Shown: positions 1 through 64,000 of the stretch, piece after piece
Layout: each line of letters starts with the position of its first letter
Numbering within the stretch: the first letter of the stretch is position 1
From: Novosphingobium sp. 9
GTDB taxonomy: Bacteria > Pseudomonadota > Alphaproteobacteria > Sphingomonadales > Sphingomonadaceae
Direction: 5' to 3'
Length of the DNA: 64,000 bases
Assembly (NCBI RefSeq): GCF_025340265.1
Contig: NZ_CP022707.1
Coordinates: 1,426,501-1,490,500 of the forward strand
The notes under the pieces: model-generated
Told to the model about the DNA's origin: nothing
Database searches by the model: none
What the model saw: the letters and a program-made list of their open reading frames with translations, nothing else
Program-made: the position numbers and the translations under genes

Positions 1-287
1 GCTGTCCACGCCTTCGAGCGTACCGTTGAAGAAGCGATAGCCGAAGCGGTGGCAGTGGGCGCGGTAGCCCACCTCGTCGATATTGGCATCGAGCGCGCCG
101 GTGGCGACTTCGTGCAGCAGCGGCTTCCAGATATGGGTGCGGTTGCGCTCGACAAGGATGATGTCGTGATGCTTGCGGCCAAAGCGCTTGCCCAGTTTCG
201 CGGCCAGTTCCAGCCCGGCTGCACCACCGCCGACGATCACGATCTGGGTTTTGCGGGGGCGGTATCGTCGGCCATCGGCAAGCTCAT
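1..287 (-). CDS. NADH dehydrogenase-like FAD/NAD(P) oxidoreductase, N-terminal part (off left edge, apparent frameshift)
   Basis: Only about the first 90 residues are inside the window. The readable frame carries a dinucleotide-binding motif (VIVGGGAAGLELA) followed by ERNRTHIWKPLLHEVATG, the pattern seen near the N-terminus of type II (non-proton-pumping) NADH dehydrogenases, which pass electrons from NADH to quinone at the membrane. That frame has no ATG or GTG before the motif. An ATG at 287 lies in another frame and runs into a stop at about 240. Adding one base in the T4 (249-252) or G5 (255-259) run joins them into a normal start, MSLPMADDTAP then KTQIVIVGGG. I infer a one-base deletion, probably a sequencing error. 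It lies downstream of, and in the same orientation as, the catabolic run at 0.4-7.5 kb, with a 151-base gap. Confidence 0.7.
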
Positions 288-438
288 CGGCTAGAGGGCA
301 GTTACCGGCGCCACGCGAACGCCGGGCACAAGGGGCTCTAGCTCAATGCTTTGCAGATCGTAACGTTCCGGATCGTCCATCCGCGTGCAAACTGTCTCTT
401 CGCAGTTGCAGCATTCGCGGGTGGCGATGCGGGAACCT

Positions 439-1278
439 TCAGCGCTGCGCCTGTTGCAGCAGTCGGCGGGCGCGCTCTACCACCGGGCGGTCCACCATCG
501 CGCCGTCGAGCGCGACGGCGCTGCCGCCTGCCGCCGCATCCGCCGCGACGATCCGGCGCGCGCGGTCCAGTTCGGCTTCGGACGGCGCGAGCGCTGCGGC
601 GACCGGGGCCAGCTGTGCGGGGTGGATGCACATCTTGGCAGTGAAGCCCAGCGCGCGGGCGACGCGCATCGCGGCTTCGTTCAGGGGAACATTGCGGAAG
701 TCGGGCGTCACGCTGTCGACCGGGGCCGCGATCCCGGCGGCGCGGCTGGCAATGGCCAGACGCAGGCGCAGCGGGTCGAAGGCGCGATCCGTGGCGTTCG
801 CGTCGCCCGAGGGCAGGTCGAGGTCGAGCGCAAGGTCGATGGTGCCGATGGCAAGCCGCACCACGCCGGGCACGCGGGCGAGCGCTTCGGGATCGGCAGC
901 GCCCGCGGCGCTCTCGACCAACGCCAGCACCGGCACACGCGCGGCAAGCTCCACCAGCGCCGGGTCGTCGGCGCGGGCCTTGGGCATCATCACGCCGGTG
1001 AGGTTCGGATGCCCTGCGAGCACGGCGTCGGCGGCGAACCATGGCGTGTCCGAGGCATTGAGGCGCACCATCGCGCGGCCGCCCGCATCGAGCCAGCTGC
1101 GCACGGCTTCGCGTGCGGCGTCCTTTTCGGCGGGCGGCACTGCGTCTTCGAGATCGAGGATCGCAAGGTCGGCGCCGCTGCCCCCCGCCTTGTCGAAGCG
1201 GTCGGCGCGGTTGCCGGGCACGAACAGGAAGTGGCGCGCGGCGCTGATCGTCTCGATGACCTGTGCGGTGTCCGACAT
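439..1278 (-). CDS. HpcH/HpaI aldolase / CitE-like CoA-ester lyase
   Basis: About 279 residues, the usual length for CitE-like lyases, which cleave or form C-C bonds in acyl-CoA esters such as citramalyl-CoA or malyl-CoA using Mg2+. Visible family signatures are HFLFVPGNRADRF near residue 13, LAILDLEDAV near 35 (acidic metal region), LVESAAG near 130 (metal-binding Glu) and GTIDLALDL near 155. The start is taken at ATG 1278 (MSDTAQVIE). ATG 1293 is an alternative and would leave 7 bases to the stop of the CoA-transferase upstream. In the sequence as given the frame stays open through the CoA-transferase, simulating a 697-residue fusion. I regard this as a by-product of the frameshift near 1355. 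Co-directional with the CoA-transferase, which suggests activation of a diacid as CoA ester followed by cleavage; the substrate is unknown. Confidence 0.82.
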   Translation of the reverse strand: MSDTAQVIETISAARHFLFVPGNRADRFDKAGGSGADLAILDLEDAVPPAEKDAAREAVRSWLDAGGRAMVRLNASDTPWFAADAVLAGHPNLTGVMMPKARADDPALVELAARVPVLALVESAAGAADPEALARVPGVVRLAIGTIDLALDLDLPSGDANATDRAFDPLRLRLAIASRAAGIAAPVDSVTPDFRNVPLNEAAMRVARALGFTAKMCIHPAQLAPVAAALAPSEAELDRARRIVAADAAAGGSAVALDGAMVDRPVVERARRLLQQAQR

Positions 1279-1300
1279 GCCGGGATTATGCATGGGCCTG

Positions 1301-2433
1301 TCAGACATGGGCAAGGCCGATCTCGGCAAGGATCGCGGCGGTGTGTTCGCCGGGCGCGGGATCGGGTCCATGCGGGCATCGCTCTGGCCGGGGGGAAGCA
1401 GCGCGGGCACGGGGCCTGCTTCGGTCATCACCTCGCGCCAGCGGTTGCGCGCCTCCAGCTGGCGGTGCGACCACAGTCCGGCCATGTCGTTGACGTGGGC
1501 ATTGGCGATCTGCGCCTTGTCGAGCGCGGCCAGAACGTCCTCGGCGGCCATGGCGCCCAGCACTTCCCCGATGATCGCGCCCAGCTCCGCACGGTTGGCA
1601 GAGCGGGCCGAGTTGGGGGAAAAGCGTGGATCGGTCGCAAGGTCCGGCTGGCCGAGGACATGTGCGCAGAACGAGGCCCATTCGCGCTCGTTCTGGATGC
1701 CGAACATCACTTCGCCATCGGCGGCGGGGAAGGGGCCGTAAGGGTAGATCGTCGCGTGGTAGGCGCCGTTGCGCGGCGGCTGCGCGGCGCCTTCGAAGGC
1801 GTAGTACAGCGGGAAGCCCATCCACTCGGCCATCGCCTCCAGCATCGAGACGTCGATGTGGCGGCCCTTGCCGGTGCGCCCGCGCTCGATCAGCGCGGCG
1901 AGGATGTTGGTGTAGGCGTACATGCCCGCCGCGATATCGGCGATCGAGCAGCCCGCCTTCACCACCTCGTCAGGCGTGCCGGTCACCGAGAGGAAGCCCG
2001 ATTCGGCCTGGATCAGCAGGTCGTAGGCCTTGCGGTCGCGGTCCGGGCCGTCCTGCCCGTAGCCCGAGATGTCGCAGACGATCAGGCCCGGATGGGTGTC
2101 CTTCAGGCTGGCGAAGTCGAAGCCCATGCGGCCCGAGGCACCGGGGGCAAGGTTCTGCACCAGCACATCGGCCTTGGCGACCAGACGGCGCAGCGCTTCG
2201 AGGCCGCCTTCCGACTTCAGATCCAGCGCGACGCTTTCCTTCGAGCGGTTGGTCCACACGAAGTGCGAGGCCATGCCGTTGACGCGCTCGTCATAGGCGC
2301 GGGCGAAGTCACCGGCGCCGGGGCGCTCCACCTTGATGACGCGGGCGCCGAGATCGGCCAGCTGGCGCGTCGCGAAAGGCGCGGCGATGGCGTGTTCGAG
2401 GCTGACAACAGTGATGCCTTCGAGCGGGCGCAT
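1301..2433 (-). CDS. Class III (CaiB/BaiF) acyl-CoA transferase, apparent frameshift near its 3' end
   Basis: Family III CoA-transferases move CoA from one carboxylic acid to another through an enzyme-aspartyl anhydride. The start MRPLEGITVVSLEHAIAAP and the stretches VERPGAGDFAR, YGQDGPDRDRKAYDLLIQAE and SIADIAAGMYAYTNILAAL are typical; the Asp of SIADIAAG is the expected nucleophile. The family C-terminus, GEHTAAILAEIGLAHV plus stop, is present but one frame away from the body. One extra base around 1351-1361 restores a 377-residue protein, a normal family length. As given, the frame instead reads on into the CitE-like gene. The gene follows the aldehyde dehydrogenase at 2554 after 120 bases and precedes the lyase, so it probably belongs to the same catabolic operon. 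Confidence 0.85.
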
Positions 2434-2553
2434 GATCGGGTCGGTCTCCGTGGGATAAGGAACGGGCAGGTCAGGAATACAAAGCGCGCCGCCGCCCCGT
2501 GGTGAGTGCTGCCGGGAGGAGAGAGGCTGCACACGGGACGGCGGCGTGTTCCA

Positions 2554-4011
2554 TCACTTGTGGAACATGTAGGTCTTGGTGTTGGTGAATTCGGCGAGGC
2601 CCTCGGCGCCGTTCTCCACGCCCATGCCCGACTGCTTGTGGCCGCCGAAGGGAATGTCGATGCCGTGGATGTGGATCTCGTTGACCCACACGGTGCCGGT
2701 TTCGAGGCGGCGGGCCACGGCGATGGCGGCATCGCGATCGCGGCCCCAGACCGAGCCTGCCAGGCCGAACGGGCTGGCGTTGGCCTTGGCGATCACTTCT
2801 TCCACGTCGTCGAAGGCGACGATCGGCAGGATCGGGCCGAACGGCTCTTCCTGCACGATGCGGCTGTTCTCGGGCGGATTGTCGACCACGGTGATCGGCA
2901 CGAAGTTGCCCGCAAGGCTCTCGTCGATGGTCCCGCCCAGCGGCACCTTGTAGCCGTTCGCCTTCACGTCGGCGAACAGGTCACGCAGCTTGTCGTACTG
3001 CATGCGGTTCTGGATGGGGCCAAGATCGGTACTCTCGTTCATGCCGTTGCCCACGGTCTTGTCCTTGGCGAAGGCGACGAAGGCCTCGACGAACTGCGCG
3101 TGGATCGAGCGGTGAACGTAGATGCGCTTGGAGGCGATGCACCACTGGCCCGAATTGCCGAAGGCGGCCCAGAACAGCGTCGGCACGATGGTTTCCCAGT
3201 CGGCATCGGCCAGCACGATGGCGGCATCGTTGCCGCCCAGTTCCAGCGTGATGCGCTTGAGGTTGGTCGAGCCCGAGGCCATCACCTTCTTGCCGGTGGC
3301 GGTGGAGCCGGTGAAGCTGATCTTGGCGATGTCCGGGTGCTCGGTCATCTGCTGGCCCAGTTCGTTGCCGCCCGAGACGATGTTGAGCACGCCTGCGGGG
3401 AACACCTGTTGCGCGATCTCGCCGAAGCGCAGCGTGCACAGCGGGGTGTAGGGCGAGGGCTTCATCACCATGGTGTTGCCGGTGACGAGGCAGGGCGCGA
3501 CCTTCCACAGGCCCAGCAGCACCGGGAAGTTCCACGGGGTGATCGCACCGACGACGCCGAGCGGGGTGTGATCGACCTCCACCACATGGTCGGGCGTGTC
3601 TTCGAGGATCTCGCGCTCAAGGCGGCGCTTGGCGACTTCGCGGACCCAGAAGATCGCGGCCTCGACTTCGCCCTTGGCCATCGAGTGGCGCGGCTTTCCC
3701 TGTTCGAGTGTCAGCAGCGTGATCAGCTCGTCCTTGTGGGCTTCGAGCGCATCGGCATAGGCCTCGATCATCGCCCCGCGCTCGTCCCAGCTGAGCGCGG
3801 CCCAGGCGGGGAAGGCGGCCTTGGCGGCGGCGATGGCCTCTTCCAGCTGCTCGGGCGAGCCTTCGGGCGCCTGCGCGAAGACTTCGTTGGTGGCCGGGTT
3901 CAGCACGTCGAACGTGCGGTTCGCCTCGATCAGCTTGCCGGCGATCGAGAGCTTGTAGGGAGCGGCGAAGTCCACGCTGACGGGCTTCGCAAGGGTGGTC
4001 TGGTCAGTCAT
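2554..4011 (-). CDS. NAD(P)+-dependent aldehyde dehydrogenase
   Basis: 485 residues, standard for the soluble ALDH superfamily, which oxidises an aldehyde to the acid. The oxyanion/cofactor segment GAITPWNFPVLLGLWK, the general-base Glu in ITLELGGNDAAIV, the catalytic Cys in FGNSGQWCIASKRIYV and the late motif EEPFGPILPIV are all visible. The start is ATG 4011 (MTDQTTLAKP), preceded by AAGGAT. The frame remains open farther upstream, but that part overlaps the alcohol dehydrogenase C-terminus. It follows the alcohol dehydrogenase at 4035 by 23 bases, so the pair probably runs alcohol to aldehyde to acid. A cofactor-phosphate preference cannot be read from the sequence. Confidence 0.9.
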   Translation of the reverse strand: MTDQTTLAKPVSVDFAAPYKLSIAGKLIEANRTFDVLNPATNEVFAQAPEGSPEQLEEAIAAAKAAFPAWAALSWDERGAMIEAYADALEAHKDELITLLTLEQGKPRHSMAKGEVEAAIFWVREVAKRRLEREILEDTPDHVVEVDHTPLGVVGAITPWNFPVLLGLWKVAPCLVTGNTMVMKPSPYTPLCTLRFGEIAQQVFPAGVLNIVSGGNELGQQMTEHPDIAKISFTGSTATGKKVMASGSTNLKRITLELGGNDAAIVLADADWETIVPTLFWAAFGNSGQWCIASKRIYVHRSIHAQFVEAFVAFAKDKTVGNGMNESTDLGPIQNRMQYDKLRDLFADVKANGYKVPLGGTIDESLAGNFVPITVVDNPPENSRIVQEEPFGPILPIVAFDDVEEVIAKANASPFGLAGSVWGRDRDAAIAVARRLETGTVWVNEIHIHGIDIPFGGHKQSGMGVENGAEGLAEFTNTKTYMFHK

Positions 4012-4034
4012 GACTGTATCCTTCAAGTCGAATG

Positions 4035-5138
4035 TCAGGGGCGAACGATAGGCTTCAGAACCACGCCGCTTTCGCTGTCGGCGATGGCCTGGTTGATCTC
4101 TTCGAGCGGGTAGAACTTCACCAGCTTGTCGAAGGGGAACTTGCCCTGGCTCCACAGGTCGATCAGCTGCGGGATGAACACCTGCGGCACGCTGTCGCCT
4201 TCGATGATGCCGCGCACGGTACGACCGAACAGCAGCGTGTTCATGTCGAGGCTGGCGCATACGCCCATGTTGGCGGCGCCGATCAGCCCGCAGGTGCCCG
4301 GAATGCTCAGGGCATCGACGGCCTGTTCCAGCACCTTGGAGACACCGGTGCATTCCAGCGTGAAGTTCACGCCCGCGCCATCGGTGAGCGCGCGGATCGC
4401 CTCGACGGTGTTCTCGCGCCCGCCGTTGACGACGTGCGTCGCGCCCAGTTCCTTCGCCAGTTCAAGGCGCGAATCGTGCAGATCGACGACGATGATCTTG
4501 GTGCAACCGACGGCCGCTGCGGCCATCACGGCGGAGAGGCCGACCGAGCCTGCGCCGAACACCGCGATGGATGAACCCGCATGGGGCTTCAACGCATTGA
4601 GCACCGCGCCCGCGCCGGTGGAGATGCCGCAGCCCAGCGGGCCCATCAGTTCCAGCGGCACGTCCTGCCGGATCTTCACGGCATTGCGCTCGGTGGCGAT
4701 GGCATACGTACCGAAGCTCGACTGGGCGAAGAATGCGGTGCCAAGGTCGTGGCCATGGCAGTCGCAGGTGGACTGGCTGCCGTCCATGCGCGCGCCCTTG
4801 AAGTTGCGGTCGTAGAATTCGCTGCAATAGCCCGGCAGGCCCGAGCGGCAGTTGCCGCACACGCCGCACGAACCGAACGCCAGAACGACATGATCGCCCG
4901 CCTTCAGCGTGGTGACGCCCGCGCCGACCTTCTCGACGATGCCGGCGCCTTCGTGACCGAGCACCAGCGGCAGCGGCACCGGATAGCCCTGATCGCGCAC
5001 GACCATGTCGGTGTGGCACACGCCGGTTCCGACGATGCGCACCAGAACCTCGTCGGCGCGCGGCTCGCCGAAGACCACGTCTTCGACCGAGAGCGGCTGC
5101 GCCTTGTCGCGCGCGATGGCGGCCTTACCTTCCAGCAT
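4035..5138 (-). CDS. Zinc-dependent alcohol dehydrogenase, aryl-alcohol type
   Basis: 367 residues, medium-chain dehydrogenase family. Catalytic zinc ligands appear in GTGVCHTDMVVRD and GHEGAGIVEKVG; the structural-zinc loop is the four-Cys set in SCGVCGNCRSGLPGYC. A nucleotide-binding motif (VFGAGSVGLSAVMAA) sits near residue 200. Length and the DCHGHDLGTAFFAQSSFGTYA region resemble benzyl/aryl-alcohol dehydrogenases (XylB/AreB group), which oxidise a primary alcohol with NAD+. I infer the substrate class from this resemblance only. It is the third gene of the minus-strand run; the aldehyde dehydrogenase follows after 23 bases and an SDR precedes it by 65 bases. Confidence 0.87.
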   Translation of the reverse strand: MLEGKAAIARDKAQPLSVEDVVFGEPRADEVLVRIVGTGVCHTDMVVRDQGYPVPLPLVLGHEGAGIVEKVGAGVTTLKAGDHVVLAFGSCGVCGNCRSGLPGYCSEFYDRNFKGARMDGSQSTCDCHGHDLGTAFFAQSSFGTYAIATERNAVKIRQDVPLELMGPLGCGISTGAGAVLNALKPHAGSSIAVFGAGSVGLSAVMAAAAVGCTKIIVVDLHDSRLELAKELGATHVVNGGRENTVEAIRALTDGAGVNFTLECTGVSKVLEQAVDALSIPGTCGLIGAANMGVCASLDMNTLLFGRTVRGIIEGDSVPQVFIPQLIDLWSQGKFPFDKLVKFYPLEEINQAIADSESGVVLKPIVRP

Positions 5139-5203
5139 CCTTGTTCACTCCGTTTCTTGTTATTTCGGACACCGGGCGCCCCCCTTCGCCCGGCCTATTG
5201 TCT

Positions 5204-5962
5204 TCAGACCGAACGCCCGCCATCGACGGGAAGTTCGACGCCGGTGATGTAGTCCGCCTGCGCAAGGTAGAGCGCGGCTTCGGCCACGTCGTTCGGCTGG
5301 CACAGGCGGCCCAGCGGGATCGAGGCCATGAACTTGTCGCGGTTCTCGGGGGTGTCGGGCACGCCCATGAAGTCGGCCAGCATGCCGGTGACGCCCATCA
5401 CCGGGGCGATCGCGTTGACGCGGATGTTCATCGGCGCGAACTCGACGGCGAGCGCCTTGGACAGCACGTTGGTCGCGCCCTTCGAGCCTGCGTACCACGA
5501 AAGGCCGGGGCGCGGGCGGATGCCCGAAACCGAACCGACGTTCAGGATCACGCCGCCACCGTTGTCGCGCATCGCCGGGACCACCGACTGCACCATCAGG
5601 TAGACGCTCTTGATGTTGACGGCGAGCACGCGGTCGAAGGTCTCTTCGTCCACTTCCAGCGCGGGCTGGTTCTTGTGGGTATACCCGGCATTATTGATGA
5701 CGATCTGCGGCACGCCCAGCTTCTCGACCGTGGTGGCGACCACCGCCTCGATATCGGCGCGCTTGCTGACGTCGGCACGCAGGGCGATCGCGGTGCCTTC
5801 TCCTGCCTCAGCGGTAATAGCGTCGGCGACGGCCTGCGCCTTCTCCAGATTGAGATCGACGATCGCGACCTTGGTGCCCAGCGCGGCGAAGCGATGCGCC
5901 ATCGCCTCGCCGAAGCCGCTTGCCGCGCCGGTAATCAGCGCGACCTTGCCTTGCAGTTCCAT
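5204..5962 (-). CDS. Short-chain dehydrogenase/reductase (SDR)
   Basis: 252 residues, a classical SDR. It has the cofactor motif TGAASGFGEAMA near residue 11, Asp in VAIVDLN (favouring NAD over NADP), NNAG near 90, the catalytic Ser in NVGSVSGIRP and the Tyr-x3-Lys pair in WYAGSKGA. It would oxidise or reduce a hydroxyl/keto group of the pathway intermediate. The substrate is not evident. It lies between the second aldehyde dehydrogenase and the alcohol dehydrogenase, all on the minus strand, which makes co-transcription likely. Confidence 0.88.
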   Translation of the reverse strand: MELQGKVALITGAASGFGEAMAHRFAALGTKVAIVDLNLEKAQAVADAITAEAGEGTAIALRADVSKRADIEAVVATTVEKLGVPQIVINNAGYTHKNQPALEVDEETFDRVLAVNIKSVYLMVQSVVPAMRDNGGGVILNVGSVSGIRPRPGLSWYAGSKGATNVLSKALAVEFAPMNIRVNAIAPVMGVTGMLADFMGVPDTPENRDKFMASIPLGRLCQPNDVAEAALYLAQADYITGVELPVDGGRSV

Positions 5963-6037
5963 CCTCTACTCCTTGGGTATGCCTTGAATTTCGTAGACCC
6001 GGCGTTTGCGACCCGTCGGGCGTATCCGTGTGATCAA

Positions 6038-7486
6038 TCAGCCGTGGTTCAGCACCATCGTCTTGGTCTTGCTGAAGTCATGAAGGGCGGCGAAGCCCTT
6101 CTCGCGGCCATGGCCGCTCTTGCCCGCGCCGCCGAAGGGCAGTTCGATGCCCGCGCCCGCACCGTAGCAGTTCACGAAGACCTGGCCTGCACGCACGCGC
6201 TTGACCATGCGCATCTGGCGCCCGCCGTCGCGCGTCCACACGGCGGCGACAAGGCCGTAGTCGGTGGCGTTGGCGAGGGCCACGGCATCCGCCTCGTCGT
6301 CGAAAGGCAGCACCGTCAGCACCGGGCCGAACACTTCCTCGTTGGCGATCACGTTGTCGCGCGGCACCGGGCCGAGCAGGGTGGGGGCGACGTAGAAGCC
6401 GTCCTTCGCCACGCCCGCATCGAGCTTGCCCCGCGCCAGCACCGGGATGCCGTCCGCCGCCGCCTGATCGAGGAAGCTCTGGACGCGGGCCTGCTGCTTG
6501 GCGGTGATGATCGGTCCGCAGTCGAGGTCCATCTCCGGCGCGCCGACGCGCACTTTCTCGAACTCGGCGGCGAGGCGTGCGACGAACTGGTCGTGCACCG
6601 AGCGCTCGACCAGCAGGCGGCTGCCTGCCGAGCAGGTCTGGCCGCTGTTCTGGACGATGGCCTTGACGATCACCGGGATCGCGGCGTCGAAATCGGCATC
6701 GGCGAAGACGATCTGCGGGCTCTTGCCGCCCAGTTCCAGCGTGCAGGTGATGTAGTGATCGGCGCAGAGCTTCTGGATGATCTGGCCGACCTGCGGCGAT
6801 CCGGTGAACGACATGAAGTCCACTCCGTGATGCGCCGCCAGCGCTGCGCCCGCCGTGGCGCCGCGTCCGGTCACGATGTTCAGCGCGCCCTCGGGGAAGC
6901 CTGCTTCGGCGGCCAGTTCCACCAGTCGCAGCGCGCTGGCCGAAGCGTCCTCGGCAGGCTTGAGCACCGTTGCATTGCCCACCGCGAGCGCAGGGGCGAG
7001 GGTGCGGCCGAACATCTGCGCGGGATAGTTCCACGGCAGAATATGACCGGTGACGCCGTGCGGTTCGTGGATCACGCCGACGTGATAGCCCGAAAGGTAG
7101 GGAATGGTCTCGCCGTGTAGCTTGTCCGCCGCGCCGCCGTAGAACTCGAAGTAGCGGGCGAGCGCGACGATATCGGCATCGGCCACGCTCTTGGGCTTGC
7201 CGGTGTCGCGCGCCTCGATGGCGGAAAGCTCGGCGGCGTTCGACAGGATCAGATCGCCCAGACGCGTCAGCATCCGCCCGCGCTCGGTGGCGGTGGTGCG
7301 GCCCCAGGCACCCTCGTCGAAGGCCTTGCGCGCGGCGCGCACGGCCAGATCGACATCGGCCTCGGTGCTGTCGGGAATTTCGCCATAGCTCTTGCCGGTG
7401 GCAGGCTCGATCACCGGCAGGCTCGCGTCGGTCTGCGGATCGACCCAGGCGCCGCCAATGAAATTGCGGCTGAAATCGACTTTCAT
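6038..7486 (-). CDS. NAD+-dependent aldehyde dehydrogenase, betaine/vanillin-type
   Basis: 482 residues after choosing ATG 7486 (MKVDFSRNFIGGAW), which has GGAGG at a good distance; the ATG two codons earlier sits too close to it. Motifs: ILPWNYPAQMFGRTLAPAL, general-base Glu in CTLELGGKSPQIV, catalytic Cys in IVQNSGQTCSAGSRLLVER, and NEEVFGPVLTVLPF. First gene of the presumed operon, divergent from a LysR gene with 106 bases between, so it probably sits directly behind the regulated promoter. Two ALDHs in one operon suggest two aldehyde substrates or two successive oxidation steps; which is not decidable here. Confidence 0.9.
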   Translation of the reverse strand: MKVDFSRNFIGGAWVDPQTDASLPVIEPATGKSYGEIPDSTEADVDLAVRAARKAFDEGAWGRTTATERGRMLTRLGDLILSNAAELSAIEARDTGKPKSVADADIVALARYFEFYGGAADKLHGETIPYLSGYHVGVIHEPHGVTGHILPWNYPAQMFGRTLAPALAVGNATVLKPAEDASASALRLVELAAEAGFPEGALNIVTGRGATAGAALAAHHGVDFMSFTGSPQVGQIIQKLCADHYITCTLELGGKSPQIVFADADFDAAIPVIVKAIVQNSGQTCSAGSRLLVERSVHDQFVARLAAEFEKVRVGAPEMDLDCGPIITAKQQARVQSFLDQAAADGIPVLARGKLDAGVAKDGFYVAPTLLGPVPRDNVIANEEVFGPVLTVLPFDDEADAVALANATDYGLVAAVWTRDGGRQMRMVKRVRAGQVFVNCYGAGAGIELPFGGAGKSGHGREKGFAALHDFSKTKTMVLNHG

Positions 7487-7553
7487 GTTCATCCTCCGGG
7501 TGGGCGTCGTCTCGCCTCGTCTGATGTCGGGATAGCCAGTCCTCGCCATATGG

Positions 7554-7585
7554 TCTAATAGCGGTTTCAGTAGATTTCGATTAGA
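7554..7585. promoter_or_regulatory. Candidate LysR operator in divergent promoter region
   Basis: Between the divergent ALDH and LysR genes, TCTAAT (7554-7559) and ATTAGA (7580-7585) form an inverted repeat with a 20-base spacer. LysR regulators usually bind such interrupted dyads next to their own gene. The site is inferred from position and symmetry only. Confidence 0.35.
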
Positions 7586-7592
7586 TCTGGAT

Positions 7593-8480
7593 ATGGAACT
7601 CAGGCACCTTCGCTATGCCCTCGCCGTGGCCGAGGATCTGCACTTCACCCGCGCCGCGCAGCGCCTCGGCATCGCGCAGCCGCCGCTCAGCCAGCAGATC
7701 AAGGCGCTGGAGAGCGAACTGGGCACCCAGCTGTTCCACCGCCTGACGCGCGGGGTGGAGCTGACCGAGGCGGGGCGCGCCTTCATGCCCTATGCGCAGG
7801 CCGCGCTCGCCGCTGCCGATCAGGCGATCCACGCCGCCAGGCGCGCCGCGCGGGGCGAGATCGGTGGCCTCTCGATCGGCTTCACCAGCTCGGCCTCGTT
7901 CAACCCGATGGTCCCGCGCATCATCGGGCGGTTGCGGGAGAGGCACCCCGACCTTGCGATCACGCTGGTCGAGCAGACCACCGTGCGGCTGCTGGAAGCG
8001 CTGGAGGACGGCAGCCTCGACGTCGCCTTCCTGCGTCCGACGCTGGGCGAGACCGACGGCCTCGTCACTCGCCGCCTGCCCGACGAGGCGCTGTGGGTGG
8101 CGATGCCCGCGCGGCACCGGTTGGCGGGGCGGGCGGAAGTCGATCTGGTCGATCTGGCGGGCGATCCCTTCATCCTCTACCCGCGCAGCAACGGGCGCCT
8201 GCTTTACGACAGCATCATCGCCGCTTGCCGCAACGCCGGATTCTCGCCTCGCATCGCGCAGGAGGCGCCACAGATGGCCTCGACCGTGAACCTCGTCGCG
8301 GCGGGCGTGGGCGTGGCGCTGGTGCCCGAATCGATGTGCCAGCTGCACACGCAGGGCGTGACTTACGCGCGCATCGCCGGAGACGGCCCCCGCGCCCAGA
8401 TGGTCGTCGCCCACCGCCGCGTCGGTGCGCTCAGCCCCGCCGTGCGCAACTTCATCGCCTGCGTGACGGCGGAGGGGTAG
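7593..8480 (+). CDS. LysR-family transcriptional regulator
   Basis: 295 residues. The N-terminal winged helix-turn-helix is clear: MELRHLRYALAVAEDLHFTR, then AAQRLGIAQPPLSQQIKALE. It is followed by a LysR substrate-binding domain (GFTSSASFNPMVPRI, FLRPTLGETDG, VAAGVGVALVPESMC). The N-terminal pattern is close to the CatR/BenM/CbbR-like group that controls aromatic and acid catabolism. It is divergent from the minus-strand catabolic run starting at 7486, the usual arrangement for a LysR activator and its target operon; the inducer is unknown. Confidence 0.9.
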   Translation: MELRHLRYALAVAEDLHFTRAAQRLGIAQPPLSQQIKALESELGTQLFHRLTRGVELTEAGRAFMPYAQAALAAADQAIHAARRAARGEIGGLSIGFTSSASFNPMVPRIIGRLRERHPDLAITLVEQTTVRLLEALEDGSLDVAFLRPTLGETDGLVTRRLPDEALWVAMPARHRLAGRAEVDLVDLAGDPFILYPRSNGRLLYDSIIAACRNAGFSPRIAQEAPQMASTVNLVAAGVGVALVPESMCQLHTQGVTYARIAGDGPRAQMVVAHRRVGALSPAVRNFIACVTAEG

Positions 8481-8603
8481 GGGAGAGGGGGCTCCATTGC
8501 ATGCGCCTCCCGCCACCCTCGCCCAGCCTGAGCGGGGGAAGTGTGTGGGGCGGAGAACTGCGGTAAGCAGGGCGTTCGGAATTGAAGCCAAGGCTGCACG
8601 GCG

Positions 8604-8726
8604 CGTCCCTCGTTTCGTCATTCCCGCGCAGGCGGGAATCCAGATCCACGCCCTCGACCGGATCGGACGCTGCCGGGTTACGCCAGCTGGATCCCCGCCT
8701 GCGCGGGGATGACGAAACGAGGGACG
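8604..8726. repeat. REP-like palindromic element
   Basis: Two 40-base arms (8604-8643 and 8687-8726) are near-perfect inverted copies separated by 43 bases. Each arm contains its own smaller palindrome (TCCCGCGCAGGCGGGA on the left). Extragenic elements with a GTCATTCCCGCGCAGGCGGGA-type core are common in Proteobacteria and resemble REP/BIME units mobilised by RAYT transposases. It occupies most of the 321-base gap between the LysR gene and the next CDS; I see nothing else in that gap. Confidence 0.8.
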
Positions 8727-8801
8727 GAAGCGCTTTCCTTGACGAGAATTTTGAAGCTAAGCTGAGGGTATTTAACCGCTACCCGGAATGCATCGCCATC
8801 T

Positions 8802-9305
8802 ATGTCTTTGGCAAATAGCAAGTTTGTGATCGACGGCTCACGACGCAAGGCTTTCCTCAAGGCTCTGGGATCGGCAGTTTTCGGTGCAGTCGGTTTCTGG
8901 ATGACTGGCACGTCGGGAACCAGCCGCCACCCGACGTGGGAGATACACGCACTTGGATGGTTTGTTGTCGTTGCGATGGCGGCAAATCTGGTTTCGGCGA
9001 TGCTCGCATCCGTTCAGCCGAACAGACTGGTCATCGACAGCACCGGCTTTCGCGTAAAGCGGTGTTTTCGGTCGGAGTGTAGCTATCGATGGGAGGACAT
9101 CGACCGGCTTTGGGTGTTTCAGTCAAAAGCGTCTCGCACGGTTCGGTTTGTGGTCTGGACCTATACGCCGGAGTCCGGGCTGGTGACGCCTGTCCGGCGC
9201 GGTCGCGACTACGACGGCTGGTTGCCTGCCGCATGGACGCTAAGCGTGGACGAAGTGGCGGCGGAACTGTCCGCCGCCAAAACTCGCGCACTGTCGCAGG
9301 GCTGA
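8802..9305 (+). CDS. Hypothetical membrane protein with two N-terminal membrane segments
   Basis: 167 residues, not recognised as a named family. Two hydrophobic stretches, about residues 18-35 (KALGSAVFGAVGFWMTG) and 50-68 (LGWFVVVAMAANLVSAMLA), are followed by a soluble tail rich in Trp and beta-strand-like segments (LVIDSTGFRVKRCFRSECSY, YRWEDIDRLWVFQ). That order, a short membrane hairpin and then a PH-like fold, is seen in several small bacterial inner-membrane proteins of unknown role. The start is ATG 8802. Codon use looks less G+C-biased at its 5' end than in neighbouring genes. It is flanked by a repeat element and converges with the GMC gene. Confidence 0.6.
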   Translation: MSLANSKFVIDGSRRKAFLKALGSAVFGAVGFWMTGTSGTSRHPTWEIHALGWFVVVAMAANLVSAMLASVQPNRLVIDSTGFRVKRCFRSECSYRWEDIDRLWVFQSKASRTVRFVVWTYTPESGLVTPVRRGRDYDGWLPAAWTLSVDEVAAELSAAKTRALSQG

Positions 9306-9322
9306 CGCGCAAAGCGCCAGCC
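9300..9322. terminator. Candidate terminator hairpin between convergent genes
   Basis: GGCTG (9300-9304) pairs with CAGCC (9318-9322), with an inner GCG/GCG... pairing across an AAA-containing loop. It sits exactly between the stop codons of two convergent genes. There is no T tract, so function as a terminator is only inferred. Confidence 0.35.
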
Positions 9323-9329
9323 CACCCCA

Positions 9330-11036
9330 TCACCCCGCGATCATCCGGGCGCCGCGCCAGCCGATCAGGATCGAGGGCGCATTGGTGTTGCCGGTGGTGA
9401 TCGTGGGCATCACCGAGGCGTCGGCGACGCGCAGGCCTTCGATGCCGTAGACGCGAAGTTGCGGATCGACGACGGATTCTGCGTCGGTGCCCATCTTCGC
9501 AGTGCCCACCGGGTGGAAGTAGGTCGAGACCGACTTCTGCAGGAAGTCGCGATAGGCCTCGGGGCTGTCGACGGCGGCGGCGGGCATCAGTTCGGACTTG
9601 CGGATATCCTTGTAGGCATCCGAATTGCCGATCTCGCGCGCGAGGTTGGTCGCGGCCTTCAGCGCGATCAGGTCCTGTCCCGATTGCAGGTAGTTCGGAT
9701 CGATCACCGGGTTGGCGCGCGGATCGGCCGAGGTGATCGTCACCGCGCCGCGCGACTTGGGGCGCATCACGCCGCACAGGATCGCATAGCCGTGGGTCTG
9801 CTGGAGCTTCAGCTCCTTGGTGGCGAAGGGCACGCTGACGTAGAGCGCGTTGATGTCCGGCGCGGGCTGATCGGGCGTGGACTTCCACCACATGTAGACT
9901 TCGGAGTGGTTGTAGTTGGTGGGCGGCACCGGGTGCTTGGCCTCGAAGTTGACGCCCGCGCCCAGCACATGGTCCTGTAGGTTGCGCCCGACGCCCGGCA
10001 GGTCGACGACCGGGGTGATGCCCAGACGCTTGAGGTGCGCGGCCTCGCCGATGCCCGACAGCGTCAGCAGCTTGGGGGTGATGACCGCGCCTGCCGAGAG
10101 GATCACTTCCTTGTTGGCGCGCACCGTCACCGGGCGCCCGGCGTGGAGATACTGCACGCCCACGCAGCGCCCGTTCTCGATCACCAGCTTGAGCACCGGG
10201 GCCTCGGTCAGCACCGTCAGCTTGCGGCCCGCATCGATGGCGGGGCGCAGGAAGGCGACGGCGGTGTTCTGGCGCTTGCCCGCATAGACGGTGAAGTTCA
10301 CCCAGGCCGGGCCTTCCAGCGTGCCGCCGTTGAAGTCCTTCGTCTCCGGGTAGCCGAGCGATTTCGCGCCTTCCATGAACGCTCGCGCGCCTTCGTGGCC
10401 CTTGGCCGGATCGGGCTGGGTGACGTGGAGCGGGCCGCCTGCACCGCGCAGGGCGCTGGCGCCGCCCTGCCAGTCTTCCAGCGCCTTGTATTCGGGCAGC
10501 ACCGAGTCCCAGCCCCAGCCGGTGGCGCCGTTGTAGTCCCAGTCGTCATAGTCCTTGGCCGAGCCGCGGCAGTAGATCATGCAGTTGACGCTGGAGCAGC
10601 CGCCAAGGCCTTCGCCGCGCGGATAGGGCACGACGCGGTTCTGGGCGTGGATCTGCGGCGCGGTCTCGTAGGTCTTGGTGAACGGCGAGGCGAGCGCGGC
10701 GGGCCACTGCGAGGGATCGGTGATCAGCGGGTTGAGATCGGACAGGCCGCCTTCGAGCACCAGCACCGAGGCATCGGTGCGCTTGGCCAGTTCGCCTGCC
10801 AGCGTCGCGCCGGACGATCCCGCGCCGATCACGATATAGTCGGCAGCGGCAACGGGCGAGGTTTCGCGGGTCGATTGCGCGAAGGCCTTGCCGCCCGACA
10901 GCCACAGGGCATCGGCGAGGGCAAACGCTGCACCTGCGGCCATGGCGCGGCCGATGAAGCTGCGGCGATCGATGGCGCCGGCGGCATGGTCCTTGAGCAC
11001 GCGCGCGAGGCGTACCGTATCGAGTACGTTGTCCAT
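9330..11036 (-). CDS. GMC-family FAD oxidoreductase, Tat-exported
   Basis: 568 residues from ATG 11036 (MDNVLDTVRLAR), which is preceded by AGAGGA. The leader has a twin-arginine motif (RRSFIGR) and a hydrophobic run ending in KAFAQ, so export to the periplasm in folded, FAD-loaded form is likely. The ADP-binding motif is YIVIGAGSSGATLAGELA. The GMC signature regions PRGEGLGGCSSVNCMIYCRG and LSAGAVITPKLLTLSGIG, and the C-terminal active-site part STYFHPVGTAKMG ... GNTNAPSILIG, are present. Family members oxidise alcohols (choline, polyethylene glycol, aliphatic alcohols); the substrate here is not readable. It lies 166 bases downstream of an outer-membrane channel gene on the same strand. Confidence 0.88.
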   Translation of the reverse strand: MDNVLDTVRLARVLKDHAAGAIDRRSFIGRAMAAGAAFALADALWLSGGKAFAQSTRETSPVAAADYIVIGAGSSGATLAGELAKRTDASVLVLEGGLSDLNPLITDPSQWPAALASPFTKTYETAPQIHAQNRVVPYPRGEGLGGCSSVNCMIYCRGSAKDYDDWDYNGATGWGWDSVLPEYKALEDWQGGASALRGAGGPLHVTQPDPAKGHEGARAFMEGAKSLGYPETKDFNGGTLEGPAWVNFTVYAGKRQNTAVAFLRPAIDAGRKLTVLTEAPVLKLVIENGRCVGVQYLHAGRPVTVRANKEVILSAGAVITPKLLTLSGIGEAAHLKRLGITPVVDLPGVGRNLQDHVLGAGVNFEAKHPVPPTNYNHSEVYMWWKSTPDQPAPDINALYVSVPFATKELKLQQTHGYAILCGVMRPKSRGAVTITSADPRANPVIDPNYLQSGQDLIALKAATNLAREIGNSDAYKDIRKSELMPAAAVDSPEAYRDFLQKSVSTYFHPVGTAKMGTDAESVVDPQLRVYGIEGLRVADASVMPTITTGNTNAPSILIGWRGARMIAG

Positions 11037-11202
11037 TCGATCCTCTTTCCCAATATTCGCGTCCGTGTTCACGATGACGTTTCGCGAACCGCCTTCGGGC
11101 GTTCTGTGTCGTTCGGTGTATGCTCTGGGGGCGTTTCTGCCCCGTCTCTGTCGTTTCTGTCCGGCGCGCCCCCCCGGTTGGGGAGCGGCGCGCCGGAAGG
11201 GA

Positions 11203-12126
11203 TCAGAAGATCCTCAGGATGCGCAGCTGGCCGCGAATTCCCTCGCGAAATCCGTTCTCTACCGACAGGTCGGTGCCGACCTGCGTCATCAGCTGCCACT
11301 TGGGCGACAGCGTGCGGCGCCAGGTGCCGAGGACCGAGGTGGTGCCGGTGCGATTGTCCTGCGCGATGCCGTCGATCTTGGTCTCGCCACCGCCGACGTA
11401 CATCAGGCGGGCATTGATTTCGTTTTTGTCGTCAATGAGATAGCGGGCAAAGCCCTGCACGCGCCAGGTGGTTTTCTGGGTCAGCGTGGAAGAAGATGCG
11501 CCGTAATCGGTGTTCTTGCCGTAGACCATCACGTCACCAGCCACTTCGGCCACGAAATGCTTGCCGAATCCTTGCGAATAGACCGCCTGGAACGAGCCTT
11601 TCCAGCGGTTCTCGCCCATGTTCAGCCCGCGCTCGGCCTTGTAGTCGCCGGTCGGAATATAGAGGTAGGGCGTGACGCCGAAGTAGGACTGGCTGTCCTT
11701 GTTCTCATAGAGCCACAGGGTGCTGACAAGGATGGTGTCGCCAAAGCCGGTGGTCTTGCCAAGGCTCTTGGTGGAGCCGCCGCCTTCCAGATGGCCGAAG
11801 GGCTGGAGGACCTGATAATCCAGCGTCATTCCGGCGATCTTGGTGAACCCGACATAACGCGCGATGGCGACGGCAGTATCGAGCTTGGCGTCGTCGTCCA
11901 CCTTCTTGCCATCGGCGTAAAGCGAATCCGAATGGGCATACTGCATGTAGACGAGTGCGAGCTGGGTGCCGGGAGGGGCGGGCACGTAGTCGCCTGCGTC
12001 GATCGCCTGCGCCATCGCGGGCGCGGCAAAGCTCGCAGCGCCGAAGCTCAGCGCGGCAGAGGCCAGCAACCGCATGAAAAGTGGACGAGACATAATCCGG
12101 CGCGGGGCGACAGCGCGAAAGGGCAT
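11203..12126 (-). CDS. MetA-pathway-of-phenol-degradation family outer-membrane channel
   Basis: 307 residues from ATG 12126, preceded by AGGAGAGG. A signal peptide is visible (RLLASAALSFGAASFAAPAMAQ), followed by alternating strands such as YAHSDSLYADGKKVDD, SYFGVTPYLYIPTGDY and GKHFVAEVAGDVMVYG. It ends in a short strand, LRILRIF, as outer-membrane beta-barrels do. These features match the phenol_MetA_deg family of putative channels for hydrophobic substrates. It is transcribed with the exported GMC oxidoreductase and divergent from a LysR gene, so I infer uptake of the alcohol that the GMC enzyme oxidises. The family assignment is better supported than the substrate. Confidence 0.78.
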   Translation of the reverse strand: MPFRAVAPRRIMSRPLFMRLLASAALSFGAASFAAPAMAQAIDAGDYVPAPPGTQLALVYMQYAHSDSLYADGKKVDDDAKLDTAVAIARYVGFTKIAGMTLDYQVLQPFGHLEGGGSTKSLGKTTGFGDTILVSTLWLYENKDSQSYFGVTPYLYIPTGDYKAERGLNMGENRWKGSFQAVYSQGFGKHFVAEVAGDVMVYGKNTDYGASSSTLTQKTTWRVQGFARYLIDDKNEINARLMYVGGGETKIDGIAQDNRTGTTSVLGTWRRTLSPKWQLMTQVGTDLSVENGFREGIRGQLRILRIF

Positions 12127-12236
12127 CGTATTCCTCTCCTGTTTTCTCTTTTTCGAAAGGCGCCTGAAAAAACGCCTTGTTGGAAACCTTATTGCGTGCG
12201 GAAACTCGCGCGTATATCGCCGATTGGGCAAAACTG

Positions 12237-12255
12237 GTTTCGCGTTTTGCGAAAC
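12237..12255. promoter_or_regulatory. Perfect inverted repeat at start of LysR gene
   Basis: GTTTCGC (12237-12243) and GCGAAAC (12249-12255) form a perfect 7-base dyad with a 5-base spacer in the 129-base divergent region. It abuts the TTG candidate start at 12256. Such a position suits an autoregulatory operator; no binding evidence. Confidence 0.4.
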
Positions 12256-13176
12256 TTGGAGAAGGAGATCGGTGCTCTGATCCGGGACTTGGTAACTCTG
12301 CGACTGTTCGTTCGCGCAGCCGAAACCGGTACGCTCAGCGAAGCGGCGGAGCAGTCGAACCTCGCGCTGGCGGCGGCCTCACGGCGTATCGCCACGATGG
12401 AGGAGCGTTTCGGCGTCCAGCTGTTTCGCCGGTCTCGCCATGGGCTTAGCGTCACACCGGCAGGAGCGGCTTTGCTTGAGAGTGCGCGAAACCTGCTCGA
12501 ACAGGCGCGCGCCATCGACAGCGAGATGGCGGACTTCGCGGGCGGTATGCGGGGCACGATCCGCATCCACACGAATCCCTCGGCGATTACCCAGTTTCTG
12601 CCCGCCGATCTTGCGGCTTTCGCTGCCCAGCGCCCCGATCTGCGCCTCGATCTGGAGGAAAACCTCAGTTGCGATGTGGTGAGTGCGGTAAGCGAGGGCC
12701 GGGCGGACCTTGGCATCGTTATCGGCGGCACGGCGACAGGCTCGCTGGAGACGATCCCCTACCGTTCCGATCATCTGGCATTGCTGGCGCCGCGCGGCAT
12801 GTTCGGCGACCGGGACAGCATTGCCTTCGCCGAAGTGCAGGAGCGGGATTTCGTGGGCCTCGTCAATTCTACTGCGCTGACCACGCTGCTGCTGGAGCAG
12901 GCCTCGCGCGCGGAGCGGGTTTTGCGCCTGCATATGCAGGTGCGCAGTTTCGATGGCGTGTGCCGGATGGTCGAGGCGGGGTTCGGCCTTGGCGTGCTGC
13001 CGCTGATGGCTGCGCGCGGGTTCGCCGCCTCGATGGATCTCGATGTGATCGCGCTGACGGATGCCTGGGCGACGCGGCGCATGCTGCTGTGCCTGCCATC
13101 GGGCACGGCGCCGGGATCGGCGGGCCATGCGCTGGCCCGTCACTTGGCGGCGTTTGCAGAAAAGGATATGATTTGA
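12256..13176 (+). CDS. LysR-family transcriptional regulator
   Basis: About 306 residues. The HTH reads LVTLRLFVRAAETGTLSEAA followed by SNLALAAASRRIATMEERFG. The effector domain includes IRIHTNPSAITQFLP, VSEGRADLGIVIGG and VEAGFGLGVLPLMAARG. No ATG or GTG is close to the HTH: candidates are TTG 12256, CTG 12277 (best spaced from AAGGAG at 12262-12267) and TTG 12289. I use 12256 as a compromise. The frame is open for about 1.4 kb upstream, but that part overlies the GMC and channel genes on the other strand. Its divergent position suggests that it controls the channel and GMC oxidoreductase genes. Confidence 0.85.
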   Translation: MEKEIGALIRDLVTLRLFVRAAETGTLSEAAEQSNLALAAASRRIATMEERFGVQLFRRSRHGLSVTPAGAALLESARNLLEQARAIDSEMADFAGGMRGTIRIHTNPSAITQFLPADLAAFAAQRPDLRLDLEENLSCDVVSAVSEGRADLGIVIGGTATGSLETIPYRSDHLALLAPRGMFGDRDSIAFAEVQERDFVGLVNSTALTTLLLEQASRAERVLRLHMQVRSFDGVCRMVEAGFGLGVLPLMAARGFAASMDLDVIALTDAWATRRMLLCLPSGTAPGSAGHALARHLAAFAEKDMI

Positions 13177-13331
13177 AACGGATAGGTCTATCCAAAAGCC
13201 CCGCTACCGAGGGTACAAGCAAATCGCCTATTGCGCTGTTCGCCGCTGGACATATCGTGGTTTGCGATGAATGTCCGAGCCCCGACAGGTTGCGGCAGGT
13301 CGGCATCTGACAGGGCTACAAGACGAACACC

Positions 13332-14177
13332 ATGCCACATCTCGATCTTCTGCATGCAGCCGCAGGGTTGCTGGTCGGCCTGCTTGTCGGGCTGACGGGC
13401 GTTGGCGGCGGCTCGTTGATGACCCCGCTGCTGGTGCTGATGTTCGGCGTCAGCCCCAAGACCGCCATCGGCACGGATCTGCTGTTCGCCGCGGCCACCA
13501 AGATCACCGGCTCGGCGGTTCACGGCCTGCGCGATTCGGTGGACTGGGACATCGTGCGCCGTCTGGCGATCGGCAGCGTTCCGGCGGCTTTGGCGACGCT
13601 GGGGTTGCTGGCGTGGTTCGGCGATGTCGGCCCGGCCAGCGAGCATGGCATCATGATCGCGCTCTCGGTGCTGCTGGCGATCACCGCAGTAACGGTGCTG
13701 TTCCGCAACCAGTTGATCGGCTTTGCCCATGGCCTCGATCCGATGGGCCCCCCTCGGCGCGTGACGCTGGGGACCATCGTGCTGGGCGCGGCGATCGGCG
13801 CGGCGGTCTCGATCTCCTCGGTCGGCGCCGGGGCCATCGGCATGAGCGTGCTGCTGATGCTGTACCCGCGTCTGCCGATCACGCGCATCGTGGGTTCGGA
13901 TATCGCTCATGCCGTGCCGCTGGCGCTGATCGCCGGGTTCGGTCACTGGATCATTGGCGATGTCAATCTGGTGCTGCTGCTCAGCCTGCTGCTGGGCTCC
14001 GTTCCAGGCGTGATCGTGGGCAGCATGCTGTCGAGCCGGGCTTCGGACAATCTGCTGAGGCCGTTGCTGGCGCTGGTGCTGGCGGTTTCGGCCTATCAGC
14101 TTTACGCCAAGGCCTCGACCCCGGTCGTGCCGGTGGCCCATGCGGCAAGCGTCGGAGCGGCGGCTGCTCATCCCTGA
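13332..14177 (+). CDS. TSUP-family permease (TauE/SafE type)
   Basis: 281 residues and about eight hydrophobic segments, the layout of the 4-toluene-sulfonate/sulfite uptake-exporter family. Duplicated-half motifs are visible: LLVGLTGVGGGSLMTPLL near the N-terminus and SISSVGAGAIGMSVLL near the middle. Family members export sulfite or sulfoacetate or move other organosulfur anions across the inner membrane. It stands alone on the plus strand, 155 bases after a LysR gene. A small dyad (GGATAG/CTATCC, 13180-13193) lies in that gap. A link to the sulfur island at 27-44 kb is possible but unproven. Confidence 0.83.
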   Translation: MPHLDLLHAAAGLLVGLLVGLTGVGGGSLMTPLLVLMFGVSPKTAIGTDLLFAAATKITGSAVHGLRDSVDWDIVRRLAIGSVPAALATLGLLAWFGDVGPASEHGIMIALSVLLAITAVTVLFRNQLIGFAHGLDPMGPPRRVTLGTIVLGAAIGAAVSISSVGAGAIGMSVLLMLYPRLPITRIVGSDIAHAVPLALIAGFGHWIIGDVNLVLLLSLLLGSVPGVIVGSMLSSRASDNLLRPLLALVLAVSAYQLYAKASTPVVPVAHAASVGAAAAHP

Positions 14178-14279
14178 TACCAAAGCTTGATGATCTTGAG
14201 TCATCGAGCTTTGGTTAAGCTCGTGCGGCGCTTGAGCATTGCCAAGGCGTGATGCGTCAGCATCTTAGCGCCTTGGTAT
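14177..14279. repeat. ~100-bp MITE-like element with two internal hairpins
   Basis: Ends ATACCAA (14177-14183) and TTGGTAT (14273-14279) are inverted. The first half forms a 15-base stem with one mismatch (14179-14193 with 14201-14215, 7-base loop). The second half nests GATGC-GTCA-GCATC (14251-14264) inside CCAAGGCG/CGCCTTGG (14242-14249, 14269-14276). It starts at the stop codon of the TSUP gene and may act as its terminator. The compact terminal-inverted-repeat build suggests a dispersed element. Confidence 0.65.
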
Positions 14280-14357
14280 GATGCCTGAAAGGTCCGGTCC
14301 GGGTTGACCCGTCGCGGCCGGTCCGCGACAACGGGTTTCAACCTGCTGGAGACATTC

Positions 14358-15986
14358 TTGGAAACCGTCACGATAGTCCTGATCCTGCTGCTGGCCGTCA
14401 TCGTCAGCGGCACCATCTCGCGGATCGTGCCCTTGCCGTTTCCACGCCCGCTGTTCCAGATCGCTCTTGGCGCGGTGATCGGCCTGACGGGCGAATGGCG
14501 GGTCATGCTGGACCCGGACCTCTTCTTTCTGCTGTTCCTGCCGCCGCTGCTGTTCATCGATGGCTGGCGTATCCCGCGCGAGGAACTGTTCCGCGACGGC
14601 AAGACCGTGCTCGAACTCGCGCTGGGCCTTGTGGTCTTCACGGTTCTGGGCGTCGGTTTCCTGATCCACTGGCTGATCCCGGCGATGCCGCTGGCGGTCT
14701 GCTTTGCGCTGGCCGCCGTCGTCTCTCCCACCGACCCGATCGCGGTGTCCGCCATCGCCCAGCGCGTGCCTATCCCCAAGCGGATGATGCATATCCTCGA
14801 AGGGGAATCGCTGCTGAATGATGCGTCCGGCCTTGTCTGCCTGCGCTTCGCGATTGCGGCGGCGCTGACCGGAGCCTTCTCGATCAAGGCGGCGGCCCTG
14901 AGCTTCCTGTGGATGTCGCTGGGTGGGCTCGCCTCCGGCGTGCTGGTCGCCTGGGGTATTTCGCGTATCAAGAGCTGGATCACCAAGCGTTACGGCAATG
15001 ACGATGGCGCGCAGGTTCTGGTCAGCGTGCTGATCCCCTTTGCGGCCTATCTGCTGGCCGAGCATCTGCACTGTTCGGGCATTCTGGCCGCTGTCGCCGC
15101 CGGTCTGACGATGGGCTTCGTCGAGGTGCCCGGCGAGATCGAGGCGAATACGCGCCTGCGTCGCACAGGCCTGTGGGACATGCTCCAGTTCACTCTCAAC
15201 GGCATCATCTTCGTGCTGCTGGGCGAACAGTTGCCGGTGGTGTTCGAAGGCGCGCGCCAGATCGTGCAGGTGACGGGGCATCTGCATGTCGGCTGGCTGG
15301 CGGTCTATGTGCTGGCGATCAACGTGGGGCTGGCGCTGTTGCGCTTCGTGTGGGTGTGGGTCTCGCTGCGCCTGACGTTCTTTCGCGCCGGAGAGCGGCA
15401 TCGTTCGCCCAACTGGCGCATCGTCGCGGCAATGTCCGTCGCGGGCGTGCGCGGCGCGATCACGCTGGCGGGTGTGCTGACGCTGCCGCTGGCCATGCCC
15501 GATGGCTCGGCCTTCCCGGCGCGCAGTCTGGCCATCCTGCTGGCGATGGGTGTCATCATCTTCTCGCTGGTGGTCGCCAGCGTGGCGTTGCCATGGTTGC
15601 TGAACGGACTGACCCTGCCGCCCGAGCCATCGCACGCGGCAGAAGAGGATGCGGCACGCGTGGCGGCGGCGCAGGCGGCGATTGCCGCTGTCGAGCTTGC
15701 CGAGCACACGATGGCCCATGGCAAGGACGATGCCGATATGTACGTCACTGTCGCCGCCCGGATCATGGACGCCTACCGCCAGCGCATCGACAGTCGCAGC
15801 CTTGAAGGAGAGGAGCGTCTCTCGCTGGGCCTGCGCGAACAGGTTGAGCGTCACTTGCGGCTGGCAGGCTTGCGCGCCGAACGCCGGGCGATTTCGGATA
15901 TGGCGCGCCGTCAGGAGATCGGCACCGAGATCACCCGCAAGCTGCTGCGCGAGATCGACCTGATGGAAGCGCGCATTCTCGCCTGA
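14358..15986 (+). CDS. CPA1-type Na+/H+ antiporter
   Basis: About 542 residues from TTG 14358 (preceded by CTGGAGA); an open frame reaches back to TTG 14304, so the start is uncertain. About twelve membrane segments fill the first 430 residues. The core motifs of the cation/proton antiporter-1 family are seen: FFLLFLPPLLFIDGW, AAVVSPTDPIAVSAI (the PTDP segment with its ion-binding Asp), EGESLLNDASGLV and GVRGAITLAGVLTLP. A charged C-terminal tail of about 110 residues, rich in Glu, Arg and Ala helices, probably regulates activity. It extrudes Na+ or K+ in exchange for protons at the inner membrane. It converges with kdpE, 29 bases apart. Confidence 0.88.
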   Translation: METVTIVLILLLAVIVSGTISRIVPLPFPRPLFQIALGAVIGLTGEWRVMLDPDLFFLLFLPPLLFIDGWRIPREELFRDGKTVLELALGLVVFTVLGVGFLIHWLIPAMPLAVCFALAAVVSPTDPIAVSAIAQRVPIPKRMMHILEGESLLNDASGLVCLRFAIAAALTGAFSIKAAALSFLWMSLGGLASGVLVAWGISRIKSWITKRYGNDDGAQVLVSVLIPFAAYLLAEHLHCSGILAAVAAGLTMGFVEVPGEIEANTRLRRTGLWDMLQFTLNGIIFVLLGEQLPVVFEGARQIVQVTGHLHVGWLAVYVLAINVGLALLRFVWVWVSLRLTFFRAGERHRSPNWRIVAAMSVAGVRGAITLAGVLTLPLAMPDGSAFPARSLAILLAMGVIIFSLVVASVALPWLLNGLTLPPEPSHAAEEDAARVAAAQAAIAAVELAEHTMAHGKDDADMYVTVAARIMDAYRQRIDSRSLEGEERLSLGLREQVERHLRLAGLRAERRAISDMARRQEIGTEITRKLLREIDLMEARILA

Positions 15987-16015
15987 ACGGATACCGTCGG
16001 CTCAATTTTGCAGCA

Positions 16016-16726
16016 TCAGGCCTGCAGCATCAGGCGATAGCCGATGCCGGGCTCATTGCGCAGCAGACGGGGGCTTGCGGGATCGACCTCCAGCTTGCGC
16101 CGGATGGCGCGCGCGGCGACGCGCAGATATTCCACATCCTGTTCGTGCCCCGGCCCCCATACCGCGCGCAGCAACTGGGCGTGGGTGACGACACGTCCGG
16201 CATTGCGCGCCAGTTCCTCCAGAAAGCCGAACTCCTTGGGGGTAAGGTGTACTTCCGCACCGCTTCGCCGCACGATCCGCATCGCCAGATCGATCTCCAG
16301 CCCGTCGTATCCGATCGGCGCGGCAGAGACATCGGAGCGGGCACGATGGCGCAGCGCCGTGCGGACCCGTGCAAGCACTTCAGCACTGTCGAACGGTTTG
16401 GAGATATAATCGTCCGCTCCGAGATCGAGCGCTTCCACTTTCTGCTCGGTGGCATCGCGGGCTGAAATTACGACGATCCCGGTCCGCTCGTGCAGCAGCG
16501 GGATCAGTTCCAGCCCGTCGCGGTCGGGCAATCCAAGGTCGAGCAGAATCAGCGCGGGGCATTCCCGTCCCACTGCATCCAGCGCTTCGGTCGCCGTCAT
16601 GGCCTCGGCGACGCGATAGCCCGCCGACGACAGCTCCGCCCGTAGTAACTGGCGGATGGCCGGTTCGTCATCGACGACGAGAATGGTGGGTTCGGTCGAG
16701 ATCACAGGCACTATGGCTGGGGCCAT
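16016..16726 (-). CDS. kdpE: KdpE-like OmpR-family response regulator
   Basis: 236 residues. The receiver domain has acidic pocket DDE (ILVVDDEPAIRQLL), phosphoacceptor Asp in LILLDLGLPDRDGLE, Thr/Ser in GIVVISARD and Lys in YISKPFDS. The C-terminal winged helix has VHLTPKEFGFLEELARNAGR and VDPASPRLLRNEPGIGYRL, close to KdpE. It overlaps the sensor kinase gene by 16 bases, so both are translated from one message. In other bacteria KdpE switches on the high-affinity K+ pump kdpFABC, but no such genes lie in this window. A duplicated 11-mer (CTGATGCTGCA) spans its stop codon. Confidence 0.85.
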   Translation of the reverse strand: MAPAIVPVISTEPTILVVDDEPAIRQLLRAELSSAGYRVAEAMTATEALDAVGRECPALILLDLGLPDRDGLELIPLLHERTGIVVISARDATEQKVEALDLGADDYISKPFDSAEVLARVRTALRHRARSDVSAAPIGYDGLEIDLAMRIVRRSGAEVHLTPKEFGFLEELARNAGRVVTHAQLLRAVWGPGHEQDVEYLRVAARAIRRKLEVDPASPRLLRNEPGIGYRLMLQA

Positions 16727-18762
16727 TCCTTCAGCAACGGCGCCGGAAAGGACAGGGTGAAGCGGGCGCCGGAACTGCCGTCGATACGGTTGGCAGCGCG
16801 AACGCTCAACCCCATGGCCATTGCGAAACCGTGTACGATGGCAAGGCCGAGGCCGGTGCCGCCGGTCCGGTCCGAGCCTTCGATGCGCGCGAACGTCTCG
16901 AATATCCGGATCTCTTCGCCTGCGGGGATGCCGGGACCGTGATCGGTGATTTCAAGATCGAGGCCGTGTGCGTGACGGATCGCGCGAAGCTCGATCGGGC
17001 CATCTTCGGTTCCGTATTTCGCGGCATTCCCGATCAGGTTGGTAAGGCACAGGTGCAGCAGATGCGGATCGACCATGACCATCGGCGTGTCGGCGGGCAT
17101 GTCCTGAAGCACGATCTGATCGACCAGTACGGAACGCAACTCCTGCAAGGCTTCCGCCAGAGCTTCGTCGAGAGCGACCGGCTCGATCCGCACCTGCACC
17201 GCGCCGGCCTCGATGCGGGCCATGTCGAGCAGGTTGACGACGAAGCGGTGAAGGCGCCCGGCCTCGCGGCGTGCGGTGGCGATCTGCGCCTGTTGTTGCG
17301 GTTCGTCGGGGCGAATGGCGGCCAGCGTCCCGATGATCGTCGTCAGCGGTGTGCGCAGATCGTGACTGACCGAGGAGAGCAGGGCATGGCGTAGCCGCTC
17401 GCGCTCGCGGGCCTGGGAAAGCTGGGCCATCTCTTCCTCCAGCACGATCCGTTCGAGTGCGAGTGCGGCTTGATCGAGCAGGCTGTGCAGCAGGGGGAGG
17501 TGATCGGCGCGTATCGGCAAGGCGGCATCGCGCCGGGCAATCCCGAACACACCGATCGGGCGTTCGCCTGAGCCGACTGCGTGGAACAGCCATTCCGAAG
17601 ATGTCACCGTATCGGAACTGCGTCCGGTCGGGAGACGGTGTTGATAGGCCCATTCGGCCGCAATCAGATCGAGCAGTTCCAGCCTTGCGCCGGTTGGCCA
17701 GCTCCAGCGCCGGGAGAAGGGCTGGGCACCGGCTCCGGTTTCGTCGGCCATCAGAAAGATCGTGTCGGCATCGAGCAGTGCCGCGATTTCGGTGCAGAGC
17801 AGTGTAGCCAGTTCCTCGATCCGCACTATCGCTGCCAGCTGTCCGGCGAAGCCGGCCAGCGTGCTGTTCTGCGCCGCGCTGCCCTGCGCCTGCAAGGCGT
17901 GGTCTCTTACCCGCGCGGCCATCTGGCTGATGACGACCGCCACGGCCAGGAGGATCAGCACGGTCAGGAGATTGCGGGGGTCCTCGATGGTGAACGTGCG
18001 GGTGGGAGGCAGGAAGAAGAAGTTGTAGATGAGCGAGGAGGCCAGGCTTGTCGTAATGCCGACCTGCAGGCCGTACCGGGTCGCTGCAACCATGACGGGC
18101 AGCAGGTAGAGCAAGCCCAGATCGGCAATGTTTCCGGTCGACAGGATTCCCCAGCCGATCAGTGTGACCGCCAGAACCAGCCCGAGGGATAGCGCATAAC
18201 CCTGCCAGCGTGCCGAAGGCATGTCCTGGGGCATGCGGTGCAAGGGCGTCTGCTTCGGTTCGGATGCAGCAGGCACGACATGGAGCGTGATGTCGGGAGC
18301 CTCGCGCAAAAGCCGGTCAACGATGGTATCCCGGCGTAGCCTGCGCCACCATGAGCGGGGCGATCTTGCGAGGATCAGCTGGGTGGCGTGGGTGGTACTG
18401 ACGCGGCGGCGCAGGCCATCGAAGACCGAGCTCGCCGGAAGTGTGGCGACATGGCCGCCGAGCGTCGTCGCGAGATGCAGGGCGGCGCTTACCCGTTCGC
18501 GCTCCGCAACGGAAAAGCGCGCAGCCTGCGGCGTCTCCACATGAACAGCGCTCCACGATGCCTGCATCGCGTCGGCCATGCGGTGGGCGACCCGCACGAG
18601 ATCGCGGGCGTTCGCATTCTCGCCCACAGCGACGAGGATGTGGGCCGGGGCGCCGGGCTTTGCATGGGCTGTGGGAGGCTCAGAATGGCGCGCGAGATCG
18701 TTCACGCGGTTGCTTGTGCGCCGATCGGGGGTTTTCCGTCCAGCGTGAACTTTTGAGGTCAT
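16711..18762 (-). CDS. kdpD: KdpD-like sensor histidine kinase lacking the N-terminal KdpD domain
   Basis: 683 residues if started at ATG 18762; canonical KdpD has roughly 890-900. Domains in order: a USP-like segment (AHILVAVGENANARDLVRVA, residues ~35-155), four membrane helices of DUF4118 type (~180-290, with YNFFFLPPTRTFTIEDPRN), a GAF-like domain (~320-450), then HisKA (SSVSHDLRTPLTTIIG, phospho-His) and HATPase (LIGNAAKYG, DHGPGIP, GGTGLGLAIV). The Walker-containing KdpD domain that normally precedes the USP segment is missing. The frame is open to 19050, but that extra part shows no KdpD motif. Paired with kdpE by overlap. Possibly it senses K+ or turgor for a distant target or for the adjacent antiporter. 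Confidence 0.82.
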   Translation of the reverse strand: MTSKVHAGRKTPDRRTSNRVNDLARHSEPPTAHAKPGAPAHILVAVGENANARDLVRVAHRMADAMQASWSAVHVETPQAARFSVAERERVSAALHLATTLGGHVATLPASSVFDGLRRRVSTTHATQLILARSPRSWWRRLRRDTIVDRLLREAPDITLHVVPAASEPKQTPLHRMPQDMPSARWQGYALSLGLVLAVTLIGWGILSTGNIADLGLLYLLPVMVAATRYGLQVGITTSLASSLIYNFFFLPPTRTFTIEDPRNLLTVLILLAVAVVISQMAARVRDHALQAQGSAAQNSTLAGFAGQLAAIVRIEELATLLCTEIAALLDADTIFLMADETGAGAQPFSRRWSWPTGARLELLDLIAAEWAYQHRLPTGRSSDTVTSSEWLFHAVGSGERPIGVFGIARRDAALPIRADHLPLLHSLLDQAALALERIVLEEEMAQLSQARERERLRHALLSSVSHDLRTPLTTIIGTLAAIRPDEPQQQAQIATARREAGRLHRFVVNLLDMARIEAGAVQVRIEPVALDEALAEALQELRSVLVDQIVLQDMPADTPMVMVDPHLLHLCLTNLIGNAAKYGTEDGPIELRAIRHAHGLDLEITDHGPGIPAGEEIRIFETFARIEGSDRTGGTGLGLAIVHGFAMAMGLSVRAANRIDGSSGARFTLSFPAPLLKEWPQP

Positions 18763-19048
18763 GGCCCAAACGCGCGGGCGACATCCTGTCCTCAGCATGC
18801 GCAGAATGCCGGAGATCACGATGCGATCATCGTCAATCTCAGGCTCACCCGGCTTGCCTCGGGGCGGATGTGACTGATTGCCTCCAGGAAACGCTCGCTC
18901 TCTTTCTGAGGGCTCAAAGGGCGCTCTGGTCCGAGACGGAAGGCATGCGGTCTTCTTGCAGGAACGGACGCAGGCATGCCGGAACGGTATAACGCGGGCG
19001 GCGTATTCAATACGACGCGGCGCGTGGCACGGGCGTAAGCGAAAAGGC

Positions 19049-19879
19049 ATGACCGACGAGACCGCCTCCTCTTCCGATCCCCAAACCGTGATCCTGTTGC
19101 CGGGCCTGCTGTGCGATGCCGCGATCTGGACTGATCAGGTCGCGGCACTGGCTCCTTGCTACAGGGTGATGGTGCTGGATCCGGGGGAACGGGCGTCGAT
19201 CACGCAGATGGCAGAGCGCGTTCTGGCCGAAGGGCCGCTGCGTTTCTCGCTGGCGGGGCATTCGATGGGCGCGCGCGTGGCGATGGAAGTCGCTCGCCTT
19301 GCGCCGCATCGCATCGCGCGGCTAGCACTGCTCGATACGGGCGCGCATCCGGTCCGGTCGGGCGAAGCCGAGAAGCGGCAGGTCATGCTGGATATTTCCG
19401 CGGGTCAGGGCATGCGTGCGCTGGCCGATGCCTGGCTGCCGCCGATGGTGGGAGAAGCGCGGTTTGCCGAAGACGAGGCTTTGCGCGAGACGCTTTACGC
19501 CATGGTCGAGCGAATGACTCCGGCGATCCACCGGGCGCAGATCGCGGCGCTGCTGGCCCGGCCCGATGCGATGGCGGGCCTTGCCGCCTTGCGTGACATG
19601 GGCTCCTGTCCGGCGCTGATCGGGGTCGGGCGTGACGACCGCTGGAGCCCTCCCGAGCAGCATGAGGCTATCGTCGCGGCTTTGCCAGAAGCGCGGTTCG
19701 TGATTTTCGAAGGTGCGGGCCATATGGCTCCGCTGGAAGCGCCTGATGCGGTCAGCGCGGCGCTGCTGGCGTGGATGGCAATGCCGATAAAAGCGGGGCC
19801 GATAAAAACTGGGCCGATAAAAGAGGTGTCGGCACCAGAGACGTCGGTGTCGCAGACGGACGGGGCAACCGTGCGATGA
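19049..19879 (+). CDS. Alpha/beta-hydrolase
   Basis: 276 residues from ATG 19049. HGXP-like region VILLPGLLCDAAIWTDQV, nucleophile elbow LAGHSMGARVAME (Ser), a late acid in IGVGRDDRWSP and the catalytic His in EGAGHMAPLEAP give a complete triad. The family hydrolyses esters, lactones or C-C bonds; the substrate is unknown. The C-terminus carries a short tandem repeat, PIKAG-PIKTG-PIKEV, from three 15-base DNA repeats at 19783-19827. The stop overlaps the start of the SnoaL-like gene (ATGA), so the two are translationally coupled. Divergent from the sensor kinase across 286 bases in which I see no clear site. Confidence 0.83.
   Translation: MTDETASSSDPQTVILLPGLLCDAAIWTDQVAALAPCYRVMVLDPGERASITQMAERVLAEGPLRFSLAGHSMGARVAMEVARLAPHRIARLALLDTGAHPVRSGEAEKRQVMLDISAGQGMRALADAWLPPMVGEARFAEDEALRETLYAMVERMTPAIHRAQIAALLARPDAMAGLAALRDMGSCPALIGVGRDDRWSPPEQHEAIVAALPEARFVIFEGAGHMAPLEAPDAVSAALLAWMAMPIKAGPIKTGPIKEVSAPETSVSQTDGATVR
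19783..19827 (+). repeat. 15-bp tandem repeat, three copies, inside hydrolase 3' end
   Basis: Three in-frame units each begin GCCGATAAAA and differ in the last five bases (19783-19797, 19798-19812, 19813-19827). They encode PIKAG, PIKTG and PIKEV, extending the protein beyond the hydrolase fold. Slippage could vary the copy number. Confidence 0.8.
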
Positions 19880-20289
19880 CCGAAACGATAGACCGGCTGG
19901 AGCGCATGCTCGCTGAACATGCCATAGCGCGGCGGATCGTTGCTTTCGCGGCGGCCAATGACGGGCATGACGCACAAGGTGTGGCGGCGATGTTCGTGCT
20001 GGAAGGGCGTTTCGCAAGACCGACCGATCCCGACCGTCCGGTCATCGGGCGCGAGGCCATCCTCGCCTTCTTTCGGGATCGCCCGGCGCGTGTCACGCGC
20101 CATGTCATGACCAATATCCTCGTCGAGATCGACAGCCCGGACCATGCTCGCGCGCAAAGCGTGGTGACACTCCACACCGGGGAGCGAGGGGAGACAGTGA
20201 TGGTGGGCGGCTTCTCGGACGAACTGGTGCGGGAGGCCAATGGGGAATGGTATTTCCTGTCGCGATGCGGCTCGCTGGCCTTTGTATGA
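19876..20289 (+). CDS. SnoaL-like / NTF2-fold small protein
   Basis: 137 residues starting at the ATGA overlap with the hydrolase. The pattern of an N-terminal helix (MTETIDRLERMLAEHAIARR), then FVLEGRF, REAILAFFRDR, HVMTNILVEIDSP, AQSVVTLH and a final GEWYFLSRC strand is typical of the SnoaL_4/NTF2 fold. Members are cyclases, isomerases, dehydratases or non-enzymatic binding proteins, so function cannot be assigned. Coupling to the hydrolase suggests a joint step on one small molecule. Confidence 0.72.
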   Translation: MTETIDRLERMLAEHAIARRIVAFAAANDGHDAQGVAAMFVLEGRFARPTDPDRPVIGREAILAFFRDRPARVTRHVMTNILVEIDSPDHARAQSVVTLHTGERGETVMVGGFSDELVREANGEWYFLSRCGSLAFV

Positions 20290-20394
20290 TGACATGTACT
20301 GAAAACAGGTGGCATTTTGAGTAACCGTTCGGTTCTGAGCAACCGGTAGTTTCCGAAGATCTTCCGATTTTAGAATTTCTTACCGCTCGAATTG

Positions 20395-20640
20395 TGCGGG
20401 ATGGGACAGTCTCGTTCCTCACGTGCCTGCGCAAAGGGTTGTGGAACCTCTCGATCTCATGAACGCGTTCTGCCGCTCGCTCGCGTGTTTTGTGAATATG
20501 GCGCCGGATGCGCTGACGCTGGAACGAGCGGAAGAAGCTGTCGATTACAGCGTAGCCACAACAGTTGCCGTGCAGGCGCATCGAATGCTTAAGACTGTGC
20601 GTTCGAATGAGAGCGGTTCCGTCCGTGCTGGCGAACTGCG
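20395..20640 (-). pseudogene. IS3-family transposase remnant (C-terminal DDE part)
   Basis: On the minus strand one frame reads HSLKHSMRLHGNCCGYAVID, then SFFRSFQRQRIRRHIHKTRE and later VHEIERFHNPLRRH. This aligns by eye with the end of IS3-type OrfB (typically HSMSRRGNCYDNA, ESFF.LKRERIRR, a YIE.FYN..RRH tail). The catalytic Glu of ESFF is Asp here and the conserved YDN is lost. There is no upstream transposase and no recognisable IS ends, so this is an old fossil. It lies in the 596-base gap 20290-20885; the rest of that gap, relatively A+T rich near 20300-20400 and 20760-20850, shows no gene I can support. Confidence 0.72.
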
Positions 20641-20885
20641 AGCCTCGATCGCCCCGCCTTCAAATCCCGACACGCTCCCTTCCCGGAGACCATGTTTGGC
20701 TTTGAGGTAAACCGCAGGTTCCTGATCTGACCTCAAGGCAGGCCAGGTGCTCCCGGTTTGCGGTATTGGCCTTACCTTTATCTTGAATAGGGCTATGCGC
20801 GAGGGTTGTTTCATATTATGGTCTTTCGTAACATATAATGGGAGTTTCGGGCTGTTTGCGCGAAATTGTTACGGAGAGGTATGCC

Positions 20886-23800
20886 ATGCGGCGATCATGG
20901 GCATTTTTGGCAAGTGCGCTGGCGATAGGTATTGGCCTGACCACAAGTGCCATGGCGCAGCGCGCTTCTGTTGCGACCGTGTCACCGCGACAGAGCTATA
21001 ACTTCGATCGCGACTGGCGCATGGCAGTGGCAGACAACGCCGGTTTTGCGACGCCTGCCTTCGACGACAGCGCCTGGAAGCCGGTAAGCCTGCCGCATGC
21101 CTTCAACGAGGATCAGGCCTTCGCCATCGACGGGCACGACCATGCCGAAGGGATCATCTGGTATCGCAAGCATTTCACGCTGCCTGCCGATGCACCGAAG
21201 GGGGAAGCGCTGCTGGAGTTCCAGGGCGTTCGGCAGGCGGCCGAGGTCTGGGTCAACGGGCAAAAGCTGGGTTTCAGCGAGAACGGGGTGATGGCCTTCG
21301 GGGTCGATATCACGGCGGCGCTGAAGCCGGGGGACAACGTGGTCGCCGTTCGGGTGGACAACCACTGGGACTATCGCGAGCGCGCGACGAACACCAAGTT
21401 CCAGTGGGAAGACAAGAACTTCTACGCCAACTTCGGCGGGATCAACAAGTCGGTGCGGCTGCATCTGACCGGCCCGGTCTATCAGACATTGCCGTTGTAC
21501 AGTTCGCTGGGGACGAGCGGCAGCTATATCTGGGCGGATGCCTACGACGTGTCGCATGGCGCCGCGACGGTCCATGCCGAAGCGCAAGTGCGCAATGCCT
21601 CGGCCAAGCCGATGGACGTGCGCTATTCGGTGCTGGTGCGCGATCTTCAGGGGCGGCAGGTCGCCCGCTTCGAGGGTGAGCGAGGAACGCTGGCGGCAGG
21701 CGCGACGGTGACGCTTCACGCGCAGCAGCGACTGTCCGGGCTTCACTTCTGGAGCTGGGGCTACGGCTATCTCTATACCGTTACCGGCATCCTTTCCGAT
21801 GCCGGCGGCAAGGTGATCGACGCGATCGATACCCGGACCGGCTTTCGGGAGACCCGCTTCGATCATGGCGAGGTGCGGCTGAACGGCCGGGTGCTCCAGC
21901 TCAAGGGCTATGCGCAGCGCTCGACAAATGAATGGGCGGCTGTCGGACCCGATGTGCCGCCCTGGGTCAGCGATCTGTCCAACGGCATGATCACCGGCAG
22001 CAACGGCAATCTGGTGCGCTGGATGCATGTGACGCCTGCCAAGCAGGATATTGAAAGCGCGGACAGGCTCGGGCTGATCGAGGCGATGCCCGCCGGGGAT
22101 TCCGAAGGCGATCCCACCGGGCGGCGCTGGGACCAGCGGGTCGAGGTCATGCGCGATGCGATCATCTACAACCGCAACAATCCCTCGATCCTGTTCTACG
22201 AGAGCGGCAATCACGGCATTACCGATGCGCATATGGCGCAGATGCGCGCGCTGAAGGCACGCTGGGACCCGCATGGAGGCCGCGCCATCGGTGCCCGCGA
22301 GATGCTGGGCAGCGATCCTGCGAATAACGGCGCCGAGTACGGCGGCGAGATGCTCTATATCAACAAGAGCGCGGGCAAGCCGCTCTGGGCGATGGAATAC
22401 TCGCGTGACGAGGCCGCGCGCGCCTATCAGGACGACTGGACGCCGCCGTTTCACAAGGACGCGCCCGACTACAACCGCAATGTCGAGAGCATGGCGGTGG
22501 AGGACGTGCGCCGCTGGTGGGACTATTATCAGCAACGCCCCGGCGGCGGCGATCGCGTGAGTGCGGGCGGGGTCAAGATCGGCTTTACCGATTCCAATTC
22601 GCATTTCCGGGGCGACAACAACTATCGCCGCTCGGGCGTGGTCGATGCGGTGCGGCTGCCCAAGGACCCGTGGTTCGTGCATCAGGCGATGTGGGACGGC
22701 TGGGTCGAATCCGGGGGGCATCATCTCCATATCCTAGGGCACTGGACTTATCCGGAAAGCACGGTGAAGCCGGTCTACGTCGTGGCCAATGCCGAACGGG
22801 TGGAGCTTTTCCTCAACGGCCTGTCGCTGGGACAGGGACAGCGCGACAGCGGCTTCCTGTTCACCTTCCCCGATGTGCATTTCAGGCCCGGCACGCTGAA
22901 GGCCGTGGCCACGTTCGCCGATGGCACGACCACACAGGAGAACCTGACCACGGCAGGCGCACCGGTCGCCATCCGGCTGACGCCGCGCACCGGCCCGCGC
23001 GGCTTCGTGGCCGATGGCACCGATCTTGCGCTGGTCGATGTCGAAGTGGTGGATGGCAAGGGTCAGCGCGTGCCGACCGCGTTCAATCCGGTCGACTTCA
23101 CGCTGACCGGCGCTGCGCAATGGCGCGGCGGTATCGCGCAAGGGGACAGTTCGGGCAGGCCCCGCCCGACGCAGGCGGTCATGGCGCCGACGTATGCGGG
23201 AACGACCAGCTTTGCCGGTACGGCGCGGGGCGAAGACAACTATATTCTCGCCAGACATCTACCGGTCGAACTGGGCGTCAACCGCGTACTGGTGCGCTCG
23301 ACCACGCAGGCAGGCTCGGTCCATCTTGAGGCCAGTTCTCCCGGCCTCAAGAGCGCCTCGATCGATCTGAAGACGGTGGCCGCGCCGGTGAAGGGCGGTC
23401 TCTCGACGCAGTTTGCGGAGGATGCGCAACCTTCCGACCTCTCGCGCGGGCCTACGCCGCCGGGCGATTCCGTAGTGCCCCGGTTCGTCACCCTGCACCC
23501 GGTCGCGATCACCGCCGGATCGAACCAGACCAACGCGGCAAAGAGCCATGACGACAACGAGGCGACGACCTGGAGCAGCGACGGCAAGCCCGATACGGCG
23601 TGGATCGAGTATCGCTTTGCCAAGCCGCAGTCCGTGGCGGAACTCTCGCTGCGCCTCACCGGCTGGCGCATCCGCAGCTATCCGATCCAGGTCACACTGG
23701 ACGGCAAGGTCATCTACGAAGGCGAAACGCCCAAGTCTCTCGGATATGTGAGCCTGCCGATGGGCAAGGGCGCTGCGGGCACAAGGCTGCGCATCGCGTT

Positions 23801-23951
23801 GACCGGACCGACGGCGGATCGGGACGCCTTCGGCAAGATCGTCGAGGTGAAGAACGACAAGGTTGCCGCCAGCGTGGGCGCAGATGCCGTTCCCGCGGGC
23901 TGGCATCTCAGCATCGTCGAGGCCGATCTGCTCGGCCCGGTGGCGAAGTAG
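20886..23951 (+). CDS. Secreted glycoside hydrolase family 2 (beta-galactosidase-like) with C-terminal carbohydrate-binding domain
   Basis: 1021 residues from ATG 20886, after GGAGAGG. Signal peptide RRSWAFLASALAIGIGLTTS-AMAQ. Domains: jelly-roll (~30-200, FYANFGGINKSVRLHLTGPV), Ig-like (~210-310), TIM barrel (~320-600, RLNGRVLQLKGYAQRSTNEW), further Ig-like domains, and an F5/8-C-like module (~870-960, DDNEATTWSSDGKPDTAWIE). The nucleophile is probably Glu in KPLWAMEYSRDE. At the acid/base position, where GH2 enzymes have Asn-Glu, it reads FYESGNHG, i.e. Asn-His. Either another residue supplies the proton or the enzyme belongs to a divergent GH2 subgroup. Its likely role is cleavage of a plant or algal polysaccharide side chain outside the inner membrane. 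A polysaccharide deacetylase follows 13 bases downstream. Confidence 0.85.
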   Translation: MRRSWAFLASALAIGIGLTTSAMAQRASVATVSPRQSYNFDRDWRMAVADNAGFATPAFDDSAWKPVSLPHAFNEDQAFAIDGHDHAEGIIWYRKHFTLPADAPKGEALLEFQGVRQAAEVWVNGQKLGFSENGVMAFGVDITAALKPGDNVVAVRVDNHWDYRERATNTKFQWEDKNFYANFGGINKSVRLHLTGPVYQTLPLYSSLGTSGSYIWADAYDVSHGAATVHAEAQVRNASAKPMDVRYSVLVRDLQGRQVARFEGERGTLAAGATVTLHAQQRLSGLHFWSWGYGYLYTVTGILSDAGGKVIDAIDTRTGFRETRFDHGEVRLNGRVLQLKGYAQRSTNEWAAVGPDVPPWVSDLSNGMITGSNGNLVRWMHVTPAKQDIESADRLGLIEAMPAGDSEGDPTGRRWDQRVEVMRDAIIYNRNNPSILFYESGNHGITDAHMAQMRALKARWDPHGGRAIGAREMLGSDPANNGAEYGGEMLYINKSAGKPLWAMEYSRDEAARAYQDDWTPPFHKDAPDYNRNVESMAVEDVRRWWDYYQQRPGGGDRVSAGGVKIGFTDSNSHFRGDNNYRRSGVVDAVRLPKDPWFVHQAMWDGWVESGGHHLHILGHWTYPESTVKPVYVVANAERVELFLNGLSLGQGQRDSGFLFTFPDVHFRPGTLKAVATFADGTTTQENLTTAGAPVAIRLTPRTGPRGFVADGTDLALVDVEVVDGKGQRVPTAFNPVDFTLTGAAQWRGGIAQGDSSGRPRPTQAVMAPTYAGTTSFAGTARGEDNYILARHLPVELGVNRVLVRSTTQAGSVHLEASSPGLKSASIDLKTVAAPVKGGLSTQFAEDAQPSDLSRGPTPPGDSVVPRFVTLHPVAITAGSNQTNAAKSHDDNEATTWSSDGKPDTAWIEYRFAKPQSVAELSLRLTGWRIRSYPIQVTLDGKVIYEGETPKSLGYVSLPMGKGAAGTRLRIALTGPTADRDAFGKIVEVKNDKVAASVGADAVPAGWHLSIVEADLLGPVAK

Positions 23952-23964
23952 GAGGGCTGCTGAC

Positions 23965-24885
23965 ATGGTCTGGAGATATGCCCTCGCTCTGGTCGCCCTG
24001 TCGGCGATCGGCGTAAATCCTGCAAGCGCAAGGGAACGCTTCGACATCGCGATCACGGTGGATGATCTTCCTGCGCATGGCCCTTTGCCGGCTGGCCAGA
24101 CGCGGGCGAAGATCGCTCGGGCCTATCTGGACGCGCTTGAACGGCACCATGTTCCGGAAGCCTTCGGTTTCGTGAATGCGCAGAAGCTGGCGGACGACAG
24201 GGATGCGCAGGCGGTGCTCACGTTGTGGCGCAAGGCGGGCTATCCGCTCGGCAATCACAGTTTCAGCCATATGAACCTGGGACGCGCCGCGTCGTTGCAG
24301 GCTTGGGAGGAGGATGTCATCGCGGGCGAACCCGCCGTCGCGGCCGCGATGCCGGGGGCGGACTGGCACTGGTTCCGCTATCCCAATCTCTCGACCGGAA
24401 AGGACGCTGCGCAGCACGCGGCATCCCTCTCGTTCCTGACGGGGCGGGGCTATCATATCGCTGAAGTCAGCGTCGCCTTCAGCGACTGGGCCTATACCGA
24501 TGCCTATGTCCGCTGCCGGGCCAGAGGGGATGATGCCACGATTGCCCGAATGAAGGTGCAGTACCTGCAAGGCGTGGACGACGGTATCGCGTGGATGAAA
24601 GCGACGTCGCACCGCGTCTACGGGCGTATGGTGCCGCAAGTTCTGCTGACGCATATCGGTGCGTGGTCGGCCCTGATGCTGCCGCAGGTCCTGGCGCGTC
24701 TGGATGCAGCGGGCGCCCATTATGTGACGCTCGCAGGCGCCGAGCATGACCCGGCCTATGCGAGGGCCGCAGCCTATCCGGGCGGGGGCGGGATTATGGA
24801 GCGCACTGCGCGTGCTGAGGGAATCGACCTATCCGGCGTGCCTTCGCCCAAGCCCATCGAAAGTCTGGCAGAGGTGTGCAAATGA
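23965..24885 (+). CDS. Polysaccharide deacetylase (NodB-homology) family protein, secreted
   Basis: 306 residues from ATG 23965. Signal peptide MVWRYALALVALSAIGVNPASA. The NodB-type metal-binding Asp pair is in DIAITVDDLP near residue 32 and the two His are in GNHSFSHMNLG near residue 97; a substrate-binding Arg is in WFRYPNLSTG. Such enzymes remove acetyl groups from chitin-like or hemicellulose oligosaccharides with Zn2+ or Co2+. The gene starts 13 bases after the GH2 gene and is probably co-transcribed, suggesting that both act on one acetylated glycan in the periplasm. Confidence 0.83.
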   Translation: MVWRYALALVALSAIGVNPASARERFDIAITVDDLPAHGPLPAGQTRAKIARAYLDALERHHVPEAFGFVNAQKLADDRDAQAVLTLWRKAGYPLGNHSFSHMNLGRAASLQAWEEDVIAGEPAVAAAMPGADWHWFRYPNLSTGKDAAQHAASLSFLTGRGYHIAEVSVAFSDWAYTDAYVRCRARGDDATIARMKVQYLQGVDDGIAWMKATSHRVYGRMVPQVLLTHIGAWSALMLPQVLARLDAAGAHYVTLAGAEHDPAYARAAAYPGGGGIMERTARAEGIDLSGVPSPKPIESLAEVCK

Positions 24886-25054
24886 TCTGGGCGTCTGCCT
24901 GAAGGACCGGAAGCTGCATCGGTTTTTGCAGCGGGTAGATGCGCCGAATGAGGGGATATGCTGTCCGGGGCAGGGCGTGTCAGACAGGGTATGGGCGAAC
25001 CTGTGAAATGGAATTTTTACATAGCAATATCATATAGATGATAAGCCTATCGAC

Positions 25055-26863
25055 TTAGGCTACCGAAAGCCCCTTGCGGCGCGCTGCTACCGAAACCCGG
25101 TCGCGCCCGGCGGCCTTGGCGCGGTAGAGCGCGGCATCGGCGGTCTGGAGCAGGCGGTCGGCGGGGCAGTGCAGCGGCGTGCTCGCAACGCCTGCCGATA
25201 CCGTGACCGGCCCGATGGCGTTGCCCCCGACTTCGAAGTGCAGTTCGGCGATGCGGGCGCGGATTTCCTCGGCGCGAGCGGCGGCCTGATCGGCGTCGAG
25301 GCCGGGTAGCAGCAGCAGGAACTCCTCGCCGCCGTGGCGGAAGGCAAGCCCGTCCTCGCGCGTGGCGTGGGTGAGCACGGCGCTGATCTCGCGCAGCACG
25401 CGGTCGCCGGTCTCGTGGCCATGCGTATCGTTGATGCGCTTGAAGTGATCGACGTCCACCATCACGCAGGACAGTGGCTGCCCGAGCTTCTCAGCCTCGA
25501 CCGCGCGCACTTCGAGCACTTCGTCAAGGCGGCGGCGATTGGCGAGGCCGGTGAGCGGATCGGCCATCGCCATGGCGCGCAAGGTATCGCGCAGGCGCAG
25601 GTTCCCCAGCGCAAGGCCGATTGTTTCGGCCAGCATGCGAAGGTAGGTTTCCGCCGTGATCGCGCCGATCTCGGTGCCGTCGCGCGGTTCGAAATAGAGC
25701 AGGCCCAGCACTTCGCGGTGCGCGGTCAGCGGCAGGCAGAGCGTGTCCGGAACTGCAGCGTCACCGATCTGGATATGGCCGCAGGGCACGTCGATCTGTG
25801 CGCCTGCAGGGCGATGCGGCAGGCCGCGCCGTAGCGCCCAGCAGGCGAGCGGTGCGAATTCGGTGCGCGAGCGCTGCGGCTCCAGCCATGCGCAGCCTTC
25901 GGTGACGACCCCGCGCGCCTCGTCGAGAAGGTAGAGGGCACCTGCGAGGCCGGGGGCGATCTCGGGAACGAAGCGGCGCACCACTTCCTTGAGATCGGGC
26001 AAGGTGTCGCAGCCCTGCATGCGCTGGGTCATCCGGGCCAGGAGATCGCGGATGGCACGGTCGTTTTCGCGTTCAATTTCAAGTTTCTGCCGTTCGAGAC
26101 CATTCTCGCGGAAGATGCGGATAGCCTGCGCCATGTCGCCGATCTCGTCGATCTGACCGAGCGCCGGCGGTTCGACTGCATAGTCCTGCGCCGCCAGTCG
26201 GTTAACGACATCGGAGAGCTTCACCACCGGGTGCAGCACGCGGCGCTTGAAGACGAAATACAGGACGCAAAGGAACAGCAGTCCGGTCAGCACCAGTACC
26301 GCTTCGGAAACGGATTTCCATTTCCGTGCAACGTCTTGCGCTGCGACAACCTGCGTTTCGGTACGCTGGTCCAGACGGGACTGAAACGCCCCCAGAAGGG
26401 ACTGAACGCGGTCCAGCTCGCGCTCGTACTCCGCACCGAACAGCATCCGGCGGGCATCGACCTGATTGCCCTTGTCGTGCAGGGCAATCGCCTCGGCCTG
26501 CTCGTCGTGCAGGGCATCGGCGAAGTGCATGGCGTCCTTGAGCGCGGCGAGTTCATCGGGGCGGGCCCCGGCATCGCCGATATGCCGGATGCGCACTTCG
26601 ACCGGGCCAAGCGCTGCCAGTTCGCTGCCATAAAGCACGCGATACGTAGGATCGCCGGAATCGAGATACTGGCGCGCGCGGTCGGTCAGCCCGAACACTT
26701 CCTCGTCCAGCTTTTCGGTCGCCTCGTCGAGGGCCTGGCGCTGCTCAACGGCAACGCGTTCGCGCTCCTGCGCGCCGGAGGCCAGCAGCATCGTGGTGCC
26801 GGACACGAAGGTGAACAGCACGGTGGCCCCATAGGCCCAGTTGGTGATCGTCGCGAGGCGCAT
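25055..26863 (-). CDS. Membrane diguanylate cyclase: sensor, HAMP-like, GAF, GGDEF
   Basis: 602 residues. An N-terminal membrane helix (~8-28), a helical periplasmic sensor (~30-185, CHASE3-like), a second helix (VLVLTGLLFLCVLYFVF), a HAMP-type linker (HPVVKLSDVVNRLAAQDYAV), a coiled coil, a GAF domain (~290-430) and a GGDEF domain (DPLTGLANRRRLDEVL ... FRHGGEEFLLLLPG). The active site GGEEF is intact, so c-di-GMP synthesis is expected. The inhibitory I-site normally reads RxxD nine residues before the GG; here it is REDG, so feedback inhibition may be lost. A short stem (AGCCTA/TAGGCT, 25044-25061) overlaps the stop codon. Monocistronic by position. Confidence 0.9.
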   Translation of the reverse strand: MRLATITNWAYGATVLFTFVSGTTMLLASGAQERERVAVEQRQALDEATEKLDEEVFGLTDRARQYLDSGDPTYRVLYGSELAALGPVEVRIRHIGDAGARPDELAALKDAMHFADALHDEQAEAIALHDKGNQVDARRMLFGAEYERELDRVQSLLGAFQSRLDQRTETQVVAAQDVARKWKSVSEAVLVLTGLLFLCVLYFVFKRRVLHPVVKLSDVVNRLAAQDYAVEPPALGQIDEIGDMAQAIRIFRENGLERQKLEIERENDRAIRDLLARMTQRMQGCDTLPDLKEVVRRFVPEIAPGLAGALYLLDEARGVVTEGCAWLEPQRSRTEFAPLACWALRRGLPHRPAGAQIDVPCGHIQIGDAAVPDTLCLPLTAHREVLGLLYFEPRDGTEIGAITAETYLRMLAETIGLALGNLRLRDTLRAMAMADPLTGLANRRRLDEVLEVRAVEAEKLGQPLSCVMVDVDHFKRINDTHGHETGDRVLREISAVLTHATREDGLAFRHGGEEFLLLLPGLDADQAAARAEEIRARIAELHFEVGGNAIGPVTVSAGVASTPLHCPADRLLQTADAALYRAKAAGRDRVSVAARRKGLSVA

Positions 26864-26956
26864 GGCCTGTATCTAGCGGGCAATGGCAAGCGATCCGTTA
26901 ATATCCGTTCCGGGTAGATCGCGCGAAATGGATATTCCTGTCTGTGCCGATGCTGA

Positions 26957-27805
26957 CTATCCCAGAGCCTCGCCCTCGATGGTGATGCGGTGCATCTCGC
27001 GGCGGTGCCCGGCATAGTCGTTGTAGGCATAGTGCCAGGTCGCGCGGTTGTCCCAGAACGCGATCGAGCCGTCGCGCCAGTGGAAGTCCTCGATGAAGTC
27101 CTCGCTGGTCACATGTTCGTAGACTTCGGCGAGCAGTTCCTTCGAGCGTTCGGCGTCGATCCCCTGAATGTGCAGGGTGAAGCCGGGGTTGACGTAGATC
27201 GCCTTCTTGCCGCTGAGCGGGTGCGTCAGGATGACGGGATGGACCACATCGTCGAGCACGTCGGCGGCGGCGGAATTGCCGATCCGTTCGCCGCGCGTGT
27301 CCTGCCCCGACTCTGCGGGGTAGGCCTTGCTGCCGAAGACGTGGCGGGCCGAATGCACGGCGTTGCGGCCTTCGAGTTGATCGCGCAGGCGCTGCGGCAG
27401 TCCGTCATAGGCCTTGTACATCGAGGCGAAGGCGGTGGCGCCGCCTGTGGGCGGCAGTTCGCGCGCGACGAGGATCGAGCCGAGCGCAGGCTCTGCGTCA
27501 TAGGAATGATCGGTGTGCCAGCCGCCGCCGATATTGTCGCGGTGGTGCTTCTCCTTCACCACCATGGCGATCTCCGGATAGGCGGCATGGGGCGTGAAGA
27601 AGCGGTTGATGTTGATCTGCCCCCAGCGGCGCGCGAAGGCGATGTGGTCCTGCTCGGAGATCGACTGGTCGCGAAAGAAGATCACGCCATGTTCGGCAAA
27701 GGCGCTGCGGATTTCGGCGAACTGGGCTTCGTTGAGGGGCTGCGAGAGGTCTACGCCGAGCACTTCGGCACCGACGCGGCCATGGGACTGGATGGTCAGG
27801 GACAT
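26957..27805 (-). CDS. TauD/TfdA-family Fe(II)/2-oxoglutarate dioxygenase
   Basis: 282 residues from ATG 27805, preceded by GGAG. The iron triad is visible as His and Asp in WHTDHSYDAEP and the distal His in ATWHYAYNDY; the 2-oxoglutarate Arg lies in GHRREMHRITIEGE. The family hydroxylates carbon next to sulfonate or sulfate ester so that sulfite, sulfate or an aldehyde is released. Members also act on chlorophenoxyacetates. Its position directly behind a second TauD gene (142-base gap with an 8-bp CCGGAGCG hairpin at 27852-27886) and beside sulfatase and TonB receptor genes favours sulfur scavenging. Confidence 0.87.
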   Translation of the reverse strand: MSLTIQSHGRVGAEVLGVDLSQPLNEAQFAEIRSAFAEHGVIFFRDQSISEQDHIAFARRWGQININRFFTPHAAYPEIAMVVKEKHHRDNIGGGWHTDHSYDAEPALGSILVARELPPTGGATAFASMYKAYDGLPQRLRDQLEGRNAVHSARHVFGSKAYPAESGQDTRGERIGNSAAADVLDDVVHPVILTHPLSGKKAIYVNPGFTLHIQGIDAERSKELLAEVYEHVTSEDFIEDFHWRDGSIAFWDNRATWHYAYNDYAGHRREMHRITIEGEALG

Positions 27806-27947
27806 TGAGGCAAGCTCCATGTTGATGGTGTTCTGGTGAGGCGGAAAAGAACCGGAGCGCCGGTCATGGGGACACCGACGCTCCGGCGAGGTGCCCCCCA
27901 GGGTTCAAGGGGCCTCAGGACTCGCAGAAGATGGCTTTGGCTTCAGA

Positions 27948-28910
27948 TCATTCCGCCGCTTCGTAGGCCGCACGCTCCTTGCGCACGGTGCGGCTGCGCT
28001 GACCGTCGATGCCGACCGGAACGTCGCCCTTCACCGTGGCACGGCGCAGGGTGCGGCGCTGGAGGCCGAAGTCGGCGACCGCGCGGTGCTGCGTGGCTCG
28101 GTTGTCCCAGAAGGCGACGTCGCCGGGGCGCCACTGCCAGCGCACGGTGTTCTCGGGCCTTGTGATGTGGTCCTGCAGCACTCCGAACAGCCGCGCGGAA
28201 TCGGCTGCATTGAGCCCCACGAAGCGCTTGGCGAAATGGCCGAGCAGCAGGCTGCGCTGGCCCGAAACCGGGTGAACGCGGACCACCGGATGCTCGGTTT
28301 CGTAGATCGTCGAGGCGAAGACCTGTTTCTGGTATTTCTCGCGCTCGGCCAGCGCCGCATCGTCCTTGCCGTCGACCCCGGCGGTGAGGAAGGCCGCATA
28401 ATCGTAATCGTTGGTGTGGACTGCCCGCAAGGTGTTCACCAGCTGGCGGAGCGGTTCGGGCAATTCGTCATAGGCCGTCTCGCCATTGGCCCACAGCGTA
28501 TCGCCGCCCGCTTCGGGAATGGTGATGCCGCGCAGGATCGAGAGCTTCGGGTACGCGTCGGTGAAGGTCACGTCGGTGTGCCAGCTCGATGCCGCGTAGC
28601 CTTCGCGGCTGTCGAGATCGAGAAGGTATTTCGAGCCTTCGGCGACGGGCACTGTCGGGTGCGCCACCGGATCGCCGAACAGCGCGGCGAGCGCCTCGTG
28701 CTCGGCATTGTCGAGGTGCTGCTGATCGCGGAAGAAGATCACCTTGTGGCGCACAAGCGCTTCCTCGATCGCCTGGACGGTGGGGGCATCGAGCGAACCT
28801 GACAGGTCGATCCCGCGGATCTCGGCGCCGATGCGTCCGGCCACGGGGCGGATGTCGAGCGGCGAAGTCGGGTCCTTGGCGTTCGGATAAGTCGCAACGA
28901 AATCGGTCAT
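27948..28910 (-). CDS. TauD/AtsK-like Fe(II)/2-oxoglutarate dioxygenase (probable alkylsulfatase type)
   Basis: 320 residues. Iron ligands are in ASSWHTDVTFTDAYP and ATQHRAVADFG, and the 2-oxoglutarate Arg in RRTLRRATVKGD. The N-terminus DIRPVAGRIGAEIRGIDLSG is typical. Length and the LRAVHTNDYDYA region resemble alkylsulfatase AtsK more than taurine dioxygenase, but this is by eye. It would cleave alkyl sulfate esters oxidatively during sulfate starvation. It heads a two-gene unit with the other dioxygenase. Upstream (28911-29373) lie a conserved leader, a palindromic operator and the terminator of the sulfatase operon. Confidence 0.87.
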   Translation of the reverse strand: MTDFVATYPNAKDPTSPLDIRPVAGRIGAEIRGIDLSGSLDAPTVQAIEEALVRHKVIFFRDQQHLDNAEHEALAALFGDPVAHPTVPVAEGSKYLLDLDSREGYAASSWHTDVTFTDAYPKLSILRGITIPEAGGDTLWANGETAYDELPEPLRQLVNTLRAVHTNDYDYAAFLTAGVDGKDDAALAEREKYQKQVFASTIYETEHPVVRVHPVSGQRSLLLGHFAKRFVGLNAADSARLFGVLQDHITRPENTVRWQWRPGDVAFWDNRATQHRAVADFGLQRRTLRRATVKGDVPVGIDGQRSRTVRKERAAYEAAE

Positions 28911-29094
28911 GAAACTCTCCTGGTCTTGTCTCTTCAGGGTGCACGCCGCCGGGCCGCATCGGGCCTTGTGGGATGGGCGGGTGCAGGCAGATATGTTCGA
29001 GAGGATTGCCGGGCTTCGGGTGGAAGGTCCGGCGCCGGACGCAAGGTCCGGGTTTCGTGCCCGATCAGGGCGTCAGGGAAAGTTTGCGCATCGC

Positions 29095-29207
29095 ATCACC
29101 TCTTGCCGTTCGAGAGGGACCGCGAGGCTTGGCGTCGTCGCCTCAGCATCGCGCGCTTTAGCCGTTGGTATCGCGGAGCAAGCTGCTGTCCGATCAAAAG
29201 CCGCGGA
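29095..29207 (-). promoter_or_regulatory. Conserved leader element, copy A (upstream of dioxygenase pair)
   Basis: About 113 bases homologous to 34977-35085, in the same orientation to its downstream gene. The two copies share a 42-base identical core (29146-29187) and match partly on both sides. In RNA sense both can form a GGCG-ANNA-CGCC hairpin after the core and carry CCCTCTC plus AACGG farther down. The element ends about 185 bases before the dioxygenase start. It is unexplained: a regulatory RNA, a leader-peptide region or a DNA site are all possible. Confidence 0.6.
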
Positions 29208-29250
29208 TCGGGATTACTGCTGAAACCGGCCCGATCACTCCGATTTCTGA

Positions 29251-29273
29251 AACTCAAGTTACTAGGTTGAGTA
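29251..29273 (-). promoter_or_regulatory. AACTC-N13-GAGTA palindrome (candidate sulfur operator)
   Basis: AACTC (29251-29255) and GAGTA (29269-29273) flank 13 bases. The same spaced pattern occurs before the cys operon and the TonB receptor unit. Read on the minus strand it overlaps TATACT, a plausible -10 box, so a bound protein would block transcription of the dioxygenase pair. Confidence 0.5.
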
Positions 29274-29279
29274 TAATGT

Positions 29280-29324
29280 GCAAGCCTGCTTTTTTCGCTT
29301 CGTCGCAGGAAAAAGCAGGCCTGC
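29280..29324. terminator. Strong bidirectional terminator-like hairpin
   Basis: GCAAGCCTGCTTTTTT (29280-29295) pairs with AAAAAGCAGGCCTGC (29310-29324) with one mismatch. The stem ends in A/T runs on both strands, so it can terminate in either direction. It lies just after the sulfatase stop codon, closing the TonB receptor-transporter-sulfatase unit before the dioxygenase promoter. Confidence 0.75.
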
Positions 29325-29373
29325 CGCTGTCAGGAATGGCGGATTTCAGCCACTCTATTTCGGCCGAAAAGTA

Positions 29374-30771
29374 TCAGTATCGGTCGGGATACCATTTCTT
29401 GACGTCCTCGGAGAAACTGCCGAGCGGATAGGGAATCATCTGGGCGTTCCATTTGTCCCACAAGGCCTTGAGTTCCTTCACCTTGTCCTTGTTCACGTCG
29501 AAGAAGTCGGCACGTTCGCGCTCGTCTTGCACGACATTGAACAGGTGTTCCTTGTCGCCCAGCTTCAGGTACTTCCAGTCTCCCTGACGCACGGCGGCCT
29601 GATCGTTCGCCTTGTAGCGCCAGTAGATCGTGCGCGCGACCGGTGCAGCCTTGCCGGTGAGTTGCGGCGAAAGGTCGAGCCCGTCGAACGTGCCGTCCGC
29701 CGATTTGCCGGTGGCGAGCGCGAAGAGGGTGGGCAGCCAGTCCATGCCGACGATCGGCTGGTCGATGTTGGAGCCTGCCGCGATCCTGCCCGGCGCGCGG
29801 ACAAGGCCGGGCACGCGGATACCGCCTTCGAGCAGTTCGCCCTTCTGGCCGACGAAGGGCCAGGTCTCGGAAAAGCGCTCGCCGCCGTTGTCGCTGGTGA
29901 AGACGACGATGGCATCCTCGCGCCCGGCATGCTTGAGCGCGGCAAGGACCTTGCCGACGTTCTCGTCCATGATCTGGGTCATCTCGGCATATTTGGCGAG
30001 ATTGCCGCCCGAGGTGTCGCGGCTGTCCTTCAGGGTCTTGGCGATGGCCTCGTCCTCGCGGCCTTCCCAGGGCCAGTGCGGCGCGTTGAAATGCAGGCTG
30101 AGGAACAGCGGCTTGTCGCCTGCTGCCTCGATTTCCTTCACGGCCTGTGCGCCGAACAGATCGGTGAGATAGCCGGTCGCCTCCAGCGGCTTGTCGCCCT
30201 GCGCGAGGCCGATGCCCACGGGCTTTCCGTCATGCACGGTGTGATGGATGAAGTAGTCCGCTGCGCCTTCGACGATCCCGTAGAAGCTGTCGTAGCCGTG
30301 TTCGAGCGGACCGTTGAGCGGCGGTGTGCCGAGGTGCCACTTGCCGACCAGCGCGGTGCGGTAGCCCGCCTTGCGGAACAGGCCGGGCAGGGTGGGGCGG
30401 TCGGCAGGCAGGCCAAGCCCCGGCGGCAGTTCGGCGAGCGGTTCGTCCAGACCCACCCGGAAGCGGCCCTGATAGCACCCGGTGATGATCGCGGTGCGGC
30501 TGGCCGAACAGACCGGGCTGCTCGAATAGGACTGGTGCAGCACGGTTCCGCCCGTGCCGATGCTGTCGATCGCGGGTGTGCGGATATGGTGCGATCCGGT
30601 GATCGACAGGTCGGCATAGCCCATGTCGTCGGCCATGATGAAGATCACGTCGGGGTAAGGGCGGGTTCCGGTCGCGGCGCGGGCGGCGCCGGCGGGCGCG
30701 GCGATCGCCACGGCACCTGCCGCAGCACCGGCCAGCAGCGAGCGGCGGTCGAGGGAAGACTTGTCGATCAT
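29374..30771 (-). CDS. Secreted sulfatase, type I (formylglycine) family
   Basis: 465 residues. The leader has a twin-arginine motif (DRRSLLAGAAAG) and an AARA end, so Tat export is likely. Metal ligands are in VIFIMADDMGYADLSITG. The modification motif is PVCSASRTAIITG: C-x-A-x-R in place of the usual C-x-P-x-R, still compatible with conversion of Cys to formylglycine. Further family residues are in LVGKWHLG and FTSDNGGERFSETWPFVGQK. It hydrolyses sulfate esters in the periplasm. Third gene of a TonB receptor - GPH transporter - sulfatase unit (26 bases after the transporter), which suggests uptake and desulfation of a sulfated sugar or aryl sulfate. Confidence 0.9.
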   Translation of the reverse strand: MIDKSSLDRRSLLAGAAAGAVAIAAPAGAARAATGTRPYPDVIFIMADDMGYADLSITGSHHIRTPAIDSIGTGGTVLHQSYSSSPVCSASRTAIITGCYQGRFRVGLDEPLAELPPGLGLPADRPTLPGLFRKAGYRTALVGKWHLGTPPLNGPLEHGYDSFYGIVEGAADYFIHHTVHDGKPVGIGLAQGDKPLEATGYLTDLFGAQAVKEIEAAGDKPLFLSLHFNAPHWPWEGREDEAIAKTLKDSRDTSGGNLAKYAEMTQIMDENVGKVLAALKHAGREDAIVVFTSDNGGERFSETWPFVGQKGELLEGGIRVPGLVRAPGRIAAGSNIDQPIVGMDWLPTLFALATGKSADGTFDGLDLSPQLTGKAAPVARTIYWRYKANDQAAVRQGDWKYLKLGDKEHLFNVVQDERERADFFDVNKDKVKELKALWDKWNAQMIPYPLGSFSEDVKKWYPDRY

Positions 30772-30797
30772 AGGGGGGATGGACCTCTCTTGGGGGA

Positions 30798-32252
30798 TTA
30801 TGTCGTGGGCGCAGAAACGGAAGCACCCGATTCGCGCGCGGTGAGGCTATCGCGGATTTCGGCGTGGCGCTTCTCATCGAGCGGGAAACCGTGGATGATG
30901 CTCGCAGAAATGATATGCCCGATCACCGGGCCGAGCGCGAAGACGTACTTCAGGTGCTCCAGAACTTCGGGCGGATTGACCTCGCGCGGGTCGAAGCCCA
31001 GCCAGCCGATCAGCGGCAGCGCGATGCCCACGGCGACGGCGAGCGCGGCCTTGTCCGACAGCGAGAACACCGAATAGAACAGCCCGGTCCGCTCGTGCCC
31101 GGTCTTGAGGCGGTGCGAATCCGCAACGTCCGCGACGATCGCGCGCAGCATCAGGTTGCCCGATCCTTGCGCAAGGCCCTGCGAGACGGTGAGCAGCAAC
31201 AGCAGCGGCCAGGCGCCCGGCGTCACCAGCAGGAGCGCGAAGTTGATCGCCACCTGCGTCAGCTCCCCGGCAACGGCGGCGCGGCCCTTGCCGATGCGGC
31301 GGCCGATGGCGAGCCAGATCGGACAGGCGATGATGCCGAAGACGTACTGCAGCAGGAAGAGGGCGGGCGCCCACGCCGGGCTGCCCATGTAGTGCGCGAC
31401 GAAGAACACGAACAGCGCGGTGCGCGTCCCTTGCGCCAGCCGGATGCCGAAGTTCGAGGCGAGCACGCGGATCAGCAGCTTTTCGCCCAGTACCAGCGAG
31501 GTCGTGCGCCAGAACCCGGTGCGCTCGCCTCGCGGCGGTGCGGTGCTGGCCGGTTCGGGCAGCGCGCGCAGGGAGAAGGGCAGCGCGACCGCCAGCAGCA
31601 CGAAGACCATGATCCCCATCGAGGCGAGCTGATAGCGCGGCTCGTGCGCGAAGCGCTGTGCCAGCAGGCTGGGCACTACCAGCGCCAGCAGCAGCGCGAC
31701 CGACATCAGCCCCTGCCCATAGCTGGCGACGCGGGTGCGCTCGTGATAGGCGGCGGACAGCTCGCCGCTCCACGCCGAATAGGGTGTCGCCATCATCGAG
31801 TAGCCGAGATAGAGCGTGAACAGCGCGGCGCTGAACTCCAGCGGGCCGAACCATGCAGGCGGCAGGAACACGCCTACCGCGCCGAAGGCGAAGATCCACG
31901 CACCCGCGAAGATCCACGGGCGCCGTCTGCCGAAACGGCTGCGGGTGCGGTCGGACAGGATGCCGATGCCGGGGTCGATCACCGCATCCCACAGCCGCGC
32001 GAACAGGAAGATCAGGCCCACCGTCCCCAGCGAGAGCCCGAAGGCGCCCGCGTAGAGCGGCGGCACGTATGTGCTCAGCGGCACTTCCACGGCAGCGAGC
32101 GGCATCCACAGCGTGGAGAAGGCCAGCAGGCGGCGGGTCGGCAGGGGTTGCGCGGATGGGTCGGCTCTGGTCTGCCTGATCTGTAGGCCGTCCTGCACCA
32201 GATCGTCGTTGGCTGGTGCAGCGGCATCGAAGGATGCGGTGATCGAGTTCAT
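30798..32252 (-). CDS. GPH-family (MelB-like) cation-coupled transporter
   Basis: 484 residues with about twelve membrane helices after a 40-residue charged N-terminus. The GPH signature is clear: FLFARLWDAVIDPGIGILSD, then RTRSRFGRRRPWI, and KTGHERTGLFYSVFSLSDKA in the second half. GPH carriers import sugars, glycosides or uronates with Na+ or H+. It lies 28 bases behind the TonB receptor and 26 before the sulfatase. The substrate is therefore probably the desulfated product (or a sulfated sugar), an inference from order only. Confidence 0.88.
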   Translation of the reverse strand: MNSITASFDAAAPANDDLVQDGLQIRQTRADPSAQPLPTRRLLAFSTLWMPLAAVEVPLSTYVPPLYAGAFGLSLGTVGLIFLFARLWDAVIDPGIGILSDRTRSRFGRRRPWIFAGAWIFAFGAVGVFLPPAWFGPLEFSAALFTLYLGYSMMATPYSAWSGELSAAYHERTRVASYGQGLMSVALLLALVVPSLLAQRFAHEPRYQLASMGIMVFVLLAVALPFSLRALPEPASTAPPRGERTGFWRTTSLVLGEKLLIRVLASNFGIRLAQGTRTALFVFFVAHYMGSPAWAPALFLLQYVFGIIACPIWLAIGRRIGKGRAAVAGELTQVAINFALLLVTPGAWPLLLLLTVSQGLAQGSGNLMLRAIVADVADSHRLKTGHERTGLFYSVFSLSDKAALAVAVGIALPLIGWLGFDPREVNPPEVLEHLKYVFALGPVIGHIISASIIHGFPLDEKRHAEIRDSLTARESGASVSAPTT

Positions 32253-32280
32253 CGTCGGTCTCCTGCGAGGGGGCGGCGGG

Positions 32281-34694
32281 TCAGAAGCGGTGGCTGAAGG
32301 TCACGCCGTACGTGCGCGGATTGCCGAGCACTTCGGTGACGGGCGCGGCGGCGCTGGCCGAGCCATAGGACACCGCGTAATGCGTATTGGTGAGGTTGCG
32401 TGCCCAGGCCTGCAGGCTCCACGAACCGTCGGGCGCCTTCACGCCGATCCCGGCGTCGAGCACGGCGTAATTGTCCTGCCAGCCGTAGATCGAGCGGGGA
32501 TTGATCATCGCCGTGCGGCTGCGCCAACTGGTGTTGGCATAGGCCGTCAGCGAGAGATGGTCGCTCAGCGGCTGGTCGAGATCGAGCCCGCCCTGAACCG
32601 TCCACTTCGGCGCGCCGATCACCTGATAGCCGGTGAGGCTGAGCGTCGCGCTCGATCCGCCGAGCGCCGCCTGATACTCCAGCGGCGCCGGGGCATCGTC
32701 GTACGAGAGGTACTTGGCATCGTTGTACGAGGTGTTGAGGTTGATCGAGAGCACCGGGATCGGTCGCGCGCTCGCCTCGAACTCGAACCCGCGCATCCGC
32801 ACCTTGCCGACGTTCGCAAGGTACGTGCCGAACGAGGGGTTCGAGGTGTCGATGCGGTTGCTCTGATAGTCGGTGATGGTGTCGTTGTAGAAGTTGAGGT
32901 TGGCGGTGACGCGCCCGTTGGCCCAGGTGGTCTTGATGCCGCCTTCGAAGTCGGTCGATTTTTCGGGCTTGGTCAGGATCACGTTGGCCTGCGCATACGT
33001 GGCTGATGTGTTCGCTGCGCCCGACTTTTCGCCATGGCTGGCCGAGGCGTAGAGCAACACGTTCTCGTTCACCTGCCAGGCCGGGTTCACCAGCCACGAG
33101 AACGAGCCGCGGTCGCTTTCCGCAGAAAGGTCGTAGGCGCCTGCCTGCGCTGCCGTGGTCCCGCCCAGCGAGGCGAGGAAGGCGTTGCGACTGGTCAGGC
33201 TCGCGCCCGAAACGTCGGCTCCGGCGGCCTGATAGCCCGCCACGTTCACGCTCTTCTTCTCGTAGCTGTAGCGCAGGCCGCCGGTCAGCGAGAGTTTTGA
33301 GGTAACGTGCCAGGTCAGCTGGCCGAACCCGGCGATGGAATCGATGTGCAGATGCCCGTCGCGGTCGTATTCCACGTCGTTCAGGATCGCGCTGTCGGTC
33401 CCGCTTCCAAGGAAGAACGTGCTGGCATCCGAGCCGTAGATCGTGCGCAGGTTGCTCCGCAGATCCTCGTGCAGATAGTAGGTCCCCACCTGCCAGTCGA
33501 TCGCGTGAGTGCCGTTCGAGGCGAGCCGGAATTCCTGCGAATACTGGTTCACGTCCACGTCGTAGCCGCCGCGATAGATGTCGTAGGGGCTGTTGTCGCT
33601 GTCGTTGTAGGGGCGGAAATAGAGCCGCCGCCAGGCGCTGACCGAGGTCAGCTTCACGCCGCCCAGATCCCAGTTCACTTCGTTGGACAGGCCATCGACC
33701 TTGGAAACGAGCCGCCCCTGATTGTCGAGATTGGCGTTGTTGGGCGCATCGAAGCTGGGGGTATAGCCGAAGCGGCTCTCCAGCTTGTTGGTCCAGCTGG
33801 CCGTACGCTGCGAGAGGACCGAACCGTCGAGATTGAGGTTCTGGTTCACGTCGGCGACAACGGGTAGTAGTTGTTGTACTCCCGGCTCTCGTAATGCTCG
33901 GCGATCAGGCGCGAGGAGAGGTTGGGCGTCGGGGTGAACAGCAGTTGCCCGCGCAGCGACCAGCGGTTGTTGTCGAGGTATTTGTTGCCGTCGTAGGCAT
34001 TCCTGATCCAGCCGCCGCCCTGACTGGTTGCGAAGGTCAGGCGATAGGCCAGCTTGTCGTCGATGATCGGACCGGTGGCGTTCACGCGAAGCTGTTTCGC
34101 GCCATAGTTGCCATACGTGCCGGTGAGCGTCAGCGAGGGATCGAAGCTGGGCTTCTGCGTCTGGACGATCACCGCGCCGATGGTGGTGTTCTTGCCCAGC
34201 AGCGTCCCTTGCGGGCCACGCACCACCTGAATGCTTTCGAGGTCGACGAAGTCCAGCCAACTGAAGCCGACATGGGTGAAGAACACGCCATCGACGATCA
34301 GGCCGACGCCGCCTTCCGCGCCGTCGTTGCTGGCGTTGCCGCCAAGGCCGCGGATCGACAGCGCCGAGACGCGGGTGTTCTGTTGCAGCGCGTTGAAGTT
34401 GGGAATGCGGATCGCATAGTCGGATACGCGATCGAGGCGCTTGGCGGCGAGTTCGGCACCGCTGACGGCGGAGATCGCCAGCGGTACGCTTTGCAGGCTT
34501 TCGTCGCGATGGCGCGCGGTGACGACAATGGCGGGGCCGGAGGCACCGTCCGCGCCCTCTGCGCTGTCGGTGGCCGGTGCCGCAGCTACGGCGACCTCCT
34601 TGTCATCGGCAGCGAAGGCCGGGGCGGTAAGCGCGGTGGAAAGCAGAAGGGCACAGAGGGCGCTGGCCCTGCGGCGCGTCGAGGCGGTAAGCAT
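32281..34694 (-). CDS. TonB-dependent outer-membrane receptor, apparent frameshift
   Basis: The length fits one 804-residue protein if a single base is added near 33855-33864. Before the break: signal peptide (ALCALLLSTALTAPAFAAD), TonB-box region AIVVTARHRDESLQSVPLAI and plug domain (ALSIRGLGGN, IQVVRGPQGTLLGKNT). After the break: a long beta-barrel ending LGNPRTYGVTFSHRF, with the C-terminal Phe expected of outer-membrane proteins. The first frame stops after YNNYYPLSPT while the second continues VVADVNQNLNL; a C added before GTT joins them. It energises uptake of a bulky substrate, here probably a sulfated compound given the sulfatase downstream. First gene of the unit, behind leader copy B. 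Confidence 0.87.
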
Positions 34695-34976
34695 GGAATT
34701 TCCTGAACCTTATGAAGGGGCCGGAGGCGCTGTGTTGCTGGTTTGAAGGCGCATCGCGGCAGGTCCGGGCAGGCGTGTGCCGGGCGCGCAACGATAGGCG
34801 CGGCGGCGAACAGTCAGGCCGGACGGAGGATTTTATAGGGCGTGCAAGGCACGCTCGCGCAGCATCGATGCCTGCATGGCAAGCAGCAGAAGGCCGACGA
34901 GGAGCGCGCGTCATCGCGCCGGTTGTTTGGCGGGCGCGGCGGCCCTTAAATGTGCGTGGTCTGGTCGTGCATCGTC

Positions 34977-35085
34977 GTATCACCCCGTTGAGAGGGAACA
35001 CGACGCCTGGCGTGGTCGCCCTGGCATCGCGCGCTTTAGCCGTTGGTATCGCGGAGCAAGCTGCTTCCCGGTCAAAAGCCGCGGG
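34977..35085 (-). promoter_or_regulatory. Conserved leader element, copy B (upstream of TonB receptor)
   Basis: Diverged duplicate of the element at 29095-29207; the 42-base identical core is 35024-35065. It ends about 283 bases before the TonB receptor start. The 660-base gap 34695-35354 holds this leader and an operator-like palindrome; I see no gene in it. Confidence 0.6.
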
Positions 35086-35152
35086 CCGGGTCTGGATATC
35101 CCGACAGGATGTGTCGGGGCGCGAGGGAGGGGCCGGCCACCCGCTCGCTTCA

Positions 35153-35175
35153 ATCTCTACCTACGTGGTCGAGTT
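35153..35175 (-). promoter_or_regulatory. AACTC-N13-GAGAT palindrome (candidate sulfur operator)
   Basis: On the minus strand AACTC (35171-35175) and GAGAT (35153-35157) flank 13 bases, one mismatch from the perfect cys palindrome. It sits upstream of leader copy B, in the same relative order as at the dioxygenase pair, although 67 bases rather than 43 separate it from the leader. Confidence 0.45.
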
Positions 35176-35354
35176 TTGGTGTCAATTGGAATTTCGACGC
35201 ACCGTTCGTCGCAGATCACGCATCGCGGGGATGGGCGGCGCGGTCCGATGCCGCGAAAACCCCGCATATCTGCGCGGCGGCGGACCGGCGCAGCTATGCG
35301 GGGTATGGGCGAAACGCGCTCGCCAAAGGAAATGTTGGGCGTGTGAAAGCGGCG

Positions 35355-35912
35355 TTACCAGCCGCCCGCCACGACCCGTACGATCGTCCCGTGGGCGGTC
35401 GAGGCCATGACGAAGCTGCTGCCTGCGAAATACCAGCCGTAGCCCATCGGTGCGGGAGCAAGGCCATAAGCGGCGGGCTCGACCACCACGTAGCTGCGCA
35501 TCGGCATCGGCAGCACCACGCCGACGGCAAAGGCGCGCCCTGCGTAGCCGACCGGGACCGGGTAATAGCCGTAGCCCGGCGCGTAGTAGTATCCGGGGCG
35601 CGGGCCGTAGAAGGCGGCAAAAGCCGGGGTGCCGCGCCACCAGCCAGGATGGCCGCGATCGACTACAACTACGCCCCGAGGCACTCTGCCATGCGGATAG
35701 CCACCGTGGGCATAGCCACCGTGGGGATAGCCGCCATGAGGCTGGCCATGGCCATCGCCCGGTGGTGTGCCGTGGCCCTGATCATAGCCGCCGCCATGGC
35801 CGTCATCATGGTGGTGCGGATCGGACTGGGCCAAAACGGGCGTTGTCAGCAGGCCGATGGCCAGCGCGGCGCAGGTGGCCCTGGTGAAACGGAAGGAACT
35901 AAATCGAGGCAT
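35355..35912 (-). CDS. RcnB-like periplasmic protein with Gly/His/Tyr repeats
   Basis: 185 residues from ATG 35912 (MPRFSSFRFTRATC). Signal peptide ends near TTPVLAQ. Residues ~32-80 are a low-complexity Gly/His/Pro/Tyr tract with repeated PHGGY units (DNA repeats around 35694-35740), followed by a Tyr/Pro-rich stretch. The end, YGWYFAGSSFVMASTAHGTI, matches the RcnB fold (W..aGs.yvL.d...G.I). RcnB proteins support nickel/cobalt homeostasis in the periplasm, and the His tract would suit metal binding, but many relatives have no known role. It precedes the TonB receptor region on the same strand. Confidence 0.7.
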   Translation of the reverse strand: MPRFSSFRFTRATCAALAIGLLTTPVLAQSDPHHHDDGHGGGYDQGHGTPPGDGHGQPHGGYPHGGYAHGGYPHGRVPRGVVVVDRGHPGWWRGTPAFAAFYGPRPGYYYAPGYGYYPVPVGYAGRAFAVGVVLPMPMRSYVVVEPAAYGLAPAPMGYGWYFAGSSFVMASTAHGTIVRVVAGGW

Positions 35913-36058
35913 GGGGGAACTCCTTGAGGGCGCCCCTTGTGCCGTGCCGTTGCAACCGGCGTTCTTGTCCGATGTGTCGAATTGTAAATGCGAAAACCGC
36001 TTGCGGCTTTTCGACACGGCGTTTGCATCGGGCCGATCTCGGGCTATCGCAAAGGCCC

Positions 36059-37797
36059 ATGACATTCGACCAGATCGCCATCGTGCTGCTGCTCTCGGCC
36101 ATGTTCATCGCCTTTGCGCTGGACAGGTTCCCGGTCGAGCATGTCGCCGTCGCCGGGTTGACCGGCGCGCTCGTGCTGGGGCTCGTGCCGTTTCACGATG
36201 CCTTTGCAGGCTTTGCCAACCCGGCGGTCGTCACGGTGGTCGAGGTGCTGCTGTTCGTCTCGGTGCTCGCCCGCAGTCACGCGGTGGAGCGATTGGCGGA
36301 ATGGACCGTCTCGCGCTTCGGCAGCGAGCGCGGTGTCCTTGCGGTGATCTGCGGACTGGGCGCTTTCGTGTCTATCTTCATGAACAACATCGGCGCGCTG
36401 GCCCTGGTGTTCCCGGTGGCGCTTTCGGTCTGCGCGCGGATGCAGATCCCGGTGGCGCGAGTGCTGATGCCTTTGTCCTTCGCGACGCTGCTGGGGGGAT
36501 GGGATCGCTGACGGGTACGCCTGCGAACCTCATCGTCAACGACTGGATGGTGCGCGAAACCGGCGGTGGCATGGGCTACTTCACCATCGGTTATGTCGGC
36601 ATTCCGGTGACGATCATCGGCGTTGCCTGGCTGGTGCTGATCGGGCCGCATTCGTTCCGCCGTCTGCGCCGTGTGCCCAGCACGGTGACGCCGACCCCCT
36701 CCCGTTTCCTGTTCGAGATGCGCGTGCGCCCCGGCGCACTGGAAGGCCTGACCCTGCCCGAGGCAGAGCGGCGCCATGACCTGACGATCTACGATGTACT
36801 GCGCGACGGCGCGCATGTCTTTGCGCGGCGCGAGGCGATTACCGTTGCTGCCGGTGACATGCTGCTGGTCGAAGGCGGGATGGAGACGGTCGAGGTGCTG
36901 CAGGATCGCGGGCTGGTCGACGCCGGGCTGGGCACGGGCAAGCCGGGGGGCGAGGACCGGCTGGAAGCGGTGGTCATGCCCGATTCGATGCTGATGGGCT
37001 CGCGGCTCGGCGCGCTCGATCTGCTGAGCGATCACGACGTGTCGGTCGTGGCGCTGGCCAGTCGCCGCCATCGGGTGGAGGGAAGCTTTGGCGATCTCCA
37101 GATCGGCCTGGGTGACGTCATCGTGCTGACCGGTGAGCGGACCTCGCTTGAAGAGGCCGCTGCGGAAGCCGGGTTGCTGCCGCTTTCGGCGCGCCCCGCC
37201 AAGCGGATGCAGCCCGACGCCTATCGCAGCGCAGTGATCTTCGCGATCGGTGTCGCGACCACCGCGCTGGGCTGGCTGCCGCCCGAGATCGCCTTTGGCG
37301 GCGTGGTGGTGGCAATGGCGCTGCTGGGCTCGTTGCGGTTGCGCCATGCCATGCAGGACGTGAACTGGACGATCGTGATCCTGCTGGCCTGCATGATCCC
37401 GCTGGGGCAGGCCGTGCAGGATACAGGCGCCGCGCACGTGATCGCCAATGCCCTGATCGATGCCATGCCGGTGGGCGGTCCGCTGACGGTAACGGCGGTG
37501 ATCCTGCTGATGGCGGCGACGCTGACGACATTCGTAGATAATGTATCGACGGCTGCGGTGCTCAGCCCGGTCGCGTCGGGGCTGGCGACACGGGCCGGAT
37601 TGCCGGTCGAACCGCTGCTGATCGCGGTCGCCATCGGCACCTCGCTCGATTTCCTGACGCCGTTCGGGCACCATAACAACACGGTGGTGATGGGGGCGGC
37701 AGGCTATCGCTTCCGCGACTTTCCCAAGCTGGGACTGCCGCTGATCTTCCTGTGCCTGTTGACTGCGCTGCTGGTCGAACGGGTACTGTTCTTCTGA
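36059..37797 (+). CDS. SLC13/SAC1-type anion permease with TrkA-C domains, apparent frameshift
   Basis: Length fits 579 residues if one G is added to the G6 run at 36493-36498. Without it the frame stops as LLGGWDR; with it the text reads LSFATLLGGMGSLTGTPANL, the most conserved site of the family. Membrane helices flank a soluble centre with TrkA-C-like segments (LPEAERRHDLTIYDVLRDGA ... VAAGDMLLVEGG and a second copy near VIVLTGERTSL). The second transport half has LTTFVDNVSTAAVLSP and GTSLDFLTPFGHHNN. Such proteins (e.g. SAC1-like sulfate transporters) move sulfate or dicarboxylates. Placement 55 bases before the Rrf2 regulator and the cys operon favours sulfate. Confidence 0.83.
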
Positions 37798-37827
37798 CGG
37801 ATTGGCTTTTTACGCGAATTCGTATAT

Positions 37828-37844
37828 CCTACCCGCATAATAGG
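37828..37844. promoter_or_regulatory. CCTA-N9-TAGG dyad before the Rrf2 gene
   Basis: CCTA (37828-37831) and TAGG (37841-37844) lie in the 55-base gap before the regulator. On the minus strand the right half extends to TTTCCCTATTAT, resembling ATTCCCTATCAAC beside the cys operator. It could be an autoregulatory site; weak. Confidence 0.3.
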
Positions 37845-37852
37845 GAAATGGC

Positions 37853-38329
37853 ATGATTTCGAACAAGGCCCGTTACGCCTTCCGCGCTCTTCTGGCGCTG
37901 GCCTGCGCACCCGAGGGTGAGGCAACGGCGAGTGCGGACATCGCTGCGCGCTATGCGATCCCGCACAAGTTCCTCGAACAGATCCTGATCGACCTCAAGA
38001 AAGCCGGTGTCCTCGACAGCAAGCGCGGAAAATACGGCGGCTATGTCATGCTGCGCCCTGCGGATACCGTGACTTTCGGGGAAATCCTGCGCCTTTTCGA
38101 AGGGCCGCTGGCGCCGCTGTCCTGCCTGTCGCGCCAGTCCTATCGCCGGTGCGACGATTGTCCTAGCGAGGCGCAGTGCGCGCTGCGGCGGGAGTTCGGC
38201 GCCGCTTACGATGCCTATCGGAGCGTGCTCGATTCGCGCACGCTGGCGGATGCGTTGCGGGGTGGCGCGAGCGAGGACGATTTCGCAAACGGCGAAGAAA
38301 GTGACGGATTCGTGCGCAGAATGGCCTGA
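37853..38329 (+). CDS. Rrf2-family transcriptional regulator with cysteine cluster
   Basis: 158 residues. The N-terminal winged helix-turn-helix is typical (MISNKARYAFRALLALACAP, IAARYAIPHKFLEQILIDLK, SKRGKYGGYVMLRP). Near residue 97 the Cys pattern is C-x8-C-x2-C-x5-C in LSCLSRQSYRRCDDCPSEAQ. IscR, NsrR and RirA ligate Fe-S clusters in the same region, though with different spacing; CymR-type sulfur regulators lack such cysteines. I infer a redox- or Fe-S-sensing repressor. It sits between a presumed sulfate permease and the sulfate ABC operon (68 bases to sbp), and three sulfur-unit promoter regions share one palindrome, so it is the likely regulator of the island. Confidence 0.85.
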   Translation: MISNKARYAFRALLALACAPEGEATASADIAARYAIPHKFLEQILIDLKKAGVLDSKRGKYGGYVMLRPADTVTFGEILRLFEGPLAPLSCLSRQSYRRCDDCPSEAQCALRREFGAAYDAYRSVLDSRTLADALRGGASEDDFANGEESDGFVRRMA

Positions 38330-38347
38330 AACAAGGCCCTTGCTATT

Positions 38348-38388
38348 CCCTATCAACTCGATAGAGTTTATCGAGTTTAGAGATAGGG
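38348..38388. promoter_or_regulatory. Nested palindrome upstream of sbp (candidate Rrf2 operator)
   Basis: AACTCGATA (38355-38363) and TATCGAGTT (38369-38377) are perfect 9-base inverted arms with a 5-base spacer, flanked by CCCTATC (38348-38354) and GATAGGG (38382-38388), also inverted. It ends nine bases before the sbp start. It is the best copy of the AACTC-N13-GAGTT pattern in the window. Confidence 0.65.
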
Positions 38389-38397
38389 GAGTATGCC

Positions 38398-39480
38398 ATG
38401 TCGAAGTCCGCCAAGGCGCAGGGTAAATCCCGTGCCGGTTTTCGCTTTGCTCGCGTCGTTGCGCTGGCCGGGCTGCTTGCGGGCACATCGCTGTTGAGTG
38501 CATGCGGTTCCGGCCACGATGCCAAGGGCGGCGGATCGGCCTCGATCGAACTGCTGAACGTCTCCTACGATCCGACGCGCGAGTTGTACCGCGATCTCAA
38601 CGATGCCTTTGCCGATCAGTGGAAGGCGCAGCACGGCGGGCAGACCCTGAAGATCAACATGAGCCATGGCGGCTCGGGCAAGCAGTCGCGCGCGGTGATC
38701 GACGGGCTGGGGGCCGATGTGGTCACGCTGGCGCTGGCCTACGATATCGACGCGATCGCCCAGAAGACCAAGCTGCTGGACCCCAAGTGGGAAAGCAAGC
38801 TGCCCGACAACAGCGCGCCGTACACCTCGACCATCGTGTTCCTGGTGCGCAAGGGCAATCCCAAGAACATCCATGACTGGGCGGACCTGACGAAGCCCGG
38901 TGTCGAGGTGATCACGCCCAACCCGAAGACCAGCGGCGGCGCCCGCTGGAACTTCCTTGCCGCCTGGGCCTATGGCCGCAAGGCAGGGGGCTCGGATGCC
39001 GCGGCGCAGGCCTATGTGACCGATCTGTTCCGCCATGTGCCGGTGCTCGATTCCGGCGCGCGCGGCGCGACGACGACCTTCGTCGAGCGCGGCATGGGCG
39101 ATGTCCTGCTGGCCTGGGAGAACGAGGCGTTCCTCTCGCAGAAGGAGCTGGGCGCGGGCAAGTTCGACATCGTCGTACCCTCGATCTCGATCCTGGCAGA
39201 ACCGCCGGTCGCGGTGGTGGACGGCAATGCCAGGAAGCACGGCACGACGGCCGTCGCCGATGCCTATCTCAAGTTCCTCTACACGCCCGCCGCACAGGAA
39301 ATCATCGCGCGCCATTATTACCGTCCGCGCGATCCGCAGGTGGCGGCGAAATACGCCTCGACCTTCCCCAAGCTCGATCTGGTGACGATCAAGGACTTCG
39401 GCGGCTGGCAGGCTGCGCAGACCAAGTTCTTCGCGGACGGCGGGGTGTTCGACAAGATCTTTGCGCAGGCCAAGCAATAA
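38398..39480 (+). CDS. sbp: Sulfate ABC transporter substrate-binding protein
   Basis: 360 residues. N-terminal signal ends in lipobox-like [10 protein letters not shown], so it may be a lipoprotein held at the inner membrane rather than a free periplasmic protein. Sulfate-binding family signatures: [59 protein letters not shown] and [12 protein letters not shown]. It captures sulfate (or thiosulfate) and hands it to CysT/CysW. First gene of sbp-cysT-cysW-cysA-yezD, 11 bases before cysT, and directly behind the nested palindrome. Confidence 0.93.
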
Positions 39481-39491
39481 GGCATTCTCCC

Positions 39492-40403
39492 ATGGACATT
39501 GCATTGAGCAGGCAACTGCAGATGCCGGACGAGACCGTTTTGCAGCCCCCGCCACCTTCGCACCCCAAGGCGAAGCGGCGGTGGCTGCGGCAGACCGCGA
39601 TCCCCGGCTTCGCACCGACGCTGGGCTTTACCCTGGCCTGGCTGACGATCATCGTGCTGATCCCGCTGGCCGTGCTGTTCCTGCGCGCCGCAGGGATGAC
39701 ATGGCACGATTTCATGGCGGTCGGCCTCTCCGAACGCGCGCTCGATGCCTACAAGCTCAGCTTCGGGGCATCGCTGGCGGCGGCCGGGATCAATACCGTG
39801 TTCGGCCTTGCCATTGCCTGGGTGCTGGTGCGCTACGAGTTTCCGGGGCGCCAGCTGATGGGGGCGCTGGTCGATCTGCCGTTCGCGCTGCCCACGGCGG
39901 TTGCCGGTATCGCGCTGACCTCGCTGTGGGCGGCCAACGGCTGGCTGGGCGCGCTGGTGGCGCCGCTGGGGATCAAGGTGGCCTTCACGCCGATCGGGGT
40001 GATCGTGGCGCTGATCTTCATCGGGCTGCCGTTCGTGGTGCGCTCGGTCGAGCCGATGCTGGCCGATCTGGGCGTGGATGTGGAGGAAGCCGCGATGACG
40101 CTGGGCGCCTCGCCGTTCCAGACCTTTCGCAAGGTGATCCTGCCCGCGCTCGGCCCCTCGCTGCTGACCGGCTTTGCGATGGCCTTCGCGCGCGGGGTGG
40201 GCGAATACGGCTCGGTGATCTTCATCGCCGGCAACATGCCCTACAAGTCGGAGATCGCGCCCTTGCTGATCGTCACCCAGCTTGAACAGTTCGACTATGC
40301 CGGGGCGACCGCGATCGCCAGCGTGATGCTGGTGGCCTCGTTCATCCTGCTGCTGCTGATCAACCTGCTGCAGTACTGGACCCGCAAGCGAGGTGCCGCA
40401 TGA
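39492..40403 (+). CDS. cysT: Sulfate ABC transporter permease CysT
   Basis: 303 residues with six membrane helices after a 30-residue cytoplasmic start. The ABC permease EAA loop is seen as EEAAMTLGASPFQTFRKVIL. The CysT/CysU pattern PGFAPTLGFTLAWLTIIVLI and LPFALPTAVAGIALTSLWA supports the assignment. It pairs with CysW to form the inner-membrane channel. The stop overlaps the cysW start by four bases (ATGA). Confidence 0.93.
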   Translation: MDIALSRQLQMPDETVLQPPPPSHPKAKRRWLRQTAIPGFAPTLGFTLAWLTIIVLIPLAVLFLRAAGMTWHDFMAVGLSERALDAYKLSFGASLAAAGINTVFGLAIAWVLVRYEFPGRQLMGALVDLPFALPTAVAGIALTSLWAANGWLGALVAPLGIKVAFTPIGVIVALIFIGLPFVVRSVEPMLADLGVDVEEAAMTLGASPFQTFRKVILPALGPSLLTGFAMAFARGVGEYGSVIFIAGNMPYKSEIAPLLIVTQLEQFDYAGATAIASVMLVASFILLLLINLLQYWTRKRGAA

Positions 40404-41239
40404 GCCGGGCCTTGTCCTCTGCAGGCACCCGGCTTGGCCGTGGGGCGCTGATCGCGCTTGCCATGGGCTTCCTGCTGCTGTTCCTGCTGGCGCCGCTGAT
40501 CGTGGTGTTCGTCGAGGCGCTGTCCAAGGGCTTTGGCGCCTATTTCGAGGCGCTGGTCGACCCTGATGCCATTTCGGCGATCCAGCTGACGCTGCTGGTC
40601 GCGGCGATCAGCGTACCGCTCAACGTCGTGTTCGGCCTTGCCGCGAGCTGGGCGATCACCCGCTTCGACTTTCGCGGCAAGAGCATCCTGATCACCCTGA
40701 TCGACCTGCCGATTTCGGTATCGCCGGTGGTCTCGGGCCTGATCTTCGTGCTGCTGTTCGGCGCACAAGGACTGCTTGGCCCGTGGCTGGCCGATCAGGG
40801 CGTGCAGATCATCTTCGCGGTGCCCGGCATCGTGCTGGCGACGGTGTTCATCACCTTCCCCTATGTGGCGCGCGAACTGATCCCGCTGATGAGCGAGCAG
40901 GGGCGCGACGACGAACTTGCCGCGCTCTCGCTCGGCGCCAGCGGCTGGCAGACCTTCCGCCGGGTCACGCTGCCCAATGTGCGCTGGGGGCTGCTCTATG
41001 GTGTGCTGCTGTGCAACGCGCGCGCCATGGGGGAATTCGGCGCGGTTTCGGTGGTCTCCGGCCATATCCGGGGCGAGACCAACACGATGCCGCTGCATGT
41101 CGAGATCCTCTACAACGAATACAACTTCGTGGCCGCCTTCGCCGTCGCCTCGCTGCTGGCGATGCTGGCGCTCGTGACGCTGGCTCTCAAGAGCCTGCTG
41201 GAGTGGCGCTTCGATATCCATGAAAGGGCCAGACATTGA
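40400..41239 (+). CDS. cysW: Sulfate ABC transporter permease CysW
   Basis: 279 residues, six membrane helices. EAA-type loop [20 protein letters not shown]; CysW features [19 protein letters not shown] and [19 protein letters not shown]. It forms the channel with CysT. It overlaps cysT by four bases and cysA by four, so subunit stoichiometry is kept by translational coupling. Confidence 0.93.
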
Positions 41240-42300
41240 TCCGCCTGGAAAACATCTCGAAAAGCTTCGGCACCTTCGCGGCGCTGAACGACGTCAGCCT
41301 GACCGTCAACGACGGCGAGTTCCTGGCCCTGCTGGGACCGTCCGGCTCGGGCAAGACCACCTTGCTGCGCATCATCGCGGGGCTTGAATTTGCCGAGAGC
41401 GGCCGCGTGCTGTTCGAGGACGAGGACGTCACCCATCGCAAGGTGGCGGACCGCAAGGTCGGTTTCGTGTTCCAGAACTATGCGCTGTTCCAGCACATGT
41501 CGGTGCGTGACAACGTGGGCTTTGGCCTGTCCGTCCGCAAGCGCAGCGAACGGCCCAAGGCACGGGCAATCCGCGAGCGGGCGCAGGAACTGCTCGAACT
41601 GGTGCAGCTTGGCCATCTGGGAGACCGCGTGCCCGCGCAGCTTTCCGGCGGCCAGCGCCAGCGCGTGGCACTGGCCCGCGCGCTCGCGGTCGAGCCGCGC
41701 CTGCTGCTGCTGGACGAGCCGTTCGGCGCGCTCGATGCCAAGGTTCGCAAGGACTTGCGCCGTTGGCTTCGGAGCTTGCACGAGCAGATGGGACTGACTT
41801 CGATCTTCGTGACGCACGATCAGGAAGAGGCGCTCGAACTGGCCGATCGTATCGTGGTGATGGATCACGGCGTGATCGAGCAGGTCGGCGCGCCCGAAGA
41901 CATCTACACCGCGCCCGGCAGCGCCTTCGTCTCCGATTTTGTGGGTGAGACCAACCGTATCGGTGTGAGCGTTCAGGGCGGGCAGGCCTTCTTCGCGGGA
42001 CAGGCGATCCGGGTGCCGCTCGATGGCCTTGTCGAAGGCCCGGCCGATCTGCATTTCCGGCCGCACGATGCCCGGCTGTGCGAAACGGGTTCTCCCGGCT
42101 CCCTGCCGCTGCTCGTCCACCAGACCTACCGCAAGGGTGGGCACTGGCGGGTCGAGGGCCGCATCGAGGGGCTGGACCGCCCGATCGAGGTCGACGTTCC
42201 CGCAGAGGCTCCGGCGCCTGCCGCCGGACTTCGCATTGGCGTGCAGCTTGCGCGCGCCATGGTATTTCCCAGCAAGGAAGGATCCGCTCATGCAGGATGA
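41236..42300 (+). CDS. cysA: Sulfate ABC transporter ATP-binding protein CysA
   Basis: 354 residues from TTG 41236. Walker [20 protein letters not shown]-loop [10 protein letters not shown], signature [16 protein letters not shown], Walker [13 protein letters not shown] and switch His in [13 protein letters not shown] are complete. The C-terminal part (from ~240) has the TOBE-like regulatory domain of sulfate/molybdate ATPases. It drives sulfate import through CysTW. Its last codons overlap the start of the small YezD-like gene by 11 bases. Confidence 0.94.
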
Positions 42301-42469
42301 TCCCGCCGCCACCGGTTCGGGGCAGAAATCGCAACACGTCGAGGAAAGCCTCGCCACGATCCGCGAGGCGCTGCTGTCGCTACGCTATGGCACGATCTCG
42401 CTGACCGTGCATGAAGACCGCGTGGTGCAGATCGACGTCACCGAAAAGCGCCGCCTGCGCAGCGGCTGA
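42290..42469 (+). CDS. YezD-family small protein (DUF2292)
   Basis: 59 residues, start ATG 42290 with AAGGAAGGA upstream. The body, [20 protein letters not shown] then TEKRRLR, fits the YezD family (short conserved protein often found beside sulfate assimilation genes; function unknown). Translationally coupled to cysA, so its role probably touches sulfate uptake or reduction. Confidence 0.75.
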
Positions 42470-42596
42470 GACCACGTTCGGCCTACCCCAGACCATCTGC
42501 CCCGCCACTGCCGCAGGAGACGGCAGCCGGGGTGTCGGACGCGGACCGGACCACCGGATGCGGCTGAACCCAATATCGTTGTGAGGAGCGATTCGC

Positions 42597-44131
42597 ATGT
42601 TCAGGCGTCTACCTTTTGTGATGGGCGGCTTTCTGGCCACCGTCGCTGCCGTTCAGGCCTTGCCTGCTTTTGCGCAGGATGGGAGCGCCGACGGAGCGGT
42701 TCCCACGTCCGCAGCGGTCAATCTCGATAAGAGCGTCGATCCGGACGCGGATCAGAGCCCTGCTTCGTCCATGGCCGATACGGCGATGCCGCTGGCATCG
42801 AACACGCCTGCCCAGGCTGCCGCTCCGCAACCGCCAACGCTTCAGCAGGCGATCGGCAACCCCGACGATTTTACGCTTTCGGCCAGCATACGCGCACGCA
42901 TGGAATCGCTGGGCAACGATTTTCGCAGCACCGCCAATCCGAGCGACACCATCCTCTCGCTGCGAACGACGCTTGCAGCCGAATACCACCCGGCATCTTT
43001 CGCATCGGCGGCGAACTGATGGATTCGCGTATCTACTTCGACAACACGAAGACGCCGGTTACCGTCAACGATGTCAACGCGATGGAACTGATCCAGGCCT
43101 ATGTCGGGCTGGATCTAGGCCATGTACTGGGCAAAGGCTCGGACACCAGTGTGCAGGCGGGGCGCTTTACTATGGAATTCGGCGCACGGCGCCTGATCGC
43201 GCGCAACAATTTCCGCAACGACACCAATGCCTATACCGGCATCCGCTTCGATGTGACGACGGCGGACAAGACGAAGATCACCGCTTTTTACACTCTGCCG
43301 CTGACCCGGTTGCCCAGTACGATCGACCAGCTTGTCGACAATTCGGTTCATTGGGATCGCGAGAGCTTCGACCTGCAGTTCTGGGGCGCCTATCTTGCCA
43401 AGCCGCAGCTTGTCGGACGTACCAATCTTGATCTGTATTTTCTCGGATTGAACGAACGGGATTCGCCCAGCCTCGCGACGAAGAACCGGCAGCTTTACAC
43501 ACCGGGCCTGCGTCTGTTCATGAACCCGGAAGCGGGCAAGCCCGATTTCGAGGTGGAGGCGGACTATCAGTTCGGTTCCGTGCGGGCGAGCACGGCGGCC
43601 AATGCGGCGCTGCTGGACGTGTCGGCATACTATGTTCACGCCGAGCTGGGTTATCAGTTCGCAGGGCCGTGGAAGCCGCATGTGAAGCTTGTCTACGACC
43701 GTGCCAGCGGTGACAACGGCAAGGGATCGTACAATCGCTTCGACAGCCTGTTCGGTGCGCGCAATCCCGACTGGGGGCCGACCAGCATCTATGGCGCGCT
43801 GTCGCGCAGCAACATCTCCTCGCCCGGTGTCCGGCTGGATTTCGCGCACGGCAAGCGGACGGATGGCAACCTTACCTATCGGGCGATGTGGCTGGACAGC
43901 GCCACTGACAGTTTTGCCAATACCGGTGTGAGGGACGCCACCGGCAAATCGGGTACGTTCGCCGGGCAGCAGGTGGAGTGGCGCGTGCGCTACTGGATCG
44001 TCCCGCAGTTTCTGCGACTGGAGACGGGGGCGGCCTGGCTGATCAACGGCAGGTTCCTGAAGGACGCCCCGAATGCCAGCGGGCGCGGCAACCCGATCTA
44101 CGGCTTCTTCGGCGTTACGGCGACGTTCTGA
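42597..44131 (+). CDS. Alginate-export-family outer-membrane porin, apparent frameshift
   Basis: Length fits 511 residues if one base is added near 42988-42993. The first part has a signal peptide (VMGGFLATVAAVQALPAFAQ) and a linker. The frame then stops at 43019 as ASFASAAN, while the shifted frame reads HPGIFRIGGELMDSR and continues. The rest is a typical barrel: GRFTMEFGARRLIARNNFRN, YTPGLRLFMNPEAG, LKDAPNASGRGNPI, ending FFGVTATF. Such porins pass anionic or sugar-like solutes. It follows the cys operon after 127 bases and may supply sulfate or organosulfur compounds to it; co-transcription is likely but not shown. Confidence 0.8.
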
Positions 44132-44198
44132 CGACGTGCCGTAATGGCGCCCCCATCATCGGGGCGTCGTGATTAAGTCAGAATAATCAGGGCAGGGC

Positions 44199-45095
44199 TC
44201 AGGGCAGGGCGGTGGGGGCTACCCCGCCGCGCAAGCCTTCGCGCAGGCGCTCGATCACGACCTGAACCTTGGGCAGCAGGTGGCGGCGTTCGGGATAGAC
44301 GGCCCAGATCGGCTCGTCCTCGGCCTGCGCGTCGTCGAGCAGACGCACCAGCCTGCCGGTGCGCAAGGCATCGTCGACATAGAACTCGGGCAGGTGGCAG
44401 ATGCCGAGCCCGGCAATCGCGGCGTCCGCCACGACTTGCCCGTTGTCGCACCGCACTCGTCCTCGGGGGCGGAAACTGCGTATCTCGCTTCCTACCCTCA
44501 GGTGCCAGGCGCGGGTGCTGCCGGTCAGGCAATCGTGGCGGGCAAGGTCTTTGATGTCCACCGGCGTTCCGCGACGGGCGAGATAGGCAGGGGCCGCACA
44601 CGTCAGGAACCGGCGCGAGCCGACGGGGATGCGGATCAGGCGGCTGTCGCTGAGCGTGCCGGTACGGATCGCCAGATCGAAGCCTTCGCCAACGATGTCG
44701 ATGACCCGGTTGGACAGATCGAGATCGACCTGAAGGCGCGGGAACTCGACCGCACAGGCCGTGAGCACGGGGGCGACGAAATGCACCCCCAGCGCAGTCG
44801 AACAGGTGACGCGGACCAGCCCTTGCGGTTCGCTCTGGCGTTCGAGCACGGCATAGGCATCGTTGCGATCCTCGATCAGGCGGCGGAACCGCTCGACCAT
44901 CGAACGGCCGGTATCGGTGAGCGCCACTGCACGGGTGGTGCGGCTGAACAGTTGCACACCGAGGCGCTGCTCAAGCGCCGCCAGTGCCCGGCTGACGCGC
45001 GAGGTGGACGTGCCGAGGCGCTCTGCGGCGCGCACGAAGCTGCCGCAGTCGGCAATCGCCACTGCTTCCTCGATGCCTTCCCAGCGGTCCGTCAT
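44199..45095 (-). CDS. LysR-family transcriptional regulator
   Basis: 298 residues from ATG 45095 (MTDRWEGIEEAVAIADCGSF). HTH: RAAERLGTSTSRVSRALAAL; effector domain: GLVRVTCSTALGVHFVAPVL, GEGFDLAIRTGTLSDSRLI, CDNGQVVADAAIAGLGICHL. It belongs by pattern to the large group with DsdC/AaeR-like SFVRAAERLG starts. Divergent from kup across 93 bases and convergent with the porin (67 bases), so its target is uncertain. Confidence 0.88.
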   Translation of the reverse strand: MTDRWEGIEEAVAIADCGSFVRAAERLGTSTSRVSRALAALEQRLGVQLFSRTTRAVALTDTGRSMVERFRRLIEDRNDAYAVLERQSEPQGLVRVTCSTALGVHFVAPVLTACAVEFPRLQVDLDLSNRVIDIVGEGFDLAIRTGTLSDSRLIRIPVGSRRFLTCAAPAYLARRGTPVDIKDLARHDCLTGSTRAWHLRVGSEIRSFRPRGRVRCDNGQVVADAAIAGLGICHLPEFYVDDALRTGRLVRLLDDAQAEDEPIWAVYPERRHLLPKVQVVIERLREGLRGGVAPTALP

Positions 45096-45188
45096 TGTTG
45101 CTCCTGATGCAAGGGATCGAACGGCCATCGGCTGTTCGTTGCCTTCGTGCAATAGCCATCATGCCGGCATAAAGTTTGCGTAAAGACA

Positions 45189-47123
45189 ATGGTGCAACGC
45201 ATTGCAGAGCGGTATTTCAGGCCTATGCACGATACATCAGCGGCACAGCCTGCCGAACATGGAACCCATCGCGAAAGCCTCGCGGCCCTGGCTCTTGGCG
45301 CGATCGGCGTCGTTTTCGGCGATATCGGCACCTCGCCGCTCTATGCGCTGAAAGAGAGCTTCATTGGGCACCACCCGATGGCGACCGACGTGCCCCACCT
45401 GTTCGGTGTGATTTCGCTGATGTTCTGGACGATGACGCTGATCGTCACGATCAAGTACGTGTTGATCGTGCTGCGCGCCGACAATCAGGGCGAGGGCGGC
45501 AGTCTGGCGCTGCTGGCCTTGATCCAGCGCAGTATGGGCAGCACGAAATGGATGCCCGTGGTGATCATGCTGGGCGTCGCGGCAACCGCGCTGTTCTATG
45601 GCGACGCGATTATCACACCGGCGATCTCGGTGCTTTCGGCGGTCGAGGGCCTGACCATCGTCAGCCCGGCGTTCGGGGAATGGGTGATCCCGATCGCGAT
45701 CGTCATCCTGATCGCGCTGTTCTCGATCCAGTCGCATGGCACGGCAACGGTCGGGCGCCTGTTCGGGCCGGTGATCCTTGTCTACTTCGCCATTCTGGCC
45801 GTGATGGGCGCGGTTTCCATCGCCCAGACGCCGCAGGTGCTGGCAGCGCTGAGCCCGACCCATGCCGTGGCCTTCTTCCTCGCCGATCCGGTACTGGCGT
45901 TCCTGGCGCTCGGTTCGGTCATCCTTGCCGTGACCGGTGCCGAGGCGCTCTATGCCGACATGGGGCACTTCGGGCGCCGGGCGATCATGGTGTCGTGGCT
46001 CTATGTCGCGTTTCCGTGCCTGATCCTGAACTATCTGGGGCAGGCGGCGCTGGTGATGCGGGTGCCGGATGCGATTTCGAACCCGTTCTTTCTGCTGGCA
46101 CCCGACTGGGCGCGCCTGCCGCTGGTGGTGCTGGCGACGGCGGCGACGGTTATCGCCAGTCAGGCGACGATTTCGGGCGCCTACTCGGTTTCGCAGCAGG
46201 CGGTGCAACTGGGCTATCTGCCGCGCCTCAAGATCCTGCACACCAGTGCGAAGGCCGCCGGGCAGATCTACGTGCCGCTGCTCAACTGGGGCATGCTGGC
46301 GATGGTGGTCCTGCTGGTGCTGGGCTTCCACAGCTCGACCAACCTTGCCGCCGCCTATGGTATCGCGGTGACGGGCACGATGGTCGTCACCGCCTGCATG
46401 CTGAGTGTACTGATGTTTGGCGTGTGGAAGTGGCACCCTGCGATTGCAGGCGGGATCACCGGTCTGTTCCTGCTGGTCGACGGCGCCTACTTCGCCTCGA
46501 ACGTCACGAAGATTCCCGATGGCGGCTGGTTCCCGATCCTGATCGCCGGGATCGTCTTCACGCTGCTCACCACCTGGGCGACCGGACGGCGGATCGTGCG
46601 CGCCCGCCTTGCCGAGGACAGCCTGCCGATCGGTGTGTTCCTTGCCTCCACGCGCGGCAAGGTGCCGCGTATTCCAGGCACCTCGGTGTTCCTCGCCTCG
46701 ACCGTGGAGGGCATTCCGCCCGCGCTGCTGCACAACCTCAAGCACAACCACATCCTGCATGAGCGGGTGGTGATCCTCACCGTGGTGATCGAGGGCGTGC
46801 CGCATGTCCCGCAGGCCGGGTGCAGCGAGGTGGAGGACATGGGCGATGGCTTCTACCGCATGGTGCTGCACTACGGCTTCATGGACGAGGCCGACATTCC
46901 CGCAGCGCTCGCCAATGAGAACCGCGCAGGGGCGCCGTTCCGTCCGGCCCAGACCAGCTATTTCCTCTCGCGCCAGACCCTGATCGCCTCCAGCCGTCCC
47001 GGCATGGCGATCTGGCGCGAGAAGCTGTTCTCGTGGATGGTCCGCAATGCCCAGACCGCGATGGAGTTCTTCAAGCTGCCCACCAATCGCGTGATCGAAC
47101 TGGGCAGCCAGCTGGAGATCTGA
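45189..47123 (+). CDS. kup: Kup-type low-affinity potassium transporter
   Basis: 644 residues, about twelve membrane helices and a C-terminal cytoplasmic domain. Family signature LALGAIGVVFGDIGTSPLYA then LKE near the start; also ADNQGEGGSLALLALIQ, LFYGDAIITPAISVLSAVEG, and GTSVFLASTVEGIPPALLHN. It takes up K+ with protons at the inner membrane. An ATG at 45225 is an alternative start. It is the only K+ uptake system seen here, while a KdpDE-like pair occurs 29 kb away without its pump. Confidence 0.93.
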   Translation: MVQRIAERYFRPMHDTSAAQPAEHGTHRESLAALALGAIGVVFGDIGTSPLYALKESFIGHHPMATDVPHLFGVISLMFWTMTLIVTIKYVLIVLRADNQGEGGSLALLALIQRSMGSTKWMPVVIMLGVAATALFYGDAIITPAISVLSAVEGLTIVSPAFGEWVIPIAIVILIALFSIQSHGTATVGRLFGPVILVYFAILAVMGAVSIAQTPQVLAALSPTHAVAFFLADPVLAFLALGSVILAVTGAEALYADMGHFGRRAIMVSWLYVAFPCLILNYLGQAALVMRVPDAISNPFFLLAPDWARLPLVVLATAATVIASQATISGAYSVSQQAVQLGYLPRLKILHTSAKAAGQIYVPLLNWGMLAMVVLLVLGFHSSTNLAAAYGIAVTGTMVVTACMLSVLMFGVWKWHPAIAGGITGLFLLVDGAYFASNVTKIPDGGWFPILIAGIVFTLLTTWATGRRIVRARLAEDSLPIGVFLASTRGKVPRIPGTSVFLASTVEGIPPALLHNLKHNHILHERVVILTVVIEGVPHVPQAGCSEVEDMGDGFYRMVLHYGFMDEADIPAALANENRAGAPFRPAQTSYFLSRQTLIASSRPGMAIWREKLFSWMVRNAQTAMEFFKLPTNRVIELGSQLEI

Positions 47124-47139
47124 GGTTTTGCGCCCAAAA

Positions 47140-47181
47140 GCACAACCCCGGCGCCGCAAGTCAGCGGGGCCGGGGTTGTGC
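47140..47181. terminator. Bidirectional terminator between kup and rhaI
   Basis: GCACAACCCCGGC (47140-47152) and GCCGGGGTTGTGC (47169-47181) are perfect 13-base inverted arms, with a further CCGC/GCGG pairing in the loop. It lies between the convergent kup and rhamnose isomerase genes. Read from kup it follows a CAAAA run, and no long T tract follows. Confidence 0.7.
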
Positions 47182-47216
47182 CATGGGAAGACCGGTAGTT
47201 GCGGGCCTTGCCGTCC

Positions 47217-48509
47217 TCAGACGATGCCCGCACCAAGGCCGACTGCGCGGCGTTCCTGCGCCTTGCGTTCGCGCCAGCGGCTTTCGCGGTAGGTGCCCAG
47301 CACGTCGATGGCGCCGCCCGCTTCCAGACGCGCCTTGGCGAGGATCGGGGAGACATCGACGTTGTAGGCCCGGCGCAGCGCCTGGAAGGCCATCATCGTG
47401 TCGTTGGCCTCCTGCGAGAGGTGCAGCGCCTCGCGGTCGACCAGCAGCGCCTTGGCAAAGCACTGGCCGATCGCCTCGGCGGAAGACAGCATAGACTCGA
47501 TCGGATCGGTGACGTTGTGCGACTGGTCGATCATGTAGGCGGGCTTGAACCCGTCACGCGGGTTCAGCTCGGCCTCGACCAGTTCGTTGAATACCAGGAA
47601 CAACTGGTGCGGATTGATCGAGCCCGAATCGAGATCGTCGTCGCCATACTTGCTGTCGTTGAAGTGGAAACCGCCGAGCTTGCCGAAGCGGTGCAGGCGC
47701 GCCACGATCTGCTCGATGTTCACGTTCGGCGCATGGTGGCCCAGATCGACGAGGCACTTGGCCTTGGGGCCAAGCTCTTGCGCTGCGAGGATCGAGGAGC
47801 CCCAGTCGTTGATGACGGTGGAGTAGAACGCGGGCTCGAACATCTTGTGCTCCAGCAGCATCCGCCAGTCATCGGGCAGTGCGGCATAGACCTGTGCGGC
47901 GGCTTCGAGATAGCGGTCGAGGCTGCGGCCAAGGTCCTGCTGGCCGGGGAAGTTGGTGCCGTCTCCCACCCAAACGGTGAGGTCGGTCGCGCCGAGCTGC
48001 CGGCCGATTTCGATGCACTCGATATTGTGCTCTACCGCCTGTTGACGGGTCGCCTCGATGGTCGAGGACAGCGAGCCGGTGGCGTAAGTCTGCGCCTGAT
48101 CCTGCTGGTCCTGGAAGGTGTTCGAGTTCACCGCATCGAAGCCGAGGCCGAGGCTTGCTGCTTCTTCGCGCAGGCCCTTGTAGTCGCTAACCTTGTCCCA
48201 CGGGAAGTGCGGCGAGACGCGCGGGGTCAGGCGGCCCAGCTGGTTGATGACCGCGCAGTCCTCCAGCTTCTCTTGGATATTGGTCGGCTCGCCCGCCATC
48301 GGGAACTTGGCAAAGCGCGTGCCGCCGCGTCCGGCGCCCCACGAAGGGACCGCGACGGAGAAGTTGGCGACGCGCGTCTTGATCGCGTCGATGCCGATAC
48401 CGGCGCGCTCCAGCTTGCGGCCAAGCGCGGCATATTCGTCCTCCAGCGCGTCGATCTGGCGCGCGTTGGCCTCGTCGATCAGCTCGCGAGAGATGGGCAG
48501 GTTGCTCAT
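47217..48509 (-). CDS. rhaI: L-rhamnose isomerase (RhaI-type)
   Basis: 430 residues, matching the L-rhamnose catabolism isomerase of pseudomonads and sphingomonads rather than E. coli RhaA. Conserved parts: FSVAVPSWGAGRGGTRFAKF, FDAVNSNTFQD, LLEHKMFEPAFYSTVINDWG (Glu/His metal site), CLVDLGHHAPNVNIEQIV and LGGFHFNDSKYGDDDLDSG. It converts L-rhamnose to L-rhamnulose in the cytoplasm. Second gene of a minus-strand pair, 91 bases after the aldolase/dehydrogenase gene, and convergent with kup. Confidence 0.92.
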   Translation of the reverse strand: MSNLPISRELIDEANARQIDALEDEYAALGRKLERAGIGIDAIKTRVANFSVAVPSWGAGRGGTRFAKFPMAGEPTNIQEKLEDCAVINQLGRLTPRVSPHFPWDKVSDYKGLREEAASLGLGFDAVNSNTFQDQQDQAQTYATGSLSSTIEATRQQAVEHNIECIEIGRQLGATDLTVWVGDGTNFPGQQDLGRSLDRYLEAAAQVYAALPDDWRMLLEHKMFEPAFYSTVINDWGSSILAAQELGPKAKCLVDLGHHAPNVNIEQIVARLHRFGKLGGFHFNDSKYGDDDLDSGSINPHQLFLVFNELVEAELNPRDGFKPAYMIDQSHNVTDPIESMLSSAEAIGQCFAKALLVDREALHLSQEANDTMMAFQALRRAYNVDVSPILAKARLEAGGAIDVLGTYRESRWRERKAQERRAVGLGAGIV

Positions 48510-48600
48510 GGGTCTATCCTCTTCCGTATTCTTTTTGGGCCGTGGAGCGGGGCGGCCTTGCGGCCATGCCCCGCCCGTCAGGTGTCAGCGCTGCGCGTCC

Positions 48601-50742
48601 TCAGCGGGTGAAAGCCTGCGCGTTGCCCGCATCGACGTTGATCATGTTGCCTGTGGACTTTGCCGACATGTCGCTCGCAAGGAAATAGACGGCTTCGGCG
48701 ATGTCCTCGGGCAGCACGTCGCGCTTCAACATCGAGCGCTGGCGATAGTGCTCTTCCAGTTCCTTGCCCGCATCGATGCCGTGGGCGCCTGCGCGCTCCT
48801 TCCGCCAGTCGCCATCCCAGATGCGGCTGCCACGGATGACGGCATCGGGATTGACCACGTTGACGCGGATACCGGCAGGCGCGCCTTCCAGCGCGAGGCA
48901 GCGGGCGAGGTGGTTCGCCGCCGCCTTGGCCGAGGCATAGGCGCTGGCGTTGGTGGCTGCGGCCACGCCGTTCTTCGAGCCGATGAACACCACCGACGCG
49001 CCGCCCTGTTCCTTCATGCCCTTCAGCAGCGGCCAGGCGGCGCGGCTGGTGAGGAAATAACCCTCGGCCAGCACGTTGTAGTTGCGGTTCCACAGCTCGA
49101 TGGTGGTCTCTTCCAGCGGCGCGGAAGAGGCGATCCCGGCATTGGCGACAAGGATGTCGAGCCCGCCGAATTCGCGCGCGGCAGCGGCGAAGGCATTGGC
49201 GACCTGCGCCTCGTCGGTCACGTCGCAGGTGACGGCGCGCACGACATCGCGGCCATACTGCTTGGCGAACCCGGCGCGAACTTCCTCCACGGCGTTGGCG
49301 TCGCGGTCGGCCAGCATCACGCAGGCGCCGTCGGTGAGCAGGCGAGCGGCAGTTGCCGCGCCGATCCCGCCCGCGCCACCGGTGACGAGGGCGATGCGCC
49401 CGACCAGCGGCTTGGGCTTGGGCATGCGCTGGAGCTTGGCCTCTTCGAGCAGCCAGTATTCGATATCGAAGGCTTCCTGCTCGTCGAGCGCGATGTAGTC
49501 ACCGATGGCCTCGGCACCGCGCATCACGTTGATGGCGTTACCGTAGAATTCTCCCGCAAGGCGCGCGGTGGTCTTGTCGGTGGCGAAGGTCATGCGGCCG
49601 ATGCCGGGAACGAGGACGACGATCGGGTTCGGATCGCGCATCGCCGGCGAATTGTCGCGCTTGCAGCGCTCGTAATAGGCTGCGTACATCGCGCGGTAAT
49701 CGGCGACCTTCTGCGCCAGATAGGCATCGTCCTGAAGCCGCTCGGGATCGAGGGTGAGCGGCGCGATCTTGGTGCGCAGGAAGTGATCGGGGCACGATGT
49801 GCCAAGGTCCGCCAGCTTCAGGAACTCGGCCGAATTGACGAACTCCAGCGCCTCGGAATCGTCCGAAAAATGGCCGACCTTACGCCGCGCGCCGGTCATC
49901 TGGGACCGGAGGCGCGGCATAAGGTCGGCAGCAAGGGCTGCGCGATCCGGAGAGGTCTGGTGGATCGCACCGCCGAATGCGGGCGCGGTTTCGAGACGGG
50001 CATTGAGGTATTTCGCGGCGTCCGCGATCAGCTCGACGGTGTGCTCGTAGCAGGCCTTGGCGCTGTCGGCCCAGCAGATGATGCCGTGTCCGGCCAGCAT
50101 CACGCCTTCGAGGTGCGGGTTGGCGGCAACGTAATCGCGCAGCATCACGCCCAGCGTGTAGCCGGGGCGCTTCCACGGCAGCCAGCCGATCTTGCCGCCC
50201 CAGATCGCCTGCGTCGCCGCTTCGCCGCCGGAACTCGCGGCCAGCGCGATGATCGCGTCGGGATGGACGTGGTCGACATGGGCGAAGGGCAGCAGCGAGT
50301 GCAGCGGGGTGTCGATCGAGGCGGCGCGACCGTTCAGGTTGAACGTGCAGTGCGGCAGGAAGCCGACCATCTTGTCGTCATCGTCCGGCCCGGAATAGTG
50401 CGCTTCGAGGCCGAGCAGCTTGTCCTGATAGAGCGTGGCGAAACCATCGAGCTTCATCGAGCCGATATCGCCGCCCGAACCCTTCACCCACAGCACTTCC
50501 ACCGGGTTGCCGGTAAGCGGATCGGTCTCGGTCAGCTTGGCGGAGGTATTGCCGCCGCCGAAGTTGGTGACGGTGAGATCCGAGCCCAGCAGGTTCGAGC
50601 GGTAGAGCAGCAGCGCTTCGGGTGAGAGCGTTGCCGCAACCGATTCGTCCCAGCGGCTGGTCGGCACGGCAAAGGGAATCGCGTTGGCCGGATTTCCGGG
50701 GTTTCCGGCCGAACTTGGGCGGGTTTCGGTGATGGTGTTCAT
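48601..50742 (-). CDS. rhaEW: Bifunctional rhamnulose-1-phosphate aldolase / lactaldehyde dehydrogenase
   Basis: 713 residues from ATG 50742. Residues ~20-420 are a class II aldolase/adducin domain (YRSNLLGSDLTVTNFGGGNT, LWVKGSGGDIGSMKLDGFAT, VDHVHPDAIIALAASS, MLAGHGIICWADS). Residues ~460-713 are an SDR domain (ALVTGGAGGIGAATAARLL, ILVANAGIASSAPLEE, ASAYASAKAAANHLARCLAL). The aldolase half splits L-rhamnulose 1-phosphate into dihydroxyacetone phosphate and L-lactaldehyde; the SDR half is known in this family to oxidise the aldehyde to L-lactate with NAD+. The L-lactate dehydrogenase encoded divergently completes the route. It heads the rhaEW-rhaI unit. Confidence 0.92.
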   Translation of the reverse strand: MNTITETRPSSAGNPGNPANAIPFAVPTSRWDESVAATLSPEALLLYRSNLLGSDLTVTNFGGGNTSAKLTETDPLTGNPVEVLWVKGSGGDIGSMKLDGFATLYQDKLLGLEAHYSGPDDDDKMVGFLPHCTFNLNGRAASIDTPLHSLLPFAHVDHVHPDAIIALAASSGGEAATQAIWGGKIGWLPWKRPGYTLGVMLRDYVAANPHLEGVMLAGHGIICWADSAKACYEHTVELIADAAKYLNARLETAPAFGGAIHQTSPDRAALAADLMPRLRSQMTGARRKVGHFSDDSEALEFVNSAEFLKLADLGTSCPDHFLRTKIAPLTLDPERLQDDAYLAQKVADYRAMYAAYYERCKRDNSPAMRDPNPIVVLVPGIGRMTFATDKTTARLAGEFYGNAINVMRGAEAIGDYIALDEQEAFDIEYWLLEEAKLQRMPKPKPLVGRIALVTGGAGGIGAATAARLLTDGACVMLADRDANAVEEVRAGFAKQYGRDVVRAVTCDVTDEAQVANAFAAAAREFGGLDILVANAGIASSAPLEETTIELWNRNYNVLAEGYFLTSRAAWPLLKGMKEQGGASVVFIGSKNGVAAATNASAYASAKAAANHLARCLALEGAPAGIRVNVVNPDAVIRGSRIWDGDWRKERAGAHGIDAGKELEEHYRQRSMLKRDVLPEDIAEAVYFLASDMSAKSTGNMINVDAGNAQAFTR

Positions 50743-50774
50743 GGGCTCCTCTCTAACATTTGTGCTTTGCTTGA

Positions 50775-50823
50775 GCAATCGTATCCGATAGAAAGCAATC
50801 AATAGCAATCACGAATTGCGATC
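50775..50823. promoter_or_regulatory. Repeated GCAATC operator array in divergent rha promoter region
   Basis: GCAATC occurs at 50775-50780, 50795-50800 and 50805-50810, i.e. 20 and 10 bases apart and so on one helical face. GAATTGCGATC (50813-50823) adds an inverted partial copy. This lies in the 212-base gap between the divergent rhaEW and kinase genes. The DeoR-type regulator of the locus is the obvious candidate to bind it. Confidence 0.5.
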
Positions 50824-50954
50824 ATAAATTGTCATGCACGGCTGTGCCGCGCGGGCTATAAGTCATCAATGCAGGCGAGCCTGCATAAGGGAAATCCCGC
50901 TCGGCAGGCCGAAATACGGCCGTTGAGACACATTGGAGAGGTTTGCGAATCGCC

Positions 50955-52391
50955 ATGAGCAGGTCAGGCACCACCATCGTCGTCGACATCGGCAAGACGC
51001 TCAGCAAGGTCACATGCTGGACGCGCGAAGGGCATATGACCGAGCGCATGGTGCGCCCCAACGAAGTGCGGGAGGAGGGCGGCATCCGCCGTCTCGACAT
51101 CGACGGGATCGGCGCGTGGCTGCGCGAGTGTCTGGCGGCGCTGCGCGGCAATCCGATCGAGGCGATCGTGCCGGTGGCGCATGGCGCGGGCGTGGTGGCG
51201 CTGGGAACCGACGCTTCCGGCATGCAGGGGGCGCTGTTCGCGCCGTTCGATTACGAGCAGCCGATCCCGCCAGAGGTCATGTCCGCTTATCGCGAGGAGC
51301 GCGACGCCTTCGCCGTGACCGGCTCGCCCGCCCTGCCGGACGGGCTCAATCTTGGCGCGCAGGTCTACTGGATGGATCAGGCTTATCCCGAAGCGATGGC
51401 CGAGGCGACGCTGGTGCCCTGGGCGCAGTACTGGGCCTGGTTCCTGTCGGGCACGGCGGTCAGCGAAGTGACCAGCCTTGGCTGTCACACCGATCTGTGG
51501 TCGCCGGGAGAGGCGCGCTTTTCGCCGATGGCGCAGCGGCTTGGCTATGCGCGCCGGTTCGCGCCGGTGGTCAAGGCTAGCGAAGTGGTGGGCACGCTGC
51601 GTCCCGAACTCGCGTTGATGACCGGGCTGGGCGGCGAGGTCAGCGTGCTGGCGGGGCTGCACGATTCCAACGCGGCGCTGCTGGCGGCGCGCGGTTTCCA
51701 GCATATCGCACGCAAGGAAGCGACGATCCTGTCGACCGGCACCTGGTTCATCGGCATGCGCCTGCCGAACGAGAATTTCTCGATGGCCTCGCTGCCTGCC
51801 GGGCGCGACACGCTGGTTAATGTCGATGCCTATGGCTGGCCGGTGCCTTCTGCGCGCTTCATGGGCGGGCGCGAGATCGAATCGGTGATCCAGATCGATA
51901 CCCGCCGGGTCGATATCAAGCCCGACCAGCCGTTGCTGATGGAGGCGGTTCCGGGCCTGCTGGCACGCGGCACGATGATGTTGCCGACACTCGCCCCCGG
52001 TTTCGGACCGTTCCCGAACGGGAAAGGCACATGGCTCGATCGTCCGGCGGAATGGGCCGGGACATGGTACGCCCGCCGCGCCGCGATCTGCCTCTACGCC
52101 GCGCTGGTGGCGGATACGATGCTCGACCTGATCGGCTCGAAGGAGCGCCTGCTGGTGGAGGGGCGCTTTGCCGAGGCGCAGGTCTTCGTGCGCGCGCTGG
52201 CGGCGCTGCGACCCAGCACCGACGTCTATGTCGCCAACGCGCACAATGACGTCTCGTTCGGCGCGCTGCGGCTTATCAATCCGCTGCTCAAACCCAGCGG
52301 CGGGCTGACGCTGGTCGAGCCGCTGGAAGGCGATCTCGAAGGCTACCGTCGGAAGTGGCGCACGCACGTCGCGCAGGAGGCCGCCGCGTGA
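50955..52391 (+). CDS. FGGY-family carbohydrate kinase, probable L-rhamnulokinase
   Basis: 478 residues from ATG 50955. The N-terminal phosphate loop is [18 protein letters not shown]; the second half has [31 protein letters not shown] and [20 protein letters not shown]. It is divergent from the classical RhaB, but the position between rhaEW and lldD makes L-rhamnulose the natural substrate, giving the 1-phosphate that the aldolase needs. The GTGA overlap with lldD shows coupling. A TTG at 50943, close to the upstream GGAGAGG, is an alternative start. Confidence 0.85.
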
Positions 52392-53539
52392 TCACCGCCT
52401 CGATTGCCGATTTCCGCGAGGCCGCGCGCCGTCGCCTGCCGCGCTTCCTGTTCGAATATATCGACGGCGGCTCTTATGCCGAGGAGACGCTGCGCCGCAA
52501 CGTCTCGGACCTTGCCGGGCTCGCGCTGCGTCAGCGGGTGCTGCGCGACGTGTCGAACATCGACCTGTCGACGAACCTGTTCGGTCAGGACTGGCGCCTG
52601 CCCCTGGCGCTGGCCCCCATCGGGCTGGCGGGCCTCAACGCCCGGCGCGGCGAGAAGCAGGCGGTGCGCGCAGCGGACAAGGCGGGCGTGCCGTTCACGC
52701 TGTCCACGGTGGGCGCCTGCGACATCGGCGAAGTGGCCGAAGCCGCCAGCCGTCCGTTCTGGTTCCAGCTCTACATGATCCGTGATCGCGTGTTCATGAA
52801 GGAACTGATGGCCAAGGCCGTCGAAGCGGGATGTTCGACGCTGGTGTTCACCGTCGACATGCCGGTGCCGGGCAGCCGCTATCGCGATTACCACACAGGG
52901 CTTGCCGGATCGGGCGGTCTCAAGGGCGCGGCCTGGCGCGTGGCGCAGGCCATGGCCCGGCCGGGCTGGGCGTGGGACGTGGGCATCCACGGGCGCCCGC
53001 ATACGCTGGGCAATGTCGCCCCGGTCCTGAAGGGCAACACCGGGATCGAGGACTTCTTCAAGTGGATGCGCGAGAACTTCGATCCCTCGATCAACTGGCG
53101 CGATCTCGATTTCATCCGCTCCGAATGGAAAGGCCCGCTGGTCATCAAGGGCATTCTCGACCCTGAGGATGCGAAGGAAGCCGCAGAGCTGGGTGCGGAC
53201 GGCATCGTCGTTTCGAACCATGGCGGGCGCCAGCTTGACGGCGTGCTGTCGAGCGCGCGGGCGCTGCCGCCCATTGCCGATGCGGTGGGAGACCGGCTGA
53301 CGGTGCTGGCCGATGGCGGCATCCGCTCCGGCCTCGACGTGGTGCGGATGCTGGCGCTGGGCGCGAAGGGCGTGCTGCTGGGCCGCGCGTGGGTCTATGC
53401 GCTGGGCGCGGGCGGTGAGGCGGGCGTGACAAAGGCGCTCTCGATCATCGAGGCGGAAATGCGCGTCGCCATGGCGCTGACCGGCTGCACGCGCATCGAA
53501 GATATAAACAGAACGAACCTTGCGGGAGAGAACCAATGA
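52388..53539 (+). CDS. lldD: FMN-dependent L-lactate dehydrogenase
   Basis: 383 residues from GTG 52388. Alpha-hydroxy-acid dehydrogenase features: [82 protein letters not shown] and the active-site [10 protein letters not shown] (catalytic His, FMN-binding Arg). It oxidises L-lactate to pyruvate at the membrane with quinone as acceptor. In this operon it clears the L-lactate produced from rhamnose-derived lactaldehyde. It overlaps the kinase by four bases and the MFS gene by four. Confidence 0.92.
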
Positions 53540-54840
53540 GTGCGGGAGAGCACAATAGCTGGCGGGACACGATCCTTGCCGGGCTGGCCAACTATATCGA
53601 TGCCGGGTCCATCGTCTCGGGATCGGTCGCGCTGGCGCTGTGGAAGGAACAGTACCACCTGACCGACAGCTTCATCGGCCTGATCGGCGCCTTTTCCGCC
53701 AACGCCATTTCGGCGGGCGTCGGCGCGCTGATCGGCGGGCGGTTGTGCGATCTGTTCGGCCGCAAGAAGATCTACCAGTACGATATGCTGTTCTATGCGT
53801 TCGGCATGCTGTTCCTGGTCTTTGCCTCGGCGGCGTGGATGATCATCGTCGGCTTTCTGCTGGTCGGGCTGGCGGTGGGCGCGGACATTCCTGCCAGCTG
53901 GTCGCTGATCGCCGAGCGCGCTCCTGACGACAAGCGCGGCGCGCATTCGGGTGTCGCGCAGATCCTGTGGTATCTGGGGCCGGTCGCGGTGCTGCTGGCG
54001 GCCTATTTCCTCAAGCCCTTCGGTATCGACGGCGTGCGCTGGCTGTTCATCCATCTGCTGGTGCTGGCCGTGGCGCTCACTTTCCTGCGCTCGCAGATGA
54101 AGGAGTCCGAGCGCTGGACCGAGCAGGCGAGCAGCGCGGCGCAGACCGGCGCGAAAATGCCGGGCTGGAGCGCGGTGCTGACGCCAAAGCACCTGTCCGC
54201 CGTGATGTACCTCGTCGTGATGTACGGCATGTGGAACCTGTGGGCGGGCTACAACGGTTTCTTCACGCCCTACCTGATCGAGCAGAACCATCTGCCAGCG
54301 TGGGCCGCGACGGTGCTGCCGGCCAGCTACTTCTTCATCGGCATGCTCTCGATCCTGTTCGTGTTCATGCCGCTGGCCGACAAGGTGGACCAGCGCAAGC
54401 TGTTCGGCATTTCGGCAGTGATGCATGTGATCGGCATGGCGCTGCTGGCGGTGTTCGGCTTCAAGCTGGAAGTGGTGATCGCGCATATCGTCATCATGGG
54501 CATTGCCGGAGGCTTCGGCGCGCAGAGCTTCTTCCAGCTGTGGAGCGCCGAGCTGTTCCCCACCGCCATCCGCTCGACCGCGCAAGGGCTGTCCTTCGCG
54601 ATCGTGCGCATCGGCCTTGGCTTGTGGAGCCTTGCCGTTCCTGCGCTGGCGGCAAACGACTTTACCGAGCTGGCGTGGATCCTTACGGGCTTCCTTGCGG
54701 TCAGCGGGATTGTCGGCATGTTGTGGGCGCCGCGCAACGAGGGCAAGTCGCTCGAACAGCTGGAGGCCGAACGTGCCGCCAGCGGCGAAGGCGCCGCCAC
54801 GGTGCATCGTCCCGCCGCCTACGGAACCGGAGTGGAGTGA
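53536..54840 (+). CDS. MFS transporter, probable L-rhamnose/sugar:H+ symporter
   Basis: 434 residues, twelve membrane helices. Sugar-porter-like motifs: [17 protein letters not shown] (loop 2-3), [20 protein letters not shown] and [18 protein letters not shown]. It starts inside the lldD stop (ATGA) and is followed 8 bases later by the DeoR gene, so it belongs to the rhamnose operon and most likely imports L-rhamnose. The substrate is inferred from context. Confidence 0.88.
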
Positions 54841-54848
54841 GCTACGCA

Positions 54849-55630
54849 ATGCATGCCGAGGAACGCGAGAGGCTGATCCTGGAGGCCATGGCCGCCACCG
54901 GCTTCGTCAGCTATCGCGACCTCGAAGCGCGGTTGGCAGCCTCTCCGGCGACGATCCGGCGCGATCTTTCGCGGTTGGAGAACGATGGCCGCATCCTGCG
55001 CGTCCACGGCGGCGCCAAGCTGCCCGAGGACGAGCAGGGCGAGGGGAAGGGCGATGCCCTGCGCGGCACGCCCTTCATCCAGTCGATCACCCAGCACCTG
55101 CCCGCCAAGCAGGCGATCGGCCGCGCGGCGGCAGCGCTGTGCTCGCCGGGCGAGGGGTGATGATCGATGGCGGCACCACCACGCTGCAGATGTGCCCGCA
55201 TCTGGCGGGGCTGGGCCTTCAGGTGCTGACCAACTCGCTGCACATCGTCGATGCGCTGCTGCCGCAGATCGATACGCGGGTGCTGCTGCCCTCGGGCACG
55301 GTGTTTCGCGAGCAGAACATCGTGCTGGCACCTGCGGGCGAGGATTCGATGCCGCGCTTCCATGCCCCGCGCCTGTTCATGGGCGCGGCGGCGGTCGGCC
55401 CGCAAGGCGTGATGCAGCACGACGTGATCCTCGTCGCCGCCGAACGCCGCTTCATGGACCGGGCGGAGGAAGTGATCCTGCTGGTCGACAGCTCGAAGTT
55501 CCGCAATTCCTCGGGCGCGATCGTCTGCGGGCTGGACGAGGTGGATCTGGTCATCACCGATGCCGGGATCGAACCGGAAACGCTGGCGCGCCTGCGCGGT
55601 GACGGCGTGCGCGTGATCGTCGCGCCGTAA
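54849..55630 (+). CDS. DeoR-family repressor of the rhamnose operon, apparent frameshift
   Basis: Length fits 260 residues if one G is added to the G4 run at 55154-55157. The N-terminal HTH is intact (MHAEERERLILEAMAATGFV, YRDLEARLAASPATIRRDLS, RLENDGRILRVHGGA). As given the frame stops as CSPGEG at 55160. The shifted frame carries the sugar-phosphate-binding part (VMIDGGTTTLQM, LTNSLHIVDALL, GAAAVGPQGV, LLVDSSKFRNSSGAIVC). DeoR proteins usually repress sugar operons and are released by a sugar phosphate, here probably L-rhamnulose 1-phosphate. Last gene of kinase-lldD-MFS-deoR. Confidence 0.85.
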
Positions 55631-55637
55631 GGGGAAT

Positions 55638-55661
55638 GGGGAAGCGCAGGGTGCGCTCCCC
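55638..55661 (+). terminator. Terminator hairpin after the rhamnose operon
   Basis: GGGGAAGCGCA (55638-55648) pairs with TGCGCTCCCC (55652-55661), one base unpaired, 3-base loop. It lies seven bases after the deoR stop. There is no T run. Confidence 0.5.
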
Positions 55662-55662
55662 C

Positions 55663-55808
55663 TAGAGCCGATCGACATTCAGCCCTGACGGCCTGCAAAT
55701 GGCGATTCCCCGAGCTTCCGGTGCTCACGTACAAGAAGTACGCTGCGCTCCGGGTCTCGAAAAATCACCATTTTCGGCTTGTCATCATCTGAATCTCGAT
55801 CGGCTCTA
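55663..55808. repeat. MITE-like palindromic element, ~146 bp
   Basis: Terminal arms of 20 bases (55663-55682 and 55789-55808) are inverted with one mismatch, and begin/end TAGAGCCGATCGA...TCGATCGGCTCTA. Inside, AAATGGCGATTCCCCGAG pairs imperfectly with CTCGAAAAATCACCATTT around a central CGTAC-aagaa-GTACG hairpin, so the whole element can fold into one long stem. It has no coding capacity. It fills the gap between deoR and the GH3 gene. Confidence 0.72.
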
Positions 55809-55813
55809 AGTCC

Positions 55814-58036
55814 TCAGTCCTTCCAGCTGCGCGCCGAGAGGTGGACCTTCACCGGCTGGCCCAGATGCTGTGCGTCCGAACCCAGCGCGAAAGTGTAGTC
55901 GCCCGCCGCGATCGTCCAGCCGCCGTCCTTCCATTCGGCCAGCAGGCGCGGGTCGATGGTGACGCTCACCTTCTGCGAGGCGCCGGGCGCAAGGTCGACC
56001 CGCTGGAACCCGACGAGGCGCTGGCGGGGCGTCCCGGCCTGCGAGACCATGTAGAGCTGGCCCACGGTCGCACCCTGAACCTTGCCGGTGTTGGACAGTG
56101 TGAAGCTGGCCGTCTTGCCGTCGGTCTTCAGACCCGTCGAGGCAAAGGTGGTGTAGGACAGGCCGAAGCCGAACGGGAACAGCGGTGCTTCGCCCTTGCG
56201 CGCGAACCAGCGATAGCCGACGTCCGAGCCTTCGATGTTGTAGTCAGCGGTGATCCTGGCGTCGGGCGTTGGCGGATCGCCCGCGAAATTGGGCTCGAAC
56301 TCGTTATAGCCGTCCAGCACCGGGCGCGGCAACTGATCGACGCTCTTGGGGAAGGTGATCGGCAGGTGGCCCGAAGGGTTGACCTTGCCGAACAGCACAT
56401 CGGCAATCGCCTCGCCGCCGCGCGCGCCGGGGAACCATGCCTCCATCACCGCAGCGGTCTTGTCGAGCCAGGGCATTGCCACCGGGTTGCCGGTTTCCAG
56501 CACGACGATGGTGTGCGGGTTGGCAGCGGTGACGGCAGCGATCAGTTCGTCCTGACCGTAAGGCAGCGAAAGGTCGGCCTGATCGAAGCCCTCGGAGGAC
56601 GGCTTCACGGCGAACACGATCGCCACGTTGGCCTTCTTCGCCTGCGCCACGGCATCGGCGATCACGTCGCCGCTGCGGTAGGTGACGGTGGCGCCGGGGG
56701 CGAGCGCCTTGATCGCCTGCATCGGCGAGGAAGGCTGCCATGTCGGTGCGATCAGGGCATCGAAGCCGGTGTGCTCGCCGCTCTGGATCGTGACGACCGG
56801 GCCATCCTTGCCGTGGACCTGACTGGAGCCGCCGCCGGTCAGCACCCCGGCATTGGCATAGCCGCCGATCACCGCGATGCGCTTGGCCGAGGCTGCCAGC
56901 GGCAGCGCGCCGCCTTCGTTGCGCAGCAGGACGATGCCCTGTCGGGCGATGTCGCCCGAAATCTTGGCATCAGCCTCGAAGTCGATGGCGCCGCCGGGCT
57001 TGGCGGGATTGGCGTCGAGCCCTGCCGCATAGATCGAGGTGAGCACGCGGCGGTTCATGTCATCGAGGCGCGCCGCCCATGCCGGGTCTTTCGCGGCGGC
57101 TGCGGCCAGCGGCTTGTCCAGCCACACCTGCTTGTCGAGCTGCTCGCCCGATTGCTGGTCCAGCCCGTGGATCGCGGTTTCCAGCGAGGGTACCGCGCCC
57201 CAGTCCGACATGACGAAGCCCTTGTAGCCCCAGTCCTTCTTCAGCACCGTGTTCAGCAGGTAGTCGTTGTCGCACGCACTGGCGCCGTTCACCTTGTTAT
57301 AGGCGCACATCACGGCGAGCGGCTGGCCCTTCTCGATGCCGATCTGGAAAGCCAGCAGGTCGCTTTCGCGCGCGGCGGGATCGCTGATCTGCGAACTGAC
57401 GAACTTGCGGCCCGTCTCCTGTCCGTTGAGCGCAAAGTGCTTGATCGTCGAGATGATGTGGTTCGACTGGATGCCGCCGATTGCCGCGCCGACGAGATCG
57501 CCGGTCAGCAGCGGATCTTCCGAGAAGTACTCGAAGGTACGGCCCGCGCGGGGGTCGCGCATCAGGTTGGCGCCGCCTGCCAGCAGCACGTTGAAGCCCT
57601 TGGCGCGTGCTTCCGAACCGATCATTGCGCCGCTCTTGCGCAGCGCTTCGGGATTCCAGCTCGACGCCATCGACAGGCCCGAGGGCAGGCCGGTGGCGCC
57701 GTCCTTGCGCATGCCCATGACGTAGGCGACGCCGAGGCTGGCGTCGGTCTCGGTCAGCGCGGGGACGCCCAGACGCGGAATGCCGTGGATGAAGCCCGCG
57801 CCCCAGATCGCGCCTTCGGGCAGCGTCGGCAGAGTGGGGCCGAGCGGAAGCGCCATGATGCCATGCGTCAGCACCGTCTTTTCTGCAGGCGTCATCTGCG
57901 CGAGCGTCTTGTCGGCCTTCGCCTCGGCGGCGGCAAGCGGGGCCTCGCTGCCTTTGGCCTGCGCGGCGGCAGCGGTGAGGACAAGCGCGATGGCGCCCAG
58001 CGAAACGGACAACGTAGATGCAAGACGGCGGTGCAT
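55814..58036 (-). CDS. Secreted glycoside hydrolase family 3 (beta-glucosidase-like)
   Basis: 740 residues from ATG 58036 (MHRRLASTLS). Signal peptide ends near LTAAAAQAKG. The N-terminal TIM-like domain has LAGGANLMRDPRAGRTFEYF, IKHFALNGQETGRKF and the nucleophile Asp in KGFVMSDWGAV. The second domain has GIVLLRNEGGALPLA and IVFAVKPSSEGFDQADLSLP (general acid region). The C-terminal fibronectin-III-like domain (VSVTIDPRLLAEW) is present. It removes terminal beta-linked sugars from oligosaccharides. The gene follows a carboxylesterase gene on the same strand after 101 bases. Confidence 0.9.
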   Translation of the reverse strand: MHRRLASTLSVSLGAIALVLTAAAAQAKGSEAPLAAAEAKADKTLAQMTPAEKTVLTHGIMALPLGPTLPTLPEGAIWGAGFIHGIPRLGVPALTETDASLGVAYVMGMRKDGATGLPSGLSMASSWNPEALRKSGAMIGSEARAKGFNVLLAGGANLMRDPRAGRTFEYFSEDPLLTGDLVGAAIGGIQSNHIISTIKHFALNGQETGRKFVSSQISDPAARESDLLAFQIGIEKGQPLAVMCAYNKVNGASACDNDYLLNTVLKKDWGYKGFVMSDWGAVPSLETAIHGLDQQSGEQLDKQVWLDKPLAAAAAKDPAWAARLDDMNRRVLTSIYAAGLDANPAKPGGAIDFEADAKISGDIARQGIVLLRNEGGALPLAASAKRIAVIGGYANAGVLTGGGSSQVHGKDGPVVTIQSGEHTGFDALIAPTWQPSSPMQAIKALAPGATVTYRSGDVIADAVAQAKKANVAIVFAVKPSSEGFDQADLSLPYGQDELIAAVTAANPHTIVVLETGNPVAMPWLDKTAAVMEAWFPGARGGEAIADVLFGKVNPSGHLPITFPKSVDQLPRPVLDGYNEFEPNFAGDPPTPDARITADYNIEGSDVGYRWFARKGEAPLFPFGFGLSYTTFASTGLKTDGKTASFTLSNTGKVQGATVGQLYMVSQAGTPRQRLVGFQRVDLAPGASQKVSVTIDPRLLAEWKDGGWTIAAGDYTFALGSDAQHLGQPVKVHLSARSWKD

Positions 58037-58137
58037 GACGAACCTCTCAATCGATTGTTGTAGCGCGCCTTTATGGCCACGCGGTTGTTGCACCGCGATG
58101 CATAACGGACTCTGCGCGAAAGGGAATTGCCGGTCGG

Positions 58138-59688
58138 CTATTTTTGCGTTGCGTAGGGATCACCGCTGGCGGCGTGCGCTTCAAGAAAATCGAGGCGCTG
58201 CTTCTCGAAGTCCTTGAGAACTTTCGGGCCAGTGTTGGTGAACGCGATCTGTGCGGAATCGGAAACAGTGAAGCGCGGCCATTGCGGCGCGCCTGCATGA
58301 TTGGGATTGCCGGTGCGCGCGAAGGCGACCCAATAGGCGGAGGTGAGCTTCGCGGTGGCCTCGTCCCCGGCGGTCCAGCCGGGCTTGGAGGCGTCGGTCG
58401 GCGTATCGAACACGAACTCGATCTCGTCGCTGTGGCCGACGCCGGGGCGCACGCTGCGCTGCGCCTCGGGCACGTAGGCGAAGCGGTAGAGGTAGGTGGG
58501 ATTGCCTGCTGCTGCGGAAAGGCGGGCAGTGGCGCGGGCAGGCTCGACCATCGCGGCATCGCCCCACATCCGCGTCATCGCCTTGTCCTGGCCGACAGTC
58601 GCCACATCGTAGAGCGCCAGCGCCCTGTCGGCATCGGGCCCAAGGCTCTTGAGCTTGGCTTCGGCAATGCCGGGCATCCAGCGCAGCAGGCTTTCCTCCC
58701 AGTCGTTGGCGCCGATCAGCAGGGGCACCTTTGCGGAACGCCCCTGCGCGAACGCGATCGCTGGCGCTTCGGTTATGAGCTTGCCGTCGATCATCGGTTC
58801 GCGGACTTGCGTGACCGGCGCGTCGAGCACCGTTTCGGCGGGAAGGGCGCGCAAGGCGGCGGGATTGTCGGAGGTCACGCCCTTGCTCTTTGCCCATGCA
58901 AGATCCTGCTTTTCCGCCACCGCCAGCGGCGGGAGCCAACGGCGCGGCGAGCCGGACTCGGCGATCGCGCGCTGGAACAGGCCGTGTGCAGGCGGCACCG
59001 CCATCAGGGTCGAGACGGCGACGGCGCCAGCGGACTCGCCGAAGATCGTCACCTTGGCGGGATCGCCACCGAACGCTGCGATATTGCGCTTCACCCATTG
59101 GAGCGCGGCGATCTGGTCCATCAGCCAGTAGTTGCCGCAGGCCTCGCCCGGATGTTGCGCGCAGAGCGCTGGCGTTGCGAACACGCCGAAGCGGGCGAGG
59201 CGATAGTTCAGCGTCACCACGATCACGCCCTGCCGCGCCAATGCCGAGCCGTCGTAGACCGGCATCGAGCCTGATCCCATGATAAAGGCGCCGCCGTAGA
59301 TCCACACCATCACCGGCAGCGGCTTCGCGCTTTTGCGGACGCCGGCAGGGCGCCAGACGTTCAGATAGAGACAGTCCTCGCTGGCCTTGTAGTCGTGGCC
59401 TGCGGGCAGGTGGTTGTGCGCCAGGTCCTGCATGCAGTCGTCGCCGAAGTGGGTGGCATCGCGCGTGCCGCTCCAGCCGGCGGCGGGCTGCGGCGCGCGC
59501 CAGCGCAGGTCGCCCACCGGCGGCGCGGCATAGGGAATGCCGCGAAAGCTCTCGATGCCCTCGCCGGAAAGCCCGGAGAGCGTGCCTTGCGCGATCTTTA
59601 CTGCCGGTGAGTCGGGGGTGGCATGGGCGGGGATCGCGGAGAGGCCGAGCGCGGCGAACAGGGCAAGGCAAAGCGGGCGGAAGGGCAA
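58138..59688 (-). CDS. Secreted type-B carboxylesterase
   Basis: 516 residues from TTG 59688, which follows GAAAGGTG; the open frame extends upstream, but the signal peptide (PFRPLCLALFAALGLSAIPA-HA) fixes the start. Motifs: GIPYAAPPVGDLRWRAP, EDCLYLNVWRP, oxyanion region VWIYGGAFIMGSG, nucleophile elbow TIFGESAGAVAVS, and the catalytic His in GVGHSDEIEFVF. The family hydrolyses carboxylic esters, including acyl or feruloyl decorations and xenobiotics. With the GH3 gene downstream it may deacylate plant oligosaccharides before glycosidic cleavage; this is inference. Confidence 0.88.
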   Translation of the reverse strand: MPFRPLCLALFAALGLSAIPAHATPDSPAVKIAQGTLSGLSGEGIESFRGIPYAAPPVGDLRWRAPQPAAGWSGTRDATHFGDDCMQDLAHNHLPAGHDYKASEDCLYLNVWRPAGVRKSAKPLPVMVWIYGGAFIMGSGSMPVYDGSALARQGVIVVTLNYRLARFGVFATPALCAQHPGEACGNYWLMDQIAALQWVKRNIAAFGGDPAKVTIFGESAGAVAVSTLMAVPPAHGLFQRAIAESGSPRRWLPPLAVAEKQDLAWAKSKGVTSDNPAALRALPAETVLDAPVTQVREPMIDGKLITEAPAIAFAQGRSAKVPLLIGANDWEESLLRWMPGIAEAKLKSLGPDADRALALYDVATVGQDKAMTRMWGDAAMVEPARATARLSAAAGNPTYLYRFAYVPEAQRSVRPGVGHSDEIEFVFDTPTDASKPGWTAGDEATAKLTSAYWVAFARTGNPNHAGAPQWPRFTVSDSAQIAFTNTGPKVLKDFEKQRLDFLEAHAASGDPYATQK

Positions 59689-59902
59689 GGCGGCACCTTT
59701 CGGAACAGGACTGTGACGCTGTAACAATGGCGGTGCGCCGTCGCGTTCGTCTTGATCGCTCGCGCCGCCAGTCTTGCATTGCGTGTCATCGAGACATTTC
59801 ACGGGACGCGAACGGTCAAGACCTCGGGCCGATGGAAACAAGACGGGCAGGGGCGCTCTGGCTTAGACCATGCGGCATAGATGCAGTAAGGAATGGACCG
59901 CC

Positions 59903-60748
59903 ATGACCGATACCCTCCCGCGCCTTCGCACAACGCCTTTCCGCGACGATATCAATTTCGGTGCGGTGATCCATGACGTCGATCTCGCCAGCGCCGACGA
60001 GGATACGCTGAAAGCCGTGGTCGACGAGTTCCATCATTCGGGTGCGATCCTGCTGCGCGGCCAGTCGATGGAACCGGGCGACCTGGTGCGTTTCGTCTCG
60101 ATGTTCGGCGAGGCCGAGGATCACACGAACAAGGCTTTCGTGATGGACGGGTTCGAGAAGATCTACATCCTCTCGAACCGCATCGGCAGTCACCGCGATG
60201 GCGTGGGCTGGCACACCGACTATTCCTACAAGGAAGAACCGGTGATGTGCACCATGCTCTACAGCGTGGAAGTGCCCGAGGAAGGCGGCCAGACGATGCT
60301 GGCGGACATGGTCGCGGCCTATGACGCGCTTCCGGCGGAGCGTCAGGAAGAACTCCAGAAGCTGACCCTGCATCACAGCTGGGAGCACTTCATGGTGCAT
60401 CGCCTCGAAGCCAAGATGGAACTGACGCCCGAACTGCTGGCCGAGAACCCCGACGTGATCCACCCGCTGATCCGCACGCACCCGGCAGACGGCCGCAAGG
60501 CGCTGTGGGTCTCGACCGGCACCGTCAAGAAGATCATCGGTCAGGACGATCCCGAGGATCTGGCGCTGCTCGACGAACTGGTCGAGTTCGGCACGCAGGA
60601 CAAGTTCGTCTACACGCATGACTGGCAGGTCGGCGACGTGCTGATGTGGGACAACCGCTGCACGCTGCACACCGGCACCGGCTTCGACGACACCAAGTAT
60701 TACCGCACCATGCACCGCCTGTGGGTGAAGGGCGACAAGCCCTACTGA
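59903..60748 (+). CDS. TauD/TfdA-family Fe(II)/2-oxoglutarate dioxygenase
   Basis: 281 residues from ATG 59903. Iron ligands in VGWHTDYSYKEEP (His, Asp) and the distal His in NRCTLHTGTGFDD; the 2-oxoglutarate Arg in KYYRTMHRLWVKGDKPY. Compared with the two dioxygenases at 27-29 kb it is more compact and carries KLTLHHSWEHFMVHRLEAKM, so it is a separate branch, perhaps acting on an aromatic or plant-derived acid. Divergent from the esterase gene; tail-to-tail with the TyrA-like gene, sharing seven bases. No sulfur operator is seen upstream. Confidence 0.85.
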   Translation: MTDTLPRLRTTPFRDDINFGAVIHDVDLASADEDTLKAVVDEFHHSGAILLRGQSMEPGDLVRFVSMFGEAEDHTNKAFVMDGFEKIYILSNRIGSHRDGVGWHTDYSYKEEPVMCTMLYSVEVPEEGGQTMLADMVAAYDALPAERQEELQKLTLHHSWEHFMVHRLEAKMELTPELLAENPDVIHPLIRTHPADGRKALWVSTGTVKKIIGQDDPEDLALLDELVEFGTQDKFVYTHDWQVGDVLMWDNRCTLHTGTGFDDTKYYRTMHRLWVKGDKPY

Positions 60749-61563
60749 GCCTTATGGACTGAGGGCGAGAAGCCCTTGGGGATCGCACGAAAATGAAGGC
60801 CGGGTAGCGGGATGCTGTCCGGCCTTCGTCTGTCTGGGGCGGCGAGATCGTCGGCATGTTCGACAAGCGCTGTGAGGAAGGCCTCGCGCGCGGCATGGGC
60901 AAAGGGATTGTCGCAGGCTATGGCACGGGCAACATCGGGCGCGTCGCCGCAGACCATCGCGCTTGCTTCCGCCAGCAGGTCGAAGCTGCGGGTGGAGAAG
61001 CGCCCCGGCGCCAGATCGAGCCGCGCGAAGGCCCCTGCGATCAGGTGGACGAGGCCTTGCGTCATCGCCATCTCGCGGTCGTGTGCCTCCGGTGTCGAGA
61101 GTAGCGTGCGCAACCCCAGCACCCGGCGCAGGAACGCGGCGATGCGCCCATGCCGACGGCCCCGCAGCGGGCACAGCACGATGCGATGGCCGGCAAGACC
61201 CTCCCGCGCGCTCTGCGGGCCGAACAGCGGATGGGTCGCCAGTACGTCGACATGCGCAGGCAGTTCACGCAGCATCGCCTCGGCGGGAAGCACTTTCACC
61301 GAGCCTACATCGACCACCAGCGTACCGGGGCGCAAGTGCGGGGCGATCGTGCGACATACCTCGCCAATGGCGCGGACCGGCACGGCGAGGATCACCACGT
61401 CGCAGGCGGCGGCTTCTTGCGGAGAGGCTTGCGGGTTCGCCGGATCGACGATGCGCAAGTCGCAATGGTTGCGAAGATGAGTGGCGATCAGGCGACCGAA
61501 CGCGCCATAGCCGAACAGGCCGAGAGTGGGGCGGGCGCGTGAGGGAGAAGGCGAACTCGGCAT
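60742..61563 (-). CDS. Prephenate/arogenate dehydrogenase-like protein (TyrA family)
   Basis: 273 residues. N-terminal Rossmann motif LGLFGYGAFGRLIATHL, then DVVILAVPVRAIGEV, TLVVDVGSVKV and DVLATHPLFGPQSAREGLAG, all typical of TyrA; the helical C-terminal dimer domain has DREMAMTQGLVHLIAGAFAR. The family oxidatively decarboxylates prephenate or arogenate with NAD(P)+ for tyrosine synthesis. The neighbours here are catabolic, so a specialised paralogue is possible. Its 3' end overlaps the dioxygenase gene on the opposite strand by seven bases. Confidence 0.83.
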   Translation of the reverse strand: MPSSPSPSRARPTLGLFGYGAFGRLIATHLRNHCDLRIVDPANPQASPQEAAACDVVILAVPVRAIGEVCRTIAPHLRPGTLVVDVGSVKVLPAEAMLRELPAHVDVLATHPLFGPQSAREGLAGHRIVLCPLRGRRHGRIAAFLRRVLGLRTLLSTPEAHDREMAMTQGLVHLIAGAFARLDLAPGRFSTRSFDLLAEASAMVCGDAPDVARAIACDNPFAHAAREAFLTALVEHADDLAAPDRRRPDSIPLPGLHFRAIPKGFSPSVHKAQ

Positions 61564-61624
61564 GATGCTATGACCTCTGGAAAAGAGCGTCGCGCGGGCC
61601 GGGAGATCATCTTTCTGGAAAGGT

Positions 61625-61684
61625 CAACCGCCGGTCACGCGGCGGTTGAAGGATGACAAGGAACCCACCGCCGATCAGCGGCGG
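61625..61684 (-). terminator. Two hairpins behind the AraC gene
   Basis: CAACCGCC/GGCGGTTG (61625-61632 with 61641-61648) and an ACCGCC...GCGGCGGT stem around 61667-61684 lie between the AraC and TyrA-like genes on the minus strand. They may terminate the Rieske-AraC transcript. No T run is present. Confidence 0.4.
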
Positions 61685-61750
61685 TAATAGGACTTCACGA
61701 AAGGAAGGGTGCTTGCCATGCCGTTTGGGTAATCTGCGGCGCAGGCCCTG

Positions 61751-62734
61751 TCAATCCGCGCTCCGCCCGCCCCCGCCCCCGCCCGCGCCGCCGCGCCGGT
61801 GCTCGCGCGGGCTCAGGCCATAGCGGGAGCGGAACGCGCGCGAGAAGTGCGCGGCATCGTTGAAGCCCCAGCGAAAGGCGATTTCGGAAACCGAGAGCTG
61901 GGCATGCAGCGGGCTGATAAGATCGGCATGGCACCGCGCCAGCCGCCGCTCGCGCAGCACTTGCGCGAAGTTCAGATCCTGCGCGGAGAGCAGCCGCCGC
62001 AGATAGCGCGGCGAAATCCCGGCATCCTGCGCCAGCGCGCTCATCGTCAGGTCGCTCTGGCCAAGCAGCGTTTCGAGGCGTTGCAGGATGCGCTGGAGCA
62101 GCGCCGCACGCGCGCCGTCCGCGCCGCCGCGCGCCTGCTGCCCGCCCTGTGCGGCCAGGGTGGCGACGAGGAACTCGATCGCGGACAATTCGATCGGGCG
62201 CAGCGCTTCGGCGTCGAGATCGTCGAGCCGCTCGCCCACGGCGGCCAGCATCGCGCGGAACACCGCCGCGCTGCCGAGGCTCGCATCTATTCCCAGCAGG
62301 GGGGCGCCGGGCGGGGCGAGCAGGCGCGGGGCTACGGCAATGGCGGGAAACTGCACGAGGAGCAGGCGGTAACGGTCTGAAAACGAAAGGCTGGACGCCA
62401 CGCGGTTGACGCCGAGCACAAGCTGCGCGGGGCCGATCTCCAGCGCGATGCCCGGACCGGAAAGCTGAGCCTCGCCTTCCAGCACGACCGCCAGCCACAA
62501 GCCTTCGGCCTGCTGCTCGGATCGCCCTTCGATAGTCAGGGCGTCGGATTCCAGCCGGGCGAAGTGCAGCCCGATGGGGGACTGGAGCACGGTGACAGTC
62601 CCCGCCATCGGTGCATCCTGCAGCGGGCGCACCAAGGGCAGGCGCAGCCGTGCCATCGCATCGACCCACGCGGCGGTGCGCTCGTGTTCGGGAAGGTCTG
62701 TCGTGTCGAGCCGCCAGGCCGGGCTTTCACCCGT
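61751..62734 (-). CDS. AraC-family transcriptional regulator
   Basis: About 327 residues from GTG 62734. An N-terminal cupin-like region (TVTVLQSPIGLHFARLESDA ... GEAQLSGPGIALEIGPAQL) resembles the AraC-binding-domain-like ligand region, followed by two HTHs at the C-terminus (SALAQDAGISPRYLRRLLSA and SVSEIAFRWGFNDAAHFSRA, ending FRSRYGLSPREHRR). The last residues are a poly-Gly tail. It lies 29 bases behind the Rieske oxygenase and presumably activates it; an open frame upstream of the GTG overlaps that gene. Confidence 0.85.
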   Translation of the reverse strand, partial: TGESPAWRLDTTDLPEHERTAAWVDAMARLRLPLVRPLQDAPMAGTVTVLQSPIGLHFARLESDALTIEGRSEQQAEGLWLAVVLEGEAQLSGPGIALEIGPAQLVLGVNRVASSLSFSDRYRLLLVQFPAIAVAPRLLAPPGAPLLGIDASLGSAAVFRAMLAAVGERLDDLDAEALRPIELSAIEFLVATLAAQGGQQARGGADGARAALLQRILQRLETLLGQSDLTMSALAQDAGISPRYLRRLLSAQDLNFAQVLRERRLARCHADLISPLHAQLSVSEIAFRWGFNDAAHFSRAFRSRYGLSPREHRRGGAGGGGGGRSAD

Positions 62735-62763
62735 CACCCGGCGGCTGTCGTCTCCGGACGGGC

Positions 62764-63975
62764 TCAACCTGCCAGCACGCCGACCTTCGGTTCGACCGGA
62801 AGCGGGGCTGGCGTTGCCGAGCCGCCGTCGCGCGCTTCGAGGTAGCGCTTGACCAGCCACTTGTTGAACTGGACTTGCGCGCCTTCCTGCCAGGAATAGC
62901 GGCCACGCGGGGCGAAGCGCGAGCGCAGGCCGACCTGTACCAGCTCGTCGACGTGGAAATCCTGCGCGATGATGTGCGAGGTGGCGCGCATGTTCATGTC
63001 GAGCTTGTGCTCGAACGTGGGGTCCGCCATCGCGCCGGGGGCGAACAGCAGGCCGGTGTCCATCTCCAGCGATTCCGGGCCGTTGGGGCGCAGGATCAGG
63101 TAGATCACCATGTCGCTGGTCATGACGAGGCTGAGCGAGGGCGGCACGTTGGCGAAGGTGAAGCGGTTGCGCGCTTCTTCCGACAGGCCGGGGAACACCG
63201 GCAGCACCGCGCGCTGGGTGGCATTGAAGCTGGCGTCCTTGTGGAGCGTGCCGTTGTAGCGCAGGAACCCGGCATCGGCGGGATCGCTCTCGGGGAACTC
63301 GGCCTTGCCCGAAGGCACGAAGTCATGCAGCGGCCCGGCGTGCAGGCGGCTGGCATGATAACCGTCGTTGTTGTTCTCGAACATCACCTTCCAGTTCCAC
63401 GGATGGACATCCGCAGGGCCGGGGCGGGGGCCTTCCGCATTGGCGAGATCGTATCCGGCGATGGCCTTTTCCACGTCGGCAAGGCGCGGCGCGAGCGGGG
63501 CGGCGTTCTGGTCGAAGTTGATGAAGATGAAGCCCAGCCACAGTTCCACCTTGAAGCGCGGCAGGCTGTTGGCGGCCTTGTCGAAATTGCAGGTCTTGCT
63601 CATCGCGGGCGCGGCGACGAGGCGACCGTCGAGTGCATAGCTCCAGTGGTGGTAGGGGCACAGGAAGCCACGGGCATTGCCGCTGCCTTCGGCCACCAGC
63701 ATCGCGCGGTGCTGGCACACGGCGGACATCGCCGCGATCTCTCCGGCCTGCGTGCGCGAGACGATCACCGGCTCGCCCACCATGCTGGTGGTGAAGAAGT
63801 CGCCCGGATTGGGGATGAACGATTCGCGGCCCACGCACAGCCACTCGCGCATATAGAGCGCGTCCTTTTCGAACTCGTAGAAATCGGCGCCGGTGTAGCA
63901 CTCCGGCGGCAGGGTGCAGGCGGTATCGATCTCCTGCGCCGAAGCGGCGAGCGAATCGAAGAAACTGTTTGGCAT
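62764..63975 (-). CDS. Rieske-type aromatic ring-hydroxylating oxygenase, alpha subunit
   Basis: 403 residues. The [2Fe-2S] ligands are C-x-H in SAVCQHRAMLV and C-x2-H in GFLCPYHHWSYALDG. The mononuclear iron site includes His residues in ENNNDGYHASRLH and probably the Asp in DFHVDELVQVG. The family uses O2 and electrons from a reductase to hydroxylate or demethylate an aromatic ring or a quaternary amine. No reductase or ferredoxin is next to it inside the window, and its partner may lie outside. The AraC gene follows after 29 bases. Confidence 0.9.
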   Translation of the reverse strand: MPNSFFDSLAASAQEIDTACTLPPECYTGADFYEFEKDALYMREWLCVGRESFIPNPGDFFTTSMVGEPVIVSRTQAGEIAAMSAVCQHRAMLVAEGSGNARGFLCPYHHWSYALDGRLVAAPAMSKTCNFDKAANSLPRFKVELWLGFIFINFDQNAAPLAPRLADVEKAIAGYDLANAEGPRPGPADVHPWNWKVMFENNNDGYHASRLHAGPLHDFVPSGKAEFPESDPADAGFLRYNGTLHKDASFNATQRAVLPVFPGLSEEARNRFTFANVPPSLSLVMTSDMVIYLILRPNGPESLEMDTGLLFAPGAMADPTFEHKLDMNMRATSHIIAQDFHVDELVQVGLRSRFAPRGRYSWQEGAQVQFNKWLVKRYLEARDGGSATPAPLPVEPKVGVLAG

Positions 63976-64000
63976 GCGGCCGCCGTTGGTTGCTGAGGTC

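Follow-up and report, generated by a model that had tools for sequence, protein, structure and literature searches.

The arrangement of sulfur genes around an Rrf2-family regulator gene in Novosphingobium sp. 9 raises the question of whether these units are controlled jointly, and by what. The window, meaning the whole 64,000-nucleotide stretch of DNA that was analysed, contains the following features, with positions counted from its first letter.

26957..27820, minus strand: second TauD-family dioxygenase (Pfam TauD, 3.9e-69)
27948..28910, minus strand: TauD-family dioxygenase (Pfam TauD, 3.2e-62)
29065..29091, minus strand: short ORF MRKLSLTP in the dioxygenase-unit leader
29068..29215, minus strand: SAM-II-like leader of the dioxygenase unit (core 29205-29153)
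29251..29273, minus strand: predicted operator before the dioxygenase pair (pattern match)
29283 to 29256, minus strand: possible promoter TTGCAC-N16-TAACTT, overlapped by the dioxygenase operator (read by eye)
29374..32252, minus strand: sulfatase and GPH-type transporter (Pfam Sulfatase, MFS_2)
32281..34694, minus strand: TonB-dependent receptor in two overlapping frames (Pfam TonB barrel in 32281-34260)
34946..34972, minus strand: short ORF MHDQTTHI in the TonB-unit leader (peptide not conserved)
34949..35093, minus strand: SAM-II-like leader of the TonB-receptor unit (core, P1 to pseudoknot, 35083-35031)
35153..35175, minus strand: predicted operator before the TonB-receptor unit (pattern match)
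35185 to 35158, minus strand: possible promoter TTGACA-N16-TAGGTA, overlapped by the TonB-unit operator (read by eye)
37853..38329, plus strand: Rrf2-family regulator, 158 aa (NCBIfam rrf2_super, 108.9 bits, cut-off 73.3)
38346..38368, no strand assigned: predicted operator before sbp-cysTWA, corrected register (alignment to relatives; 14/18)
38398..42300, plus strand: sbp, cysT, cysW and cysA sulfate transporter (NCBIfam)

The operator motif at three units

An earlier note proposed that AACTC-N13-GAGTT is shared by three sulfur units. The three strings are present where it placed them, exact at 38355-38377 and with one mismatch at 29251-29273 and 35153-35175, and when the window was shuffled 100 times with dinucleotides preserved, three matches were reached once (shuffle mean 0.67). 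The shared motif is real at the three units, but it is broader than the note had it, with more bases conserved: WTCTCWACY-N5-RGTWGAGAW, overlapping the -10 region. Within the 4.39 Mb genome of the organism the exact string occurs once, and with one mismatch it is found at 43 places versus 20 for a reversed control; the literal ten-base pattern is thus weakly specific. The broader pattern, allowing up to three mismatches, matches 14 places versus 2 in the control, and genes were assigned for six of these sites (a TonB receptor, TauD, an SDF symporter, two serine hydrolases and a chloride channel).

Before sbp, the string lies at 38355-38377 as described, but its register is nine bases off. Aligned with the rrf2-sbp gaps of relatives, the operator falls at 38346-38368 (TTCCCTATCAACTCGATAGAGTT), with a counterpart, for example, in the rrf2-sbp gap of L077 (ATCCCTACTACATAGATAGAGAT). 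The string at 38355 is the product of overlapping half-sites inside a longer palindrome, which is absent from the aligned relatives. Scored against the broader pattern, the three sites reach 14/18 (sbp, the lowest), 15 and 16.

The sulfatase and transporter pair follows the TonB receptor on the minus strand, and the receptor's N-terminal frame is 68% identical to a receptor in L163. Both dioxygenases miss the NCBIfam taurine dioxygenase cut-off of 313 (248.5 for the product of 27948..28910 and 236.4 for that of 26957..27820).

A leader RNA related to SAM-II

Two of the three sites are followed by a near-identical leader, which was absent from the earlier note. The copies of the dioxygenase and TonB-receptor units are 87% identical over 106 nt, and sbp-cysTWA has the operator without the leader. 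The leader was found in 49 of 397 family genomes scanned, and a model termed R1, built from the leader family, has matches in 74 of 385 genomes of the class. Sphingobium sp. SYK-6 carries a leader too (NC_015976). R1 gives 127.1 bits to the TonB-unit leader and 121.3 bits to the dioxygenase-unit leader, both copies being included in the model.

By computation, the leader is homologous to the SAM-II riboswitch (RF00521, SAM_alpha, metA element), from which it has diverged strongly. The two have in common P1, the pseudoknot, the UUU third strand, CUUGC and GCUAAA. Thirteen SAM-II positions are reported as completely conserved (U10-U12, U20-C23 and G42-A47; PMC3764141), and 65 of 73 family leaders and 29 of 29 from other orders retain the full set. 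The sphingomonad leader differs from SAM-II in having CU where the Rfam consensus places GA before UUU, in its shortened linker, and in its position behind an Rrf2-linked operator, mostly before uptake genes. It also scores below the Rfam gathering cut-off of 36 bits (11.3 for the TonB-unit leader over model positions 1-79; 19.4 and 19.0 for two relatives) and is therefore filed as SAM-II-like rather than as a member. Rfam scans returned no match in the whole window up to E 0.1 and no SAM_alpha in seven leader loci up to E 10. Among 20 class loci scanned, RF00521 was found at the R1 place in 11 (E <=1), above the gathering cut-off there only in L132. The G8-C23-G42 triple of the metX structure does not carry over, the G8 base being C in 63 of 65 core-keeping family leaders; that triple is missing from the fully conserved triples in the portion of PMC3764141 consulted.

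Covariation supports P1 and the pseudoknot P2 in SAM-II (PMC1273637). In the sphingomonad leader, P1 is invariant in 56 distinct rows and the pseudoknot strands in 26, so that neither provides covariation support. The downstream hairpins score 0.253 for covariation versus 0.095 in shuffles (0 of 500), on an alignment fitted to the model, and RNAalifold found no compensatory change in its 10 pairs of the family alignment. In single-strand folding, the window leaders fold no better than shuffles (z -0.66 and 0.39). Thermodynamic estimates of Shine-Dalgarno accessibility gave no switch (mean 0.21 unpaired with and 0.24 without the aptamer), the aptamer reducing accessibility in 11 of 28 leaders. 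A pseudoknot pairing CUUU with AAAG was dropped for the published SAM-II pairing of UUGC with GC-U-AA.

SAM-V has a SAM-II-like pseudoknot core, as the sphingomonad leader does, and its helix lengths differ from those of SAM-II (PMC6061858, PMC2704228); it received a class of its own since searches separate it from SAM-II (PMC2704228). No Rfam scan of the window, leader loci, relatives or class loci matched SAM-V. The SAM-II leader of Sinorhizobium meliloti metA forms a Shine-Dalgarno platform with the translation start at a distance, as here (PMC9373788), and differs in its metA target and its terminator; the abstract of that paper does not mention an Rrf2 operator. In the portion of Leyn 2014 consulted (PMC4239095), SAM_alpha was found only in Rhizobiales and Rhodobacterales, with metY as core target.

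A leader of SAM-II descent could also have changed its ligand, for instance to SAH, cysteine or another sulfur metabolite, to match new targets. The lost GA before UUU would agree with such a change, as would the recognised targets, which are mostly uptake and scavenging genes rather than methionine synthesis genes, but the published SAM-contact positions (U11, U21, G22, U44 and A47) are retained in 65 of 73 leaders, and a changed ligand is considered unlikely. S-adenosylmethionine is most likely what the leader senses, with expression lowered when it is abundant.

The Rrf2-family regulator and its putative sites

Four cysteines of the Rrf2 protein (C91, C100, C103 and C109) are invariant in 22 aligned sequences. 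Its nearest solved relatives include structures of CymR, the regulator of cysteine and sulfur genes in Firmicutes, and Rrf2-superfamily control of such genes would be common to both systems, the role of CymR being taken partly from its NCBIfam name. Unlike CymR, the sphingomonad protein misses the NCBIfam CymR equivalog cut-off (66.3 bits, cut-off 195) and belongs to a group with four conserved cysteines. The CymR operator also differs from the sphingomonad site. The IscR equivalog cut-off is likewise missed (60.9 bits, cut-off 207.55).

Comparison of genomes partly supports the palindrome as the operator of this predicted sulfur regulator. Around Rrf2 genes, 25 sites of at least 15/18 occur in 20 of 59 loci (14 after the Rrf2 gene, 10 before it and one elsewhere), and block-shuffled copies contain none; the other 39 loci have no site at 15/18 or better. 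Genomes with a close Rrf2 (E <=1e-15) hold 128 sites against 19 in the control, and those without one hold 46 against 24. A close Rrf2 is present in 22 of 22 leader-positive genomes versus 53 of 127 others, counted with the kinship of the genomes ignored.

The usual sulfur regulators of proteobacteria are of the CysB type, and a LysR-type protein such as CysB or Cbl might bind the palindrome instead of Rrf2. The core TAC-N7-GTA is compatible with the T-N11-A box that is the LysR consensus, sites exceed the control even where a close Rrf2 is missing, and most Rrf2 loci lack a site at 15/18. Such binding nevertheless appears quite improbable, because the sites flank Rrf2 genes, the rrf2-sbp gap contains the sbp operator in relatives as well as in the window, and both site numbers and leaders go with the Rrf2. 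The earlier suggestion that the Rrf2 protein represses sulfur uptake genes jointly is supported in part: the association of sites with Rrf2 and the overlap with the -10 region, which fits repression, speak for it, but it missed the SAM-II-like leader RNA of two units, and 39 of the 59 Rrf2 loci have no site at that score. No recognisable report of an Rrf2 sulfur regulator in sphingomonads, or of the leader, was found among open-access PMC titles and abstract openings, and the portion of PMC5443232 consulted, on Novosphingobium sulfur genes, does not mention Rrf2, a riboswitch or CysB.

Genes behind the leader and two probable layers of control

In sphingomonads, the genes that follow the leader mostly encode TonB receptors, with TauD, SsuA-like and CysE proteins also represented. 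No recognised gene lies downstream in 24 of 80 named leaders, and in four of ten annotated class loci neither a sulfur nor a methionine gene turned up. The leaders that R1 detects in other orders belong to metY, metX, MetN-like, cysG and sulfate-binding genes. Of 130 leaders, 40 are followed by a conserved, previously undescribed small protein of about 50 aa, PH[SP]SW...FWxRLG, very low in Cys and Met. Several ORFs behind leaders that were chosen for their length look spurious.

An ATG after a purine-rich stretch follows the core in 28 of 28 leaders tested, by a lenient criterion, and many such ATGs head a short ORF. Together with the small protein, which starts there, this would suit a translational attenuator, in which no aptamer is involved and ribosome progress on the short ORF sets downstream expression. 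Such a device is very unlikely: the TonB and TauD leaders encode peptides that show no conservation, whereas the core of the RNA, upstream of them, hardly varies and fits SAM-II. The same peptides spoke against a conserved leader peptide, the small protein marking another subset.

Operator and leader are paired across relatives. In the defining set, an operator of at least 14/18 accompanies 25 of 28 leaders, versus 0 of 29 leaders from other orders (the L104 leader, a repeat of that of L063, was excluded from this count and from the survey of genes behind leaders). Outside that set, the motif precedes 39 of 45 leaders, where shuffles predict 0.36. Among distinct leaders taken from named records it precedes 71 of 81, where 0.68 are expected, on genomes partly shared with the earlier sets. 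By computation, the palindrome is an operator; chance or generic promoter dyads, for which the literal one-mismatch pattern at about twice its control might plead, are given practically no credence beside the 39 of 45 leaders.

An Rrf2 operator in series with a SAM-II-type leader, as two-layer sulfur control, is considered the probable arrangement. While sulfur is plentiful, the Rrf2 regulator would most likely bind over the -10 box of promoters that drive sulfur acquisition and shut them off. The transcript would then carry P1, a UUGC/GC(U)AA pseudoknot with UUU as third strand, and a covarying hairpin, and a second hairpin would surround the Shine-Dalgarno sequence of the short ORF or small-protein gene. 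The DNA and RNA layers would thereby read two points of sulfur status. We infer Rrf2 binding, SAM binding and the action of both as off-switches. In Ca. Pelagibacter, genes behind SAM riboswitches are reported to rise in sulfur limitation (PMC5069961). More tentatively, and with considerable doubt, the leaders may form a sphingomonad subclass derived from SAM-II that moved behind an Rrf2 operator from methionine synthesis to sulfur scavenging, possibly with a new ligand, and that controls a small protein acting in sulfur starvation.

These findings give an uncharacterised Rrf2 regulator a likely operator and tie it to the acquisition of sulfur in a large family of environmental bacteria. They suggest that SAM-II-type RNAs reach sphingomonads and scavenging genes, unseen by Rfam's model. 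Since one transcript would be under serial control, first on DNA and then in RNA, which sulfur signal each layer reads becomes a testable question, and the small protein under the shared leader offers a new lead in sulfur starvation.

Operator sequence and register

The earlier note had described three palindromic strings of the form AACTC-N13-GAGTT, and all three are found where it placed them, at 38355-38377 (sbp-cysTWA), 35153-35175 (TonB-receptor unit) and 29251-29273 (dioxygenase, or TauD, unit). When the window was shuffled 100 times, three or more matches at one mismatch or fewer arose once. Genome-wide, this literal ten-base pattern is weak and of low specificity, with one exact place in the organism's own genome and 43 places at one mismatch versus 20 in a reversed control. 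A broader pattern, WTCTCWACY-N5-RGTWGAGAW (scored below as matches out of 18), was written from sphingomonad leaders and occurs at 14 places in the same genome at three or fewer mismatches versus 2 in the control. The register given to the sbp site had been wrong: the rrf2-sbp gaps of relatives, when aligned, put the operator at 38346-38368. In the window, the operator overlies the likely -10 region, and upstream of many operator sites one can see a -35 box resembling TTGA or TTGC (a visual impression rather than a tally).

Two operator-like sites elsewhere in the genome (G000:C1:2086207, locus L141, and G000:C2:210489, locus L142) adjoin serine hydrolase genes (PF06821), and the same family lies behind the leader in relatives L186 and L190. 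A two-mismatch site 4 kb upstream of the window (G000:C1:1422481; L140:3482) is located directly 5ʹ of an SDF-family symporter gene.

The leader RNA and its coupling to the operator

Downstream of the operator and ahead of the coding sequence, the dioxygenase and TonB-receptor units each have a leader, and the two copies are 87% identical over 106 nt. BLAST placed this leader in 24 of 149 family genomes, G154 and G201 being counted on very short matches. The model R1 was built on an alignment of 26 of the 30 BLAST loci, with L062, L067, L068 and L069 omitted because the core search missed the element; R1 later recovered it in L062 and L067 and found no element in L068 and L069. Matches to R1 occur in 49 of 397 family genomes and in 74 of 385 genomes across the Alphaproteobacteria.

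The leader resembles the SAM-II riboswitch. The window leader aligns end to end with the Rfam model SAM_alpha (RF00521), scoring only 11.3 bits (cut-off, 36), and in other orders SAM_alpha coincides with the R1 place in 11 of 20 loci scanned, one of which (L132) is above the cut-off. PMC3764141 lists 13 completely conserved SAM-II positions; 65 of the 73 family leaders retain them, as do all 29 from other orders. The eight family leaders that fail include degenerate copies (L195, L199 and L200) and some with one or two changed bases rejected by the search expression. Because the core is nearly invariant, it gives no covariation. The downstream hairpins do covary, with 108 cells changed on both sides versus 38 in shuffles (0/500 reach this count) in an alignment fitted to the model, and 16 versus 9 (4/500) in the unfitted family alignment. 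Since the curated Rfam cut-off was tested and the leader lies below it, we file the leader as SAM-II-like, not SAM-II. Two tandem SAM-II-type elements about 110-160 nt apart are seen in other orders at L120, L127, L129 and L106.

Operator and leader belong together in the sphingomonad family. The first set comprised 28 family leaders, some of which contributed to the pattern definition; 25 of the 28 have an operator at 14 or more of 18 (the exceptions are L053, L063 and L072), compared with none of 29 leaders of other orders. Outside that set, it is present in 39/45 family leaders (0.36 expected). Among the matches listed (80 loci of at least 120 stretches), 71 of 81 distinct leaders carry it (0.68 expected); these come from Novosphingobium, Sphingobium, Sphingopyxis, Sphingomonas, Croceibacterium and others, with partial genome overlap with the earlier sets.

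By a pattern for its last residues, a small protein starts under 40 of 130 distinct leaders, mostly right after the second hairpin. It has about 46-67 residues (starts are uncertain), is basic at the beginning, carries a central PH[SP]SW and finishes with FWxRLG, as in this example:

L262:2955-3107, minus strand, small protein behind one of the 40 leaders

Six such proteins scanned against Pfam and NCBIfam matched no family. A profile of 24 found 6 copies in 149 family genomes, all directly behind the leader; four of the six are profile members, and weak relatives may have escaped detection. Cys and Met are very scarce in the 24 aligned proteins, totalling 6 among 1232 residues when the start is left aside (raw count). 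The profile found no copy in the window genome at E ≤0.001.

The Rrf2 regulator

The Rrf2 gene lies immediately upstream of sbp. Its product belongs to the Rrf2 superfamily and falls below both the CymR and IscR equivalog cut-offs; four cysteines are invariant across 22 aligned Rrf2 sequences. In 59 loci around Rrf2 genes, 25 sites at 15 or more of 18 are spread over 20 loci, versus 0 in block-shuffled copies, and the remaining 39 lack a site that strong. Fourteen of the 25 lie after the Rrf2 gene and 10 before it. In the loci examined, sites after the gene precede a sulfate-binding gene, a TauE gene, or a small gene that we take to be YezD-like and that is accompanied by a TonB receptor or some other gene. 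At L040:2101-2310, L044, L028, L037 and L045, where Rrf2 is 33-36% identical to that of the window, the operator is followed by the YezD-like gene and then by a TonB receptor, TauE or other gene; R1 found no leader in these five loci.

An Rrf2 match at E ≤1e-15 is present in 75 of the 149 family genomes, which hold 128 sites at two or fewer mismatches against 19 in the control; in the 74 genomes lacking such a match the figures are 46 and 24. Rrf2 is present in all 22 R1-leader genomes versus 53 of the 127 in which R1 found no leader (Fisher 8e-8, kinship ignored), the leader calls coming from the R1 scan of 397 family genomes, assumed to include the 149. With the BLAST leader set, the same comparison gives 23/24 versus 52/125 (5e-7, kinship ignored).

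Upstream of rrf2, window positions 35857-37797 hold a putative SLC13-like transporter gene (read by eye) that seems to change frame at a G-rich run close to 36500; a similar gene occupies this place in relatives.

Proposed sulfur control and its targets

With ample sulfur, the Rrf2 protein would occupy the -10 region; as sulfur falls, it would depart and transcription would begin. Leader transcripts would then undergo a second test, in which SAM, the probable ligand, may stabilise the pseudoknot so that the Shine-Dalgarno hairpin stays closed; a folding estimate of this hairpin did not support closing. In both window leader units, the first large ORF starts well over 100 nt beyond the short ORF, an arrangement reminiscent of the S. 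meliloti metA leader, for which PMC9373788 describes translation starting at a distance. In Ca. Pelagibacter, sulfur limitation raises genes behind SAM riboswitches, according to PMC5069961. We consider it somewhat probable that an Rrf2 operator and a SAM-II-type leader together exert sulfur control, a confidence slightly reduced because of the 39 Rrf2 loci without a strong site.

Both SAM-II riboswitches and Rrf2 regulators of sulfur genes are established types. As far as the open-access literature searched shows, the SAM-II-like subgroup missed by Rfam is new, and so are its use in sphingomonads, its pairing with an Rrf2-linked operator and the small protein. Leyn 2014 (PMC4239095) reports SAM_alpha in Rhizobiales and Rhodobacterales only; the table of that study includes seven Sphingomonadales genomes.

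Behind the 73 family leaders are 34 TonB receptors, 3 SsuA-like binding proteins, 4 serine hydrolases, 4 glutamine-amidotransferase-like, 2 PLP aldolase-like and 1 CysE-like gene, and the TauD gene of the window; a Pfam scan of 11 of the remaining 24 found no sulfur-related family. The first recognised gene behind the 80 named leaders among the matches listed is a TonB receptor (26), amidotransferase (15), TauD (9), CysE (4), sulfatase (1) or serine hydrolase (1), and 24 have no gene that matches the reference set. The window's own TonB receptor (32281-34694) is split over two overlapping frames, an N-terminal one of 282 aa and then another, by a true frameshift or a sequencing error.

Ten of the 29 loci from other orders were annotated. 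Four lack a sulfur gene of this sort (L107 has a LysR gene and L114 a haem gene, while L111 and L117 gave nothing), and six have metY or metZ-like (L106 and L113), MetN-like (L110), metX (L112), cysG (L124) or sulfate-binding protein (L131) genes. From these targets, this kind of RNA therefore serves sulfur metabolism beyond the sphingomonads, with TonB receptors and scavenging genes apparently added as targets within that group.
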